64,000 bases of DNA from contig NZ_JXQM01000006.1 of NCBI RefSeq assembly GCF_000832065.1, forward strand, positions 1 through 64,000. The letters run 5' to 3'. Origin of the DNA: Nitrosospira sp. NpAV (lineage in GTDB: Bacteria > Pseudomonadota > Gammaproteobacteria > Burkholderiales > Nitrosomonadaceae). Numbering within the stretch: the stretch's first letter is position 1; every line of letters begins with the position of its first letter. This document shows, one piece after another, positions 1 through 64,000 of the stretch. The notes under the pieces are model-generated. The model was not told where the DNA came from. It saw only the letters and a list, made by a program, of their open reading frames with translations, and ran no database searches. The position numbers and the translations under genes were made by a program.

Positions 1-99
1 GCCGAGACCGACCTCAATGCCAGCCGCAAGGAAGGCAAAATGGTCCTCAAGCCCCAAAAGAAAGATGAGGACGACGAGGAGGATGAAGACGAGGGGTGA
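1..99 (+). CDS. 3' end of an unidentified gene with an acidic C-terminus
   Basis: The reading frame is open from the first base and ends at TGA 97-99, giving the last 32 residues of a protein. The tail is strongly charged: a basic stretch (residues KPQKK) is followed by about a dozen almost uninterrupted Asp/Glu residues. Acidic tails of this kind occur in many unrelated proteins, so I cannot name it. A strong hairpin follows 55 bases later and probably ends its transcript. The frame and stop are clear; the identity is unknown. Confidence 0.6.
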   Translation, partial: AETDLNASRKEGKMVLKPQKKDEDDEEDEDEG

Positions 100-153
100 G
101 TTGCGGTACATTTCCCCTGATTTCGGCTTTTCAATTAGTGATCACCCACATGC

Positions 154-188
154 GCCGCTGTGCCCAGCTAATAGTTGGGCACAGCGGC
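154..188 (+). terminator. 13-bp perfect hairpin, probable terminator
   Basis: GCCGCTGTGCCCA and its exact complement form a 13-bp stem around a 9-base loop (GCTAATAGT). The T-tract after it is weak (CTTTGATCGTTTA), so termination efficiency is uncertain. It sits just after the stop of the partial gene at 1-99. Confidence 0.6.
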
Positions 189-335
189 TTTGATCGTTTA
201 TAATTCCAATGCTAACAGCAGATCACGCAGGACGGCCGCTATCAATTCCACGTGCGCGCAGCAGGCAGGATCTCTTGATTTTTCGCGCTGACAGGCGCAA
301 TTCTGAATTCTCATCCCAAATACAATTCACATAAA

Positions 336-1121
336 ATGTTACGCAATTTCCCTCCTGCCGATGTCACTTGTTCCCATAGGGTGCGCGACTATTTCATAGC
401 AGGCCTGACCTTTTTCTGCGTAGCGATCAGTCTGGTAATGGATGCCAGCGGAAGCATGGAGCAACAGAATTTCATGGGTGTTATCGCCTGGACATTTCTA
501 CTGGGACTGCTCTTTGGAGAAAATAAAGAAGTACGGATGCAGGTGATCATAGCGGTGGCATTTGCCACGTTGGGCGAGCATTTCGCTTCGATCTACATGG
601 GCGGATATACCTATCGGTTCGGGAACGTCCCGGCCTATGTACCGCCAGGCCACGGAATGGTTTATTTAACGGCTGTTGCGCTTGCGCGTTCCGGATTTTT
701 TCTGAAATATGCCCGAAAAATAGCTGCGTTTGTCGTACTGGTGTGCGGCACCTGGTCGCTCTGGGGGATTAGCGGCTATCCCGCTCAGGGCGATCAGGTG
801 GGTGCGATTTTATTCTGTGTTTTTCTTATCTACCTGTTTAAAGGCCGCTCGCCAATGGTTTATCTCGCCGCCTTCTTCATTACCACTTGGCTGGAACTAA
901 TTGGTACAGCAGCCGGAACATGGCAGTGGGCAACCATAGAACCCATTTTTGCATTGTCCCAGGGAAATCCGCCCAGCGGTGTTGCAGCGTGGTATTGCCT
1001 GGTCGATGCGGTGGCTATTGGCGGGGCGCCCCCATTATTAAGGGCTCTGAAAAAAGGTGGGGAGTGGTTTAGAACTGAAAAGCCAGAGAAAAATATCCAT
1101 CAGGGCGTAAGAAATGATTAG
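336..1121 (+). CDS. conserved polytopic membrane protein, function unknown
   Basis: A 261-residue protein with roughly six to eight hydrophobic segments and short polar loops, so almost certainly an inner-membrane protein. Recognisable local features are a GEHFASIYMGGYTY segment and a PPGHGMVYL segment near residues 82-110, whose His, Glu and Tyr residues might form a membrane-embedded site; that is inference. The ATG at 336 follows an A-rich leader without a strong Shine-Dalgarno sequence. It stands alone, with about 180 bases before the helicase gene. I do not recognise a family with a known reaction. Confidence 0.7.
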   Translation: MLRNFPPADVTCSHRVRDYFIAGLTFFCVAISLVMDASGSMEQQNFMGVIAWTFLLGLLFGENKEVRMQVIIAVAFATLGEHFASIYMGGYTYRFGNVPAYVPPGHGMVYLTAVALARSGFFLKYARKIAAFVVLVCGTWSLWGISGYPAQGDQVGAILFCVFLIYLFKGRSPMVYLAAFFITTWLELIGTAAGTWQWATIEPIFALSQGNPPSGVAAWYCLVDAVAIGGAPPLLRALKKGGEWFRTEKPEKNIHQGVRND

Positions 1122-1303
1122 GCTGGCTTGATACAAGTTGTTGTTATGGCGATATTTTCATATGATGCCCGCCCATAGGTCGCGGCATATTCTTCCGGTC
1201 CCAGCTGCAACCTGCAGCGGTGTTCTTTGTCTTACACAATCCCTCCTTATTAATTTTGTCTGGACCGGTCCCAACAGGTGTTGGCAGACGGTTTGGAGTA
1301 ATT

Positions 1304-2815
1304 ATGTCATTTGATCAACTCAACCTATCTACCGAGATCCTGCGCGCTATTGCGGATCAAGGCTACACAGAACCCACTCCCATTCAGGCACAGGCAATTC
1401 CGCCGATCCTCGAGGGCAAGGACATCATGGGAGGGGCGCAAACCGGCACCGGCAAAACCGCCGGCTTTACGCTCCCGATGCTGAATCGATTGCAGCACCA
1501 TGCCAATACCAGTGTGTCACCCGCCAAACACCCGATTCGTGCGTTGATCCTGGTTCCCACGCGGGAATTGGCGGCGCAGGTGCATGAAAGTGTCAAAACC
1601 TACGGAAAATACCTGCCGCTCAAATGCGCGGTAGTTTACGGAGGCGTGAATATTGATCCCCAGGTAAAAGAGCTGCGCGCGGGTGTCGAGATCCTGGTGG
1701 CGACCCCTGGACGGCTGCTGGATCATATTGAGCAGAAAACAGCGAGTCTTTCCAAGATCGAGATTTTGATACTGGATGAAGCTGACCGCATGCTGGACAT
1801 GGGTTTCATGCCTGACATAAAGCGCATCCTTGCACTGATACCACCGCAGCGCCAGAGTCTGATGTTTTCTGCCACTTTTTCCGACGAAATCAAAAAACTG
1901 GCGGATAAGCTATTAAAACAACCGGTATTAATCGAAGTGGCACGGCGCAACTCCATTGCCGAATTAGTGACGCACGTCGTGCACCCAGTTGATCGCGAGC
2001 GTAAACGCGAACTGCTCACACATCTCATCAAGTCGCAAGATCTGAAACAGGTGCTGGTATTTGTGCGTACCAAGCATGGCGCCAGCCGCCTGGCTCAGCA
2101 ACTGGAACGCGATGGCATCACCGCAACCGCGATTCATGGCGACAAGAGTCAGCCTCAACGCACGCAAGCGCTGGCGGAATTCAAACAGGGAGTAGTACGG
2201 GTTCTGGTGGCGACTGACGTCGCCGCACGGGGACTGGACATTGAAGACCTGCCGCATGTCGTCAATTTTGAATTGCCCACGACGCCGGAAGATTATGTCC
2301 ATCGAATCGGCCGCACCGGCCGGGCCGGCGCCAAGGGCGACGCAATTTCACTGGTATGCGAGGATGAGAATGAATTGCTCGAAGGTATTCAGAAACTTCT
2401 AAAAATCAAGCTTAATGCAGAGGTGGTGGCAGGATTCGAGGCGGAAGCGCCGCACCACCCAAAAGGGTCGGTGGATGCCCGTCACCGGCTCAAACGGAAC
2501 GAACTCGCGAAGCCAGAGCATAAGGCATCGTTCGAATCCCATCGGCGTCTTAACGAAGGATATCCGACTTCTCGCTCCAAGGATCCCAAGAAATATGAAG
2601 GACAGGGGGAGTACAGACGCGTACAGGGAGGGCGAGCTAAACCGCCAGAAGATCCCTTATTCACGCAGCCCTATATACCATCGGTAAAATCCTCGGATAC
2701 ACCCTCTGCATCCCCCAATGCGACGGCATCCTCTTCCCCCCGCCGGGGGCAACAAAATAAACCCCTGCCTGCGCTATTCATGCCGCGAGTTTCCAAACCC
2801 AAGCAGGATGAATAG
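1304..2815 (+). CDS. rhlE: DEAD-box ATP-dependent RNA helicase, RhlE type
   Basis: ATP-dependent RNA unwinding, normally linked to ribosome assembly and RNA turnover. All core motifs are visible: the Q motif ([12 protein letters not shown]), Walker A AQTGTGKT (residues 45-52), PTRELA, TPGR, DEAD, SAT, and the motif VI segment [10 protein letters not shown]. After the core comes a basic, proline- and serine-rich C-terminal extension of about 120 residues, typical of RhlE proteins and probably disordered RNA-binding sequence. An in-frame ATG exists at 1220, but the start at 1304 has GGAG five bases upstream and begins with the usual family N-terminus, so I use 1304 (503 residues). It is transcribed alone or with the following adenosyltransferase gene. 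Confidence 0.93.
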
Positions 2816-2879
2816 TGGAAGTGGATGAAGGAGCTGGATCTATCTGCCGCGACCTATGATTCCGCAATAGAACTTACGA

Positions 2880-3440
2880 ATGGGTAACAGGCTAACAAAA
2901 ATCTACACTCGCACGGGCGACGACGGCACCACGGGCCTGGGCGATGGCACGCGATCCGCCAAGGAAAGCTTACGTATCGAGGCTATTGGCACCGTGGATG
3001 AGCTTAACAGTTGTATCGGCGTACTGCTTGCGGAAAGTCTCGAGGAGGGAATGCGCCTCAAGCTGGAAAATATCCAGCACGACCTATTCGACCTGGGAGG
3101 CGATTTAAGCATTCCCGGGCGCGTCAGTATGAACGAAGCGCATGTCAGGCGACTGGAAAAACAACTCGATGAATATAATCTCACGCTGCCCGCGCTGAAG
3201 GAATTCATACTTCCCGGCGGCGCTCGCGCAGCCGCCCTCTGTCACGTCGCGCGTGCCGTCTGCCGCCGCGCGGAGAGAGATGTGGTCAGGATAGCTCGAG
3301 GCGAGGCGATGATCCCGTTTCACGTCCAGTATCTCAACCGCCTGTCGGATTTTTTGTTCGTATTAAGCCGTGTCCTGAACCGTCAGCACGAGGTGGAAGA
3401 CGTGCTATGGCAGCCTGGAAAGAATCTCGATCCGGCCTAG
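2880..3440 (+). CDS. pduO: ATP:cob(I)alamin adenosyltransferase, PduO type
   Basis: Transfers the adenosyl group of ATP to cob(I)alamin, making coenzyme B12. The N-terminal nucleotide-binding motif TRTGDDGTTGLGDGTR is diagnostic for the PduO/MMAB family. The helical-bundle region with RAVCRRAERDVV and LNRLSDFLFVLSR is also present. At 186 residues it is normal length for single-domain bacterial members. It lies 64 bases downstream of rhlE on the same strand and is convergent with lspA. No cobalamin riboswitch is visible ahead of it. No B12-dependent mutase gene lies nearby, so its client enzyme is elsewhere. Confidence 0.92.
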   Translation: MGNRLTKIYTRTGDDGTTGLGDGTRSAKESLRIEAIGTVDELNSCIGVLLAESLEEGMRLKLENIQHDLFDLGGDLSIPGRVSMNEAHVRRLEKQLDEYNLTLPALKEFILPGGARAAALCHVARAVCRRAERDVVRIARGEAMIPFHVQYLNRLSDFLFVLSRVLNRQHEVEDVLWQPGKNLDPA

Positions 3441-3499
3441 CCAGGACGTTTCATCGATGGGTGCGCGTTCCCTCGCCGGCTTGATATCGTCTGCGTGCG

Positions 3500-3961
3500 T
3501 TATTCCTTGCGTCGGAAACTATCGACTATCAGCAGCATCGCCCCGATAAAAATCGCGGAATCCGCCACATTGAACGCGGGCCAGTGATAGCCGCCAACGT
3601 GGAAATCCAGAAAATCCACCACGTGGCCCAGCATGATGCGATCCCATAGATTACCCAGCGCCCCGCCCAGCACCAGACTCAGCGCAATACAAAATAGCTT
3701 TTCTGCCGCGTGCTTGCGCAGCAGATAAACAATCAGCACCGAAGCCCCCGCCGCTATCGCGCTGAAAAACCAGCGCTGCCAACCGGCGGCATCGCTCAAG
3801 AAGCTGAATGCGGCGCCTGCGTTATAGGCCAGCACCAGGTTGAAAAAACGGGTCAGCGGAATGTGTTCGCCGTAGAGCAAAGCGGATTCCACCCAGCGTT
3901 TGGTGGCAAAATCCAGCACCAGCACGACTGCCGCCAGGATAAGACCGACTTGAAGTTTCAT
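3500..3961 (-). CDS. lspA: lipoprotein signal peptidase (signal peptidase II)
   Basis: Inner-membrane aspartyl protease that cleaves the signal peptide of prolipoproteins after lipid attachment. Four membrane segments are apparent. The two catalytic-Asp blocks are present: the segment containing GNLWDRIM followed by HVVDFLDFH, and NVADSAIFIGA. The frame extends upstream into ileS, but the start at 3961 (MKLQVGLIL) gives the usual 153 residues and begins 17 bases after the ileS stop. Third gene of ribF-ileS-lspA, an order widespread in proteobacteria. Confidence 0.95.
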   Translation of the reverse strand: MKLQVGLILAAVVLVLDFATKRWVESALLYGEHIPLTRFFNLVLAYNAGAAFSFLSDAAGWQRWFFSAIAAGASVLIVYLLRKHAAEKLFCIALSLVLGGALGNLWDRIMLGHVVDFLDFHVGGYHWPAFNVADSAIFIGAMLLIVDSFRRKE

Positions 3962-3978
3962 CTTGGCTTTAGGACCAT

Positions 3979-6804
3979 TCAGGCATATCGGCGCGCTTCG
4001 CCCACACCAAAAAGGTTGGACACGCAGCGGCCGCAGATCGTGGGGTGGACGGAATCGACCCCCACATCCTGGCGATAATGCCAGCACCGTTCGCATTTCG
4101 GATGAATGCATGGGATGACAGAAACTTCCGCTTTCTGATTCGTCTCCGATCTGATCACCCGTGCTTCGGAGGTGACGATTACGAGTCGAAGATCGTCACC
4201 CAACGAATCCAGCAGCAGAAAATCTTCTCCGCCGATCTGAATCTCGACTGCGGCGGCGAGCGACGAGCCGATTTCACCCCGGCCGCGCGAGTCCTCCAAT
4301 TGTCTTTGCACGAGCGAGCGCAGTTCGCGCAGCCGGGCCCAGCGCCGTATCAATGCCGTTTCTTCCGGTTGCGACGGGAATTCGTGCCACGTGTGCAGCA
4401 GAACACTGTCGGCAGTGTTGCCTGTCAAATGCTCCCACACCTCTTCAGCGGTAAAGCTGAGAATGGGCGCAAACAGGCGCACCAAGCTGTGGGCGATATG
4501 ATACAGGGCACTTTGCGCCGAACGGCGCGGGATACCCTTGGCGGCAGCGGTATATAGCCGGTCCTTGAGAATATCCAGATAGAAGCCGCCCAAATCCTCC
4601 GAACAGAAGTTATGCAGCCGGTGCACCGCCAAGTGGAATTCGTAACGCTGATAACACTGGATCAACTCCTCCTGAAGCGTCCGCGTAAAAGCCAGCATAT
4701 AGCGGTCTATCTCCAGCCATTGTTCCACTTCCACCGCATCCGTAGCCGGATCGAAATCCGCCAGATTCGCGAGAAGAAAACGCAGTGTATTGCGGATGCG
4801 CCGATAACTCTCCACCACCCGCTTCAGGATTTCGTCCGAAATGGAAAGTTCTCCGGAATAGTCGGTGGATGCTACCCATAGCCGCAGGATATCCGCCCCG
4901 GAGGTATCCATTACCTTTTGCGGAGCAATGACATTGCCTTTGGATTTGCTCATCTTGTGACCATGGCCATCCACCACGAAACCGTGGGTGAGCAGTGCGT
5001 CATAAGGTGCGCGTCTATCAATCACGCAACCTGTCAGAAGCGAGGACTGGAACCATCCGCGATGCTGGTCGGAGCCCTCTAGATAAAGATCGGCCGGATA
5101 TTTGAGCTGGGCGTCTGGCTTCAGAACCGTATCATGCGTGGTCCCGGAATCAAACCACACATCCAGCGTATCCGGAAGCTTCTTGTAGTCGTGCGCTTCT
5201 TCACCCAGCAACTCCGCCGCATCCAGGCTGAACCATGCCTCTATCCCATGCTGTTCAACGCGCTGTGCCACCTGCTCCAGTAATTCTTCGGTGCGGGGAT
5301 GCAAAACCCCTGTTTCCTTATGCACGAAAAATGCCATCGGCACGCCCCAGTACCGTTGCCGCGACACGCACCAGTCGGGCCGGTTCCTGATCATCGCTTC
5401 CAGGCGAGCCCTGCCCCATGCGGGATAAAACTGCGTAGCCTCCACGGCATTCAGGGCAAGTTCCCGCAACGTTTTTTCCCGATTAAAATTCCCCGCCGAA
5501 TTATCCTGACTCATACCGATGAACCACTGTGGCGTGGACCGAAAAATGATCGGCGTTTTGTGCCGCCAGCAGTGCGGATAGCTATGCTGGATCTTTTCCA
5601 TGTGCAGCAGGTGCTCGCTGGCTCGCAGCGTGTCGATCACCACATCGTTGGCTTTCCATACAAACAATCCGCCGACAACCGGTGTGGCGGCGATGAATTT
5701 TCCATCGTCATCCACCGGACTATCATTGGAAAGGCCATATTTTTGACCGATAAAATAATCGTCCAGCCCATGCGCGGGCGCCGTATGCACCAGGCCCGTC
5801 CCAGCTTCCAGGGTTACGTGCCCGCCACAGATAATGGGTACCTTCTGCCCGTTGAAGGGATGATTCAATAGGATGTTTTCCAGCGCGGTACCCTTACACG
5901 TCGCGAGCGTTTTGCCGCGCAGCCCATAGCGCTCAAGACACGCTTGCGCCAGATCGGCGGCCAATATGAGCAACCCGCGAGGTGTTTCCACCAGCGCATA
6001 ATCAAAATCGGGATGCACCGATACGGCCTGATTGGCCGGTAGCGTCCATGGCGTGGTAGTCCATATCACCGCATATACCTTGGCGCTCTCCGGCAGGGAT
6101 ATGTCAAAAGCCGCCGCTAACGGAACTTGGGGAACATCCCCGGTATCCTTCGTGCGGGGACCCATGACCTCAAAGCCGACGTCTATTGCCGGCGATGTCT
6201 TGTCTTCATATTCGACCTCCGCCTCCGCCAGTGCGGAGCCGCAATCGATGCACCAATTGACGGGCTTCTGCCCTTGATACAGATGTCCGCTCTTTTGAAC
6301 TTTTCCAAGCGCGCGGATAATGCCCGCCTCGGTGCGGTAATTCATGGTGAGATAAGGATTATCCCAATCGCCTAATATGCCAAGGCGGATAAAATCCGCT
6401 TTCTGCCGTGCCACCTGTTCTTGTGCGAAAGCGCGGCATAGCGCGCGTACCTTATCCGCAGGCAGATTTTTGCCATGTTTTTTCTCAATCTGGTGCTCGA
6501 TCGGCAACCCGTGACAATCCCAGCCCGGCACATAAGGGGCATCGAAGCCCGCCAGCGTCTTGGCTTTGACGATAATATCCTTGAGGATTTTATTGACCGC
6601 ATGGCCGATATGTATGTCGCCGTTGGCATAAGGCGGGCCGTCATGCAGCACGAATTTGGGCCGTCCCCGGCAAACATCGCGGATTCTCTGATAAAGCTTC
6701 TTCTCCTGCCAGGCTTTGAGCATGGCGGGTTCGCGCTTGGCGAGATCGCCGCGCATGGGAAAAGGCGTATCGGGCAGGTTGAGTGTCTTTTTATAATCGG
6801 TCAT
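3979..6804 (-). CDS. ileS: isoleucyl-tRNA synthetase
   Basis: Charges tRNA-Ile with isoleucine; class Ia synthetase with an editing domain. The HIGH motif is at residues 65-68 within [19 protein letters not shown], and KMSKS lies near residue 610 in [11 protein letters not shown]. The editing (CP1) domain fills the region between. The C-terminus carries a zinc-binding pair (CERCW ... CGRC), as in the bacterial E. coli-type enzyme, and the 941-residue length matches that type. Middle gene of ribF-ileS-lspA. Confidence 0.98.
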
Positions 6805-6873
6805 GGAATATAGACAATATCAGTTCGATCTATGTAAAAGTTTTTTAATTCCCGCAGAAAACGCACGCGCGCA

Positions 6874-7818
6874 CTATGCAAAGTAGCGCTTTGCCTGCTC
6901 CACGTCTTGCGCAATCCGCCGGGTAAGCGTTTCCAGATCGGGAAATTTTTCCTCATCCCGCAGTTTGTTCAGAAAATATACATGCATATGACGGCCGTAA
7001 ATTTCCTGATCGAAATCGAACAAATGGACTTCTAGCACTGGTTTGCCGTTCTCATGCACGGTCGGGCGTACGCCCAGGCTGGCTACACCCCTGATCGCTT
7101 CCGGCAAAGATGAAGCCGGGGCGTCATGGACTCCTACTTCGACTTCTACCACGAAGATACCCGAGAGCGGAGGCCGATTGTGTTTCAATTGAATGTTGGC
7201 GGTGGGGAACCCCAGTTTCTTGCCAAGCTTGTCTCCACTCACCACCCGTCCGCTGATACCGTAGGGCCGCCCCAGCAGACGCCTGACAAGATCCAGATCG
7301 CCATCCGCCAATGCTTCTCGAACCGCCGTGCTCGAAACTCGCAAACCATCCACGACGTAGGCGGGCATTTCTTCCACCTCGAAACCGCATTCGGCGGAAA
7401 ACGCTTTCAGCATGGCGAAATCACCGGCCCGGCGTGCACCAAAACGAAAATCGTCACCTACCAGAATCCACCTGACGGCAAGCCCGCGCTGCAGGATGCG
7501 GACAATGAAATCTTCCGCGCTGATCCGGGCGAAATCAAAATTGAAGCGGCATACCTGCACCCGATCCACACCCGCCGCCGCCAGCAATTCCAACTTCTCC
7601 CGCAGGCTGGTAAGCCGCGTGGGCGCTTGATCCGGCGCGAAGAATTCGCGCGGATGCGGTTCGAAAATCATCACACAAGTGGTAAGATCGAGCCGGCTAG
7701 CCGCCTCTTTCAAACGGATAAGCATCGCCTGATGACCCAGATGCACCCCATCGAAATTGCCTATGGTCAGCGCAATGGGCCCTTCTGCCTGAACGGGAAT
7801 GCCTCGGGAAACACGCAT
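6874..7818 (-). CDS. ribF: bifunctional riboflavin kinase / FAD synthetase
   Basis: Phosphorylates riboflavin to FMN and adenylates FMN to FAD. The N-terminal nucleotidyltransferase half shows GNFDGVHLGHQAML (about residues 22-35) and EPHPREFF. The C-terminal kinase half begins around GRPYGISGRVVSGDKLGKKLGFPT with the conserved PTAN segment. At 314 residues it is normal length. First gene of the ribF-ileS-lspA operon, 69 bases upstream of ileS, so the operon promoter should lie in 7819-7900. Confidence 0.96.
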   Translation of the reverse strand: MRVSRGIPVQAEGPIALTIGNFDGVHLGHQAMLIRLKEAASRLDLTTCVMIFEPHPREFFAPDQAPTRLTSLREKLELLAAAGVDRVQVCRFNFDFARISAEDFIVRILQRGLAVRWILVGDDFRFGARRAGDFAMLKAFSAECGFEVEEMPAYVVDGLRVSSTAVREALADGDLDLVRRLLGRPYGISGRVVSGDKLGKKLGFPTANIQLKHNRPPLSGIFVVEVEVGVHDAPASSLPEAIRGVASLGVRPTVHENGKPVLEVHLFDFDQEIYGRHMHVYFLNKLRDEEKFPDLETLTRRIAQDVEQAKRYFA

Positions 7819-8149
7819 GACAAGATGCTACTAAAAGCCTGAATTGTAGCCTGTCGCGGGCAAGCGGGTCTATATGGCGCTTATTATAAATAACGAATCA
7901 TGTGTTCCGATATGGACGAGCCTCAATACCCGGTACTGGAGCTCATATAGGGGGAGCCTTCGCTTCCTTCGTTAGGCCGTTCCGTGGTGTGTGCTTGTGT
8001 TCCCATGAGTTTTGCGCTGTGCTAGAATTGCGCACTTCCAAAGCATGATCGTATCCGCTGCAGGAGTAGGTAAATTTCATACTGCGTATTCAGGATGAGT
8101 AGCTTCTGAAGACGAGGTCCTTATGCCACAGGATGAATGGGCTTCAAGT
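7819..8149. other. intergenic region between ribF and the tRNA-Phe remnant
   Basis: No gene is supported here. It must hold the ribF promoter (reading left) and any promoter for the tRNA locus (reading right). A possible -10 box TAGAAT lies around 8022-8027 in the rightward direction, with only a poor -35 match. Confidence 0.4.
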
Positions 8150-8291
8150 GGTCGGGGTGCCCAGTCGGTAGAACAGAGGACTGGCAACATGCCTCGGCAT
8201 GTATCATGGCGAGGTCTGTTGTAGTGAAGGCTAACGTGACCTTGGGCACGTTAAGTCCGGTGTACCGGACGGCCGGAGCTAAAATCCTTGT
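8150..8291 (+). pseudogene. degenerate tRNA-Phe copy split by a hairpin-rich insert
   Basis: Bases 8150-8183 resemble the first 34 bases of the intact tRNA-Phe at 8320, sharing CAGTCGGTAGA and CAGAGGACTG with several changes in the acceptor stem. The match stops after the G that corresponds to anticodon position 34. It resumes at 8281 with AAAATCCTTGT, the next 11 bases of the real tRNA. The 97 bases between hold three inverted repeats: 8187-8202, 8232-8253 and 8255-8270. Beyond 8291 similarity fades, and no matching 3' acceptor strand is visible, so this cannot be a working tRNA. The upstream flank (TTCAAGTGG) is also duplicated, 170 bases apart. Confidence 0.55.
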
Positions 8292-8319
8292 ACTGGAAAG
8301 TAGTAAATATGTTTCAAGT

Positions 8320-8395
<76 letters not shown>

Positions 8396-8676
8396 AAAGA
8401 TAATTCCCCCCCGTCCTCGCTGTTGCACTGCGGCCTTTCTGCGCTGGCCTGTGCGTCCTTTGTGCAGCTGTTGCCACGTCCTTTGTCCGTGGGGCCGTAT
8501 CATGCTCGCCAGCGGACGCTATGCCATGTTTGATGACGGCATGGGGTTCAGCTGGGTGCCGTGGAAGCCGATTGTAGAAGAATGGCTTGGGAAGGTGCTT
8601 ACCGCAAGCGTGAGCGTGAACGGTAGCAGTGCTTCTTGGATCGTCGGGCGACATCGGTCTAGAACCGTTGACTAGA

Positions 8677-9573
8677 CTACTCTGACCGTGCGTACTGGCT
8701 CGGCGGTTGCCCGACATGCCTGCTGAACGCAACGCTGAATGTGCTTGTCGATCCGTAGCCCACACGTTCAGCGACCTCGGAAACCGCCAGCTCGTTGTTG
8801 CCAAGTAGCTCCTTGGCGATCTCCATTCGCCATGCAAGCAGGTACTCCATCGGCGCCACCCCTACCCTGCGTGTGAAGCGCTCAAAGAATGCGGAACGGG
8901 AAAGGGCTGCGATCCTCGCCAACTGATCAACGGTCCAGGAATGATCGATACGCGCATGCATCTGCTTCAACGCACGCGCAAGTCGCTCATCCCCCAAGCC
9001 TCGCAACAAGCCGGGAGGAGCATTCTCGGCCGCTGCCGAGCGCATTGCTTCCACGAGCAGCAGTTCTACCAGTCGTGACAGCACGAACTCGCTGCCCGGC
9101 TTTTGATCCGCAGATTCTTCGCCCACCATTTGCACGAGCTGCGACAAGCGAACCGAATCACGGACATGAACCACCTTGGGCAGCAGGGAAACCAGCAGCC
9201 CCGGATCGGAGCAATCGAAAAGGAAAGAGCCTCCCAGTGAGCGCATGTCCGGGGGGTCTTCTGGCTCGCCGTAGCGTAGCTCACTGTGGACGTTCGCAAC
9301 TTTGTTGGGGTCCAAATAGACCAGGGGTGCCGGCACGAAGCTGGATATGGTGAAGGCTGGTGTTGTGGGCAGCAGGATGAAATCACCTGCGCTGATGGTG
9401 ATGGGCTCATGCCCGTCAACCGTCAGCAGGCAGCTTCCATCCAGCACGATGCAGAAACTGGGCAGGCCATACTCGGAATAGCGCACAGCCCAGTTTCCTT
9501 TGCCACTGATGATGTTGGCAAAGGCCGCGCGTGGACGGAGTAGGCGAACTACCTCAGAAAGCGGATCGCTCAT
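8677..9573 (-). CDS. AraC-family transcriptional regulator with N-terminal cupin
   Basis: A 298-residue regulator. The N-terminal half is an AraC-type cupin ligand domain (segments GSCLLTVDGHEPITISAGDFILLP). The C-terminal ~100 residues hold two helix-turn-helix units: WTVDQLARIAALSRSAFFERFTR, and the second ending VAERVGYGSTSTFSVAFSRHVG. It is divergently transcribed from the dehydrogenase at 9675 across about 100 bases, the usual arrangement when such a regulator controls its neighbour. That control is inferred. Confidence 0.9.
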   Translation of the reverse strand: MSDPLSEVVRLLRPRAAFANIISGKGNWAVRYSEYGLPSFCIVLDGSCLLTVDGHEPITISAGDFILLPTTPAFTISSFVPAPLVYLDPNKVANVHSELRYGEPEDPPDMRSLGGSFLFDCSDPGLLVSLLPKVVHVRDSVRLSQLVQMVGEESADQKPGSEFVLSRLVELLLVEAMRSAAAENAPPGLLRGLGDERLARALKQMHARIDHSWTVDQLARIAALSRSAFFERFTRRVGVAPMEYLLAWRMEIAKELLGNNELAVSEVAERVGYGSTSTFSVAFSRHVGQPPSQYARSE

Positions 9574-9674
9574 TTCTGGACTCCCACTAAATAAATTAGG
9601 ATTTTATATCATTGATCATCCTGAAATGTTCATCTATTGTTCTCTCCGTGTCAACTCATACCTTGGAGATAGAA

Positions 9675-10409
9675 ATGAAGACTGTACTGATCACCGGCTG
9701 CTCTTCCGGCTATGGCCTGGAGACCGCTCGCTACTTCCTCGCGCAAGGCTGGAAAGTCATTGCAACGATGCGCACACCGCGGAACGAACTGTTCCCCGCA
9801 TCCAACAATCTGCGTGTCTTGGCGCTGGATGTGACCCAACCTGACAGTATCGTGCGCGCCTTGGACGCCGCCGGCCTCATCGACGTGCTGGTGAACAACG
9901 CCGGGATCGGACTGCTCGGCGCGTTTGAGGCCACGCCCATGTCCACCGTGCGCGACATCTTCGAGACCAACACGTTCGGTGTCATGGCCATGTGTCAAGC
10001 GATCATTCCGCAGTTCCGGGCGCGCCGGGCAGGCACCATCGTGAATGTGACTTCAAGTGCCACGCTGGCCCCGTTCCCCTTGGTAGCCTGCTATACGGCC
10101 AGCAAGACGGCTATCGAAGGGTTCACTGCTTCACTGGAACTCGAACTCAAGGACTTTGAAGTGCGAGTCAAACTGGTGGAGCCCGGTTACGGCCCCACGA
10201 CCAGCTTCACCTCCAATGGCCAGCAGCGCATGCAGGGCCTGATTCCCCAAGCCTACGAACCATTCGCCCACAGCGTCTTTGCCGGGTATGCCAAAGTCAC
10301 TGCGGTGACCAAGGAAACCGATGTGGCCGAAACCGTGTTGAAGGCAGCGAGTGACGTTTCCAGTCAACTCCGCTTCCCTGCGGGTGCCGACGCTCTGGCG
10401 CTTGCGTAA
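9675..10409 (+). CDS. short-chain dehydrogenase/reductase (SDR) family oxidoreductase
   Basis: NAD(P)-dependent oxidoreductase with a Rossmann fold. The glycine-rich motif TGCSSGYG is at residues 7-14, followed by NNAG and the catalytic YTASK, with the Ser of TSSATLAP before it. The start at 9675 has GGAG six bases upstream and gives a standard 244-residue SDR; the frame is open further upstream to 9612 but without family sequence. It is divergent from an AraC regulator that probably controls it. The substrate cannot be deduced. Confidence 0.9.
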   Translation: MKTVLITGCSSGYGLETARYFLAQGWKVIATMRTPRNELFPASNNLRVLALDVTQPDSIVRALDAAGLIDVLVNNAGIGLLGAFEATPMSTVRDIFETNTFGVMAMCQAIIPQFRARRAGTIVNVTSSATLAPFPLVACYTASKTAIEGFTASLELELKDFEVRVKLVEPGYGPTTSFTSNGQQRMQGLIPQAYEPFAHSVFAGYAKVTAVTKETDVAETVLKAASDVSSQLRFPAGADALALA

Positions 10410-10540
10410 CCGGCGCAATCAGAAGCCAAATCGCCTTTCTCTGATGCATCACGGCGCAGTGAGCGTCTCCAGCCGTCAAGTCGAAGGGCTTGCCTCAGAA
10501 ACTTCGACTAGTGAGAACCACCGCATGCGCGTGTTCGCTC

Positions 10541-10747
10541 GTTTATATCGAAAAAGGCAAGGCCGAAGGCGCACGTCTCGTGGTTGGCGGCGGCAAGTCG
10601 CAGCGCTTCGTGAAGGGCTACTGCATCGAACCGACTCTCTTAGCCGATGTCGATAACAGGATGACGATTGCGCAGGAACAGATTTTCCGTCCGGTGCTTG
10701 TCGTCATTCCGTTCGACGATGACGCTGAATTACTGGGCAAGGATTGA
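10541..10747 (+). pseudogene. aldehyde dehydrogenase C-terminal fragment
   Basis: About 68 residues match the C-terminal part of NAD-dependent aldehyde dehydrogenases in order: an EGARLVVGGG segment, then GYCIEPTLLADVDN and the block RMTIAQEQIFRPVLVVIPF, ending at TGA 10745-10747. In family members the last block normally reads I.QEEIFGPV. The catalytic Cys/Glu region and the whole N-terminus are missing, and upstream sequence does not match. This is the residue of a deleted gene. Confidence 0.75.
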
Positions 10748-10928
10748 CGGTGGATGCGGACGCATGGACTATATGGAACACGGCTGATCGAAGGTGCCTA
10801 TGAGTAGCCACGTCGCATTTCGTCCGCTCCGATATTACTTGGAAATAGAGTTTACGGCGGAAAAAGAATTAGCCAGTTGACATTTTGCCGGCTGTTTCCG
10901 AAACATTTATAACAAACGAAACACTTTC

Positions 10929-12130
10929 ATGCCCATTTCCAGCTCCATCTCATCCATCCCCGACCGACCCCTACGCGGTCTGCTGCTGCTCCTTGCAACC
11001 GTCGCAGGCTTCGCAATCGCCAATATCTATTACAACCAGCCGCTTCTCGACAGCTTCCGTCAATCGTTTCCACAAAATGCGTCATGGATCGGTGCGGTAC
11101 CAGCCGTAACCCAGTTCGGCTTCGCTGGCGGCATGCTGCTGCTTTCTCCGCTCGGCGATCGTATCGATCGGCGCCGTCTGATCTTGTTACAGATCGGGGC
11201 ATTTGCGTCGCGTTGCTCGCAGCCGCCACTGCGCCTACATTGTCTATGCTGATCGGCGCGAGCCTCGCAATCGGAGTACTTGCCACCATGGCGCAACAAG
11301 CCGGTCCGTTCGCCGCCGAACTTACGCCACCCGCGCAACGCGGTCATGCGATTGGCACCGTAATGAGCGGCCTAGTACTTGGCATCCTGCTAGCGCGCAC
11401 GGCGGCAGGTCTCGTCGCCGAGTATTTCGGCTGGCGCATGGTATTCGCTGTATCCGTCGTCACGATGGTCGCTTTGGCTGTTTTGATTGCCACGCGCCTG
11501 CCGCACAGCAAGCCGACTTCGACGCTTCCATACGGCAAGCTTCTGGGCTCCTTGTGGCACCTCGCCGTCGAACTACGCGAACTGCGCGAAGCAGCGCTCA
11601 CAGGTGCCGCGCTATTCGCGGCCTTCAGCGTTTTCTGGACCGTACTTTCGCTGCTTCTGGCTGGGGCACCATTTCATCTCGGACCCCAGGTGGCGGGACT
11701 GTTCGGCGTCATCGGCGTAACAGGTGCGCTCGCCGCACCGTGGGCCGATAAGTTTGCAGACAGACGAGGACCGCGTTCGGTCATCTCACTGTCAATTGGT
11801 CTCATCGCCATGTCATTCATCGTGTTTGGCTTCTCCGGCGCGAGTATTGCAGGCCTCGTAATCGGGGTAATTATGCTGGATATCGGCTTACAGGCTGCAC
11901 AGGTTTCGAATCAGTCGCGCATTTTTGCACTCAAACCGGAAGCGCGCAGCCGCGTGAATACGGTGTATATGGTGTGTTACTTCATTGGTGGAGCCGCAGG
12001 GTCAGCGGCAGGTGCAGGTGCGTGGCATGCATTCGGCTGGACTGGTGCATGCATTACTGGATTACTTTTCTCCTCGCTTTCGGGGTGGAGTCACGCGCGC
12101 CGCCGTCAGTATGCGGAAGCAGTATCCTGA
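10929..12130 (+). pseudogene. MFS drug-efflux-type transporter broken by one frameshift
   Basis: Two overlapping frames make one major facilitator of about 400 residues. The first (from ATG 10929) holds the start and the signature ANIYYNQPLL plus the DRIDRRRL loop. The second continues from GICVALLAAATAP to the stop at 12130. The switch is at the G-run 11196-11199: one extra G would restore reading straight through (QIG-GICVALL). Sequence similar to the YgaY/YnfM-like DHA1 branch, so a drug or metabolite exporter by inference. Either a genuine inactivating deletion or a sequencing error in a homopolymer. Confidence 0.8.
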
Positions 12131-12724
12131 GAGAAGATCTTGTTAATTCGGCTGGCGTGATATTGCCACGCGAGCTATGGGATTTGGCCCCTGTAAAAAC
12201 ACGGTTCGCGCTTTAAAGCACGTTAAGCCGCCGCGGCGAAGTCATGTACGGGCCCGAAGCGGCCAGAAACTGGTCTGGTCCGAGGTCAGAACTGTGAAGT
12301 GAAGCAGAATACGTACGCGAAACCAAGATGTTGATTCATGACACGATTGAGTTCGACGATGAGACATGTGAAGATTCCATTGAAACGTTTCGGCCAGTCT
12401 GATGGGATCGCGGCAGTGATTGAATTTCCGCAGGGCCTGAGGCTAGCTTCATGGTAGGCCAGATCATCAGCCCCCAACGGAGGGATTGCCATCTGACTTG
12501 CCACATCCAAACCTGAAGTGTTGAAGCTTTCTTCAAGAAAAAGGATGATACGAAATGATTATTAATCCAATTATATGGCCCACTGCGCAAGATGCGCAGC
12601 CTGCCTGACATTTGACATGGATGTAGACGATTGGCCGCAGGCTCAGAGCGGAAACGTAACGGCGAATAATGAAAATCGATCGCCACAATTCTTTCGTCAT
12701 CGCTAGTTGCCAGCTACCCAGACG
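12131..12724. other. intergenic region with no supported gene
   Basis: About 590 bases between the broken transporter and the hydrolase gene. Short open frames on the minus strand (for example 12336-12686) have no recognisable domain and no good start. It may contain remnants of deleted genes, but nothing I can name. Confidence 0.5.
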
Positions 12725-14605
12725 ATGAGATTCCTCATCCATATTTTTTTTCTCTGCCTGCTGTTCGCTATACCCCATGTTGCGCAAAGCAAAGAAGCAG
12801 ATCCTTCGAAGGTAGCTCGATCCATCAATGAACTCCGACAGGAACTCGAAAAGATCCTTGAAGAGACACGCACGCCAGGGCTGTCGGTCGCGATCGTACG
12901 TGGCGACGGTCCGGAGTGGATTGCAGGCCTTGGCAAAGCTGATGTGTCCAACAACCGGCCAGCAACGGCGGAAACGCTGTTTCGTATTGGTTCCGTTTCC
13001 AAAGCATTTGTCTCGCTATCGATTCTCAAGTTAGTCAATGAGAAAAAACTTTCCCTGACGGACTCCGTGCATAAGTTGGTTCCCGAAGTGTGGTTCGAGA
13101 ATCAATGGGAAGCGGCCCACCCGGTACGTGTCGTCGATTTGCTGGAGCATACTACCGGTTGGGACAATATGCATTTGCGCGAATATGCGAAAGACGCCTC
13201 AAAGCTTGGTTTGCGCGAAGCGCTTGATTATGGCCGCCGCTCACGAGTCTCCCGTTGGCCACCGGGCACCCGCATGGCATATAACAACTCAGGGCCCGCT
13301 GTTGCCGCTTACATTGTCGAGAAACTCACGGGACAGCGATTCGAAGATTTTGTCGCGCAAAACTTCTTCAGCCCTATCGGCATGAAAACAGCGACATATT
13401 TTCCACCCGCAGCAGCGATACTCACGGCGCTCTATCATCTCGATGGCAAAACGCCCTATCCCTACTGGAACATTCTCTACCGTCCATCCGGCGCGATAAA
13501 TGCTTCCGCCAACGACATGGCGGCTTACCTCTCGTTTTACCTTCACCGAGGTACCGTAAATGGCATGCAGGTGATGCCGGCCACTTCCATTGATCGTATG
13601 GAGATTCCAACGCGCACCTGGGCAGCCCGGGAGGGGCTCAAAAACGGATACGGACTCGGCAGCTACTCCAGCATCCAGGACGGATTCGTTTATCACGGGC
13701 ACAACGGCGGTGTCGATGGCGGCTTAACAGAATTGGCCTATTTACGAAATTCTGGCGTAGGCTATTTCTACAGTATCAACACGGGCAATGCTGACGCTGC
13801 CATGAGGATCGGTAAAGCTATTCAGGCCTATATCACGCGGGATTTGCAGAAACCACCTTTGCCCGCAGTTGCCTCTCTTCCTGCGAATGCCAGTTCGTAT
13901 GTAGGCTGGTACATGCCCGACTCGCCAAGCGAACAGATGGGCTACTTTACCGAGCGTCTGATGGGTATGACTCATGTCGGCGTTGAGAATGGCAGGCTAC
14001 TTCTGACTTCGCTGACAGGACCCAATCGGGTCTTGGTCCCCGTTGCCGGCATGCAATTTCGCCAGCTCTCGGACCCGATTGCCACCGCCAAATTACTAAC
14101 GCCGAATGGAGAAGGAGAATTCATTCAGTTATACGGGGGAACGATGACGATGAAGCGCATCCCTACCTGGATTGCCATCACCGAAATCGTACTTGCAGTA
14201 TGGATTGCATGGGCCTGGATTTCGGTGATCATCTATGCGCCTTTCTGGTTGCTGGGAAGCATCCGAAAGAACTTTTTTCGACCGGCAGAGCGCGTTATTC
14301 TTGGCTTTCCGTTGCTTGCCGTGTTGAGTGTCGTAATAGCCGTTGCCATGGCCCTTCTCGTCAGAAGCGACGCTAACGCCACATTGCTTTTAGGAAATCT
14401 GACTGTCTGGTCTGGCGGTTTTTTCCTGGCAACTGTTGTATTTGCCATCGCTTCCCTCACAAGCGGTCTTGTCTTGTGGCGTGTGCCAAAACAGGGAATT
14501 CGCAAGGCTGTCCGCTGGTATTCAATATCAGCTATCTCGGCGATGCTGGTTTCGACCGCATACCTTGCCTATTGGGGCGTTATCGGCCTGCGCACATGGG
14601 CGTAG
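12725..14605 (+). CDS. secreted, membrane-anchored beta-lactamase-family serine hydrolase
   Basis: Class C beta-lactamase/esterase fold. A signal peptide (MRFLIHIFFLCLLFAIPHVAQS) is followed by the catalytic domain with S90-V-S-K93, the second motif Y186-N-N188 in MAYNNSG, and a HNGG element in place of KTG. The last ~140 residues contain four hydrophobic helices, so the enzyme faces the periplasm with a C-terminal membrane domain. The frame opens at TTG 12707, but the ATG at 12725 begins the signal peptide and I prefer it (626 residues). Family members are peptidases, esterases or D-amino-acid hydrolases more often than true antibiotic lactamases; the substrate is unknown. Confidence 0.85.
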   Translation: MRFLIHIFFLCLLFAIPHVAQSKEADPSKVARSINELRQELEKILEETRTPGLSVAIVRGDGPEWIAGLGKADVSNNRPATAETLFRIGSVSKAFVSLSILKLVNEKKLSLTDSVHKLVPEVWFENQWEAAHPVRVVDLLEHTTGWDNMHLREYAKDASKLGLREALDYGRRSRVSRWPPGTRMAYNNSGPAVAAYIVEKLTGQRFEDFVAQNFFSPIGMKTATYFPPAAAILTALYHLDGKTPYPYWNILYRPSGAINASANDMAAYLSFYLHRGTVNGMQVMPATSIDRMEIPTRTWAAREGLKNGYGLGSYSSIQDGFVYHGHNGGVDGGLTELAYLRNSGVGYFYSINTGNADAAMRIGKAIQAYITRDLQKPPLPAVASLPANASSYVGWYMPDSPSEQMGYFTERLMGMTHVGVENGRLLLTSLTGPNRVLVPVAGMQFRQLSDPIATAKLLTPNGEGEFIQLYGGTMTMKRIPTWIAITEIVLAVWIAWAWISVIIYAPFWLLGSIRKNFFRPAERVILGFPLLAVLSVVIAVAMALLVRSDANATLLLGNLTVWSGGFFLATVVFAIASLTSGLVLWRVPKQGIRKAVRWYSISAISAMLVSTAYLAYWGVIGLRTWA

Positions 14606-14666
14606 AAGCACTTGTTATGATGTGCAGACAGGTAGGCTGACATTGAATATATCTCACCCCTCAAGC

Positions 14667-16148
14667 TCATTCCGTCAGCTTTTTCTTCAATATCTCATTC
14701 ACCTGCGCCGGATTGGCCTTGCCTTTGGCGGCCTTCATCACCTGCCCGACGAGGGCATTGAAGGCTTTTTCCCTGCCTGCCTTGAATTCTTCCACGGATT
14801 TCGCATTCGCGGCGATCACCTCGCCGACCAATTTTTCCAGCTCACCCGAATCGGAGATCTGTTTCAATCCTTGCGATTCGATGATCTGGTCGGCAAGATT
14901 TATATCCGGCCCCGGATCGCTGTGCTTCCATGCTACGGGCTGAGCGCTTGCCTTGACCCACATTTGTTTGAATACTTCTTTGGCGATCTTGCCGGAGATG
15001 GTGCCATCCTTGATGCGCGTCAGAAGCTGCGCCAGTTGCGCCGGGAATAACGGACAACTATCAAAAAACTTTCCTTCCTCATTCAGATAACCGGAGATGT
15101 CGCCCATTACCCAGTTTGCACAAAGTTTCGGATCGGATGGAAGTTTTTCAACTACCGCTTCGTAGTATTCCACAATTTCTCGATCGCCGGTCAGAGCCGC
15201 CGCGTCATAGGTGGAAAGCCCATAGTCGCGCTCAAGGCGGGCCCGCATTTGCTGCGGCAATTCGGGCAGCCCACGCCGCACCTGCGCGATCCAGTCTTCC
15301 CCGATTTCCAGCGGCAATAAATCCGGATCAGGGAAGTAGCGGTAATCCTGCGCATCTTCCTTGCTGCGCATGGCGCGGGTTTCATCCTTATCCGAATCGT
15401 AGAGCCGGGTTTGCTGTTGTATGGTTCCGCCATCCTCAAGGACTTCTATCTGCCGTCTGGCCTCGTAATCAATCGCTTTTTCAAGAAAGCGGAACGAGTT
15501 GAGGTTTTTTATCTCGCAGCGGGTGCCGAGTTTGTCTGATCCCTTTGGACGAACGGACACATTGGCATCGCAGCGGAACGACCCTTCCTGCATGTTGCCG
15601 TCGCAGATGCCGATCCAGCGCACCAGCGAATGCAGTGTCTTGGCATAGGCAACCGCTTCCGCGCTGCTGCGCATATCCGGCTCGGAAACGATCTCCAGCA
15701 GGGGCGTGCCGGCACGATTCAGATCGATGCCGGTCATGCCATGAAAGTCCTCATGGAGTGACTTGCCCGCATCCTCTTCCAGATGCGCACGGGTGAGGCG
15801 AACGACTCTTTCAACCTCGCCAGATTGAATCTTGATACTGCCGCCTTCAACCACCGGTAATTCGTACTGGCTGATCTGGTAACCTTTGGGCAAATCGGGA
15901 TAGAAATAATTCTTCCGCGCAAAAATTGAGGGTGAATTGATTTTGCCACCCACCGCCAGACCCAGTTTGATCGCCCGCTCCACCGCACCACGATTCAATA
16001 CCGGCAGCACACCCGGCAACGCAAGATCGACCGCGCAAGCCTCGGTGTTGGGGGCCGCGCCAAATGCGGTCGAGGCGCCGGAGAATATTTTTGATTGGGT
16101 CGAGAGCTGGGTATGCACTTCCAGACCGACAACGATTTCCCATTGCAT
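14667..16148 (-). CDS. gatB: aspartyl/glutamyl-tRNA amidotransferase subunit B
   Basis: Kinase/tRNA-binding subunit of GatCAB, which converts mischarged Glu-tRNA-Gln or Asp-tRNA-Asn to the amide form. The N-terminus [15 protein letters not shown] and the [18 protein letters not shown] segment are diagnostic, and the C-terminal YqeY-like helical domain ends with a lysine-rich helix. The start at 16148 has AAGGA eight bases upstream and gives the usual ~493 residues; the frame extends to 16208 without family sequence. Last gene of gatCAB. Confidence 0.96.
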
Positions 16149-16243
16149 TGCGAGTATCCTTTTCTTATCTGACGACGCTAACCCCGACGCCCGGAGAAAT
16201 TGGAGCAATCAGGGGACTATCTGCGAGATCTATATGTGGTAGT

Positions 16244-17704
16244 TCACGTCTCTAGGGGAATGGGCATCCGCACATGCCAGTCGGTTGCCCGCTGGTACTG
16301 ATGAGCCACATTCAGCATTTGCGCTTCCGCAAAATAATTGCCGATAATGTGCAATCCCACCGGCCTGTTCTGGTTGCCAAAACCCGCGGGAATGGACATG
16401 GCTGGCAATCCGGCGAGGTTGACTGCGATGGTGTAGGCATCGGACAAATACATCTGCACAGGATCGCTGCTTTTCTCCCCCAGATTGAATGCGACTGTGG
16501 GCGAAGTCGGCCCCATGATGATGTCGCACTGTTTGAATGCCTCGATAAAATCCTGCGCGATCAAACGGCGCAGTTTCTGGGCCTGGATGTAGTACGCATC
16601 GTAGTACCCATGCGATAGCACGTAAGTGCCAATTAGAATGCGGCGTTTCACTTCCGCACCGAAACCCTGGGCGCGGCTTTTGCGGTACATGTCGTTGAGG
16701 TCGGTATATTCCGGAGCGCGGTAGCCATAACGCACGCCGTCGAAACGTGAGAGGTTGCTCGAGGCTTCCGCCGGGGCCAGTACATAGTAAACCGGCACGG
16801 AAAGTTTCGTGGAAGGCAGCGATACCTCCACCGTTCTGGCGCCCAGCTTGCGATATTCCGCGATAGCCGCTTCCACGGCCCGCGCCACGTCATCGTTTAT
16901 TTCCTTGACGAAATATTCCTTTGGCAAACCGATGCGCAGGCCCTCCAGCGGTTTTTCCAGATCGCGCGTGTAATCTTCCGGCTCACGCTCCAGACTGGTT
17001 GAATCACGCGCATCGAATCCCGTCATGACATTCAGCATCAGTGCCAGATCTTCCGCTGATTTCGCCATTGGCCCGGCCTGGTCGAGGCTGGAAGCAAACG
17101 CGATCATGCCATAGCGCGACACCAGTCCGTAAGTGGGCTTGAGCCCTGAAATACCGCATAATGCCGCCGGCTGACGGATTGAGCCGCCTGTATCGGTACC
17201 GGTTGCGGCGGGAGCCATGCGTGCGGCGACCGCGCAGGCGGAGCCGCCCGAACTGCCGCCGGGTACGGCAGTACTATCCCACGGATTTCTCACCGGCCCG
17301 TAAAAAGAGGTTTCGTTGCTCGATCCCATGGCGAACTCATCCATATTGGTTTTGCCAATATTCACCGCCCCCGCGGCATTGAAACGCTCGATCACATGGG
17401 CATCGTACGGCGAAATGAAGTTCGACAGCATTCGCGACCCACAGGTGGTAAGCCATCCCTTGGTACAGAAAATATCCTTCTGGGCAATAGGAATACCGGT
17501 CAGGGCATGCGCCTGCCCGGCTGCGATCATCGCATCGGCAGCTCGTGCCTGGGCAAGGCTGGTCTCTTCATTGAGTGTAATGAAAGCGTTGTAGTCCGGG
17601 TTCAGTGATTTTGAGCGCTCAAGAAACTCGCCGGTCAGTTCAGCGCTGGAAATTTTTTTCGCCGCGAGCAAGGCGGAGAGTTGCGTGAGGCCGAAATTCA
17701 ACAT
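16244..17704 (-). CDS. gatA: aspartyl/glutamyl-tRNA amidotransferase subunit A
   Basis: Amidase-signature enzyme that releases ammonia from glutamine for GatB. The catalytic Lys lies in [12 protein letters not shown] and the Ser cluster in PGGSSGGSA and [12 protein letters not shown]. At 486 residues it is full length. It lies between gatC and gatB on the minus strand, with about 95 and 120 bases of spacing. The presence of the complex implies indirect Gln- or Asn-tRNA synthesis. Confidence 0.97.
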
Positions 17705-17824
17705 GGTATTTTTGGAGCGAAGCAGATCAAAAGATGACAGGAAAATATACCGGGGTATGCCTGAAGGTGTTCTGGGTAAGTTCTCCGTGAAATATTGCGG
17801 ACAAGCCCGGAGATTTGTTCAGAA

Positions 17825-18112
17825 TCACTCGATGACTTTCGGCACCAGATAAAGCCCTGACTCTACCTTGGGTGCTATCGACTGGAACGATTCGCGCTGA
17901 TCGATCTCGGTCACCACATCCGCTCGGAGCCGCTGCATAACATCCTGAGCGTGAGACATCGGTTTTATCACTGACGTGTTCACTGCCTGCATCTCCTGGA
18001 TCAGGCCGAAGATGTCCGATAATTGCGCCAGCGCCGTTCGCACCTCATCTTCGCTGATTTCGATGCGGGCCAGGTTTGAGACACGTTTTACATCATCCAG
18101 AGACAGTGACAT
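17825..18112 (-). CDS. gatC: aspartyl/glutamyl-tRNA amidotransferase subunit C
   Basis: Small subunit that wraps and stabilises GatA. The N-terminus MSLSLDDVKRVSNLARIEI and the downstream region of LSDIFGLIQEMQ match the family. The start at 18112 gives the standard 95 residues; an upstream ATG at 18136 would add eight residues. First gene of gatCAB and divergent from mreB, so both promoters share 18113-18223. Confidence 0.95.
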   Translation of the reverse strand: MSLSLDDVKRVSNLARIEISEDEVRTALAQLSDIFGLIQEMQAVNTSVIKPMSHAQDVMQRLRADVVTEIDQRESFQSIAPKVESGLYLVPKVIE

Positions 18113-18166
18113 TCCCGCCAAAACCCTTATATTCAAATAGCTAATAGAGTATCATAGCCGGCCTGA

Positions 18167-19282
<1,116 letters not shown>

Positions 19283-19307
19283 CCTTGATCCGGTGCTGAT
19301 TGCCTGT

Positions 19308-19346
19308 CTGTCAGTTCACTCCGTCCGACTACCGGATCTAGGTTAT
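19308..19346. repeat. degenerate terminal-repeat remnant in the mreB-mreC gap
   Basis: The sequence around CCGTCCGACTACCGGATC then TAGG matches, with a few substitutions, the right end of the 238-bp element at 20832-21069 (CCGTCCAACTGCCGAATT then TAGG), including the TTCAC preceding it. It appears to be a solo, decayed end of the same element. Confidence 0.45.
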
Positions 19347-19420
19347 TAAATGGGTTGGTGTATTCACGTCAGCCCCAGGCGGAGCACCCTCTGTATCGAG
19401 AACCCCTGAACTAAAACGTA

Positions 19421-20326
19421 ATGGAAACGGCTCCACAGTTTTTCAGGCAGGGTCCCAGTTTGCTGGCTCGGCTGGTTTTTTTTGTATTATTGTCCTTACT
19501 GCTGATGGCGGCCGATAGCCGGTTTAAATATCTCTCCGAAATACGCCAGGCTTTAAGCGTGGTGATTTATCCATTACAAAAACTGGCCAATGTCCCCGCA
19601 CAGATATATGACACGGCGAGCGAGCTTTTCGTCAGTCAACATTTGACAGATGAAAATGAATATCTCAAGCAGCGGTACCTTGCCGACCGTGGGCAACTCC
19701 AACAGCTGCAGGCACTGGAAGCTGAGAACATCCAGTTGCGTAAACTGCTGGAAGCCACACAGCGTATGGAAAGTAAAGCTGTCATGGCCGAGATTCTGCA
19801 CGTCCCGCGCGATCCATTCAACCATAAGGTCATGCTTGATAAAGGCAGCCAGAGCGGTATTCAGCCAGGCCAGGTAGTAGTGGATGATGCAGGCGTAGTG
19901 GGGCAGATCACTCGCAACTCTCCCTGGCTGTCCGAAGTCACGCTTATTACCGACAGGGATCACTCAGTTCCGGTGCAGGTGGTCCGCAATGGTCTACGCT
20001 CGGTGGTATCCGGCACAGGTAAGGATGGAACGCTGGAGTTGCGTTATGTGGCGGTCAATACCGATATCGAAGAGGGCGACATGCTGGTGACTTCAGGAAT
20101 AGACGGGGTTTATCCACCCGGTCTTCCTGTGGCACTGGTGTCAAAAATCGAGCGCAATCCCACTTATATCTTTGCCCGCGTCACTTGTACCCCCGCCGCT
20201 GGAGTGGGCAGCCATCGGCAGTTGCTGATATTGTCGGCGATGACACCTGTTACGGAAAATCCGGCGGATACATTCGAGAAGTCCAAACCCGAGGACAAGA
20301 AGAGAGAAAAAGTTGGCGTTCGCTGA
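19421..20326 (+). CDS. mreC: rod shape-determining protein MreC
   Basis: Bitopic periplasmic scaffold of the elongasome. One N-terminal membrane helix (LARLVFFVLLSLLLMAADSR) is followed by a coiled coil around residues 70-110 (rich in Leu, Gln, Glu). Two beta-barrel subdomains follow, with the VMLDKGSQSGIQPGQVVV and VTSGIDGVYPPGLPVA segments typical of MreC. 301 residues. mreD starts within its last codons. Confidence 0.96.
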   Translation: METAPQFFRQGPSLLARLVFFVLLSLLLMAADSRFKYLSEIRQALSVVIYPLQKLANVPAQIYDTASELFVSQHLTDENEYLKQRYLADRGQLQQLQALEAENIQLRKLLEATQRMESKAVMAEILHVPRDPFNHKVMLDKGSQSGIQPGQVVVDDAGVVGQITRNSPWLSEVTLITDRDHSVPVQVVRNGLRSVVSGTGKDGTLELRYVAVNTDIEEGDMLVTSGIDGVYPPGLPVALVSKIERNPTYIFARVTCTPAAGVGSHRQLLILSAMTPVTENPADTFEKSKPEDKKREKVGVR

Positions 20327-20837
20327 TCATCCCCGACAGGAAATTCTACGGCCTGTCAAAAGCTCATTCATCGTTCTTAGCCTGGTGATGGCACTGCTGC
20401 TGAACCTGCTACCGCTAAGGGGCGCGCTGCTGACATTCTGGCCTGATTTCACCGCACTGACGATACTTTACTGGTGCATCAACCAACCGCAGCGGGTCGG
20501 TATGAGTACCGCCTTTGGCATGGGCCTGCTGATGGATATCGGCAACGCCAGCACGTTCGGCCAGCATGCCCTCGCATATAGCATCATGGCATTTGGCGCA
20601 TTGCTATTCCATCGGCGCCTGTATAATTTTGGCCCGCTGAAGCAGGCCCCTCAGATGGGACTGATATTGCTCATGGGACAATCGGTCATGCTTCTTACCT
20701 GGCTGCTGGATGGGGCGGATTTTCCCGGCTGGAATTTTTTTCTTGCGAGTGCTACCGGTACAGTATTGTGGCCGCTGCTTTCCTCGTTATTGAAAATACC
20801 CCAGAGGCCCAGGTCTGATTCGAATGCATTATCCTAA
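20313..20837 (+). CDS. mreD: rod shape-determining protein MreD
   Basis: Small inner-membrane protein with five to six hydrophobic helices that works with MreC and RodA. The MALLLNLLP, DFTALTILYWCI and GMGLLMDI segments fit the family. Its apparent start is TTG at 20313, overlapping the mreC stop by 14 bases, which suggests translational coupling; a later in-frame Met would truncate the first helix. 174 residues. A mobile-element end lies at its stop. Confidence 0.92.
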   Translation: MAFADHPRQEILRPVKSSFIVLSLVMALLLNLLPLRGALLTFWPDFTALTILYWCINQPQRVGMSTAFGMGLLMDIGNASTFGQHALAYSIMAFGALLFHRRLYNFGPLKQAPQMGLILLMGQSVMLLTWLLDGADFPGWNFFLASATGTVLWPLLSSLLKIPQRPRSDSNALS

Positions 20838-21069
20838 ATCCGGCAGTTGAACGCTCATTTAATAGATCAATGTTATGATAAATAACAATATCTTGTATTA
20901 CTTGGCTCTCACTCTTTGGGTGAGGCCGCTACGGAGTGAATTGCACAGTTTTTGCAGCACATGGCTGCGTTGCAACTTCTTGGAATGGGGCGGCCATTCC
21001 GCGTCGTTGCGCCTTGCCCTGCACCCCAAAAACCGCACACTTCACCCCGTCCAACTGCCGAATTTAGGA
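20832..21069. mobile_element. 238-bp MITE-like element with terminal inverted repeats
   Basis: The left end (TCCTAAATCCGGCAGTTGAACG) and the reverse complement of the right end agree at 20 of 22 positions. The element is flanked by the triplet TTA on both sides (20829-20831 and 21070-21072), consistent with a 3-bp target duplication. It overlaps the end of mreD. The interior has no convincing gene; a 67-residue frame (20875-21078) runs through it and out the right end. It is probably a non-autonomous derivative of an insertion sequence. Confidence 0.65.
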
Positions 21070-21072
21070 TTA

Positions 21073-21100
21073 TCCTAAATCCGGCAGTTGAACGCTCATT
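21073..21100. repeat. second copy of the element left end
   Basis: Directly after the element, the left-end sequence is repeated without change for 28 bases, or 32 bases when the flanking ATTA is counted (20828-20859 equals 21069-21100). Together with the preceding right end it forms a near-perfect palindrome about 40 bases long (21052-21091), able to fold as a strong hairpin in the mreD-mrdA transcript. Confidence 0.7.
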
Positions 21101-21115
21101 CGTTGGCTTAGCATC

Positions 21116-21196
21116 ATGATCCGCAAAGACTTTTTGCGCTACTTGCCTTTCACCTCCATGGTGGGTTTGCTACAGTTGTGGAATCCCGGATTATGA
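21116..21196 (+). CDS. possible 26-residue leader ORF overlapping the mrdA start
   Basis: ATG 21116 opens a 26-codon frame (MIRKDFLRYLPFTSM then VGLLQLWNPGL) whose TGA (21194-21196) overlaps the mrdA ATG at 21193 as ATGA. A weaker relative of the same sequence follows the first copy of the element end (from about 20875: MINNNILYYLALTLW). It may be the start of a lost transposase, or may simply couple translation into mrdA. No protein evidence is possible from sequence alone. Confidence 0.3.
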   Translation: MIRKDFLRYLPFTSMVGLLQLWNPGL

Positions 21197-23100
21197 AGCG
21201 CAGAGTAGAGCTTCGAAATCACCCGCGGGAGCTGCATAATTTTCGATTCCGGCTTGCAGTCGGTGCAATATTCGTGCTGCTGTTGTTCCTCTTGTTATTT
21301 ACCCGCTTCTTTTACCTGCAGGTGTCGCAACGCGACCACTACCACACGCTGGCGGAAGCCAACCGGATATCCATTTCCCCTATCGTACCCAACCGCGGCC
21401 TGATTTTCGACCGTAATGGCGAGGTATTGGCGCATAACTACTCGGCCTATACGCTCGAAATCGTACCAAGCAAGGTTACCAATCTGGAAGCTCTCATCAA
21501 CGAATTGTCCACCGTGATCGAGATAGCGGCGAGAGACCGCAAGCGTTTCAAGAAGCTGATGGATGAGAGCAAGCGGTTTGAAAGCCTGCCTATTCGTACC
21601 CGTTTATCGGATGTGGAAGTGGCGCGCTTCGCCGCCAACCGTTATCGTTTCCCGGGGGTGGAAATCAAAGCGCGTTTGTTTCGCCAATACCCCAAAGGGG
21701 AGGTTGCATCACATGTGGTAGGTTATATTGGTCGTATCAACGACAAGGATCTGGAATATTTGGAGGCTAATGACAACCTGGCCAACTATCGTGGTTCGCT
21801 GTACATGGGTAAAATCGGCCTCGAACAAAGCTATGAGAAGGAACTGCACGGTATCACGGGCTTCGAGGAAATGGAAACCGATGCGGCCGGCCGGGTAATC
21901 AGGGTAATATCCCGTACTCCGCCGATCTCCGGTAACAATCTGACATTATCGCTCGACATCAAGTTGCAGGAGGTTGCGGAAAAAGCATTTGGAGACCGGC
22001 GCGGCGCGCTGGTGGCGATTGATCCCGGCACCGGCGATGTGCTGGCGTTCGTCAGTAAGCCCGGCTTCGATCCCAATCTGTTTGTCGATGGAATCGACTC
22101 CGAAAATTGGGACCTGCTGAACAACTCCATCGACCGGCCGCTGAACAACCGGGCTTTGCGCGGGTTGTATCCGCCAGGTTCCACATTCAAGCCATTCATG
22201 GCGCTGGCCGGCCTGGAGCTTAAGAAACGCACGCCTCAGCAGGGAATCAGCGATCCGGGTTATTTCAGCCTGCCCGGCAGCACTCACCGCTTCCGCGACT
22301 GGAAGGCGGGTGGCCATGGCTATGTGGATCTGCACAAATCTCTGGTTGTATCTTGTGACACTTATTATTACGGACTTGCCAATGATCTCGGGATAGACAA
22401 TATATTCAATTTCACCGGTCAGTTCGGGCTGGGGAAGAAAACTGGAATCGATATTGAAGGCGAGGCCAATGGCCTATTGCCCTCGCAAGAATGGAAAATG
22501 AAGCGGTACAAGCAGAAATGGTATGCGGGTGATACGATTTCCGTCGGTATCGGCCAAGGCTACAATTTGACCACGCCCCTGCAACTGGCTTTCGCCACCG
22601 CTATCCTCGCCGGCAAGGGTACCGCCTTTCGCCCGCATCTGGTAAAGCAGGTGCACAACAACAGAAATGGGGAAGTGCGCGAAATCGTCACGCAACCGCT
22701 ATATACCCTCAATCTCAATGCCGATAATCTGACGCACGTTCAGAATGCACTGATAGCCGTAACCCGGCCTGGCGGCACCGCGGCACTCGCCGGTGCGGGC
22801 GCTGCCTATAACTTCGCGGGGAAGACCGGCACGTCGCAAGTGGTTGGTATGAAGCAAGGGGAAAAATATGTGGAAAGCAAAGTGCAGGAACGTCATCGTG
22901 ACCACGCGCTGTTCGTTGCCTACGCGCCTGCGGAAAACCCCAAAATAGCGCTGGCGGTGCTGGTGGAAAATGGCGGCCACGGCGGCGCCGCTGCCGCACC
23001 GGTTGCGAGGCTGGTAATGGACTACCATCTGCTCGGCAAGCTGCCTGAAGAGGCCGCGGCAAAGACTGTTCCCGAAGACGAGGAGGGTGCGCATGATTAG
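21193..23100 (+). CDS. mrdA: penicillin-binding protein 2 (elongasome transpeptidase)
   Basis: Class B PBP that cross-links peptidoglycan during elongation with RodA. One N-terminal membrane helix (residues 21-40) is followed by the dimerisation/pedestal region and the transpeptidase domain. Active-site motifs are S330-T-F-K333, SCD in VVSCDTYYYG, and KTGTS near residue 545. The ATG at 21193 overlaps the preceding small ORF; a GTG at 21178 would add five residues. 635 residues, normal for PBP2. Overlaps rodA. Confidence 0.95.
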   Translation: MKRRVELRNHPRELHNFRFRLAVGAIFVLLLFLLLFTRFFYLQVSQRDHYHTLAEANRISISPIVPNRGLIFDRNGEVLAHNYSAYTLEIVPSKVTNLEALINELSTVIEIAARDRKRFKKLMDESKRFESLPIRTRLSDVEVARFAANRYRFPGVEIKARLFRQYPKGEVASHVVGYIGRINDKDLEYLEANDNLANYRGSLYMGKIGLEQSYEKELHGITGFEEMETDAAGRVIRVISRTPPISGNNLTLSLDIKLQEVAEKAFGDRRGALVAIDPGTGDVLAFVSKPGFDPNLFVDGIDSENWDLLNNSIDRPLNNRALRGLYPPGSTFKPFMALAGLELKKRTPQQGISDPGYFSLPGSTHRFRDWKAGGHGYVDLHKSLVVSCDTYYYGLANDLGIDNIFNFTGQFGLGKKTGIDIEGEANGLLPSQEWKMKRYKQKWYAGDTISVGIGQGYNLTTPLQLAFATAILAGKGTAFRPHLVKQVHNNRNGEVREIVTQPLYTLNLNADNLTHVQNALIAVTRPGGTAALAGAGAAYNFAGKTGTSQVVGMKQGEKYVESKVQERHRDHALFVAYAPAENPKIALAVLVENGGHGGAAAAPVARLVMDYHLLGKLPEEAAAKTVPEDEEGAHD

Positions 23101-24193
23101 GCCATTGCGCTTATGGCACTATCTCACGCGTTATGTGGATGGTTTTCTGCTATGCGGAATTCTGCTCCTGATGTTGACTGGCCTGGCCACACTATATAGC
23201 GCCACCGACGCAAACCTGAGCCGCGTCACTAATCAGGCGATCAACATGCTGGTGGCGCTTGGCATCATGTGGTTGATCGCGAATATTCCATTGCAGCATA
23301 TCATGCGTATCGCCCTGCCGATATACGTAGCCGGCCTCTTCCTGCTGCTTGGCGTGGCACTATTCGGTGAAATCAACAATGGTGCGCGGCGCTGGCTGAA
23401 CATCGGGGTAACGCGTATCCAACCTTCCGAATTGATGAAAATAGCCGTGCCGCTGATGATGGCGTGGTATTTCGATAAACATGAAGCCACCCTGCGGCTG
23501 AGGGATTACGCAGTCGCTACGTTCCTGCTACTGATTCCGGTAGTGATGATCATGCGTCAGCCGGATTTGGGTACCGCCTTGTTGATTGCCTCCAGCGGTT
23601 TCTACGTGCTGTTTCTTACCGGGCTATCGTGGCGGATTATGGCCACACTATTGATTGCCGGAGCCGGCAGTCTGCCGATTCTTTGGTCAATGATGCACGA
23701 TTACCAGCGGCGGCGCGTTATGACGCTGCTCGATCCGACGCAGGATGCCCTGGGAGCCGGCTACCATACCATCCAGTCCACCATTGCCATAGGATCCGGG
23801 GGTGTCCTCGGTAAAGGCTGGCAGAACGGGACCCAGACCCATCTCGATTTCCTCCCGGAAAAAAGTACCGATTTTATTTTCGCGGTATTTTCCGAGGAAT
23901 TCGGTCTGGTGGGTAATTCATTGCTGTTGCTGCTTTATCTGGTGGTAATTGGCCGTGGCATGATTATCGCCGCCAATGCCTCGACCCAATTTACCCGCCT
24001 AATCGCCGGCTCGATCACGCTGACTTTCTTCACTTATATTTTCGTCAATATTGGCATGGTTATCGGCATCTTGCCGGTAGTGGGCGTACCGCTGCCGCTA
24101 ATCAGCTACGGCGGCACATCAATGGTGACAATGCTGCTGGGATTTGGTATTTTGATGAGCATACAGACGCATCCTAAACTGGTGAAGACGTGA
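23093..24193 (+). CDS. rodA: peptidoglycan glycosyltransferase RodA (SEDS family)
   Basis: SEDS-family glycosyltransferase partner of PBP2. About ten membrane helices, with diagnostic segments NNGARRWLNIG, PSELMKIAVPL, RQPDLGTALL and the C-terminal GVPLPLISYGGTSM. The ATG at 23093 lies six bases after a strong AGGAGG (inside the mrdA 3' end) and is preferred over GTG 23087. It overlaps mrdA by eight bases and rlpA by four. 366 residues. Confidence 0.97.
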   Translation: MIRPLRLWHYLTRYVDGFLLCGILLLMLTGLATLYSATDANLSRVTNQAINMLVALGIMWLIANIPLQHIMRIALPIYVAGLFLLLGVALFGEINNGARRWLNIGVTRIQPSELMKIAVPLMMAWYFDKHEATLRLRDYAVATFLLLIPVVMIMRQPDLGTALLIASSGFYVLFLTGLSWRIMATLLIAGAGSLPILWSMMHDYQRRRVMTLLDPTQDALGAGYHTIQSTIAIGSGGVLGKGWQNGTQTHLDFLPEKSTDFIFAVFSEEFGLVGNSLLLLLYLVVIGRGMIIAANASTQFTRLIAGSITLTFFTYIFVNIGMVIGILPVVGVPLPLISYGGTSMVTMLLGFGILMSIQTHPKLVKT

Positions 24194-25257
24194 GCAACAT
24201 CGACTCGGGATCAAGAAACGTATCATCATTCAATGTTCTAATACCGGTCACCCGGATCATCGCGGTAGCCATGATAGTCTTTATTGCCGGCTGCGGCAGT
24301 GTCCTGAAACGCGATACGCCGGGAAAGACATCTTCCTCCACACCGGGAAAATCGGGTATTTCAGCAAAAAAGGGCGGCTATTATCTGGATGACGGCCCCG
24401 GGGACAACCCGCCAGCCGACCTCGCTTCCATTCCCGATGCCGTGCCGCGGTATGAACCTCTGCGCCAGGCCAACATGCGGCCTTATATTGCGCTGGGAAA
24501 ATCCTATACGCCATTGACCACTCTGGGGTCTTACCGGGAACGCGGGATAGCTTCCTGGTATGGCCGCCGTTACCATGGGCAGAAAACAGCTTCCGGCGAA
24601 GTCTACGATATGTACACCATGACCGCCGCCCACACCACGCTGCCATTACCCAGCTATGCCCGCGTCACCAATATCCGGAACGGAAAATCCGTGGTCGTGC
24701 GCGTCAACGACCGCGGACCGTTTCATTCTGACCGGCTAATCGATCTTTCCTATACTGCGGCCCACAAACTTGGCGTCCTGGATGGCGGTAGCGCCTGGGT
24801 GGAAGTGGAAAGCATCCTTCCCGGTACGGACGCCGTTGCGCGGGTTACGCCAGCGTCCTCCGGTGCGCCGATCACTGTTCGTGAGAAAGCAGGTCCCCAA
24901 CTTTTTCCTGTTGAAGAGAAGCAAAACAGCGAAGCCCAGTCAGATCTATTGGTAGCAGACCCCGTGCCCGCCTCTGCGGCTGCATCTCTTGCTGATACCT
25001 CCACCGCCGCGGCTGCTGGCGATACTGGTGGAATCTACCTGCAATTGGGCGCATTCAGCGCCTACGATAATGCGGATAATTTCCTCACGCACATGCGTGC
25101 AGAGCTTCCTTCTTTGACCGATATCCTGGGTATCATCGCGAAAGACGGCTTGTTCAAGGTCCATGCCGGCCCTTATGCCGATCGACTGCTAGCCAGGCAG
25201 GCAGCCGATAAAATCGCGCAGACGCTGTCCATCAAACCGATGCTGCTCGTACGATAA
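24190..25257 (+). CDS. rlpA: RlpA-type lytic transglycosylase lipoprotein with SPOR domain
   Basis: Outer-membrane lipoprotein acting on denuded septal glycan. The lipobox IAGC (Cys35) follows a hydrophobic segment preceded by an unusually long N-terminus. The double-psi beta-barrel spans roughly residues 115-205 with GIASWYGRRYHGQKTASGE and VVVRVNDRGPF. An Ala-rich linker leads to a C-terminal SPOR domain (LQLGAFSAYDNADNF ... GLFKVHAGPYADR). The start is GTG in a GTGA overlap with rodA. Last gene of the cell-shape cluster. Confidence 0.93.
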   Translation: MSNIDSGSRNVSSFNVLIPVTRIIAVAMIVFIAGCGSVLKRDTPGKTSSSTPGKSGISAKKGGYYLDDGPGDNPPADLASIPDAVPRYEPLRQANMRPYIALGKSYTPLTTLGSYRERGIASWYGRRYHGQKTASGEVYDMYTMTAAHTTLPLPSYARVTNIRNGKSVVVRVNDRGPFHSDRLIDLSYTAAHKLGVLDGGSAWVEVESILPGTDAVARVTPASSGAPITVREKAGPQLFPVEEKQNSEAQSDLLVADPVPASAAASLADTSTAAAAGDTGGIYLQLGAFSAYDNADNFLTHMRAELPSLTDILGIIAKDGLFKVHAGPYADRLLARQAADKIAQTLSIKPMLLVR

Positions 25258-25529
25258 ATTTTCCATGTGTGGCTCATCTGTTTCATGAAATACCGTGAAG
25301 CATATATTTATCCACCATCCCACATTCTTCGTATCGTTTAATCTGCACGTAATCCCGAGCCGTATCGTTTTGCACCGTATTCGGTTCACTCATCAATCTC
25401 TATATGGTATTTGGCGGTGGATGGGTAGCCGAGGCCGACAGGCATCCAAGCACGCGACACCAGTCAAAAATTAAGGACGGTTTTAAGAAGCTGAAGATCC
25501 AGGATAATTCAGCCGAAAGGAGGGAGATC

Positions 25530-25814
25530 ATGCATGAATCTGCGGAAGAGAAAGGGGTCGTACTGGCTCTCCTGGAGAGATTCCAAACGCAAAGGCTTCC
25601 ACGAGCGCTTGCAATCAAAGAGAGAATTGATCAAGGTGGAGTGCTTGGTGAGTTCGATATTACCTTCCTTGAAACAATTTTTAGAGATTTCGCCCATATC
25701 AGGACGCTTGTCGACAAACACCCGGAATATGAACCCTTCGTTTCTCAAGTGATACACATGTACCATGAAATTACGGCCCAGGCACTGGAGAATGAAAAGA
25801 CAAAGGAGGATTAA
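25530..25814 (+). CDS. small soluble protein, unknown function
   Basis: A 94-residue protein preceded by an excellent Shine-Dalgarno sequence (AAAGGAGGGAG, about seven bases before ATG 25530); the frame is open upstream to 25404 but without such a signal. The sequence is largely helical and acidic at its end (ALENEKTKED), with no signal peptide, membrane helix or Cys cluster. The central EFDITFLETIFRDF segment looks like an amphipathic helix. I do not recognise the family. It stands alone between rlpA and the AI-2E permease. Confidence 0.65.
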   Translation: MHESAEEKGVVLALLERFQTQRLPRALAIKERIDQGGVLGEFDITFLETIFRDFAHIRTLVDKHPEYEPFVSQVIHMYHEITAQALENEKTKED

Positions 25815-25943
25815 CTGTGGTTCTCGTCGGTTGATCGGTGATATGCCATTCCGTGCTCAGGAGTTCCTTGAAAGAAATGTAATGCCTATTGACCTTGTCA
25901 TGATTCACTCTCTCTGATTCGCCTCGGCATTGTTGATCAGTGA

Positions 25944-27023
25944 TCATAGGCTACCCGGCGGAAGCGCTGCCTCTTTTGCTTCTCCATCCGCAATCCAGGC
26001 ATTCGTCAGCGTATAAGTCACCGCAAGAATGACCGGACCAATAAACAGACCAATAATGCCGAAGGTCAGTATGCCACCCAGCACGCCCACCAGAATCAGA
26101 AGTATCGGCAAATTGGCTCCGCGCCTGATCAACACGGGGCGCAAGACATTATCCATCAAGCCGACAAGAATGGCCCATACCAGCAGTACGAAACCCCACG
26201 TTTGATCGCCTTGATAAAACAACCAGATAACCCCACCCAATAATGGTATGCCCGGGCCAACCTGGATAATGCAAAAGAACAGCATAATCGCGGTCAGTAC
26301 CCCGGCAAACGGCACTCCTGCAACCCATAGACCGAAACCACCCAGCGCCGACTGGGCGATGGCGGTGAAAACAATACCCAGTGCGACCGCGCGAATTGAT
26401 TGACCGGCGAGTTGAACCGCATCCTCGCCGCGGGGGCCGGCCAAACGTCTGGCAAAGCGGCTGACGCCGGCAACCGCTATTTCACCCCGGGCATAAAAAA
26501 TAGCGGAGATTATTAAAGTGAGCAGCAGGTGAATAAACAGCACGGCTAAATTGTTCATCTGGCTTAGCGCCCAATTGGCAATTCTGCTGGCATAAGGCTG
26601 GATTTTGTCGGTAAGGCTGGCAGCACCCGCTTTCGAGATGGCTTGCCATTCATTCCAGAGCCGGTCGCCTACTAGCGGAATACCGCGCAACCATTCCGGG
26701 GGAACCGGCAATTGATAGTTCGGCAAGTTTCTTGCCAGACTTGACATGTTGACTGCGTTATCAATGATGGTGCTGATCACCATGGCTAGAGGCAGCCCAA
26801 TGATCACCGTCATAGCCAATACCATTATCGCTACCGCCGGACCCCGCCGTCCGCCCAGATGCCGCTGTACCAGGAGCATGATCGGCCACGTCGCCACGAC
26901 TATCATGGTCGCCCAGATCGCCGCGGGCAAAAAGGGCTCGATCACCCACAAGCTACCTGCGATTAGCAGGCTGATAACAAGCACACTGAGCAAATTGCTG
27001 GTAAGGTCGGATCTCTTAATCAA
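25944..27023 (-). CDS. AI-2E family (PerM/UPF0118) membrane permease
   Basis: Polytopic inner-membrane protein with about eight helices, including the typical pair early in the protein (SLLIAGSLWVIEPFLPAAIW) and the C-terminal segments GPVILAVTYTLTNAW and GVLGGILTFGIIGLFIGP. Family members include TqsA (autoinducer-2 export) and Na+/H+-type antiporters, so the substrate is undefined. The only candidate start is TTG 27023 (MIKRSDLTSN). 359 residues. Confidence 0.9.
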   Translation of the reverse strand: MIKRSDLTSNLLSVLVISLLIAGSLWVIEPFLPAAIWATMIVVATWPIMLLVQRHLGGRRGPAVAIMVLAMTVIIGLPLAMVISTIIDNAVNMSSLARNLPNYQLPVPPEWLRGIPLVGDRLWNEWQAISKAGAASLTDKIQPYASRIANWALSQMNNLAVLFIHLLLTLIISAIFYARGEIAVAGVSRFARRLAGPRGEDAVQLAGQSIRAVALGIVFTAIAQSALGGFGLWVAGVPFAGVLTAIMLFFCIIQVGPGIPLLGGVIWLFYQGDQTWGFVLLVWAILVGLMDNVLRPVLIRRGANLPILLILVGVLGGILTFGIIGLFIGPVILAVTYTLTNAWIADGEAKEAALPPGSL

Positions 27024-27375
27024 ACAGCACTCTCTTCTTTACAATGGCTACAGCAATGCCGCGTGTTGATTTGACCGATCATCAAGAATACGCCACCTTT
27101 CCATTTTATGTCATACACTTTTTGAGTGTAGCGCTTATCTCGAGACCTCTATATAAACAAGACAGCTTGGTATGGTTGCGATACCGGTCTGGCGGACAAT
27201 AACGAGTGACTCTACAGCGATCCTTATCCATACCCGACGGGACCGAGGCATGAAATCAGGGGCCGGTATGGTTTCATGCCGATGCTTCATTTGCCAATAG
27301 CAAAATCTCCCATCACTTGATAAAATCAGAGTTCTCTTTCAATCAATTCAGTGCATCACTACATTCAGGATCCTC
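27024..27375. other. intergenic region ahead of the aminotransferase
   Basis: Divergent promoter region of about 350 bases without a gene. It contains a small hairpin at 27116-27130 (ACACT around a TTTTG loop) and a 9-bp inverted repeat GGCATGAAA/TTTCATGCC at 27247-27280 with a 16-base spacer. The latter could be an operator or an RNA hairpin of the aminotransferase leader; neither is proven. Confidence 0.4.
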
Positions 27376-28620
27376 ATGACCACTAAACATTTTTATCCCA
27401 CCAAAAAAATTAGCACGTTTTATCCTCCGCAACGTGTTTTGATGGGACCGGGTCCCTCGGATACCCATCCGCGCGTATTATCCGCCATGGCCCGCCCGAC
27501 GCTGGGTCACCTCGATCCGGTGTTCACGGATATGATGGAAGAATTGAAGAGCCTGTTGCGTTATACCTTTCAGACTTCCAATTTATTGACCTTTCCGGTT
27601 TCCGGTCCGGGCTCGGTCGGGATGGAAATGTGTTTCGTCAACATGGTCAACCCGGGCGACAAGGTGATCGTATGCCGCAACGGCGTATTTGGTGGACGCA
27701 TGATCGAAAACGTGCAGCGCTGCGGCGGTATCGCAGTGGTGGTGGAAGACAAGTGGGGAGCACCCGTTGATCCGCAAAAAGTGGAAGACGCGTTGAAACA
27801 GAATCCGGATGCGAAGGTCGTTGCCTTTGTCCATGCTGAAACATCCACCGGTGCGCTGTCGGATGCAAAACTATTATGTGAAATCGCGCATCGCCATAAT
27901 TGCCTTTCCATTGTGGATACCGTGACCTCGCTGGGCGGCTCTCCCCTCAAAGTTGACGAGTGGAAGATTGACGCGATTTATTCCGGCAGCCAGAAGTGTT
28001 TGTCGTGTCCGCCGGGTTTATCACCCGTAAGCTTTTCGGAGCGCGTGGTGGAATTGGTCAAGAATCGCAAGGGAAAAGTACAAAGCTGGTTTATGGATTT
28101 GAATCTGCTGCTCGGCTACTGGGGCACCACCCGCACTTATCATCACACCGCTCCCACCAACGCGCTCTATGCGTTGCATGAGGCTTTGGTCATGCTGTAC
28201 GAGGAAGGATTGGAGCATTCCTGGGCGCGTCATCAGCGTAACCATACCGCGCTCAAAGCGGGGCTGGAGACGCTTGGCATCGAGTATCTGGTGGAAGAGA
28301 AATCCCGTTTGCCCCAGCTTAACTCGGTCTATGTGCCGGAAGGCATAGATGAGAAGGAAGTGCGCCGCAGGTTGCTCGCAGACTATAGCCTGGAGATCGG
28401 TGCGGGACTGGGCGACCTCGCGGGCAAGATCTGGCGTTTCGGCCTGATGGGTTATTCGAGCAAAATGGAAAACGTAATGCTATGCCTGAACGCGCTGGAG
28501 ACGGTATTCTCAGATATGGGCAGGAAAATCGAATATGGTACGGCTGAATCGGCGGCTCATTATGCTTATGCGGCTAATCCCCTGCCTCAGCAGGCCGCTC
28601 CGGTGAAAGCTGTGGCTTAA
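27376..28620 (+). CDS. class V aminotransferase, serine-glyoxylate / alanine-glyoxylate type
   Basis: PLP enzyme of the AGXT/SgaA family, which moves an amino group to glyoxylate to give glycine. The N-terminal GPGPSDTHPRVL motif, Asp181 in SIVDTVTSLGG (pyridine-nitrogen contact) and the Schiff-base Lys207 in SGSQKCLS are all visible. At 414 residues it is full length, with a short Ala-rich C-terminal extension. It is convergent with metF. In an autotroph this would fit salvage of phosphoglycolate carbon, or serine/one-carbon supply next to the folate and methyl-cycle genes; that role is inference. Confidence 0.88.
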   Translation: MTTKHFYPTKKISTFYPPQRVLMGPGPSDTHPRVLSAMARPTLGHLDPVFTDMMEELKSLLRYTFQTSNLLTFPVSGPGSVGMEMCFVNMVNPGDKVIVCRNGVFGGRMIENVQRCGGIAVVVEDKWGAPVDPQKVEDALKQNPDAKVVAFVHAETSTGALSDAKLLCEIAHRHNCLSIVDTVTSLGGSPLKVDEWKIDAIYSGSQKCLSCPPGLSPVSFSERVVELVKNRKGKVQSWFMDLNLLLGYWGTTRTYHHTAPTNALYALHEALVMLYEEGLEHSWARHQRNHTALKAGLETLGIEYLVEEKSRLPQLNSVYVPEGIDEKEVRRRLLADYSLEIGAGLGDLAGKIWRFGLMGYSSKMENVMLCLNALETVFSDMGRKIEYGTAESAAHYAYAANPLPQQAAPVKAVA

Positions 28621-28645
28621 ATACTGAACCATGCTAGGCAAGCTC

Positions 28646-28675
28646 CCTTTCTCCCTGTGCAACAAGGGAGAAAGG
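28646..28675. terminator. hairpin between convergent genes, probable bidirectional terminator
   Basis: CCTTTCTCCC and GGGAGAAAGG form a perfect 10-bp stem around a 10-base loop, between the ends of the aminotransferase and metF genes. The flanking T-tracts are poor, so strength is uncertain. Confidence 0.6.
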
Positions 28676-28695
28676 TTGTACACCCCAATCTGGCA

Positions 28696-29541
28696 TTACA
28701 ATCCCAACCTTTGCCAGATGGTCGTCGTCAATCCCGCTGAGTTCAGTGTATAGAAATGTAATCCCGGTGCGCCAGCACTGAGCAGCCGGTCGCATAAATC
28801 GGTCACGACGTCCAGGCCAAACGCACGTATTGATGCGCTGTCATCTCCATAGCCTTCCAGTTTTTTCTTGATCCAGCGCGGAATTTCCGCACCGCAAGAA
28901 TCCGAAAATCTTGCCAGCTGCGAGAATTTATTGATGGGCATAATGCCAGGCACAATAGGAACATTGACGCCCATCGCCTCGCACGCTTCAATGAAATTAA
29001 AGTAGGCATCCGCATTGTAGAAATACTGGGTGATAACGGAATCCGCTCCTGCTTCCACCTTGCGCTTGAAGTTCACCAGGTCATCCTGCGCCGAGTCCGC
29101 CTGCGGGTGATATTCCGGGTATGAAGCCACTTCGATATGGAACGCATTACCAAATTCCTTGCGGATGAACCTTACCAGTTCATCTGCGTAGCGAAATTCT
29201 CCCCACTGCGCCATGCCTGAAGGCAGATCGCCGCGCAAGGCGACAATATGGCGGATACCCCCATCTTGGTATTTCTGCAACATGGCACGAATATTCTCGC
29301 TGGTCGAGCCGATACAGGAAAGATGGGGTGCGGCCGCATACCCTTCCGCCTGAATTTCCAGCACCGTCTCAAGGGTGCGGTCGCGGGTTGACCCGCCTGC
29401 GCCAAATGTTACCGAAAAGAATTTTGGGTTAAGTTGTGCCAATTGCGCGCGAGTAGCACGCAACTTCTCTATCCCCTCCCGTGTTTGCGGTGGGAAAAAC
29501 TCGAAACTGAAAGTGCGAGCGAACTTTTTTTGTGATTCCAT
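28696..29541 (-). CDS. metF: 5,10-methylenetetrahydrofolate reductase
   Basis: FAD enzyme that reduces methylene-THF to methyl-THF for methionine synthesis. Signature segments are SFEFFPPQT near the start, VTFGAGGSTRD, ALRGDLP and SVITQYFYNADAY. At 281 residues it matches the bacterial catalytic-domain-only form. Third minus-strand gene of the methyl cycle here (metK, ahcY, metF). Confidence 0.97.
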   Translation of the reverse strand: MESQKKFARTFSFEFFPPQTREGIEKLRATRAQLAQLNPKFFSVTFGAGGSTRDRTLETVLEIQAEGYAAAPHLSCIGSTSENIRAMLQKYQDGGIRHIVALRGDLPSGMAQWGEFRYADELVRFIRKEFGNAFHIEVASYPEYHPQADSAQDDLVNFKRKVEAGADSVITQYFYNADAYFNFIEACEAMGVNVPIVPGIMPINKFSQLARFSDSCGAEIPRWIKKKLEGYGDDSASIRAFGLDVVTDLCDRLLSAGAPGLHFYTLNSAGLTTTIWQRLGL

Positions 29542-29647
29542 TGTTTGCCAATTGCGGCGATGTGCAGATACGGAGATGATAAAAGGTGAATGAAGATGTC
29601 GGACTTTTACCAGCTTCGGATTGCTCCGTAGCCTTGGAATAGGATAA

Positions 29648-29670
29648 GCCCCTGCTTTGTCGGCAGGGGC
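29648..29670 (-). terminator. hairpin downstream of ahcY
   Basis: GCCCCTGC and GCAGGGGC form an 8-bp GC-rich stem with a 7-base loop, 23 bases past the ahcY stop. On the minus strand the stem is followed by TTATCC, a weak U-tract, so it may attenuate rather than end transcription into metF. Confidence 0.5.
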
Positions 29671-29692
29671 ACGAGTGCGGTTTGCCCTCGAA

Positions 29693-31156
29693 TCAGTACC
29701 GGTACATTGCTGGCTTGTAGGGTCCGTTTTTATCCATATTCAAGTATTTTGCCTGTTCGTCAGTCAGTTCGGTAAGTTTGACGCCCAGTTTCTTGATGTG
29801 CAACCGCGCCACTTTCTCATCCAAATGCTTGGGCAGTACATAGACATTCTTTTGGTAGTTGGCGCCATTTTGCCAAAGCTCCATTTGTGCGAGCACTTGA
29901 TTGGTGAATGAACTGGACATGACAAATGAAGGATGGCCGGTGGCGCAACCCAGATTCACCAGGCGTCCCTGTGCCAGCACGATAATGCGCCGGCCTGTTG
30001 GAAAAATGACGTGATCCACCTGCGGCTTGATGTTTTCCCATTGATATTTCTGGACGGAAGCAATGTCTATTTCAGAGTCGAAATGGCCGATGTTGCAGAC
30101 GATGGCCTGGTCTTTCATTCTCAGCATGTGATCATGGGTAATGACGCGCAGATTGCCGGTAGCGGTGACAAAAATGTCGGCCTGGTCGCAGACCTCATCC
30201 ATGGCGACGACACGGTAACCTTCCATTGCGGCTTGCAGTGCGCAAATCGGATCGATCTCGGTAATCCACACGGTCGCTCCCAGACCACGCAAGGATTGGG
30301 CACAGCCTTTGCCCACGTCGCCATAGCCGCACACCAGCGCAATCTTGCCGGCAATCATCACATCGGTAGCACGCTTGATACCGTCCACCAGTGACTCACG
30401 GCAACCGTAGAGGTTATCGAACTTGGACTTGGTGACTGAGTCGTTGACATTGAATGCCGGGAATGGCAGCTCGCCCTTCTTCTGCATTTCATACAAACGG
30501 TGAACGCCGGTAGTGGTTTCCTCCGTCACGCCACGAATATTCGCAAGTTTGCTGGAATACCAGCCAGGCTCGGCATTCAATCTTTTCTTGATCGCCGCGA
30601 ATAATGCATGCTCTTCTTCGTTGGCGGGACTGGCGATGACCGACGGGTCTTTTTCCGCCCTGCTGCCAAGAATGATCAGCAGCGTTGCGTCGCCACCATC
30701 ATCCAGAATCATATTGGGCGTACCGTTCACATTCGATTTGTCGCCGGACCATTCAAAAATACGGTGGGTATATTCCCAATAATCATCCAGCGACTCTCCC
30801 TTGTAGGCGAATACCGGGATGCCTTCCGCTGCGATAGCCGCTGCCGCATGATCCTGGGTGGAAAAAATATTGCACGACGCCCAGCGTACTTCCGCACCCA
30901 GCTTGATCAGGGTTTCGATCAAAACCGCCGTCTGAATGGTCATATGAAGGGAACCGGCTATACGCGCGCCTGCCAAAGGTTTCCCCTCAGCATATTCTTC
31001 CCGCAGCGCCATCAGCCCGGGCATCTCGGTTTCGGCGATGGCTATTTCCTTGCGCCCCCATGCCGCCAAGGACATATCGGCGACTTTATAATCGGTAAAT
31101 TGGCTATTCGTAAGTGTGGAGGCAGGTGTAGAAGTGGAACTGAGCACAGCGTTCAT
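29693..31156 (-). CDS. ahcY: S-adenosylhomocysteinase
   Basis: NAD-dependent hydrolysis of S-adenosylhomocysteine to homocysteine and adenosine. The NAD-binding motif [17 protein letters not shown] and the substrate region [15 protein letters not shown] are clear, and the protein ends with the conserved KPAMYRY motif. At 487 residues it is the longer bacterial form with the internal insertion. An SAH riboswitch sits directly upstream, and the ATG at 31156 has AGGAG eight bases before it. Confidence 0.98.
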
Positions 31157-31177
31157 GGAACAGATCTCCTAAGAAAT

Positions 31178-31256
31178 GAACGAGCGCCGTTATTGCGATT
31201 TCCCCCTGCCGAGCCTCGCGGGACTTTGCCCGTTGCAGCGCTCCTCAGGCGGGGGA
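31178..31256 (-). promoter_or_regulatory. SAH riboswitch in the ahcY leader
   Basis: Read on the minus strand, the leader contains the conserved blocks GAGGAGCGCTGCAACGG, then CGAGGCTCGG, then AACGGCGCTC in order. This is the consensus architecture of the S-adenosylhomocysteine riboswitch: GAGCGC pairs with the final GCGCTC, and the CCGAGCCTCG region forms the internal hairpin. It ends about eight bases before the ahcY Shine-Dalgarno sequence. In this class SAH binding raises expression of ahcY. It lies between metK and ahcY, so metK is outside its direct control. Confidence 0.9.
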
Positions 31257-31284
31257 GAAGTTGAAACTAAGGTGAATTTATTGC

Positions 31285-32466
31285 TTATGCCTCTACCGCA
31301 ACCTCGATTCCCGCATCGATGCGAAGCCGCGCGGCTTTGTCGGTGACTTCCCAGGTGAATTCGGGTTCATCCCGCCCAAAGTGCCCATAAGCGGCGGTTT
31401 TCTGGTAAATCGGGCGCAGCAGATTAAGAGTATGAATAATAGCACGCGGACGCAAATCGAAATGCTGCTCGATCAGCTTGACGATTTTGTCGTCGGAAAT
31501 TTTTCCAGTTCCATAAGTGTCAACCATGAGTGAAACCGGGCGTGCCACACCAATAGCATAAGCTATCTGCACTTCGCATTTGCTGGCGATACCCGCGGCA
31601 ACGATATTCTTGGCAACATAACGTCCGGCATAGGCTGCGGAACGATCGACCTTGGAGGGATCCTTGCCGGAGAAAGCGCCTCCGCCATGATGTGCGGTAC
31701 CGCCATAGCTGTCCACGATGATTTTGCGGCCCGTCAATCCGCAGTCGCCCATCGGTCCGCCCACCACGAAGCGCCCGGTGGGATTGACCAGGTAACGAGT
31801 CTCCCTGTTCAGCATATTTTTCGGAAGTACCGGTTTAATGATTTCCTCGATGACTGCTTCACTCAGTTCCGTATGGGAAACATCCGGATTGTGCTGGGTG
31901 GATATCACTACGGTTTCGATGCGTTGCGGTTTCCCGTTCAGATAGCGCACCGACACCTGCGACTTAGCGTCCGGACGCAGCCACGGCAGGCGTCCATCTT
32001 TTCTCAATTCTGCTTGCCGCTCCATCAGGCGATGGGCATAGTAAATCGGCATCGGCATCAGTTGCGGCGTTTCGTCGCATGCATAGCCAAACATCAGCCC
32101 TTGGTCGCCCGCACCCTGATCCATTTCTTCTTCTTTGGTGCGATTTACGCCTTGCGCGATATCAGCGGACTGTTTGTTGAAGGCTGTCAACACCGCGCAG
32201 GTATGATAGTCAAACCCGATATCGGAGCTGTTGTAACCGATACGCTTGACTGACGAGCGTGCCACTTGCATGTAATCGACGTTGGCCTCGGTCGTGATCT
32301 CACCCGACATAACGATCAGACCGGTACTGCATAGGGTTTCGCAAGCAACCCGGGCATTGGCATCCTGGGTCAGGATGGCATCGAGGATTGCATCGGAAAT
32401 CTGATCGGCGACCTTGTCGGGGTGACCTTCAGACACGGATTCGGAAGTAAAAAGGTATTCACTCAT
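31285..32466 (-). CDS. metK: S-adenosylmethionine synthetase
   Basis: Makes S-adenosylmethionine from methionine and ATP. The N-terminal [19 protein letters not shown], the [12 protein letters not shown] loop and the P-loop-like [19 protein letters not shown] motif are all present. The start at 32466 ([11 protein letters not shown]) gives 393 residues; the frame extends to 32514 without family sequence. Head of the methyl-cycle gene group. Confidence 0.98.
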
Positions 32467-32813
32467 ATGTTGTCCAGCCGCATATAGTTTTAAGAAGGGA
32501 TTGTAGGATACCAAATTACGCGCGTATTAAGAAGACTGACAATAGTACAATCCATGTCTGCAAGCAAACATCCGCTCTTCCCATATATCCGCGCAGTATC
32601 GAACTTTATGCATCCTCCATGACACGGCATACCCGTTGATCGCGCTCCACCCTTGGCTCGGCTTTTGTAGCGATGGATTCGCTGGTGCCGGCATAGTAGC
32701 CGATTGACAGGGGTACCTTCCTGTAACAAACTCACACCAGGCAACAGGCAATATATTCGTTGATTTCTCGGTTGCGACTGACGAATCGTCCGAATGAAAA
32801 CGACGGACTCATA
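32467..32813. other. divergent metK-dapF intergenic region
   Basis: About 350 bases that must carry the promoters of metK (left) and dapF (right). I see no known SAM riboswitch motif and no supported gene. An uninterrupted minus-strand frame of 41 codons (32606-32731) has no ATG, GTG or TTG near its beginning. Confidence 0.4.
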
Positions 32814-33665
32814 ATGAAACTCAAATTTACTAAAATGCATGGGCTGGGCAATGATTTCGTCGTGATTGACGGGATAAATCAATCCTTGTTTCTGAGTCCT
32901 GAACAATTGCGCCTGCTCGCCGATCGTCATTTTGGCGTTGGCTGTGATCAGATTCTATTGATAGAAGCCGCCGAGGGCGACGCTGATTTTCGCTATCGCA
33001 TTTTCAACGCCGACGGTGGCGAGGTGGAGCAATGCGGTAATGGCGCGCGCTGCTTCGTTCGCTACGTGCACGATCGGGGAATGACAGATAAAAATGAGAT
33101 TCGCGTGGAAACAAAGAGCGGACTGATCATTCCCCGATTGGAAACCAACGGCGACGTTACCGTCAATATGGGTGCACCGAGATTTGAACCGGAGGAAATT
33201 CCCTTTATCGCCGAAAAGCGTGCACTGGTTTATCCTCTCGATATCGATGGCAACCAGGTACAGATCAGCGCCGTTTCCATGGGGAATCCTCACGCAGTGC
33301 AATGGGTGGCGGATGTGAATCATGCTCCGGTATTGACTGAAGGTGTGCTGATTGAGCGTCATCCACGTTTTCCCAAGCGGGTCAATGCCGGATATATGCA
33401 GGTGATGGATCGTGGTCATATCCGGTTGCGGGTGTATGAGCGGGGCGCCGGTGAAACGCTTGCTTGCGGCACCGGCGCTTGCGCCGCAGTGGTGACCGGT
33501 ATTGAACGCGGGTTGCTGGAGTCAAGGGTTAAAGTCAGTTTTCGCAGCGGCGATTTATTCATCCACTGGGAAGGCGAGAATCAACCGGTCTGGATGACGG
33601 GGCCCGCTATTACCGTGTTTGATGGAGAGATTGATCTCGCCCGGATGTTTCATAAGTTCGCGTGA
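32814..33665 (+). CDS. dapF: diaminopimelate epimerase
   Basis: Interconverts LL- and meso-diaminopimelate for lysine and peptidoglycan. Both catalytic cysteines are in place: Cys74 in EQCGNGARC and Cys218 in ACGTGACA. The start at 32814 ([15 protein letters not shown]) gives 283 residues, the usual length; the frame extends to 32760 without family sequence. First of the common proteobacterial order dapF-DUF484-xerC. Confidence 0.97.
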
Positions 33666-33804
33666 TGATTACGCAGTATTTTGTTTTGTAGGTAGATTTT
33701 GTGAAAGAGAGTGGTGTAGTTATTCATACGTCCAACTGAATAAAATTTTCATGCGAAACAAAAGACCAGCGAGGACGCGCTCAATTTATGAAACATCCGG
33801 GCCA
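33664..33804. repeat. structured dispersed repeat, copy A
   Basis: About 140 bases just after dapF align with 50136-50286 across their whole length. Identical blocks include ATTTTGTTTTGTA, GTAGTTATTCATA and GCGAGG. Both copies contain long imperfect inverted arms: here TTTTGTTTTGTAGG... near 33679-33700 against ...CGAAACAAAA near 33734-33763. No coding frame is shared. It could be a MITE or a structured RNA. Confidence 0.65.
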
Positions 33805-33876
33805 GGAAGTTACTGAGTAAGTTCGCGGAACACGGAATTTATTTGGAAATTTCTTAAAGTGTAACCGAGGAGAAAC

Positions 33877-34539
33877 ATGAAGCTCAGTTCAGAACAAGTC
33901 GCCCAATATCTACGGGAACATCCTCAATTTTTTGATGAATATGCAGGCATGCTGGCGGATATTCAGATTTCTTATCCGCATGACGGCAGAACCATTCCCA
34001 TCAGCGAGCGGCAAATTATCGCGCTTCGGGATAAAAACCACATCCTGCAGAACAAGTTGGGTGAATTGGTCAGATTTGGCGAGGAAAACGGCGTCCTCAA
34101 TCAAAAAATGCACCGCCTTACCGTCATGCTGCTAACCTCCACGCGTCTGAGTGATTTACTGCATGGGCTGCATTTCAATCTGCGTGAGGATTTCTCGATA
34201 CCTCATTTTGCCCTACGATTATGGAATACAGTTGCCGAAGATCCGGCACTTCCCGAATTCACTCAAACCAGCGCAGATATTCATATTGTGGCGGAAAGCC
34301 TGCTGCGTCCCTATTGTGGCCCCCATGTATTGGAGGAAATCAAGAATTGGTTCGGGGAAAGCGCCGTTCGCTTGCGCTCATTTGCGATGGCGCCACTGCG
34401 CGTGGAGCAGACCATCGGTCTGCTGGTAATGGGAAGCGAAGACCCGCAGCGCTTTTATCCGGAAATGGGAACTCTGTATCTGGCGCAGCTTGGCGAACTG
34501 GTAAGTGCCGCATTGGCACGGTACAGACCGGCGGGGTAG
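33877..34539 (+). CDS. DUF484 family protein
   Basis: Soluble 220-residue protein. The N-terminus MKLSSEQVAQYLREHPQFF is the family hallmark, followed by ISERQIIALRDKNHILQNKL and a GAF-like C-terminal half. The gene lies between dapF and xerC, as in E. coli and many proteobacteria. Function is not established; a GAF-type fold suggests ligand sensing, which is inference. Confidence 0.93.
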   Translation: MKLSSEQVAQYLREHPQFFDEYAGMLADIQISYPHDGRTIPISERQIIALRDKNHILQNKLGELVRFGEENGVLNQKMHRLTVMLLTSTRLSDLLHGLHFNLREDFSIPHFALRLWNTVAEDPALPEFTQTSADIHIVAESLLRPYCGPHVLEEIKNWFGESAVRLRSFAMAPLRVEQTIGLLVMGSEDPQRFYPEMGTLYLAQLGELVSAALARYRPAG

Positions 34540-34677
34540 TTCTGGCAGCCTGCTGAACTTAAAGCGGTTGGCTACAACAAACCAGGCTTAAAAACATCGA
34601 GCCGGTCTATATTTCGCCGTTTTCGTCCAATAGAACGATGTCTTCAAAATGGTCAAGATAATGTCAGCAGGATTACA

Positions 34678-35586
34678 ATGATGTCCGGAAATAGCCGGGA
34701 CGCACTCGCTACCGCCTATCTTTCCCATCTTGTCAATGAACGGCGCTTGTCACCGCTTACGTGCGAAAGTTACGCGCGTGATATTGCCGTTTTGCTCCAC
34801 TTCGCGGATGAAACATCGCTCGATCAATTGCGAATTCATCATATCCGCCGCTTTGTTGCCCAACGTCATGGGAAGGGATTTTCCGGAAAAAGTCTGGCCA
34901 GAATGCTCTCAGCATGGCGTGGTTTTTACCAATACCTGGCGCGTGATCACGGCTATACCTGCAATCCGTGTACCGGGGTGCGCGCGCCGAAATCGCCCCG
35001 AACCCTGCCTCATACTCTTTCACCCGACGAAGCCGCGAATCTGCTGGACTTCCCTGTTGACGATGATCCAATGGCGTTACGAGACAAAGCTATGTTCGAG
35101 CTGTGTTATTCCTCAGGACTCCGGCTGGCTGAACTCATCGGTCTACGGCCCGGGGACCTGAATTTTTCAGATGGTACAGTGCGTGTTACCGGCAAAGGCG
35201 GCAAGACTCGCATAGTCCCCATAGGCAGTCAGGCGGCGCGCGTCTTGAGTGAATGGATGAAACTGCGCGAAGTGCTGGTCAAACCGGGCGCAACCGCGTT
35301 ATTCGTATCGCGGTATGGGAGAAACATCAGTCCGCGATCCATCAGTCACCGGTTAAAAATTCAGGCGGCACGGCAGGGAATCGGCGCCAATATTCATCCC
35401 CACGTCCTGCGTCATTCATTTGCCTCCCACCTCCTGCAGTCGAGTGGCGACTTGCGCGCGGTGCAGGAAATGCTGGGACATGCCAGTATCAGCACTACGC
35501 AAGTTTATACTCATCTTGATTTTCAACATTTGGCGAAAGTTTACGATGCGGCACATCCACGTGCCAGGAAGAAGGAGAAGCCCTGA
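34678..35586 (+). CDS. xerC: site-specific tyrosine recombinase XerC
   Basis: Resolves chromosome dimers at dif together with XerD. The N-terminal SAM-like DNA-binding domain is residues 1-95. All catalytic residues are visible: Arg149 (SGLRLAE), Lys173 (GKGGKTR), His242 and Arg245 (HVLRHSFASH), His268 (GHASIS) and nucleophile Tyr277 (VYTHLD). At 302 residues it is full length. Position after dapF-DUF484 supports XerC over XerD. Confidence 0.96.
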   Translation: MMSGNSRDALATAYLSHLVNERRLSPLTCESYARDIAVLLHFADETSLDQLRIHHIRRFVAQRHGKGFSGKSLARMLSAWRGFYQYLARDHGYTCNPCTGVRAPKSPRTLPHTLSPDEAANLLDFPVDDDPMALRDKAMFELCYSSGLRLAELIGLRPGDLNFSDGTVRVTGKGGKTRIVPIGSQAARVLSEWMKLREVLVKPGATALFVSRYGRNISPRSISHRLKIQAARQGIGANIHPHVLRHSFASHLLQSSGDLRAVQEMLGHASISTTQVYTHLDFQHLAKVYDAAHPRARKKEKP

Positions 35587-35589
35587 ACT

Positions 35590-35672
35590 TGGGGTAGCGC
35601 ATACGGACCCTGGATAGTCTGTCAGTCATGGCGCTTACTTAAAAATGAGCGGTCAACCGCCGGATTTAGGTA
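35590..35672 (-). repeat. solo end of the CCTAAATCC element ahead of hslV
   Basis: On the minus strand, CCTAAATCCGGC then GGTTGACCGCTCATTT at 35641-35670 matches the element left end near mrdA with three or so differences. Weaker similarity continues to about 35590, including an in-frame ATG and GCGCTAC shared with the copy at 21116. No right end is present. The hslV promoter region (TATAAT at 35671-35676) abuts it. Confidence 0.55.
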
Positions 35673-35705
35673 TAATCTGCGCTCTTACTCATCTTGTGCT
35701 AATAC

Positions 35706-36242
35706 ATGCAAGAATATCACGGCACTACCATACTTTCAGCGCGACGCGGCACGCAAGTGGCGCTTGGAGGTGATGGCCAGGTAACCTTGGGCGCCATCGT
35801 AGCGAAGGCCAGCGCTCGCAAGGTGCGTAGGCTTTATCATGACAAAATTCTCGCAGGATTTGCGGGCGGCACAGCCGACGCTTTTACCTTGTTCGAGCGT
35901 TTTGAAGGTAAACTTGAGAAGCATCAGGGGCACCTCATGCGTTCGGCGGTTGAGCTGGCGAAGGATTGGCGAACTGACCGCATTTTACGCCGGTTGGAAG
36001 CGATGCTGGTGGTAGCCGACCCCGAAACCACGCTTATCATTACGGGCTCGGGTGACGTGATTGAACCTGAGTTGGGACTCGCCGCGATCGGTAGTGGAGG
36101 TTCTTATGCCCATTCCGCGGCGCGCGCACTCCTGGAAAACACCAGTCTGACGCCGGTGGAGATTGTCAAGAAGTCGCTTACCATCGCAGGCGATTTGTGT
36201 ATCTATACCAATCAGAACCATATCATCGAAGTTCTGGAATAG
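35706..36242 (+). CDS. hslV: ATP-dependent protease subunit HslV
   Basis: Proteasome-like peptidase that forms a double hexamer, activated by HslU. The N-terminus [15 protein letters not shown] shows a six-residue propeptide before the catalytic Thr (Thr7, Thr1 after processing). The GDGQVTLG segment and the C-terminal [10 protein letters not shown] segment are typical. 178 residues. A good -10 box TATAAT lies 30 bases upstream of the start. Pairs with hslU downstream. Confidence 0.97.
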
Positions 36243-36410
36243 CGTGCAAGCTAAACGTAAATAGTGAGACGCAAGTGAAACACAAAAGGAGATGCGGTTT
36301 TTTTACGGGTACCATCCCGCGAAGCGCACTCCACTCCGGCATATCGGCTTCAGCCTGCTTCTCGCGTTAGGTCTCCATATCCCGCCACTTTATCATTGAT
36401 GCCTTGAACC

Positions 36411-37742
36411 ATGTCCCAACTGACCCCTCAGGAAATCGTCCACGAACTCGACAAACACATTATTGGTCAAGATGCCGCCAAGCGCTCCGTGGCCATTGCG
36501 CTCAGGAATCGCTGGCGCAGGCAGCAGGTAATGGATCCCCTGCGGCAGGAAATCACGCCAAAAAATATCTTGATGATCGGACCCACGGGCGTCGGCAAGA
36601 CCGAAATCGCACGCCGTCTGGCAAAACTCGCCGATGCGCCGTTCATCAAGGTGGAAGCGACCAAATTTACTGAAGTGGGTTATGTCGGCCGCGATGTGGA
36701 TTCCATCATCCGCGATCTGGTGGAATCCGCCATCAAGCAGTCCCGTGAACAGGAAACCCAGAAAATGAGGGCTCGCGCGGAAGACCATGCCGAGGAGCGT
36801 ATCCTCGACGTGTTGCTGCCAGCCGCAAGAGAGATGGGCTCGCCAATGGAAGTGGGAGAGGGCGACAATGTGACCCGGCAAAAATTTCGCAAGAAATTGC
36901 GCGAGGGCGAGCTCGACGATAAAGAAATTGAAATCGAAGTTTCAGCGGCGCATCCTCACATGGAAATCTTTGCGCCACCGGGAATGGAGGAGCTGACCAC
37001 GCAAATTCAAGGTATGTTTCAGAATCTGGGAGGAGAAAGAAAAAAGACTCGCAAGCTGAGAATCCGTGAGGCAATGAAGCTGATTACCGATGAAGAGGCA
37101 TCCAAACTCGTCAATGATGAGGAGTTGAAGCTTCGCTCAGTGCAGAATGTCGAGCAGAATGGTATCGTGTTTCTTGACGAAATCGACAAAATCACCAGCC
37201 GGTCCGAAACTTCCGGGGCGGACGTATCGCGCCAGGGCGTACAACGGGACTTGCTGCCGCTGGTGGAAGGTACCACGGTTTCCACGAAATACGGCATGAT
37301 CAAAACTGATCATATCCTGTTCATCGCCAGCGGCGCATTCCATCTCGCCAAGCCTTCCGATCTGATTCCAGAATTGCAGGGCCGTTTTCCTATTCGGGTC
37401 GAACTGGCCAGCCTTAGTGCCCACGATTTTGTACAAATCCTCACGAATACAGATGCCTGCTTGACACGTCAATATGAGGCGCTCCTGGAAACTGAAAGGA
37501 TCAAGCTGGAATTTACACCCGATGCGGTTAAACGCCTGGCGGAGATTGCTTTCGCGGTTAACGAAAAAACCGAGAATATCGGCGCAAGACGCCTTTATAC
37601 CGTAATGGAAAAACTTCTGGAAGATGTTTCCTTCGACGCCGAGAAACACAGTGGCAATACCGTCGTCATTGATGCCGCATACGTGGATGTACGGCTCAAC
37701 AGCTTATCCCAAAGCGAGGATTTAGCCCGCTACGTGCTTTAA
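36411..37742 (+). CDS. hslU: ATP-dependent protease ATPase subunit HslU
   Basis: AAA+ unfoldase partner of HslV. Walker A GPTGVGKT is at residues 57-64, Walker B is IVFLDEIDK, and the pore-loop region is [14 protein letters not shown]. The intermediate (I) domain spans roughly residues 110-230. The C-terminus ARYVL inserts into HslV. 443 residues, normal. It follows hslV by about 170 bases. Confidence 0.98.
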
Positions 37743-37842
37743 CTCAACAAGTTCTCCGTGAAGTGCTCGTTTCGGGATCTATCCGGTGGGCCTCCAGTCC
37801 TCAGCTTCGATACGGGAAAAAGCTGATGAAAATGCGGGTGAA

Positions 37843-39054
37843 TTACGCAAACTGACCCGCTGCATAACCGGACGCCCAAGCCCACTGGAAATTGAATCCG
37901 CCCAGATGTCCGGTCACGTCCACGACTTCACCGATAAAATATAGGCCAGGTACTTTTTTCGCTTCCATCGTCTTGGATGACAACTCCCGGGTATCCACCC
38001 CTCCCAGCGTCACTTCCGCTTTTTTGTATCCTGCAGTACCGCTGGGCGTGATTTGCCAGCTACGCAATTGCGCGGCAATCTGCTTCAATTCAGTTTCACT
38101 ATACCGGTTTAGCTGACGGACGGAATGACCTGGCATAATGGCTTCACACCAAGCCTGGGCAAAGCGTCTGGGTAGATATTGCGCTAATAAATTGGGCAGC
38201 AGCGCAGTGCTGTGCCTGTGATCGAGCAGCCATGCCGCCGCGTCGAGGTCCGGCAACAAGTTGAGTTGAACAGGAATTCCAGGCTGCCAATAGGAAGAAA
38301 TTTGCAATATGGCGGGGCCGCTCAAACCACGATGCGTGAATAAAAGATTCTCGCGAAAGCATGCCTCATTACAGCTTACCGTTGCGTCAATTGCGATGCC
38401 TGAAAGCCCGGAGAAAAATGTCAGTTGATCAGCTGCGAAAGTGAGCGGAACAAGCGCCGGCCGCAGGGGCGTAACGGTGATGCCAAATTGCTCGGCGATA
38501 CAATATCCAAAGGAGCTTGCACCGATTTGTGGGATGGACAGGCCTCCCGTTGCGATCACTAATGAGTCGGCCACCCAGGTGTCACGGTCGGTTTCCAGCA
38601 CGAATCCACTACTGGAATCGTTACCGGTTGCGCCGGTATGAATACGGCTTGTATGGGTCACTCGACATGGCATTTGCCATTCAACGCCCGCCGCGTCGCA
38701 CTCATGCCGCAACAGATCGATGATCTGCTGCGAACTGCCATCGCAAAACAATTGCCCCAGTTTTTTTTCATGATAGTGGATGCCATGTTTTTCCACCAGC
38801 ATGATAAAGTTTTGCGGGGTAAATCGTGCCAACGCGGATCGGCAGAAATGAGGATTGTGCGACAGGAAATTTTCCGGTCTGGTATGGCGATTGGTGAAAT
38901 TACACCGTCCTCCGCCGGAAATACGAATTTTTTCTGCAAGCTTCGAGGCATGATCCAACAGCATGACCGAGCGTCCGCGCTTGCCGGCTTCGATCGCGCA
39001 CATCATCCCGGCCGCGCCAGCGCCTATCACTATTACATCTTTTTTTATTTTCAT
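37843..39054 (-). CDS. HI0933-like NAD(P)/FAD-dependent flavoprotein
   Basis: Flavoprotein of the HI0933/BaiN family, 403 residues. The FAD-binding GAGAAGMMCAIEAGKRG is near the N-terminus, followed by KIRISGGGRCNFTN, a family hallmark. The C-terminal GLYFIGEVVDVTGHLGGFN ends the FAD site. The reaction is unknown; a BaiN-like bile-acid role is not expected here. Its ATG overlaps the stop of the upstream methyltransferase as ATGA, so the two are translated together. Confidence 0.9.
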   Translation of the reverse strand: MKIKKDVIVIGAGAAGMMCAIEAGKRGRSVMLLDHASKLAEKIRISGGGRCNFTNRHTRPENFLSHNPHFCRSALARFTPQNFIMLVEKHGIHYHEKKLGQLFCDGSSQQIIDLLRHECDAAGVEWQMPCRVTHTSRIHTGATGNDSSSGFVLETDRDTWVADSLVIATGGLSIPQIGASSFGYCIAEQFGITVTPLRPALVPLTFAADQLTFFSGLSGIAIDATVSCNEACFRENLLFTHRGLSGPAILQISSYWQPGIPVQLNLLPDLDAAAWLLDHRHSTALLPNLLAQYLPRRFAQAWCEAIMPGHSVRQLNRYSETELKQIAAQLRSWQITPSGTAGYKKAEVTLGGVDTRELSSKTMEAKKVPGLYFIGEVVDVTGHLGGFNFQWAWASGYAAGQFA

Positions 39055-39716
39055 TCGATGGGCTGAATCCGCATCTGGCTGGCGTTACCCCATCGTTTCC
39101 GCCACACGCTGGCTAACCACGGTTGCTGTTCGCGCGGCCGCCCGGCAGGACGGTAATAGTGAGTAATCTCGACAAATCCGGCCGCGGCCATATAGTCCTG
39201 CCATTTTTCAATATCATGATATGCGCCATAACGCCCGTGGGTCCAGCCCTCGTCATTATTTCCGCGCGGATTGGAACTGAACAGCACGCCGCCCGGTTTC
39301 AGCGCGTTGCACAACTCCGTCAGCACACGGGGCAGCTCACAGCTGGGAACATGAAACAGCGAAGCATTCGCAAATATGCCGTCGAAGTATTCACGCGGCA
39401 GATCGAGTCCAAGAAAATCCTGGCACCATACTTCGCAGCCGCTATAGCTGTGGGCCATTTCAACGAATTGCCGGGCACCGTCAAGTCCGATCGCGATATG
39501 CCCGAGGTCGTTAAAAACCTTGAGATCACGCCCCGGCCCGCAGCCAAAATCCAATATGGTGCAAGGGGGGGTGCTCTCGATATACTTCAGCAATGCTGAG
39601 ATATTCTGGCTGACGTCATGATCTTTCGTTCCTTCCCAGAAATGGTCGGCGCGCTTGTTGTAGTGGGCGAGCGTAAGAGAAGAAATTTTCTTCAGATCCA
39701 GCGAGGTGAGTTTCAT
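39051..39716 (-). CDS. class I SAM-dependent methyltransferase
   Basis: Rossmann-fold methyltransferase of 221 residues. Motif I ILDFGCGPGRDLKVF and the following acidic position in AIGLDGA are clear. The acceptor substrate is not evident. It overlaps the flavoprotein gene by four bases (ATGA), implying coupled translation, though a shared pathway is not proven. Confidence 0.88.
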   Translation of the reverse strand: MKLTSLDLKKISSLTLAHYNKRADHFWEGTKDHDVSQNISALLKYIESTPPCTILDFGCGPGRDLKVFNDLGHIAIGLDGARQFVEMAHSYSGCEVWCQDFLGLDLPREYFDGIFANASLFHVPSCELPRVLTELCNALKPGGVLFSSNPRGNNDEGWTHGRYGAYHDIEKWQDYMAAAGFVEITHYYRPAGRPREQQPWLASVWRKRWGNASQMRIQPIE

Positions 39717-39898
39717 GCGATGCTTATGTGAGGTACGGAATAATGATCAAGTCTTCGTCATGTCCAATTCGCGGCGAAGGGAGTAAGGCGATGCCCGGAA
39801 TGTAATATCCAGTGGGCAACAGATCTCAGATTCCCGCATTGGAGGCGTTATACCGTCCAGGAAGTCACGGAGCAATCCGGCACGTTACAGGAGTTCCC

Positions 39899-40666
39899 CT
39901 AACGCAGGACACCCAGTAACGCACTCCGCGCCTGTAAATCGCGCATAATTGCCAGCCCCCCCTGGATCACGATTTCGGGCGAGGGATGGTGGCTTTCCGC
40001 AGCAATAATTTCGAGTGCTGCTTGGCCTGTATGCCCGGGGGTTTCCAACAGATTTATCAGGCGCGAAGTAAACGCATTGATCTCGGTGAATCGAATTTGA
40101 TCGCTCATATCGCGGAATACCAGTAAATAAGTTGCTGCCGGCATAATTCGAGTGCGCGGACCGATACGATGCACGGGCCACCGATAACACAGATTGGCGA
40201 GCACCGGGTTTAGAATGGGGTGCTGTTCCAGTAGGCTGCCGCCGGGATCGATGCGGTCCCAATCCGGCAAATCCATTGAAACGGAAAGCACCAGTTCTAT
40301 CCATTCATAGTGTGCCAGCTCCAGCATGAATTCGGGATAATCTGCGGTTGGCGTCCATTCCGTTTGCAGGAACTGAATAAACTCATCGGGTATTTCCCGA
40401 AAAAAAGGTGAGCGGCTACGATGTATGGCAAGAAACGCCCGCATGAGCCGTCCCCATCGACGCGTTCCCAATACTTTTCTAAGTACGGGAAAGCAGCTCA
40501 ACAGGAAACTCTCAGCGTTGTTGTAAACCAGCCTTTTATATATCCGCATACGTCTTGCTTCGATGCCACGCGGGCAAGGGTTTGCAGTGGAGTCGCGGAT
40601 ATGCGCGGTGAACGCGTACTGGAAGCGCTGAAATTCAGGAAGCTGCCCGGACATGGCTCGTATCAT
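39899..40666 (-). CDS. DUF2063 protein, MNIO partner (BufC/HvfC-like)
   Basis: The N-terminal DUF2063 domain ([17 protein letters not shown], then [20 protein letters not shown]) corresponds to the BufC/HvfC partner that presents precursor peptides to the MNIO enzyme in bufferin-type RiPP pathways. 255 residues; an internal Met at 40654 is an alternative start. It overlaps the 3' end of the MNIO gene by 20-32 bases, so expression is coupled. The C-terminal half is probably the wHTH-like recognition region. Family assignment is good; the client precursors are inferred from the two genes upstream. Confidence 0.85.
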
Positions 40667-41486
40667 GCCGACTCTGAATAAGACCGATGCGGTCGACCTC
40701 TCGCATCAGTTCATGCAAAGGGGGAATATTGAAGTCGCGCTCAAGCAAGGTGGGAGCCACGCCATGGATGCGGTAAGTTTGATCCAGCAATGACCATACC
40801 GGATCGATTATGTCCGCGCCATGGGTGTCGATAATCAGGTTCTCCGCTTCATTGTAATGCCCGGCCATATGCATATAGACAATGCGTTCGGTGGGCATGG
40901 CACGAATGAATTCGATGGGGTCGTAGGCATGGTTGACGCTGTTGACGTAGACGTTGTTAACGTCAAGATGCAGGTCGCAGTCCGCTTCGGTCAATACAGC
41001 ACGGATAAAGTCTGCTTCACTCATTTCGGTAATGGGGGCGCGCACATAAAACGAGGCATTTTCCAAAGCGATGCGGCGTTCCAGAATATCTTGAGCGCGG
41101 TGAATGCGTGCGGCCACATATTTGACTGCTTCTTCGGTAAAAGGTATTGGAAGCAGATCATAGAGATGACCATCGTCGGAACAGTAGGAGAGATGTTCGG
41201 TATAAAGCGGAATTCGATGCTGGTCCAGGAACTGCCGGATCTTATGCAGAAGCACCTCATCCAGCGGTGCGGGGCTGCCAATGGAGAGCGAGAGTCCATG
41301 GCAGACGAAGGGGTAGCGCTCCGTGAAGCTACGCAAATCCCGTCCCGCCACACCGCCGAAATCAATCCAGTTTTCCGGGGCAATCTCGAAGAAATCAATA
41401 GCGGCGGGGACATGCGTTTTTAATTCGGGAATGAGTTCCCGCCGAAAGCCCAGTCCCACGCTGGCACGGCTTAACAATTCCCCCAC
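40635..41486 (-). CDS. DUF692 multinuclear non-heme iron oxidase (MNIO, BufB/HvfB-like)
   Basis: TIM-barrel iron enzyme of the DUF692 family, which includes MbnB (methanobactin) and BufB (bufferin cysteine oxidation). Metal-ligand segments expected in the family are visible in order: [41 protein letters not shown] and DTHGADI. 283 residues, normal length. It lies 10 bases after the second EF-hand precursor and overlaps the DUF2063 gene. Likely role: oxidative conversion of Cys in EG(K/R)CG motifs of the upstream products, by analogy with bufferins. Confidence 0.9.
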
Positions 41487-41496
41487 CGATCAGAAA

Positions 41497-41913
41497 TTAC
41501 TTCTTCATCCCACCATGCGGCGCTGCGTTAGGGGCACCGGGTCCACCCGGCGCGTGAGGCGAGCTGGGTCTGGCACCGCCATAACTGTCAGCCTCAGGCT
41601 GGTCGACAGCACCATCCTTGTTGGTATCCATCCTGTCAAATATGGCTTCATGATGCTTCAGGAATTCCTGCTTTGTGACTTTGCCATCTTTATTGGTGTC
41701 CACCATCGACATGCCGCATCGGCCTTCGCCGGATTTCGCTCCACCCCCATATTTGTTAGGGTCTACCTTATCAGCATACGCAAGCACGATACCCTTTTCC
41801 AGGGATTGCACGTTGAAAGGATTGTCGGTCGCGGAGGCGAACGGTACCGTACCGAGCGTAGCGGCAAAAGCGGAACCCACAGCTAGGGAAATCATGGTTT
41901 TCTTATTGCGCAT
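41497..41913 (-). CDS. secreted EF-hand protein with one EGRCG motif (candidate RiPP precursor 2)
   Basis: 138 residues: signal peptide (cleavage near Ala28 in FASATDNPF), the bufferin-like NPFNVQSLEKG segment, a single Cys66 in GEGRCGM, then two EF-hand loops (residues 72-83 DTNKDGKVTKQE and 96-107 DTNKDGAVDQPE), and a Pro/Gly/His-rich tail. A Shine-Dalgarno AGGAG sits eight bases before ATG 41913. It is followed by the MNIO gene within 10 bases, so it is a likely substrate. Ca2+ binding is expected from the loops; Cys modification is inferred. Confidence 0.8.
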   Translation of the reverse strand: MRNKKTMISLAVGSAFAATLGTVPFASATDNPFNVQSLEKGIVLAYADKVDPNKYGGGAKSGEGRCGMSMVDTNKDGKVTKQEFLKHHEAIFDRMDTNKDGAVDQPEADSYGGARPSSPHAPGGPGAPNAAPHGGMKK

Positions 41914-42060
41914 GATATCTTCTCCTAAATTTTGGACGAATATTATGTCACAATTCGAGAGAGATGGGAGGCTGTGGTTAGCTGGGCGGGGTCGACTTTT
42001 TTCGTGTGGAGATCCGCTCAAAGAAGCCGCCCCCAGCCCGGAAAACCATCCATCGCATAC

Positions 42061-42441
42061 TTACTTGCTACCTCCGCACTTGCCGTCTTTTGTTTTCCCT
42101 TTTATCTCATCTTTGCCGATAAAGCCATCCTTGTTGGCATCCATATGTTCGAACATGGCGTTGTGATGCGCGGTCCATTCTTCCTTGGTGATCTTGCCAT
42201 CCTTGTTTGCATCCGCCATAGCCGCACCACACCTTCCTTCGCCGCACGCCCCTTCACCACCGCATTTACCTTCACTGCCTTTTTTCTCACCATAATTGTG
42301 TGAGTCAGCTATCATGTAGCCCCTTTCGAGAGACTGCATGGCAAAAGGGTTATCAGCTGCGGAAACGACCGGTACGCTACCAACGCTTGCAGCTAAGAAG
42401 GAACCCGCAGCGATGGAAATAATGGATTTTCTATTAGACAT
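42061..42441 (-). CDS. secreted EF-hand protein with EGKCG/EGRCG motifs (candidate RiPP precursor 1)
   Basis: 126 residues: signal peptide (cleavage near residue 28-29, VVSAADNPF), the NPFAMQSLERGYMIA segment seen in BufA/HvfA-type precursors, then Cys60 (EGKCG), Cys66 (GACGE), Cys71 (EGRCG) and Cys122 (GKCGG). Two EF-hand loops follow the Cys cluster: residues 77-88 (DANKDGKITKEE) and 101-112 (DANKDGFIGKDE). Clearly a paralogue of the gene at 41497. First gene of the cassette; its start has AGGAG about nine bases upstream. Confidence 0.82.
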   Translation of the reverse strand: MSNRKSIISIAAGSFLAASVGSVPVVSAADNPFAMQSLERGYMIADSHNYGEKKGSEGKCGGEGACGEGRCGAAMADANKDGKITKEEWTAHHNAMFEHMDANKDGFIGKDEIKGKTKDGKCGGSK

Positions 42442-43002
42442 GATCTTCTTCTCCTGTATAAAGATATAAGAGGTGTTGCATTGCAATCCCTGATAGGAAA
42501 CCGCACTTGTCGTAGCAATCCACTAGACTTGCCCTCTTTCTTCTGTGACCAGTTTCTGACGCGTGCGGATACTCTAAACAATCTCAGCCATCATTGAAGC
42601 AGCAAGCTCAATTGCTTGATCGGCAGAGCAAATAATGGCTACAAGCAACATAGCACAATTTCCGGCCGGGTGCGACAAATTGTCGCATCTGCCTGATCAA
42701 CCAAGCGGTACCCTGGGGAATATTCATAGCGACGGTTGTCGTTGAGGATGATTTTGAGAAATGTGGCATTTATTTTCTTTCAGGGGTATCCAAGGAATAG
42801 GAATTCTGTAAAAATTCGTGCTTTCGTGCGAGTGGGTTTCATGCAAACTGACTGCCCGAAGTTATCTCCAAGCTCTATATGGGATAGAATTGATTTTTGC
42901 CGCTTGCCACGGCGGACGAATAGCAAACTTATTGCTGTATAATATTTTTTTTCTGTAAAAGTATTTTTATACGTCACCAGAAATATAAAAGGAATATTAA
43001 AA
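42442..43002. other. divergent region between the RiPP-like cassette and dksA
   Basis: About 560 bases without a convincing gene. The cassette promoter should lie in its left part, where TTGCATTGCAA (42475-42485) is a short palindrome. The right part holds the dksA promoter. A 68-codon frame at 42736-42942 has no recognisable sequence. Confidence 0.45.
42938..42943 (+). promoter_or_regulatory. -10 box of the dksA promoter
   Basis: A perfect TATAAT lies 60 bases before the dksA start, overlapped on its left by the small inverted repeat AGCAA...TTGCT (42922-42936). No good -35 is at the expected spacing, so an activator or extended contact may be needed. Confidence 0.5.
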
Positions 43003-43425
43003 ATGCCGCAAGAACTGCGTAAACCAGCGACTCCTTACAAACCGAAGAAGGGGGAAAGCTACATGAGTTCCAGGCAACTTATGCATTTTCGCAATATACT
43101 GGAAGGGATTAAAATTGAATTAGGCCAGGATATAGATCGTACAGTGCATACCATGCAGGATGAAGCGACGATTTTCGCCGATCCTAACGATCGTGCCAGT
43201 CAGGAATCAGACATGGCGCTGGAATTACGCAATCGGGACCGCGAACGAAAGTTGATCAAGAAAATCGATGAGACCATTGCAAAAATTGATACGGGCGATT
43301 ATGGTTATTGCGATAGTTGCGGCATTGAAATCGGCCTGAAACGCCTCGAAGCCCGTCCTACTGCCACCCTCTGTATAGACTGCAAGACTCTCGACGAGAT
43401 AAGGGAAAAGCAGGTAGCCAAGTAA
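43003..43425 (+). CDS. dksA: RNA polymerase-binding transcription factor DksA
   Basis: Secondary-channel regulator that acts with ppGpp. The coiled-coil region carries the tip motif [11 protein letters not shown], followed by a four-Cys zinc finger (CDSCGIEIG ... CIDC). 140 residues, near standard. AAAAGGAA precedes the ATG at 43003. A strong terminator follows. Confidence 0.96.
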
Positions 43426-43484
43426 ATTGTTGTCAATTCTCTGCGGGTTTATTGACCTCTACCTTTCAAAAAATTTTGCCGGTT

Positions 43485-43522
43485 AAAAAAAAGCCCCTAC
43501 CACAAGATAGGGGCTTTTTTTT
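43485..43522. terminator. bidirectional intrinsic terminator between dksA and pnp
   Basis: AAAAGCCCCTA and TAGGGGCTTTT form an 11-bp stem with an 8-base loop, with A-run and T-run flanks (eight Ts at 43515-43522). It can terminate dksA rightward and pnp leftward. Confidence 0.92.
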
Positions 43523-43585
43523 GCTTATCGTAAAAGGAATTACGATCCAGGTCGGATGTTTGATATCACGACCTGCAACAAAAGC

Positions 43586-45694
43586 TTATGAAACGGCGTT
43601 GTCGGCGCCCTCGGTAGTGACGGCCTTCATACTGAGACGTAACCGTCCTTTGTCGTCGGCTTCCAGAACCTTGACCCGCACAGCTTGGCCTTCCTTGAGA
43701 TGATCGGCAACGCTGTTGACGCGCTCGTTGGCGATTTGCGAGATATGCAACAAACCATCCTTGCCTGGAAGAACGCTAACGATTGCGCCGAAATCCAGAA
43801 GTTTCAATACGGTCCCGTCATATATTCTCCCCACCTCCACTTCGGCGGTAATATCTTCAATACGTTTCTTTGCCACTTCGCCGCCTTCGGCGTTGATACA
43901 AGCTATCATAACGGTGCCATCGTCGGTGATATCGATGGTGGTTCCGGTTTCTTCAGTCAATGCACGGATTACAGCACCACCCTTGCCAATTACATCACGG
44001 ATTTTTTCAGGATTGATTTTAATTTTAATGATACGCGGCGCATGTTCGGAAATATCCTCACGCGTTGAAGGCAGCGCCTGCTTCATGATTTGAAGGATAT
44101 GCATGCGTCCTTCCTTGGCTTGTATCAGCGCGGCATGCAGAATATCTTTGGTGATGCCCTGAATTTTGATATCCATTTGCAGCGCGGTGATGCCCTTCTC
44201 GGTCCCCGCTACTTTGAAATCCATATCGCCCAAGTGATCTTCATCCCCGAGAATATCGGTCAGCACTGCAAACCGGTTGCCCTCCTTAATAAGTCCCATG
44301 GCAATACCTGCCACATGCGCTTTCAATGGCACGCCTGCGTCCATTAACGCAAGACAGCCACCGCAGACCGACGCCATGGAGCTGGAACCATTCGACTCGG
44401 TAATCTCCGATACCACACGCAGCGAATAACCGAACTCCTCGGCGGAAGGCAGCACTGCAACCAATGCTCTTTTGGCCAGGCGCCCATGCCCGATTTCGCG
44501 GCGTTTGGGCGTGCCTACCCGGCCAGTCTCGCCGGTGGCATAGGGCGGCATGTTGTAATGGAGCATGAAACGCTCGGAATAATCCCCTTGCAGGGCATCA
44601 ATTTTTTGTTCGTCTCGACCTGTGCCGAGAGTTGCAATCACCAGCGCCTGGGTTTCCCCGCGAGTAAACAAGGCCGAGCCATGGGTACGCGGTAACAGGC
44701 CGTTGCGGATAGTAATGGGACGAACGGTGCGCGTATCGCGTCCGTCTATGCGAGGCTCGCCATCGAGAATTTGGGAGCGCACGATTTTTGACTCGAGAGC
44801 AAAGCAGGCCTCTTTCACAACTTGCCCATCCGGGCCGTCTTCCGTGTCGACGCCGACTTCAGTAAAAACTCTTCTCCAGATGTTATCGATGGCCTCGGAT
44901 CGCGCCTGTTTCTGCCTCAATTGGAATGCACCACGCAAATCTGTTTCCGCCAGGCCGGCAATTTTTTCGGCTAGCGCCATATCCGTTTCCGTCGGCGTCC
45001 AGTCCCATGCGGTGACCCCCGCCTCGTCGGCCAGTTCATTGATGGCGTTGATCGCCGCTTGCATTTGCTGATGGCCGTACATGACCGCGCCCAGCATGAT
45101 ATCTTCGGACAATTCCAATGCTTCAGATTCCACCATCAGCACCGCTTGCTGCGTGCCCGCCACCACCAGATTCAACTGGGTTTGTTTCAGTTCGGTCGTG
45201 GTAGGATTCAAGACATACTCGCCGTTGATGTAGCCGACCCGGGCGGCACCAACAGGACCATCGAAGGGGATGCCGGAAAGCACCAGCGCGGCGGAAGCGC
45301 CCACAAGTGCGGGTATATCGGCGTCTACCTCGTTATCGGACGACAGAACGGTGGCCACGATCTGTACTTCATTATAAAAACGTTCGGGAAATAGCGGACG
45401 GATGGGACGATCAATCAGACGTGAGGTAAGAATTTCTTTTTCGGAGGGACGGCCTTCACGCTTAAAGAAGCTGCCGGGTATCCTGCCGGCGGCATAGCTT
45501 CTTTCCTGATAATCCACCGTCAAGGGAAAAAAATCCTGGCCCTGCTTGGCATTTTTTGCACCTACCACGGTAACCAGAACTACGGTATCGTCCATGGTAA
45601 CCGTCACCGCCCCATGCGCTTGTCTTGCTATCTCCCCGGTTTCCAGTGTTAGTTGATGACGCCCGTAGGTAATACTTTTCTTGATTGATTTCAA
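43586..45694 (-). CDS. pnp: polyribonucleotide nucleotidyltransferase (PNPase)
   Basis: Phosphorolytic 3'-5' exoribonuclease of the degradosome. Two RNase PH-like domains are joined by a helical linker, followed by a KH domain ([20 protein letters not shown]) and a C-terminal S1 domain ([25 protein letters not shown] split here). 702 residues. The start codon is TTG at 45694, with a weak AGGG upstream, as pnp of E. coli also starts with UUG; a weak start fits the autogenous control known for pnp. Follows rpsO, the usual order. Confidence 0.97.
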
Positions 45695-45828
45695 TTAACT
45701 ACCCTTTTTCAAAAAATCATTCCCGTTTACTTGCGGCTCACCAGTTCCAGCACGAGATGTACACTATTGTCTATCATGAGACGAGAATTTCATGTACTCC
45801 GCAGGTTCTCGTAATCAGGGTTGATACC

Positions 45829-46098
45829 CTATTTGCGTAAACCAAGCCGCTCGATCAACGTCCGATAGCTATCAGCGCTGCTGCGCTTGAGATAATCAAG
45901 CAGCTTGCGGCGGCGACTAACCATGCGCAACAATCCGCGGCGGGAGTGATGATCCTTGACATGTGCCTTGAAATGATTTGCCAGATCATTGATACGAGTG
46001 GTCAATAATGCCACCTGCACTTCGGGAGAACCCGTATCTCCAGCGGCCCGCTGATATTCGCGCACCACCTGCGCTTTTTGATCGGTTGTGATTGGCAT
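45829..46098 (-). CDS. rpsO: 30S ribosomal protein S15
   Basis: 89-residue rRNA-binding protein. The [15 protein letters not shown] and [22 protein letters not shown] segments are canonical. Located upstream of pnp, as in most proteobacteria. Confidence 0.99.
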
Positions 46099-46316
46099 GC
46101 GTACTCTCCATTAAATGCCTGATGCGAAAGGCCGGTATTTTACTCTTTAACAGCGTGAATTCTCAAGTAATATGATGACTTTATTTATCGCTGATGTAAC
46201 TTGAATAACCAGCGTAGGTGGATTTTTCCTGATGTAAATCCTTCCTTGGCATCAATGCAACCTGCTCGTGTGACCACGACGTAGTTCGGAATTCCTTATG
46301 TCTTTCTATCTATGTG

Positions 46317-47048
46317 CTAACCCACCGTATGCGCGGAATGGATCGGAGCGAGTCCCATTTGCGTATCCGCGTGACGTACCACGGTGGACAATGTGGAGCA
46401 CGCGGCACGGGAGTCTACTCCAAGACGCAGTAGCGTGCCGAATGTCACGGATCGTCGTAGCAATAACGGCAACAGGCGCCTCAGGTCGGGACTACCGTCG
46501 CGGCGTACCGCGCCGAGCAGAATCGAAGGGGGGGAAAACTCCACCGGGTCCGAGATGGCGCGTACCGTCAGAAATGGCAATCCGGCACGGGCGGCCGCTT
46601 CCGCCACCGCGCCGCTCTCCATATCCACTGCGCAAGCTCCGGTAGCCTGCGCCAACTCCTGCTTTGCGGTTGCTGAGGTCAGTACCTGCGTACTAGCCGC
46701 CAGCATGCCGCCCGCCACCCGTAAGCGTGCCGGCAAAAGCTGCCGCAGGCGGGTACGCCAGCCCAAATCAATGGGTAATAAGCAGTCGCTGTAAATCGAC
46801 TCCGGCAACACCAGATCGCCCGGCCGCAAGCTGGAATCCAAGGCTCCGGCAAGCCCGAAACTCATCAAGGCGGTAGCCCCGTCTGCTTTCAGACCTTCCG
46901 CCGCTTCGCGAGCGGCCTCTGCGCCGATCCCGCAGAGCCATATCGCCGCGCTCTCTCCTAGGCTGATTCTTTTGTTGAAAGGCAAACGGAGTGGGGTAAC
47001 GCAGCGAGCTTCCACTCGCATTGCAGTGACGATACCCACCCTCCTCAC
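46317..47048 (-). CDS. hpnG: hopanoid-associated nucleoside phosphorylase HpnG
   Basis: MTAP/PNP-type phosphorylase that releases adenine from adenosylhopane to give phosphoribosylhopane. The GIVTAMRVEARC N-terminus, MSFGLAGAL and the VDMESGAVAEAA substrate motif are present. 243 residues. It overlaps shc by four bases, and with hpnH in the same locus supports C35 hopanoid side-chain synthesis. Confidence 0.9.
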   Translation of the reverse strand: MRRVGIVTAMRVEARCVTPLRLPFNKRISLGESAAIWLCGIGAEAAREAAEGLKADGATALMSFGLAGALDSSLRPGDLVLPESIYSDCLLPIDLGWRTRLRQLLPARLRVAGGMLAASTQVLTSATAKQELAQATGACAVDMESGAVAEAAARAGLPFLTVRAISDPVEFSPPSILLGAVRRDGSPDLRRLLPLLLRRSVTFGTLLRLGVDSRAACSTLSTVVRHADTQMGLAPIHSAHTVG

Positions 47049-48982
47049 GCAGAAGTCTTCCGGGTCAGCGCATGAAATCTAGCCAAAGCCCACAGCGGAA
47101 AATAACTCGTGTATCCATGATATTTCAGATAGAAAACTCGCGGGAAGCCTGGTGCGGTAAACCAGGGTTCATGCCACAAACCGCCGCTATCCTGTTCATG
47201 CAACAGGTACGCTATGCCACGGGAGACTTCATGACTATGCCCCTCACCTGCCGCCATCAGACCGAGCAACGCCCACGCAGTCTGGAAAGATGTGCTCGTC
47301 TCAAAACGCCCCGCTTTTTGGGGATCGGCATAAGAATCGTTACCTTCACCCCAGCCGCCGTCGTCACGTTGCACAGATCTAAGCCATTGTACCGCGCGGC
47401 GAATGGCAAGGTGACCGGTATCCACATGCGCCAACCTGAGCGCCTCCAATACCGACCATGTACCGTAAATATAGTTGCTGCCCCAGCGTCCGAACCAGGC
47501 TCCGCTAGGCTCCTGTTCGCGGAACAGGTAGGTCAAACCTCGTTCCACCGCATCCTTATGTCTGGATTCGCCATGCAGCGCCAGGAAACCGGTACAGCGG
47601 GCGGTGACGTCGCTGGTGGGGGGATCAAGCAAGGCTCCGTGGTCGGCAAACGGAATTTCGTTCAGATAGTAATAGGTGTTGTCGCTATCGAAAGCCGCAA
47701 AGCCGCCATTTGCGGACTGCATGCCGGCGAGCCAGTCCGCTGCGCGAACAATGCTTTCTCGATAAACCTGGGGATCCGCCTGATGCAATGCCCATCCAAC
47801 CGCGGCGGTGTCATCCAGATCGGGATAATGGGGATTGGCGTATTGGAAAGCCCAGCCACCGCCCGCCAAGCCAGGATGCTCCTCCTGCCAGTCGGCGGGT
47901 GCGTCGAGGATCTGATTGGGAACCAGCCAGTCAAGGGCCTTGCGGATGGGTTTCTCGTCGACACCTGCGCCCTCTTGTAGTGCAAGACTTGTCAATACGG
48001 TGTCCCATACAGGCGATGTACATGGCTGACACCATACGCGCTCGCCTTCATCCACCAGCAACCCCTTGAGCGCCTTGCGGCACTGCTCTCGATAGGGATG
48101 TTCGTAGGGATAGCCAAGCAACGCCAGAGCCTCGCTGGCATTTACCATCGCCGGGAAAATCGCTCCCAGTCCGCACTCGCCATTAAGCCGTTCCACTATC
48201 CACCGCTCCGCGCGCTTGAATGCGATGCGGCGTAGAAATGGCGGAATAAATTGCTCGAATGGCGAGGCAATACGCTCAATCAGCAAGAATAGCCGATTCA
48301 GCCGGGTGCGTACCGGAAAATAACCCCGCTCGTTTTCCGGAGACACTGTAAACAGCTCGGGAATATGCATGTTGCGCGGATTCGCGGCACGCGCTTTCAA
48401 GCTGCAAAGAATGGATAGCGGTATCGTAACGGTACGTGACCAGTATGCGATTTTACTTAAATGGAACGGAAACCAGCGAGGCAATAATATGATCTCGACC
48501 GGCACGAACGGAACGCCACGCCAGGGAATCTGGCCATACATGGCAAGCAATATCCGCGTGAATACATTAGCCCGTGCGGCGCCGCCATGTTCCAGAATGG
48601 CGGTGCGTGCGCGGACCATATGCGGCGCATCGGGTGAATCACCCACGAGCTTTAGGGCATAGTAGGCTTTGACCGTACAGCTTTGATCGAAATCCCCGCC
48701 ATGGTATAACGGCCAGCCGCCATGCACCGGGTCCTGCTTTTCACGGATGAATCGGGCAATCCTGACTTCCAGATCTCTATCCACGTCATCCATGAAATGC
48801 ATCATTAGCACATATTCGGCCGGAATCGTGCAGTCCGCCTCCAACGGAAAACACCAGTGGCCGTCCTCCTTCTGCTGGGAAAGCATTGCCTTGCGCGCTG
48901 CGGTCAATCCATCTTCCAGCGCCGTTGCACTGAGGAATCTGTCTTGCGGAGACAATCTGGCGGTACGCTCCAATCTTTTCAT
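47045..48982 (-). CDS. shc: squalene-hopene cyclase
   Basis: Cyclises squalene to hopene/diplopterol. The catalytic DxDD motif is DLDD at residues 388-391. Several QW repeats are visible (for example GHWCFPLEADC, GGWAFQYAN, GAWFGRWG, GGWGEGND). 645 residues, within the bacterial range, membrane associated. Also called hpnF. Coupled to hpnG by a four-base overlap. Confidence 0.97.
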   Translation of the reverse strand: MKRLERTARLSPQDRFLSATALEDGLTAARKAMLSQQKEDGHWCFPLEADCTIPAEYVLMMHFMDDVDRDLEVRIARFIREKQDPVHGGWPLYHGGDFDQSCTVKAYYALKLVGDSPDAPHMVRARTAILEHGGAARANVFTRILLAMYGQIPWRGVPFVPVEIILLPRWFPFHLSKIAYWSRTVTIPLSILCSLKARAANPRNMHIPELFTVSPENERGYFPVRTRLNRLFLLIERIASPFEQFIPPFLRRIAFKRAERWIVERLNGECGLGAIFPAMVNASEALALLGYPYEHPYREQCRKALKGLLVDEGERVWCQPCTSPVWDTVLTSLALQEGAGVDEKPIRKALDWLVPNQILDAPADWQEEHPGLAGGGWAFQYANPHYPDLDDTAAVGWALHQADPQVYRESIVRAADWLAGMQSANGGFAAFDSDNTYYYLNEIPFADHGALLDPPTSDVTARCTGFLALHGESRHKDAVERGLTYLFREQEPSGAWFGRWGSNYIYGTWSVLEALRLAHVDTGHLAIRRAVQWLRSVQRDDGGWGEGNDSYADPQKAGRFETSTSFQTAWALLGLMAAGEGHSHEVSRGIAYLLHEQDSGGLWHEPWFTAPGFPRVFYLKYHGYTSYFPLWALARFHALTRKTSA

Positions 48983-49203
48983 TCGTTTTTACCTTACATA
49001 TATACTGTATACTGTAAATCCATTTGCGTATTATCATCCAGTTCCGATGGGAACCTTGACAATGCAAACGGCCAGGATTCCTTTGCGATGAGTCGTAAGA
49101 GTCCGGCAGCTGACGATCATCATTCTGAAAACCTTATGACTCCGCAGTAAAAAATAGGGGATCGGCTTAAGTACGTCATATTATACGCCCTTGAAATTAA
49201 TTC

Positions 49204-49983
49204 TCAGCGTATTGGTTTGGCAACGGGCTTATTCTGCACGGTATCATCGTCAAGCGGATCATCGTAAACTTCTGGCGGCGGGTCACCGTCATAAATCAAA
49301 TGCTTGCGCTGTTGTAAAAACCCCTCGCGCACAAATAGATAGGGGTCGAGCGCCGCCTGGTCGCGAACCCGCATGGGGCCGGATAGCCTCGCTCGTTTGT
49401 CGATAATGCCCAGAACAGTGACGGGCCCCACAATGGCTGTACTGGCAACGGTGCCCGCATAAAACAAAAGATTGCTGAAAGCGCTTACGGGAATTCCCGG
49501 CGCATCCCGATAGCTGCTGGGGCCAATCAAGGGAACAAACAGATAGGATCCTGTATTAACCCCCCACACGCCAAGCGTCTGCCCAAAGTCTTCGTCATGT
49601 TGTACCAGCCCCATGGGCGACGCCATATCAAAAAGCCCTCCCAGCCCGATGGTCGAATTAACCACGAAACGCAGACTGTCCTGGAATCCTTGACGAACCT
49701 TGCCCTGCAAAAATGCATTCAAAATAACATTTGGGTACGCGAGATTGTCATAGAAATTGCCGATCGAGCGTTGCATTGGGTTGGGAATATACTTGATGTA
49801 AACATCGGCAACCGGCGCCAGAACGTTCCGGTCAACCATATCGGTGAAGTCATAAAACTTGCGATTGGTTTTTTCGTTGGGATCGATCGGGTCCACACCC
49901 GTATCATTCGGACGCACGGTGGCGCAACCGGTAAACAGCACCACACATACTAACAATAGAATGGTTGCCGGTGTATGCGTCAT
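49204..49983 (-). CDS. mlaA: MlaA/VacJ-family outer-membrane lipoprotein
   Basis: Lipoprotein (lipobox LFTGC, lipidated Cys20) of 259 residues with family motifs NRKFYDFTDMVDRNVLAPVA and the LGVWGVNTGSYLFVPLIGPS segment. MlaA removes phospholipid from the outer leaflet of the outer membrane. Its place between hpnN and shc, with an MlaC-like HpnM nearby, suggests a lipid or hopanoid transfer role; that is inferred. Confidence 0.93.
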   Translation of the reverse strand: MTHTPATILLLVCVVLFTGCATVRPNDTGVDPIDPNEKTNRKFYDFTDMVDRNVLAPVADVYIKYIPNPMQRSIGNFYDNLAYPNVILNAFLQGKVRQGFQDSLRFVVNSTIGLGGLFDMASPMGLVQHDEDFGQTLGVWGVNTGSYLFVPLIGPSSYRDAPGIPVSAFSNLLFYAGTVASTAIVGPVTVLGIIDKRARLSGPMRVRDQAALDPYLFVREGFLQQRKHLIYDGDPPPEVYDDPLDDDTVQNKPVAKPIR

Positions 49984-50135
49984 AATCAGAGAAGGTGTAA
50001 ACCAACCTTGTTAATCGTTAATCTCCCCGGGCTGTAATATTTGCGACGACGGCAAAATATTTCAAGGTGCGAAGTATAAACAATAATTGTCAAATTGGCG
50101 TATAACTTTCTGTCCCGGATGTTTCTTAAATTCGT

Positions 50136-50286
50136 ATGATAATAACGCAGAATTTTGTTTTGTATGAAAGTTTTGAAAAAGAGACGACGTAGTTATTCAT
50201 ATTCGCATACGTCTGATTGAACAAAAACTTCCATACAAACAAGACCCGCGAGGGCGGGCGGCAACTTATGACACGTTCGGGTCATG
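50136..50286. repeat. structured dispersed repeat, copy B
   Basis: Second copy of the repeat at 33664-33804, about seven bases longer in the centre. Long inverted arms are clearer here: TTTTGTATGAAAGTTTT (50158-50174) against AAAACTTCCATACAAAC (50223-50239). Inside is a shorter pair AGACG/CGTCT, and after the arms comes a GC-rich block. It lies in the 374-base gap between the hpnN stop and the MlaA gene, with no gene of its own. Confidence 0.65.
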
Positions 50287-50357
50287 CCTCGTGTATGCGA
50301 CACGCTGAAGAGGCTCATATACAAGGCAGGCATATTTCCTGTCGCCTATGTGGCAGA

Positions 50358-53015
50358 TTAGAATTTGGTACTCCGGACGGGAGTGCGCAGTATCGCAGGG
50401 AGTATAACGAGCGTACAGATCAAAGTAAAAGTCAGTCCCACAGTCAGCATTATTCCGATACTGGCGGTACCCTGGTGCGATGAAAGCATAAGACTCGCGA
50501 AATCCACCAGGGCAGTCAGAGCGCTATAAAAAATGGCCCGTGCGGTGCTGGTGTGAATCAAAACTTCGCTCACCATTTCATTGTTCAGGCTTCGGTGCAC
50601 CATATGTAAGCTGCTGTCGATACCAAGACCCAGCAATAATGGCAGGGCGATAATATTGGCGAAGTTGAATGGGACATCCAATAGAATAGTGAATGCGGCA
50701 GTGAATAAACTGGACAACAAAAGCGGGGTCAGCACTAACAACATGTACTTCATACTGCGCAATATTATCAGCAGCGCGACGATAATTCCAAGTAGCGCCA
50801 GCAAGAACGCCTGAACGAATGCCTGCACAACGGCTTCGCCTGCCTCAAGACTTACCATGGGCGCCCCAGTTGCATTTGGCGCCACTTCCTGGACCGCGCG
50901 TACAAAACGCCGCAATGCCTCATTGTCATTGAGATCTTCCGTGGGGTACACTGCCAGCCGGTATTCGCCCGACTGGCTATGCCAGCGTCCACCCAGTGAT
51001 TCGGGGAGATCTTGTTCTTTAAATGGAACGGCTTCCGTGGCAGTGTGCAGACTCCGCAAGGCAGCGGGCAGCGTCGTAAGCAGATCTTCCTCGACGGCAT
51101 GTAGCAGTTTACGTTTTTCGTCTGCGCTGGCCGCATCGAGTTTAGCAAACAGCGAGTCCAGAGACGCTTTGAGGATGCGTATGGTTCCGGACGCAGGATG
51201 ACCAGGTCGCTCCGCCATGAATCGATCTAATGCAACGGCCAGTTCATCAAGCGCTTTTCGCTGCCGCAGTGAGGCGTCTTCCCCGATAGCTCGCGCCTTG
51301 TTTGAAACCGAGATCGGGCCAATCGTAAGTGCCATTTCCTCGATAAGCTGGAGTTTTTCCTCCTGCTCCGTCGGCACAAAATCGAGGATCGTGGCCACCT
51401 TGTTCACTTCAGGAAGCTCGGCCAGTCGCTGGGCCAAGCGTTCCGTTTCCTTCTGATCGTTAGCCAGCACAACCGCATGCCAGGGTGAATGGTCGGCATC
51501 CACAAGAAGCTCCCGGAAAGTGCGCACCGCTTCTCCGGTTTGATCTTGCATATTCAGTAAATTGTAGTCGAATCTTACCTGAGGCAGCAGGGCAATAGCC
51601 CCAATGGCTGCCACTGCCGTAGCAGCATAGGTCAATTTGTGCCATTTTAAGGAAAATTCGAGTACTTTCCCGACAGAACCCTTCTTAAGGGACGGTGTTT
51701 GCAGCCGTTTTGGCAGGCAACGTAGCAGGGCAGGGCCCAAGGTAAGGGTAACCAGCAGACTGATAATCATGCCGGTACCGGAGATGATTCCCAGCTCCGC
51801 TACTCCGCTATAATCGGTAGGCATGAACGCGTAGAACCCTATGGCATTGGTGATGGTACACGCAGTCAATGCGGCGCCGGCATCCCCGCCAGATATATGT
51901 GCGGCCTCTATCGACGGAAGGCCACCTTCCAGAACCTCGCGATATCGCAGCAGAAAGTGGATTGCAAAATCTGCTCCTAAACCAATGTATAACACCGCAA
52001 AAGCAATGGAAATCAGGTTTAGGTGGCCGACTATCGCAGTGGCGAAGGCCGCGGTGAGAATCAGGCCCATTGTCAGACAAAGCAGTACGTTGAGTATCAA
52101 TCCGGCGGTACGCATCGCGAAATAAAGTACGACCGCCACCAGGATAAATGTAATCATCCCGGCGTATTCCATTCCGCGAAGCGAACTGTTGAGCTCTTCT
52201 TCGGCTAGCGCTACCTCGCCGGTAATACGCAACCGCACTGGCCCATTCTCCGTTACGCCGGTATCTTTCGCGGCGGCGTGCAGCGCCGCGATGGATTGTT
52301 CGGCCGGAAACATCAGGGTGTAATCCAGCCTCGGTTTTACTACGATCAGCTCTTGGTATTTGCTTTTCTGGGGTTCCCCATGGAACAGGGACTGCCATGA
52401 CAATACCCTGGGTGAACCCGCGAGCCGTGCATCCAGAGTGGTACTCAACCCACTGAGCACAGGCTGAAGATCCATGCTGCGTCCCTTGCGCAGTTCGTCC
52501 ACGGCGCCGGTGAGTACAGAGAGAAAGGCAGGCAGGGTGGGGTCGCCGGCAATATGGGCAATCAGCGGCTGCGCCGCGGCCAAGCTGTCAGTAATCTGTT
52601 CCAGCTCTGCGAGACTTTGATAGAGCAAGCCATTACGCGCGAAGAAATCATTCACGCTTGGAGGATAGACATCATGAAAATTCGTGGTGTCCTCTTTTAA
52701 ACGTGCTGCGAGACGGTCTGCCGCTATGTAGGCCTGCTCAGGTGTGGGCGCATCCAACACCACCAACAGTGTTTCCATGTCCTGCGGAAAAGTTTTATTG
52801 TAGTGCTTTATGTTGACACGAAACGGCAGGTGCTCGGAGAGCATATCTGTGGTATCGGTATTCATGCCAAGATTGCGCGAAACATAGACGCTGCATGCCA
52901 TGGCAGTCAACAATGCTCCCACAAGAATCCAGGCACCGTAACGGTAGGAGATAGTGGACCAGCGCGCGAAAATATCGTAGATGCGGCTGTTAGAAGCTTT
53001 GGCGGGAATAGTCAT
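50358..53015 (-). CDS. hpnN: hopanoid-associated RND transporter HpnN
   Basis: MMPL/RND-family exporter of 885 residues. One helix near the N-terminus is followed by a large periplasmic domain, a helix block (LRGMEYAGMITFILVAVVLY ...), a second periplasmic domain, and a final helix block. HpnN moves hopanoids to the outer membrane in Rhodopseudomonas. It follows hpnM, matching known hopanoid loci. Confidence 0.92.
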   Translation of the reverse strand: MTIPAKASNSRIYDIFARWSTISYRYGAWILVGALLTAMACSVYVSRNLGMNTDTTDMLSEHLPFRVNIKHYNKTFPQDMETLLVVLDAPTPEQAYIAADRLAARLKEDTTNFHDVYPPSVNDFFARNGLLYQSLAELEQITDSLAAAQPLIAHIAGDPTLPAFLSVLTGAVDELRKGRSMDLQPVLSGLSTTLDARLAGSPRVLSWQSLFHGEPQKSKYQELIVVKPRLDYTLMFPAEQSIAALHAAAKDTGVTENGPVRLRITGEVALAEEELNSSLRGMEYAGMITFILVAVVLYFAMRTAGLILNVLLCLTMGLILTAAFATAIVGHLNLISIAFAVLYIGLGADFAIHFLLRYREVLEGGLPSIEAAHISGGDAGAALTACTITNAIGFYAFMPTDYSGVAELGIISGTGMIISLLVTLTLGPALLRCLPKRLQTPSLKKGSVGKVLEFSLKWHKLTYAATAVAAIGAIALLPQVRFDYNLLNMQDQTGEAVRTFRELLVDADHSPWHAVVLANDQKETERLAQRLAELPEVNKVATILDFVPTEQEEKLQLIEEMALTIGPISVSNKARAIGEDASLRQRKALDELAVALDRFMAERPGHPASGTIRILKASLDSLFAKLDAASADEKRKLLHAVEEDLLTTLPAALRSLHTATEAVPFKEQDLPESLGGRWHSQSGEYRLAVYPTEDLNDNEALRRFVRAVQEVAPNATGAPMVSLEAGEAVVQAFVQAFLLALLGIIVALLIILRSMKYMLLVLTPLLLSSLFTAAFTILLDVPFNFANIIALPLLLGLGIDSSLHMVHRSLNNEMVSEVLIHTSTARAIFYSALTALVDFASLMLSSHQGTASIGIMLTVGLTFTLICTLVILPAILRTPVRSTKF

Positions 53016-53063
53016 CCTTCAGGAAGAATTTGGAGCGATCTGCCCTTGGTGTTGCCTGATTTT

Positions 53064-53696
53064 TTATTCTTCTTCAGTCAGGGCGATCTTTTTCTTGAGC
53101 ATGTCAATGAGGGTCTGGAAACCATCACGCTGAAGAATGGCACGATACTCTACGCGCTTGAGTGCCAGATCACTGACACCGTCGGCCAAGATATTGACAA
53201 TGCGCCACCCCTCGTTACCCTGGCGCAGAATGTAGTCGAAGCGCACAGACTCGCCCTTCAACGGAACGAGCTTGCTGCGCACCATTACTTGATCCCGCGG
53301 CATGGCCTGTTGTTCCACAATTTCAAAACGCTCGCCTTCGTGACTTTTAAACCATCCCGCATAAGTACCAATGCTAAGCTTCCGAAAAACGTCCGTAAAG
53401 GTATGTTGCTGACTGGCATCTAACTGAGTCCAGTTGGGTCCCAAGGTGGTACGTGCGATAAAATCGAGATCGTGAGTTTGATTGATGACGGGGGCCAGAA
53501 GGTCCAGGCGGCCTCGATAACCCAGTTTCGCACCCTCGTGCATTGCTTTGATAAGAGCTTCGTGCAGGCGGCTTACGATCTGTTCCGGACTACTGGAGTT
53601 TGCAGTTTCAGCCCAGGATTGAGGCGTAAATACAAACATGACCACCATTATTACATGGAGTTGCCACACAGATTTGATTACACGCAGGACTTTCAT
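53064..53696 (-). CDS. hpnM: HpnM, MlaC/Ttg2D-like periplasmic lipid-binding protein
   Basis: Soluble periplasmic protein of 210 residues with an N-terminal signal peptide (ending near PQSWAETA). The MlaC-type core includes VINQTHDLDFIARTTLG and GNEGWRIVNILADGVSDLALKR. The start at 53696 is preceded by AAAGG; the frame is open to 53903, but that stretch has no family sequence. Located directly before hpnN, which it presumably feeds. Confidence 0.9.
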   Translation of the reverse strand: MKVLRVIKSVWQLHVIMVVMFVFTPQSWAETANSSSPEQIVSRLHEALIKAMHEGAKLGYRGRLDLLAPVINQTHDLDFIARTTLGPNWTQLDASQQHTFTDVFRKLSIGTYAGWFKSHEGERFEIVEQQAMPRDQVMVRSKLVPLKGESVRFDYILRQGNEGWRIVNILADGVSDLALKRVEYRAILQRDGFQTLIDMLKKKIALTEEE

Positions 53697-53927
53697 ATTG
53701 ACTACCTTTACCGCAAGTGAGCTAACCGCGCGCCGTAACGTAGCGCCGAAGTCCATGTCATTGCCGATAGCTAGTGGACCCATGACAGATACCGTCGCGT
53801 ACCTGCCCCTGTCATCGGATGCCTGGATTGCAGGCTCCCAATAACTTGCGAGCTTCGATGGCGCCGGCGCACCATCGAAGCTCATGCGAATGCTCCATGC
53901 CAATACGCTTCGACCGCTTGACTATCT

Positions 53928-55037
53928 TTACCGCTCCATCCTGACAGGAATTCCACCAATCGTCTTGCGAGCTTTCAATTCCTCGGTTACCCATTTCGGC
54001 GTGGGCTCGGCCACCATCGGACCTGTCGTTCTTGGACCTCTGAGCGAGGCCAGCAATGCCTTGAGCGGATGCTGCAAGGTATCTTCAACGGCAGTCGCTT
54101 CGTAACCGCAATGGGCCATGCATTGCGCGCATTTTGGATTGCTGCTGTTACCGTATTTTTCCCAGGGTGTGTCATCCAGCAGTTCCTTAAAACTGGTCGC
54201 GTATCCCTCGTCCGGTAATAAATAGCAGGGTTTTTGCCAGCCGAATATGTTGCGCGTCGGATTACCCCATGGGGTGCAGGCATAATCCTGATTGCCGGCC
54301 AGAAAATCAAGATAAAGCTTGGAATGATTCAATTTCCAGTTACGCTTCTTGCCGATTTCAAAAATACCCCGGAATAGCTTCTTGGTATCCTGTCCCTTGA
54401 TAAAGATATCCTGCTTCGGCGCGCGTTCATAGCTGAACCCTGGTGCAATGGTTGCACCCTCAATACCCAATTCCATGGCGTAATCCAGAAATTCGGCGAC
54501 ATCATCCGGGGTTTCACCCTGAAACAGGGTACAGTTTACGGTGACCCTAAATCCTCTTGCCACACACAATTTGATTGCCTCAACCGCCCGATCAAAAACA
54601 CCATCCTGGCAGACCGAGGCATCATGCCTCTCTTTCATGCCATCCAAATGAATGGAAAAAGTCAGATAGGGGGATGGGGTATAGTCATCAATCCTTTTTT
54701 TCAACAAAAGCGCATTCGTGCAGAGATAAACATACTTCTTTCGGGCAATAATCCCTGCAATAATTTGTGGCATTTCCTTGTGTATCAGGGGTTCGCCGCC
54801 AGGAATTGATACCATCGGCGCACCGCATTCATCAACGGCCTGCATGCATTGCTCAAATGAAAGACGCTGATCAAGAACATCTTCAGGGTAATCGATTTTG
54901 CCGCAACCCGCACAGGCCAGGTTACAGCGAAACAAAGGTTCCAGCATCAGAACCAAAGGATATTTTTTTACTCCTTTCAACTTTTGCTTGAGCAGATAAC
55001 TACCCACAGCTATCTGCTGACGTAAAGGAACTCCCAT
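53928..55037 (-). CDS. hpnH: hopanoid radical SAM protein HpnH (adenosylhopane synthase)
   Basis: Radical SAM enzyme that attaches the adenosyl group to diploptene, the first step of C35 hopanoid side-chain synthesis. The 4Fe-4S motif is Cys38-x3-Cys42-x2-Cys45 in CNLACAGC. A C-terminal Cys cluster (NPKCAQCMAHCGYE) resembles an auxiliary iron-sulfur or SPASM-like site. The start at 55037 has GGAGG eight bases upstream; TTG 55052 is possible but worse. 369 residues. Confidence 0.95.
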   Translation of the reverse strand: MGVPLRQQIAVGSYLLKQKLKGVKKYPLVLMLEPLFRCNLACAGCGKIDYPEDVLDQRLSFEQCMQAVDECGAPMVSIPGGEPLIHKEMPQIIAGIIARKKYVYLCTNALLLKKRIDDYTPSPYLTFSIHLDGMKERHDASVCQDGVFDRAVEAIKLCVARGFRVTVNCTLFQGETPDDVAEFLDYAMELGIEGATIAPGFSYERAPKQDIFIKGQDTKKLFRGIFEIGKKRNWKLNHSKLYLDFLAGNQDYACTPWGNPTRNIFGWQKPCYLLPDEGYATSFKELLDDTPWEKYGNSSNPKCAQCMAHCGYEATAVEDTLQHPLKALLASLRGPRTTGPMVAEPTPKWVTEELKARKTIGGIPVRMER

Positions 55038-55322
55038 GAGTAAATCCTCCAAAAAACTTCAATTAACTGACTGATATCCGCTCAGAACCCATCTTTCTTT
55101 ATTATTCTGGAAGCCGCAAAGATTTCTTACTACCCTGTGGGTAATCTCATCTATCGTTTTTGCTTCTTCCTGGTGACATTTTTATTGCATCCGTATAGTA
55201 GCATGGATGGTCCATAAACTAAACACACAGCCGCTTTAGGGTTAATATCCAAGCGTTGTTTGAGACTGGGTTCGAAAAAATTCCCGCAGAAGATGTAGGA
55301 TTCTTCCATCGCAAATCCGAGC
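55038..55322. other. intergenic region between porin and hpnH
   Basis: Holds the hpnH promoter (reading left) and a small inverted repeat ACCCtgtGGGT near 55131-55141. No gene is supported. Confidence 0.4.
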
Positions 55323-55353
55323 AAAAAAATGGGGCGCCGAAGCGCCCCATTTT
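55323..55353 (-). terminator. intrinsic terminator of the porin gene
   Basis: On the minus strand AAAATGGGGCGC and GCGCCCCATTTT pair around a TTCG tetraloop and run into seven Ts, 17 bases after the porin stop: a textbook rho-independent terminator. Confidence 0.95.
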
Positions 55354-55369
55354 AACTGACCTTACTTGA

Positions 55370-56620
55370 TTAAAAGTTGTGACGAACACCAATCGTATAG
55401 GTAGCACGGCTGCCGGTCGCATAATTAGGCGCGTTAATGCCGCCAAAGTTATTTGCCGCCGCGGTGTTTGGATTATCCACATATACGTGCTGATAGCCAC
55501 CAAAAACACTGGTACGTTTGCTCAGATTGTGGATAGCGCCCACCGTAAAGCTGTCGGCACTGCGTGCCGCTGAATTATTGATGCCGCCTGCATGAGCTTT
55601 GGTCATACCGCCTTGTGCCACGAGGGTGGTGCTGCCCCATTTGTATTGAGCGCCCGCGTGCCAGATATTGCCGTCCGCGCCCCAGTTCATTGCGGAATTA
55701 CACTGTCCCGAAACGAGACCTGTGTCAAGGGGATTGGCTGTTAGGGAAGCAGCGGTGGTACAGGTTGCGGAACCAATGGCGTTGTTGATGTTTTCATACT
55801 GCCCGCTGAGCTTGAAGTTTTCATAGGCCCAGGAAGCGCCGACTCGCCATACTTCTTCAGTTCTGAGACCCAGACCTTTTTGCTGATTGTTGGCATTGTC
55901 TCTGGAGTAACCGCCGAATATGTCAAAACCCATACCCATATAATCTACATGGTATTTGGCTGCGGCTTGACCGTCAAATTCACCATTCTGGCCGCCGGTG
56001 TTGCCTTGGCTACCCAAGCCGCCGGGAAGAAAACTGGCTCCAATGCCGCCGGTTTGAAGCGGATTGAGAGAATTTGCGTCACCGGGCATCAGCAAAGCTG
56101 CAAAGGTGAAGCCTTCTATGTTTGCGGAATCGTAACGGATAGCACTGTTAACAAAACCATTTGCGCCTGAACCCAAGCCGTTGGCGCCTCCGGACATGGT
56201 ACCACCGGCGCCGTTGGCTTGCAGGGTAGTGTAGGCAAACGGATCAATCGTCATACCGCCAGCGAAGTCCTTGAACGGAGACTGGACACGGCCGAATTTG
56301 ACATCGCCCCATTGATTGCTGGAAAGTCCCACCCACTGCTCGCGAGGAGTAGTGGCCGAACCCGCTCCCGCGTTCAGACCCATTTCCATACGGGCATTAG
56401 CTTTGAATCCATTGCCCAGATCCTCGGTAATGTGCAGTCCCCAACGTGACGAACGGGAATTGTCCTGCAGCGCTCCCTGGCTGGGCTGGCCCGCAAAGTC
56501 AACGAGACTGTATTCAGCTTGCACCCGGCCAAATATCGTAACATTCGTCCCCTGAGCGGATGCAACCACCGGGGCTGCGAGTGCCCCAGCGACAGCCAGT
56601 GCAATCAGTTTCTTTTTCAT
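55370..56620 (-). CDS. Gram-negative general porin
   Basis: Outer-membrane beta-barrel of 416 residues with signal peptide MKKKLIALAVAGALAAPVVASA. The N-terminal strand VTIFGRVQAEYSLVDF and the C-terminal ATYTIGVRHNF, ending in Phe, are typical of betaproteobacterial trimeric porins of the OmpC-like class. Strong Shine-Dalgarno (AAAGGAGAT) and a strong terminator imply high expression. Pore specificity is not evident. Confidence 0.93.
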   Translation of the reverse strand: MKKKLIALAVAGALAAPVVASAQGTNVTIFGRVQAEYSLVDFAGQPSQGALQDNSRSSRWGLHITEDLGNGFKANARMEMGLNAGAGSATTPREQWVGLSSNQWGDVKFGRVQSPFKDFAGGMTIDPFAYTTLQANGAGGTMSGGANGLGSGANGFVNSAIRYDSANIEGFTFAALLMPGDANSLNPLQTGGIGASFLPGGLGSQGNTGGQNGEFDGQAAAKYHVDYMGMGFDIFGGYSRDNANNQQKGLGLRTEEVWRVGASWAYENFKLSGQYENINNAIGSATCTTAASLTANPLDTGLVSGQCNSAMNWGADGNIWHAGAQYKWGSTTLVAQGGMTKAHAGGINNSAARSADSFTVGAIHNLSKRTSVFGGYQHVYVDNPNTAAANNFGGINAPNYATGSRATYTIGVRHNF

Positions 56621-56873
56621 GTGGAAAATCTCCTTTAAAGTTGAAACGGTGGGGCCATCTCACCGACCCTATTTCGGTGGAGTGCGTCCCGCTACTTGGA
56701 CCTCTCAAAGTGAGAAGGTTGAGAGAGATTGTGCCTAAAGCAACAACGTGTAGCAAGGAAATCAAGAAACTTTCCGAATACGCGTGAAACTTGTGTTGCT
56801 TTTTTGCAACAAAATCGATTATGCCGCAATTCCAGCGCCTGCCTTAAAAAGGAAGGCCTTGGTTCGCTACACT

Positions 56874-57707
56874 TTATCCGAATAATCGCGCCAGCTCAAC
56901 CCCCGGATTATCCGCGCGCATGAAGGCTTCACCCACCAGGAAAGCGTCGACTTGATGAGCGCGCATCAACATAACATCGGCCGGCGCGAGAATTCCGCTT
57001 TCGGTGACCACGATATGCGTCCGCGGGATACGGTCAAGCAATTGCAGCGTAGTATCCAGGCGTGTTTCGAAAGTGCGCAGGTTGCGATTGTTGATGCCGA
57101 TCAGCGGGGAATTCAAGCATAGCGCAAGTTCCAGTTCCTCCCCGTCGTGAACTTCAATCAGTACCGCCATACCCAGCGCTTGGGCAAGTGATTCCAGTTT
57201 GCGCATTTCCGCAAGAATTTCTTTCTTCGTCCTGCATTCTCCGGTCGAAGCGGATGGCATACAGAACGCCGCGACGATGATCAGGATACAGTCCGCTCCC
57301 ATGGCTCGCGCCTCAACCACCTGATATTCTTCCAGCATGAAATCCTTGCGCAATACCGGTAGATCGCATGCCGCCCGGGCCTGCTTGAGGTATTCTGCGT
57401 TCCCGCCAAAAAATTGCGCATCAGTCAGCACCGACAGGCAGGCCGCGCCATGCAACGCATAACTGGCCGCGATCACGGCAGGATCGAAATGCTCGCGCAG
57501 CACGCCCCTGCTAGGACTGGCCTTCTTGATTTCCGCAATGACCGCGGGCCGGCCGGCAGCAATCCTGGCGCGAATCGCTGCCGTGAAATTACGCGGCGGG
57601 GAGGCCGTCTCGGCTTCCTGACGCAATGCGGATAAGGATTTGACTGCCTTTGCCGCGACAATTTCCCGTGCTTTGACAGTCAGGATCTCTTGCAGGATAT
57701 TAGGCAT
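56874..57707 (-). CDS. trpC: indole-3-glycerol phosphate synthase with an internal insertion
   Basis: TIM-barrel enzyme of tryptophan synthesis. Family segments are [13 protein letters not shown] (catalytic Lys), [23 protein letters not shown] and [11 protein letters not shown]. At 277 residues it is longer than usual: after LIIVAA, where relatives read directly into a helix starting near [11 protein letters not shown], residues about 148-165 ([17 protein letters not shown] region) look inserted. The ATG at 57707 lies two bases after the trpD stop. Last gene of trpGDC here. Confidence 0.93.
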
Positions 57708-57709
57708 TG

Positions 57710-58741
57710 TCAAGCTACCCGACTTGATAATTCGACCAGTTCCCGCAACTTTGCTTTGGCCGCTCCGGTTTCTATCGCGGTGCGAGCTTTTTCCAAACCT
57801 TGCGCCAGCGATTCCGCCACATCCGCAACATAAATCGCCGCCCCCGCATTGAGCAGCACAATATCAAGCGCGGGGCCTGGTTGATTATCCAGCACCGATA
57901 TCAACATCTCCCTGGATTGTGCACTGTCTTGCACTTGTATCGTTTCGATCGCGGCAGTCCTCAAACCGAAATCCTCCGGTTTGATGCTGTATTCGGTCAC
58001 TTTGCCGTGTCTGAGTTCGCCAATCCGGGTTTCTCCCGCTATCGTGATTTCATCCAGCCCGCCTTCTCCATGCCCGCCATGGACAACCATCACATGATCA
58101 CTACCCAGGCGCTGCAGCACCCGCGCGAGGATACCGACAAGATCTGGGTGAAATACACCCAGGACTTGATTCTTCGCCCCGGCTGGATTGGTCAATGGGC
58201 CCAGGATGTTGAACAGGGTACGTACGCCCAGCTCGCGCCGCACCGGCGCGGCATATTTCATGGCGCTGTGAAAATTGGGAGCAAACATGAAACCGAGACC
58301 GATTTCCCCAATGTCTTCCGCTATTTGCTCCGGCGTCTGATCAAGGTTGACGCCTAGGGCTTCAAGTACATCCGCACTTCCCGACTTGCTGGATACCGAG
58401 CGCCCGCCATGTTTCGCGACCCGTGCGCCGGCAGCCGCGGCAACGAAAGCGGCGGTGGTGGAAATGTTGAAAGTATGCGCCGCATCTCCACCAGTTCCGC
58501 AGGTATCCACCAGGTACCGACGATCCGCCACCTCAACCCGGGTGGCGAATTCACGCATCACTTGCGCGGCGGCGGCAATCTCGCCGATGGTTTCTTTCTT
58601 CACCCGCAGTCCGGTAAGGATGGCGGCGATCAGCCCTGGCGACAGCTCTCCGCGCATGATCTGACGCATGAGCGAAAGCATCTCGTCATGAAAGATTTCG
58701 CGATGCTCAATGATGCGCGTCAGCGCTTCCTGAGGACTCAT
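57710..58741 (-). CDS. trpD: anthranilate phosphoribosyltransferase
   Basis: Transfers phosphoribose from PRPP to anthranilate. The glycine-rich [17 protein letters not shown] motif and [23 protein letters not shown] are canonical. The start at 58741 ([11 protein letters not shown]) gives 343 residues; the frame extends to 58822 without family sequence. It lies between trpG and trpC. Confidence 0.96.
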
Positions 58742-58818
58742 GATCCCAAATCCAGCAGCTGGACTGCGTGGATTGGTCTGTTTTTGGGAGACACGGCAAG
58801 GCGCGGGGACATGGCTAT

Positions 58819-59382
58819 TCACTGATTCAAAAAATTTTCAAGCAATTTGTGTCCGTGCTCGGTCAGAATGGATTCCGGGTGAAATTGCAAGCCTTCGACC
58901 GCCAGGGTCCTATGGCGTATGCCCATGATTTCGCCATCTTCCGTCCAGGCGGTAATTTCCAGGCAATCCGGAAGACTCTCGCGTTCAATGACGAGAGAAT
59001 GATAGCGCGTGGCTGTAAACGGATTTGGCAGGTTCCGGAACATGCCTGTGCTATTGTGGAAAATGGGCGAAGTTTTGCCATGCATGAGTTTCTTGGCATG
59101 AACAATTTTTCCGCCAAAAGCCTGACCTATGCTTTGATGACCAAGGCAAACCCCTAATATGGGGACCTGGCTATTGTAGAGTTCAATTAGCGGTACCGAT
59201 ATCCCCGCTTTACTGGGCGTGCAAGGTCCGGGGGAAATGACAATGCGTGCGGGCTTCAACCGCGCGACTTCATCAGGCGTAATCTCATCGTTGCGAAACA
59301 CCACTACCTCTTCACCCAACTCGCCAAAATATTGGACCAGGTTGTAGGTAAAGGAATCGTAATTATCGATCATTAACAGCAT
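58819..59382 (-). CDS. trpG: anthranilate synthase glutamine amidotransferase subunit
   Basis: Class I glutamine amidotransferase that supplies ammonia to TrpE. Nucleophile Cys in [16 protein letters not shown], catalytic His-Glu in [13 protein letters not shown], and the [21 protein letters not shown]-terminus are clear. 187 residues. May double as PabA. trpE, which precedes trpG in many betaproteobacteria, is not adjacent in this window. Confidence 0.94.
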
Positions 59383-60033
59383 ATCACAGTTATCTATTTG
59401 ATTTTACTAGTCAAGAAGCTGATATCAGGGTCTCGATACCTCGCTTTTTCAGACACCACTGACTTTGACCAAACCTAAATACGTCATTATCTCCTAGTTA
59501 ATTTTAGAATATACCAGAAGTATCAACCCCCCACTATTGCCCTCTGTGCTGGATGCTGTGCATACGAGAAATACTTATCGCTCAATCTCCATAATCAGTT
59601 TATCCATGGGATGAATGACAGTTACCGGTCTTGGATGACGCATTTCTGTCATTTCTAGTGATCGACTTTCTCTATCGTTCAATCCGCAAGAATCGGGGGC
59701 AATTCACCTTGAGTAGACGGGAGTATTTATCCCGATCCTACAAATCGATTATCAGCTTGCATAGTGGTAATATCACCGTATACAGAGCGTCATCGGCAAA
59801 GGCACGGCCTGCGGCCTTTCTTTTCGCCCTAACCGTAGATCATAGTTTTATCCGACGGACAAGCAAGGCTCTACCCTTCGGCTTCGCGAAGCATTCTCCA
59901 CATCACATATGGGTGGTGTACAGCCCTTCCCCGAACATTACAGATTCGTAATAATTTTGTCATCTTAACGTCAGAATTCACCCTCTATAATTCCCACGGT
60001 GGCTTTTTAAACACTGTGGTTTGAAGTCAATAG
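59383..60033. other. long intergenic region upstream of trpG
   Basis: About 650 bases with no supported gene. A 106-codon frame (59631-59951) lacks recognisable sequence and a good ribosome site. Small hairpins occur, for example CGGGA/TCCCG at about 59716-59732 and AAAGGC..GGCCTTT around 59798-59820. It should contain the trpG promoter; no Trp leader peptide with tandem Trp codons is visible. Confidence 0.45.
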
Positions 60034-60375
60034 CACCCACCACTTCGACCTGTAGAAACTAATCGCATAGTTGCTAAGCTTTTAGATGAGCTCATTGTAG
60101 AGAGGGACCACTTGGAAACCTTAAAGAACACCTCGGCAAAACTGAGTGAAGCAAAAGGCGAAAATTTCGCTATGCTTTGTTTACTGATTTGCTTTATAAA
60201 TTCGTTGTCAACCGATAAACGGGAAAACTTGCGAAATGATTTTGAGAAAGAAATAGAACTTATTCGAGTGGAACGTTTGGACTCAAATATTTCAGAGTAT
60301 TTCGACATTGGTGTAGAGAACACAGTGGCCGCCATTCGTCTCCTCTTATCTGATGATTTAAAAGCATCAAACTGA
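60034..60375 (+). CDS. orphan helical protein or gene remnant, no clear start
   Basis: An open frame of 113 codons from after TAG 60031-60033 to the stop at 60375. The sequence looks protein-like, with heptad-like helical stretches (IVAKLLDELIVERDHLETL, then RENLRNDFEKEIELIRVERL). There is no ATG; the first usable codon is TTG 60112 (87 residues), which would cut the helical N-terminus. Either a small protein with an unusual start or the 3' remnant of a longer gene. No family recognised. Confidence 0.4.
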   Translation, partial: HPPLRPVETNRIVAKLLDELIVERDHLETLKNTSAKLSEAKGENFAMLCLLICFINSLSTDKRENLRNDFEKEIELIRVERLDSNISEYFDIGVENTVAAIRLLLSDDLKASN

Positions 60376-60603
60376 CCACCCAGGGCACGCTATCTCCGTT
60401 GCTTTCTTTCGAACAGCACGCTACAGCCGGTAGCCAAGCCCAAAAATAAATAGTATGCGGCGCAATTGCGCCGGACCATTGTGGCAGGGAAATTCCAGGC
60501 GCGAATCTCTATGGCTGTGAGTCCGCCATCGACATCGTGCGAGCAAGGAAAATGATGATCGATCGCCCCATGGATAAGGCACGCGGGATTACCCGGGGCA
60601 TCC

Positions 60604-61257
60604 TTAATTGATGGAACGCTCGAGACGCTGACCCTCGATCTTGTCCCGATAGGTTTCCAGCAGGTTTTCCATTTCGACACGCTTCATCGCCGTAAAGGGC
60701 TCCGCCTCCAGGATGGCGTTCATGGCCCCTTTGTTGATATACCAATCGGCCAGTTCCCGGCTTATCCGATAAAGCTCGCCGTTATGCGTTTCGCAAAGTT
60801 TCGTTTGGTCATTCTGTTTTGTAAGGGCAGTTGTCGTATTCTTCAGATCCTGTTCCAATTGTTTGCGTTGACCGGACAGTTCTTCATTCCGTTTGCCCGC
60901 TTCATCAAGCTGGGTACGCAATTCGACTGCTTCTTTTCTCGCGGCTTCGATATCCTGTTCAAGCCGGGATGCTTTGGCCGCAGCGCTTGCCGCGGATCGC
61001 TTGTGGGATTCCGTTTCGTTACTGGATTTTTTCAGTGTTTCTTCCAGCATGGTTTTTTCCTGATCCAACGCCGATTTCTGCTGTTGTACCTCGTCCAATT
61101 GCTGCTGCATGCGGCGTAACGCCTGCCGCTCTTTTTTTTGATCCTTGTTGGTGGCAGCGCTCGCGGCCAGGGAACCGGGGGACAAGGCGCCCGCCAGAAA
61201 TATGGCGACGCTCCCTTGGCACAACCATCGCAAAATCATTTTCTTACGACTATTCAT
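60604..61257 (-). CDS. periplasmic coiled-coil protein linked to the TonB locus
   Basis: 217 residues with a signal peptide (cleavage near SLAASAA). A long coiled coil rich in Lys, Glu and Gln spans roughly residues 40-150, and a globular C-terminal segment contains LCETHNGELYRISRELADWY. No enzyme motif. It is the last gene of a minus-strand group exbD-tonB-outer-membrane barrel, which suggests a periplasmic structural or tethering role; that is inferred. Confidence 0.75.
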   Translation of the reverse strand: MNSRKKMILRWLCQGSVAIFLAGALSPGSLAASAATNKDQKKERQALRRMQQQLDEVQQQKSALDQEKTMLEETLKKSSNETESHKRSAASAAAKASRLEQDIEAARKEAVELRTQLDEAGKRNEELSGQRKQLEQDLKNTTTALTKQNDQTKLCETHNGELYRISRELADWYINKGAMNAILEAEPFTAMKRVEMENLLETYRDKIEGQRLERSIN

Positions 61258-61415
61258 AGAAAGCTTTCAATTTTCAACGGAGTTTTATCCAATTGATGAC
61301 TTCCACAGCGAACGGCTTGGGCGTTGATCCGGTACCACGATATCTAGTAAGCATCCCTTTCGTTTCTCCTGCTTTCTTGTCAACCGCAAACCCGCAGCTG
61401 CAGTTCCGCTCAAAA

Positions 61416-63122
61416 TCAGAAGCGGGCATTCAGGTCCAGATTGACCGAATCGATGGACAAGGGCAGGCCGCTGACTTGATCGTATGAGTTGTAGCGCAGA
61501 CCAAGCCAGGTGTTGTGCGCCACACCATACAGGGCATGGAGCGTGTAGCCTTTGTGGTTAGTACCGCCAAGCAGATAGTTGGAATCAGTGAAGGCATCCA
61601 GCATCGAATCCCGCTCGGAGCGGCGATAAAACCCGAAAACCTGCCACTGGTGCCGCTCGGTGATCACCGGGTAACCCACAGTCAGGCGCAACTGATAAGC
61701 ATCGACTTGCGGCTTGATGTCCTGACCGCTGCGAGCGAAAATTTTATGCTCGTCGTAACCCACGTTGCGCGCATAGTCCATGGTGGCGATAACATGGATG
61801 GGCTTGAATTTGGAGTAGTCGGCCACCATGGTCACGTTGGCGATCCGGTAATCCGCCGCCAAAGCCCATAGATTGGTGGTGGGATCCCCATCATTGTCAA
61901 TGTTGAAAAGGCTGTTGCCTTTTTGCCGGAAAAGCGGGGCACTCTGATTGAACAGGGTATCGCCAAAGTTCGGGTTGCGGACACCGGCAATATTGCGATA
62001 GTCATAATAAGCGGCTCCCACCCTGAACTTGGTATCGGTATTCTCGGGTGCCCACTCCAATCCGGCCTGTGCCCCGAAGAACCATTTGTCCTTGGCCTTG
62101 ACGGTCTCGCTTTGATTGATTTGCTGCAATGGAAATATCCCGGCATTGAGGAACGGCTTGACAGTCCTGCCTTCTTCTTTCAACCAGGGGTGGAGATTGA
62201 TCGCCAGTCCTTCAAAGTTCAGATCGACGTCCCATAATAGATCGGTATGCACGACCCCGGCCGTGGGTACGGTATGTGGCCCGCTCCTGAGTGTTCCTGT
62301 GTAGATATTCCCGACAGTGCCCACGAAGAAAGGATTAGGAAAACGTCCGCCACTGACAGTAAGCCAGTTAAAGGGTGTAAGTTTGAGATAAACCTGATCC
62401 AGCACCAGGGCGAATTTGCTGTTAAAGGTTCCAAATGTCTGCAGGGTGGAGGTCGGTGATCCTATGGATATCGGTGGGGGGCCCAGCAAATTCCCGGTAA
62501 GCACCGGATCATTGATATTCCCGGTAGTCAAGCGCAACCCAAGATCCACCCCACGGGTGACGTTGGCGTTGATGCCGAGGCGGAAGCGCGCCCGTTCCCG
62601 GTGATAGCTGTCTTCGGTGGTATTGTCGATATTCTGGCCGTTCGCCCGGAAATTGGCCGCGGGAGCGTTGGTGTCGGCGTAAAAATCAGCTTGTTCGCGC
62701 AGCCGCATATCTCCTTCCATCGTAAAGCGGCTGGTCCACTCGGGAATGGCATTCACATCGCCCCAGCGCTCCTGCTTGGCCTGCCCCACCACTTCCTGGC
62801 GCAATTGATCGCGAATTTCCTTCTTCACATGTTCGGGTATGTAAGGGACCCGCACTTCGCCTTTTTTCACTTCACCGGCTTCCGGCTGCGTGGCCTTTTC
62901 CTGTGCTTGCTGCCGTGAAGCCTTGGCCTTCAGCTCCGCTTTTTTAATCATTTCATCGGCCACTTCCTGCTTGATCACGCCTTGCTCAACCAGTAACCGG
63001 ATCAGATTCAACGTGGTTTCATACAGAACTTCGACTTTCTCCCGCTCATCGGTCTTTGCGTGCGCGCCACCGGCAAATATTGCTGTCATGGCGACAAGGG
63101 TAAGTATCAAACGGATATTCAT
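61416..63122 (-). CDS. putative outer-membrane porin with N-terminal coiled region
   Basis: 568 residues. A signal peptide (MNIRLILTLVAMTAIFAGGAHA) is followed by a charged helical segment (residues ~30-120, QGVIKQEVADEMIKKAELKAKA), then a large beta-barrel with alternating aromatic residues and a C-terminal strand ending LDLNARF. This matches uncharacterised putative porins often found beside TonB/ExbBD genes. The start at 63122 begins the signal peptide; the frame continues upstream to 63152. No plug domain is evident, so it is not a classical TonB receptor. Confidence 0.82.
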   Translation of the reverse strand: MNIRLILTLVAMTAIFAGGAHAKTDEREKVEVLYETTLNLIRLLVEQGVIKQEVADEMIKKAELKAKASRQQAQEKATQPEAGEVKKGEVRVPYIPEHVKKEIRDQLRQEVVGQAKQERWGDVNAIPEWTSRFTMEGDMRLREQADFYADTNAPAANFRANGQNIDNTTEDSYHRERARFRLGINANVTRGVDLGLRLTTGNINDPVLTGNLLGPPPISIGSPTSTLQTFGTFNSKFALVLDQVYLKLTPFNWLTVSGGRFPNPFFVGTVGNIYTGTLRSGPHTVPTAGVVHTDLLWDVDLNFEGLAINLHPWLKEEGRTVKPFLNAGIFPLQQINQSETVKAKDKWFFGAQAGLEWAPENTDTKFRVGAAYYDYRNIAGVRNPNFGDTLFNQSAPLFRQKGNSLFNIDNDGDPTTNLWALAADYRIANVTMVADYSKFKPIHVIATMDYARNVGYDEHKIFARSGQDIKPQVDAYQLRLTVGYPVITERHQWQVFGFYRRSERDSMLDAFTDSNYLLGGTNHKGYTLHALYGVAHNTWLGLRYNSYDQVSGLPLSIDSVNLDLNARF

Positions 63123-63144
63123 TATAGTTTTTTTTCTTATATAA

Positions 63145-63816
63145 TCAGGCACGTGAGGTCACGCGTATCTTCAACGGCTGCGGCATGTCGGCGGGTGGAT
63201 TTTCCCGCAGGGTGCGCAGGTTCCTCAGTACATCCTGGATCAATTCATCGACTTTTGGATCGCCTGTCTTATCGACCGCCGCTATTCGCGATACCTTCCC
63301 GTTAGCGTCAATCCACACTTTCACCACCACCTTGTAAGTCTTGTCCTTGAGCTCGTTCTCACGCGCCAGCGCATCCTGAAAAGCGGAATTCACCGCATCA
63401 TTTACTATGGCGTCATACCAGGCCCATGGATTTCCCCTGGAACCGCCGATAAGATCGGCCCCGCCTTTCTTCCCCACGAGTCCGAATCCATCACCACTGC
63501 CGGTTCCTTCGGCATCGATACCCAGATCCGGCCCCGGCGGCGGCTCATCTGCCTGATCCATCGGTTCGGGCTCAGGTTCGGCCAGCTTTATTTCTTCCTT
63601 CACCACCGGTTCCGGCGGTTTTTCCGGTGGCGGCGGTGGTGGCGGCGGCGGTTTGATCAAGGTGATCTGCTGAAGCGACGGCTTTCTCTGCGGCGTATCG
63701 TCGTCCAGAAAATCTTTCAACCACAGCCCCGCCCCGACCAGGACAACTCCACAAACCGCCATCCCTGCCCAGCGCCTCCAGGTGGCTGGCCTTTGTTCTT
63801 CCGTGGGATCTTCCAT
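63145..63816 (-). CDS. tonB: TonB-family energy transducer
   Basis: Links inner-membrane proton force to outer-membrane transport. One N-terminal helix (MAVCGVVLVGAGLWL) precedes a long Pro-rich stretch (residues ~55-95, polyproline then Glu-Pro repeats) that spans the periplasm, and a C-terminal TonB domain (YKVVVKVWIDANGKVSRIAAV). 223 residues. It begins four bases after the exbD stop. Confidence 0.93.
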   Translation of the reverse strand: MEDPTEEQRPATWRRWAGMAVCGVVLVGAGLWLKDFLDDDTPQRKPSLQQITLIKPPPPPPPPPEKPPEPVVKEEIKLAEPEPEPMDQADEPPPGPDLGIDAEGTGSGDGFGLVGKKGGADLIGGSRGNPWAWYDAIVNDAVNSAFQDALARENELKDKTYKVVVKVWIDANGKVSRIAAVDKTGDPKVDELIQDVLRNLRTLRENPPADMPQPLKIRVTSRA

Positions 63817-63820
63817 GGCA

Positions 63821-64000
63821 TTATTTCACCAGGCGCTGGGTCACCAAACCTAACTGCGTGATATCCAGTTGACCCAGTAATTCAAGCACATCCATCACCT
63901 TGCCGTACTGCACCACCGTGTCCCCCTTGACCACGACCGGCAGTTCGGGATTGGCCGCCTTCAATTGACCCAGGCGGGTTCGAAGCTCATCCAGCGTCAC
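63821..64000 (-). CDS. exbD: ExbD biopolymer transport protein, 3' part
   Basis: The window edge cuts the gene; only the last 59 residues are seen. TLDELRTRLGQLKAANPELP, VVVKGDTVVQYGKVMDVL and the C-terminal ITQLGLVTQRL match the periplasmic domain of ExbD/TolR proteins. It is followed at once by tonB, so exbB is expected beyond the window. Confidence 0.92.
   Translation of the reverse strand: MTLDELRTRLGQLKAANPELPVVVKGDTVVQYGKVMDVLELLGQLDITQLGLVTQRLVK

Follow-up and report, generated by a model that had tools for sequence, protein, structure and literature searches.

Comparative evidence for EF-hand proteins as likely substrates of an HvfB-type MNIO in Nitrosospira sp. NpAV

In Nitrosospira sp. 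NpAV, two EF-hand proteins are encoded ahead of an iron enzyme, an MNIO (DUF692), and its DUF2063 partner, which raises the question of whether proteins with a Ca-binding domain are what this enzyme modifies. The locus lies in the 64,000-nucleotide stretch of contig NZ_JXQM01000006.1 analyzed here (the window). A reading-frame check of the window found all four genes open on the minus strand as listed in Table 1, and together with Pfam results confirms the cassette of two EF-hand precursors (P1 and P2), MNIO, and DUF2063 described in the initial annotation. The tight spacing also described there holds from P2 onward, with the MNIO start codon 10 bases past the P2 stop and the MNIO and DUF2063 genes overlapping by 32 bases, but not between P1 and P2, where the gap is 147 bases. 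The MNIO and DUF2063 genes occur together in all 22 further genomes examined from the genus, so the arrangement is no chance grouping; P2 accompanies the pair in 21 of the 22.

Table 1. Features of the cassette and its upstream region, in window coordinates
Feature	Position	Strand	Basis
P1, EF-hand precursor, 126 aa	42061..42441	-	reading frame, Pfam, alignment of precursors
P2, EF-hand precursor, 138 aa	41497..41913	-	reading frame, Pfam, alignment of precursors
HvfB-type MNIO (PF05114, formerly DUF692), 283 aa, GTG start	40635..41486	-	Pfam and NCBIfam
HvfC-type partner, DUF2063 + NGO1945_C (RRE-type), 255 aa	39899..40666	-	Pfam and NCBIfam
TGTGACATAATAT, putative extended -10-like promoter element, 26 bases before P2 start	41940..41952	-	genus comparison
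Palindrome TGCGACAATTTGTCGCA, possible operator, about 230 bases upstream of P1	42671..42687		alignment of upstream regions

Pfam bears out the pairing of enzyme and partner, with PF05114 scoring 352 bits on the MNIO, and PF09836 and NGO1945_C (PF22106) scoring 88 and 83 bits, respectively, on the partner. Residues 7-274 of the MNIO align in two pieces with the solved MNIO 3bww, retaining the motifs HGLSLS, HLS, EN, HLDVNN, H.AGH, DTHG, and LERDFN, while partner residues 13-208 match 3dee. Among NCBIfam models, the MNIO scores 436.4 bits against a cut-off of 360 for HvfB (NF003818), and the partner 267.5 bits against 142 for HvfC (NF050145). The MNIO falls below the cut-offs for BufB (265.2 bits against 310, NF050167) and for the methanobactin enzyme MbnB (35.6 bits against 325, TIGR04159). 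A tree of MNIO sequences was built from 122 of 162 loci, after removal of a random 15 of the 30 loci L007-L036 and of 25 of the 33 loci without a called precursor. The EF-hand label requires seven changes on this tree, compared to 37.7 in shuffles, none of which (0 of 500) scored as low.

Each precursor has two stretches scoring above the cut-off of Pfam model EF-hand_5, a pair located C-terminal to a short EGxCG segment. P1 reads, in order, a hydrophobic N-terminus, a DNPFxxxxLxxGYMxA segment, EGKCG, EGACG, EGRCG, the two EF-hands, and a C-terminal DGKCG, for four xGxCG motifs. P2 has a single Cys, Cys66 in an EGRCG directly ahead of EF-hand 1, and a tail ending in HGGMKK. The Cys motifs reported initially are present, but the set differs between the precursors and P2 is reduced to one Cys. 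Across 17 aligned precursors, all judged by eye to have a hydrophobic N-terminus with an AxA-like end, only one Cys is invariant (17 of 17), and it precedes the first Ca ligand of EF-hand 1 by six residues. An AlphaFold2 model of P2 (mean pLDDT 59) reaches confident values only across the EF pair, roughly residues 68-112. Scores to the HvfA-domain model NF050137 are 17.8 for P1 and 14.1 for P2, below its cut-off of 19.5, which is exceeded by EF-hand relatives at L055 (26.6), L061 (20.7), L249 (36.6), and L250 (47.6). Plain EGKCG precursors with a similar NPFxxxxLxxGY segment are found at 35 of 37 MNIO loci read in Nitrosomonas, and three of the 23 genomes from the window's genus have a plain three-EGKCG peptide in place of EF-hand P1. 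A third precursor, unlinked to the cassette and without a match to NF050137, is present throughout the genus (23 of 23 genomes); the one MNIO that acts on P1 and P2 in our reading probably modifies it too, in trans.

The residue at the junction just ahead of EF-hand 1 provides a natural experiment. In a scan of 83 loci from the family, it is Cys in 75, Tyr in seven, and Ser in one (L159). The Tyr form occurs in the P2 orthologue of all seven genomes of a single genus, g2, in which an orthologue was found, and the EF-hands are kept. Six of these genomes have no MNIO (G001 and G004-G008), and the only MNIO of the seventh, G003, is 32% identical to the window's; G004 still has, downstream of its Tyr-bearing P2, the decayed remains of a DUF2063 gene. 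The eighth g2 genome, G002, has an MNIO 31% identical, and the only protein found there lacks EF-hands. The junction Cys has thus been lost in a genus without the enzyme, good evidence that the MNIO acts on the EF-hand proteins, although, since all Tyr cases fall in one genus, they may reflect a single event. The family as a whole includes 28 of 125 genomes without an MNIO. Seven of these had no match to the precursor profile, six are the g2 genomes with Tyr, and eight encode His-rich EF-hand proteins (G026, G031, G037, G055, G061, G074, G084, and G087). G032 has a Cys-free EF-hand region; G010, G011, and G081 have a protein without EF-hands; and G120 has a decayed fragment in which the junction is unreadable. 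The remaining two keep the Cys despite having no MNIO: G021 (99% complete), in EGKCG, and G017 (80% complete), in EAPCG. Thirteen Nitrosomonas loci with His-rich or other EF-hand proteins (L120-L124, L126, L159-L162, and L166-L168) were not counted as precursors because they lack both EGxCG and the NPF segment. L168, with HGKCG before EF-hand 1, is a borderline member of that set.

The association extends beyond the family. A survey of the class found EF-hand proteins with EGxCG in at least 11 genomes besides the window's; all 11 have an MNIO somewhere, adjacent in seven, against a baseline of 222 of 369 genomes with an MNIO. Nine loci with EF-hand proteins lacking EGxCG had no MNIO within the 5.2-5.4 kb fetched. 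The initial annotation had suggested looking for EF-hand plus EG(K/R)CG proteins near DUF692 genes, and a scan of named genomes finds them there. Among the matches listed, 117 stretches gave 121 in-frame matches, of which 9 without EF-hands were dropped and 112 kept; 92 of these have the 900 or more downstream bases needed. An MNIO is adjacent (within 700 bases, same strand) for 74 of the 92 EF-hand plus EG(K/R-like)CG frames among the matches listed, and 60 of those 74 MNIOs are less than 75% identical to the window's. The other 18 comprise 13 of the third-precursor type, four from Thiogranum or other Gammaproteobacteria, and one spurious (L359). Junction Cys, its loss in g2, and co-occurrence with MNIO together back the initial view of the EF-hand proteins as likely substrates.

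The gap between P1 and P2 holds the promoter-like TGTGACATAATAT, so P2, MNIO, and DUF2063 could be transcribed independently of P1. Every P2-bearing genome of the genus has the element (22 of 22, counting the window's), and the single genome lacking P2 does not. The element came from comparison of relatives; scanning for consensus promoters gave no sigma-70-like site at either precursor gene. Among 22 aligned upstream regions, the candidate operator TGCGACAATTTGTCGCA is perfect in the window and L043, carries one or two changes in L037, L039, and L056, is half kept in L055, and is not seen in L046 or L051, though both have an EF-hand P1. Rfam returned no family at gathering score across positions 36000-46000.

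Cassettes pairing EF-hand proteins with an MNIO are a known and widespread kind; what is new is the comparative evidence for the substrates. The described Buf_EGKCG|EF-hand_5 chimaera likewise has two EF-hand_5 domains after a short EGKCG segment and an N-terminal hydrophobic helix, with MNIO and PME-type 1 (DUF2063) genes in its clusters. Nitrosospira sp. NpAV differs in having two tandem EF-hand precursors plus an unlinked third, and a P2 reduced to a single Cys with its own putative promoter element. The available portion of the source paper notes that precursors can occur in tandem and that some genomes encode more of them than of MNIOs, and makes no mention of single-Cys EF-hand cases. 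EfhP (PA4107) of Pseudomonas aeruginosa, according to the available portions of two papers (PMC4053335, PMC11559002), is a predicted periplasmic protein with two EF-hands and EGKCG repeats, apparently in an operon with PA4106 (DUF692) and PA4105 (DUF2063); the available part of PMC11559002 does not mention MNIO or DUF692. Compared by description only, EfhP resembles P1 in its EF-hands, repeats, and neighbors, and differs in having four EGKCG repeats. The captophorin systems HvfABC of Haemophilus (oxazolin) and FonABC (fontiphorin) share with the window an EGKCG-type motif and, by curated cut-off, HvfB and HvfC enzymes; HvfBC and FonBC place a 5-thiooxazole on EGKCG, and the product binds Cu (PMC12668002, PMC13419390). 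HvfA is signal-bearing, as P1 and P2 are judged by eye to be, but has six Cys in repeated EGKCG; EF-hands are unmentioned for HvfA and FonA, unlike the window's precursors. The hvf operon includes a DoxX gene, a frequent though not universal part of Hvf clusters, whereas the cassette has none, the genome's two DoxX genes sitting on other contigs. Lanmodulin is another small secreted EF-hand protein, as P1 and P2 are predicted to be. Its EF loops have Pro at loop position 2, which the ordinary loops of the window's proteins lack, and a lanthanide reading was rejected at 23.6 and 24.1 bits against the NF053806 cut-off of 135.

The reading we favor, at a probability of roughly two in three, is that P1 and P2 are substrates of the HvfB-type MNIO and its DUF2063-RRE partner, acquire 5-thiooxazoles, are exported, and bind Ca and likely Cu(I). 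In the pathway we infer, from modification and its chemistry through export and metal to any coupling with Ca, the partner would hold the precursor in the cytoplasm, probably via its N-terminal region, while the MNIO would form a 5-thiooxazole by oxidizing the Cys in each EG(K/R/A)CG-type motif, up to four in P1 and one in P2. Sec would export the modified protein, and the signal would then be removed. The product would be a periplasmic or secreted two-EF-hand protein with Ca2+ in its EF-hands, one thiooxazole at the N-terminal edge of EF-hand 1, and a soft metal bound at the thiooxazoles, by analogy with the captophorins most likely Cu(I). A literature search found no report of modification or bound metal for any EF-hand member. 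Several observations count against this reading. P2 has one motif, whereas FonBC modified a minimal two-repeat peptide and left a one-repeat peptide unmodified (PMC12668002). Also counted were the missed HvfA-domain cut-off, the lack of DoxX, the Cys retained in G021 and G017, and the restriction of Tyr to one genus. A more speculative extension, which we consider possible but doubtful, is that the Ca site is coupled, as a single switch, to the thiooxazole located where EF-hand 1 begins, so that Ca binding would govern the geometry of the Cu(I)-binding ring or how exposed it is, or Cu occupancy would tune Ca affinity. If so, the protein would be a Ca-gated soft-metal buffer or sensor, single-Cys P2 would be a minimal switch form rather than a bulk copper sponge, and Pseudomonas EfhP would have been characterized in vitro only in unmodified form.

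An unlikely alternative is that the EF-hand proteins simply sense or buffer Ca2+ in the periplasm and keep free cysteines, with the MNIO acting on something else. In its favor, the EF-hands persist in g2 without Cys or MNIO and are therefore useful in their own right, no MNIO was found in G021 or G017, where the Cys is retained, and EfhP made in E. coli without its signal peptide binds Ca2+ with a Kd of 13.7 uM, according to the available part of PMC9132961. The Tyr in seven of the seven g2 orthologues found argues otherwise, and gene order, an N-terminal segment common to plain EGKCG precursors, and co-occurrence all tie the protein to the enzyme. We regard as rather improbable a dual Ca/Fe sensor, with iron in place of copper, along the lines proposed for EfhP: Ca regulation of iron uptake needs EfhP, and its authors propose Fe sensing, in the available part of PMC11559002, yet the characterized EGKCG products cited above bind Cu. 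On plasmid pKF715B, moreover, an MNIO cassette (MNIO 43% identical, with an IS element between) lies near copper-resistance genes.

A role in acquiring or delivering copper for ammonia monooxygenase is improbable to a slightly greater degree. The family includes ammonia oxidizers, with AmoA found in 13 of 17 genomes searched (not in G000, G004, G006, or G116). Of five MNIO-less genomes among the 28, however, G005, G008, and G021 keep AmoA, with none found in G004 or G006, which weakens the copper-supply explanation and leaves the initial annotation's appeal to ammonia oxidation without support. The cassette is also common in Lysobacteraceae, which are not known to oxidize ammonia. No AmoA turned up in the assembly that contains the window, but six relatives, five of them assembled as single contigs and G100 in two, carry three copies each, which suggests an assembly gap; host physiology therefore rests on the genus, Nitrosospira being a genus of soil ammonia oxidizers. 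Least credible by far is a classical bufferin (Buf1/Buf2) cassette, the branch named in the initial annotation. Bufferins share the enzyme superfamily, partner type, and signal-bearing precursors (PMC12452194), but that label is rejected on the NCBIfam cut-offs, with BufB missed and HvfB and HvfC passed, and neither P1 nor P2 matches DUF2282 in Pfam. On the MNIO tree, the window's enzyme lies apart from five low-identity MNIOs that lack a called EGKCG precursor beside them and were assumed to be BufB-like.

Modification of P1 and P2 by the MNIO would have consequences beyond this locus. The best-studied MNIO substrates are peptides, while the apparent substrate here is a protein containing a folded Ca-binding domain, and g2 offers a natural loss in which enzyme and target Cys are gone but the EF-hands are kept; the two together make a direct test cheap. 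The single-Cys precursor probes whether MNIOs of the HvfB-type branch need repeats. The finding also gives reason to look again at whether EfhP, a studied Ca2+ sensor in P. aeruginosa, might be a modified metallophore.

The initial annotation described a minus-strand cassette encoding two secreted EF-hand precursors, here P1 (126 residues) and P2 (138 residues), an MNIO enzyme (DUF692, PF05114) and a DUF2063 partner protein, and this arrangement is real: the MNIO gene starts 10 bases past P2 and shares 32 bases with the DUF2063 gene. Each precursor opens with a hydrophobic signal-like segment, followed by an NPF segment, (D)NPFxxxxLxxGxxxA, and then by EGxCG-type motifs and two EF-hands (EF-hand_5 scores of 44.5 bits for P1 and 38.9 for P2; cut-off 25.9). 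The Cys motifs also noted at that stage occur in both precursors but are not uniform, with four in P1 (EGKCG, EGACG, EGRCG and a C-terminal DGKCG) and a single EGRCG in P2. A methyltransferase gene and an HI0933-like flavoprotein gene lie downstream, divergent dksA and then pnp upstream, and most of the genus's 22 other loci share this flanking order. The TGTGACATAATAT motif is found in 22 of 22 P2-bearing genomes of the genus and is absent from the one genome without P2; its conservation ahead of P2 suggests that the minimal operon may be P2-MNIO-partner. The palindrome TGCGACAATTTGTCGCA is retained in part of the relatives.

Coordinates of the cassette and associated features
Feature	Position	Strand	Basis or setting
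Four-gene cassette	window, 42441 to 39899	minus	
TGTGACATAATAT motif	26 bases before P2 start		kept in P2-bearing genomes of the genus
Palindrome TGCGACAATTTGTCGCA	window, 42671-42687, about 230 bases upstream of P1		intergenic, common to divergent dksA
Third EF-hand precursor, one EGRCG	own genome, contig C202, locus L077, 5730-6224	minus	same build as P1 and P2

The cassette had been called bufferin-like, a description that does not hold in the strict sense. The MNIO passes the NCBIfam model HvfB (436 bits, cut-off 360) and falls below the cut-offs for BufB (265 vs 310) and MbnB (36 vs 325), while its partner passes HvfC (267 bits, cut-off 142). MNIO residues 7-274 align with the solved MNIO 3bww, retaining HGLSLS, HLS, EN, HLDVNN, H.AGH, DTHG and LERDFN, residues that we take to bind iron, and the partner aligns with 3dee. 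Because of these scores and alignments, the cassette is assigned, by sequence, to the EGKCG (oxazolin, captophorin) branch.

MNIO is encoded in 97 of 125 genomes of the family: all 23 in the window's genus, 64 of 85 in genus g3 (apparently Nitrosomonas), 8 of 9 in genus g4 and 2 of 8 in genus g2, where both copies are only 31-32% identical to the window's MNIO. A profile of 17 EF-hand precursors (cut-off 1e-5) matches all 97 MNIO-bearing genomes and 21 of the 28 MNIO-less ones, the latter mostly via other proteins. Neighborhoods were read for 70 MNIO places in the family. Of the 23 genomes of the window's genus, the window counted, 22 have P2 before MNIO; the gene ahead of P2, or standing alone before MNIO in the P2-less genome G112, encodes an EF-hand P1 in eight and a plain three-EGKCG peptide in three, and twelve genomes have neither. 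A single EF-hand precursor with three motif cysteines precedes MNIO in g4 (8 of 8), and plain EGKCG peptides without EF-hands are found at 35 of 37 Nitrosomonas places. In the sole g4 genome with no detected MNIO (G120, 74% complete, locus L372), the EF-hand precursor is decayed, with a stop before the EF-hands.

Nitrosomonas also encodes related secreted-looking EF-hand proteins without EGxCG, mostly His-rich (for example HQCEHKMSSVDxNKDGKISKEE), at loci L120-L124, L126, L159-L162, L166-L168, L373 and L377; possibly these are another metal-binding EF-hand type. A protein of about 210 residues in G010, G011, G081 and G002 (L116, L117, L125, L376) lacks EF-hands and has a His-rich stretch and an N-terminus like that of the precursors; it is perhaps a periplasmic metal-stress protein.

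In a quick MNIO tree (122 rows, LG+G4), the window's enzyme belongs to a 35-member clade (support 93, not starred) whose members have an EF-hand precursor upstream in 32 cases and downstream or elsewhere in the genome in three (G012, G022, G077). The EF-hand label requires 7 changes on the tree vs 37.7 in shuffles, so precursor type tracks MNIO clade. At least three changes are forced by well-supported branches, the label of EF-hand vs plain precursor requires five, and several gains or losses of the EF-hand fusion appear to have occurred.

The co-occurrence of EF-hand and EG(K/R)CG proteins with DUF692, proposed initially as a check, extends beyond the family. MNIO occurs in 222 of 369 sampled genomes of the class, and 92 of the 369 match the precursor profile at 1e-7, most over the plain EGKCG part only. 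Among 20 matched places, selected as full-length or EF-only matches, EF-hand plus EGxCG proteins were found in at least 11 genomes. Every one of these 11 encodes MNIO, in seven cases adjacent to the precursor, and nine loci whose EF-hand proteins lack EGxCG show no MNIO within the 5.2-5.4 kb fetched. A DNA pattern for EGxCG-x4-D-x-(D/N)-x-(D/N)-G matched at least 117 stretches in named genomes, including Pseudoxanthomonas, Lysobacter, Luteimonas, Dokdonella, Tahibacter, Nitrosospira, Nitrosovibrio and Thiogranum among the matches listed. The listed stretches give 121 in-frame hits, of which 112 have EF-hands and 92 of the 112 have 900 bases downstream; a same-strand MNIO lies within 700 bases at 74 of these 92 loci, some of them Nitrosospira loci shared with the family survey, and 60 of the 74 MNIOs are less than 75% identical to the window's. 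MNIO genes were also seen on plasmids. P. aeruginosa pPALO11 (L366, CP075839.1) carries genes for a sigma factor, a zf-HC2 protein, a precursor-sized product, DUF692, DUF2063 and DoxX; conjugative P. putida pKF715B (L367, NZ_AP015031.1) carries MNIO and partner genes, bordered on one flank by an IS element and then multicopper oxidase and PtrA genes, and on the opposite flank by a gene for a heavy-metal-associated domain.

Only one Cys is invariant in the 17-precursor alignment: it belongs to the EGxCG motif that immediately precedes EF-hand 1, and the first Ca ligand comes six residues after it. In the AlphaFold2 model of P2, built on a 36-row alignment, the EF-hand pair (about residues 68-112) is confident, its first entering helix is shortened to 68-71, right behind Cys66-Gly67, and the N-terminus is disordered. 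A scan of 83 junctions, from family loci fetched by that stage, found Cys in 75, Tyr in seven and Ser in one, the last in a shifted paralogue. All seven Tyr junctions belong to g2: six in genomes where no MNIO was found (G001, G004-G008) and one in G003, whose sole MNIO is 32% identical. All these g2 orthologues lack Cys beyond the first few residues and keep the acidic loop residues; loop 1 Gly6 is Ala or Asn in five of seven, and the NPF segment is decayed in several. Immediately downstream of the Tyr-bearing gene, G004 has a DUF2063 remnant interrupted by stops, with no MNIO remaining. Genus g2 is an apparent natural loss experiment, with enzyme and target Cys gone and EF-hands retained; confined to one genus, the losses are perhaps a single event. 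The junction Cys is retained in two MNIO-less Nitrosomonas genomes, G021 (99% complete) and G017 (80% complete). The initial suggestion that the EF-hand proteins are substrates of the MNIO is well supported by comparison, given the prevalent junction Cys and its replacement in MNIO-poor g2, with the modification itself putative.

The window's own genome has a single MNIO, and its third EF-hand precursor adjoins argJ on a different contig, so any modification of this protein must occur in trans. The argJ setting recurs in all 23 genomes of the genus, one locus ending before argJ. The third precursor of G103 (L148, minus strand, about 2331-3137 of the reverse complement) has an internal duplication of the whole unit, giving two EF pairs, each preceded by its own EG(R/K)CG. 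A fourth EF-hand protein of the window's genome (L002) has neither Cys nor NPF segment. AmoA (PF02461) was not found in this assembly; relatives assembled in one or two contigs have three copies each, and the gene, being a repeat, probably dropped out during assembly.

Systems of this kind are already published. Type-2 EGKCG precursors that carry two EF-hand_5 domains have been named, and roles in copper and Ca2+ homeostasis suggested, with EfhP cited (PMC12452194); efhP apparently shares an operon with genes for DUF692 and DUF2063 (PMC4053335); EfhP has a Ca2+ Kd of 13.7 uM (PMC9132961); and EGKCG peptides are reported to receive a 5-thiooxazole and to bind Cu (PMC12668002, PMC13419390). PMC11559002 describes EfhP as having four EGKCG repeats and puts forward the hypothesis that it senses iron; the terms MNIO and DUF692 do not appear in it. 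Compared by description, EfhP has four EGKCG repeats whereas P1 has four EGxCG-type motifs and P2 one. Among the matches listed in searches of the open-licence PMC literature, one paper, PMC12452194, brings together EF-hands, multinuclear non-heme iron enzymes and RiPPs, and none gives an account of these Nitrosospira proteins or of the Cys loss. For these precursors we infer the modification, the metal and any Ca coupling: in the best reading overall, the MNIO and its partner would make 5-thiooxazoles on precursor cysteines, and the exported product would handle metal.
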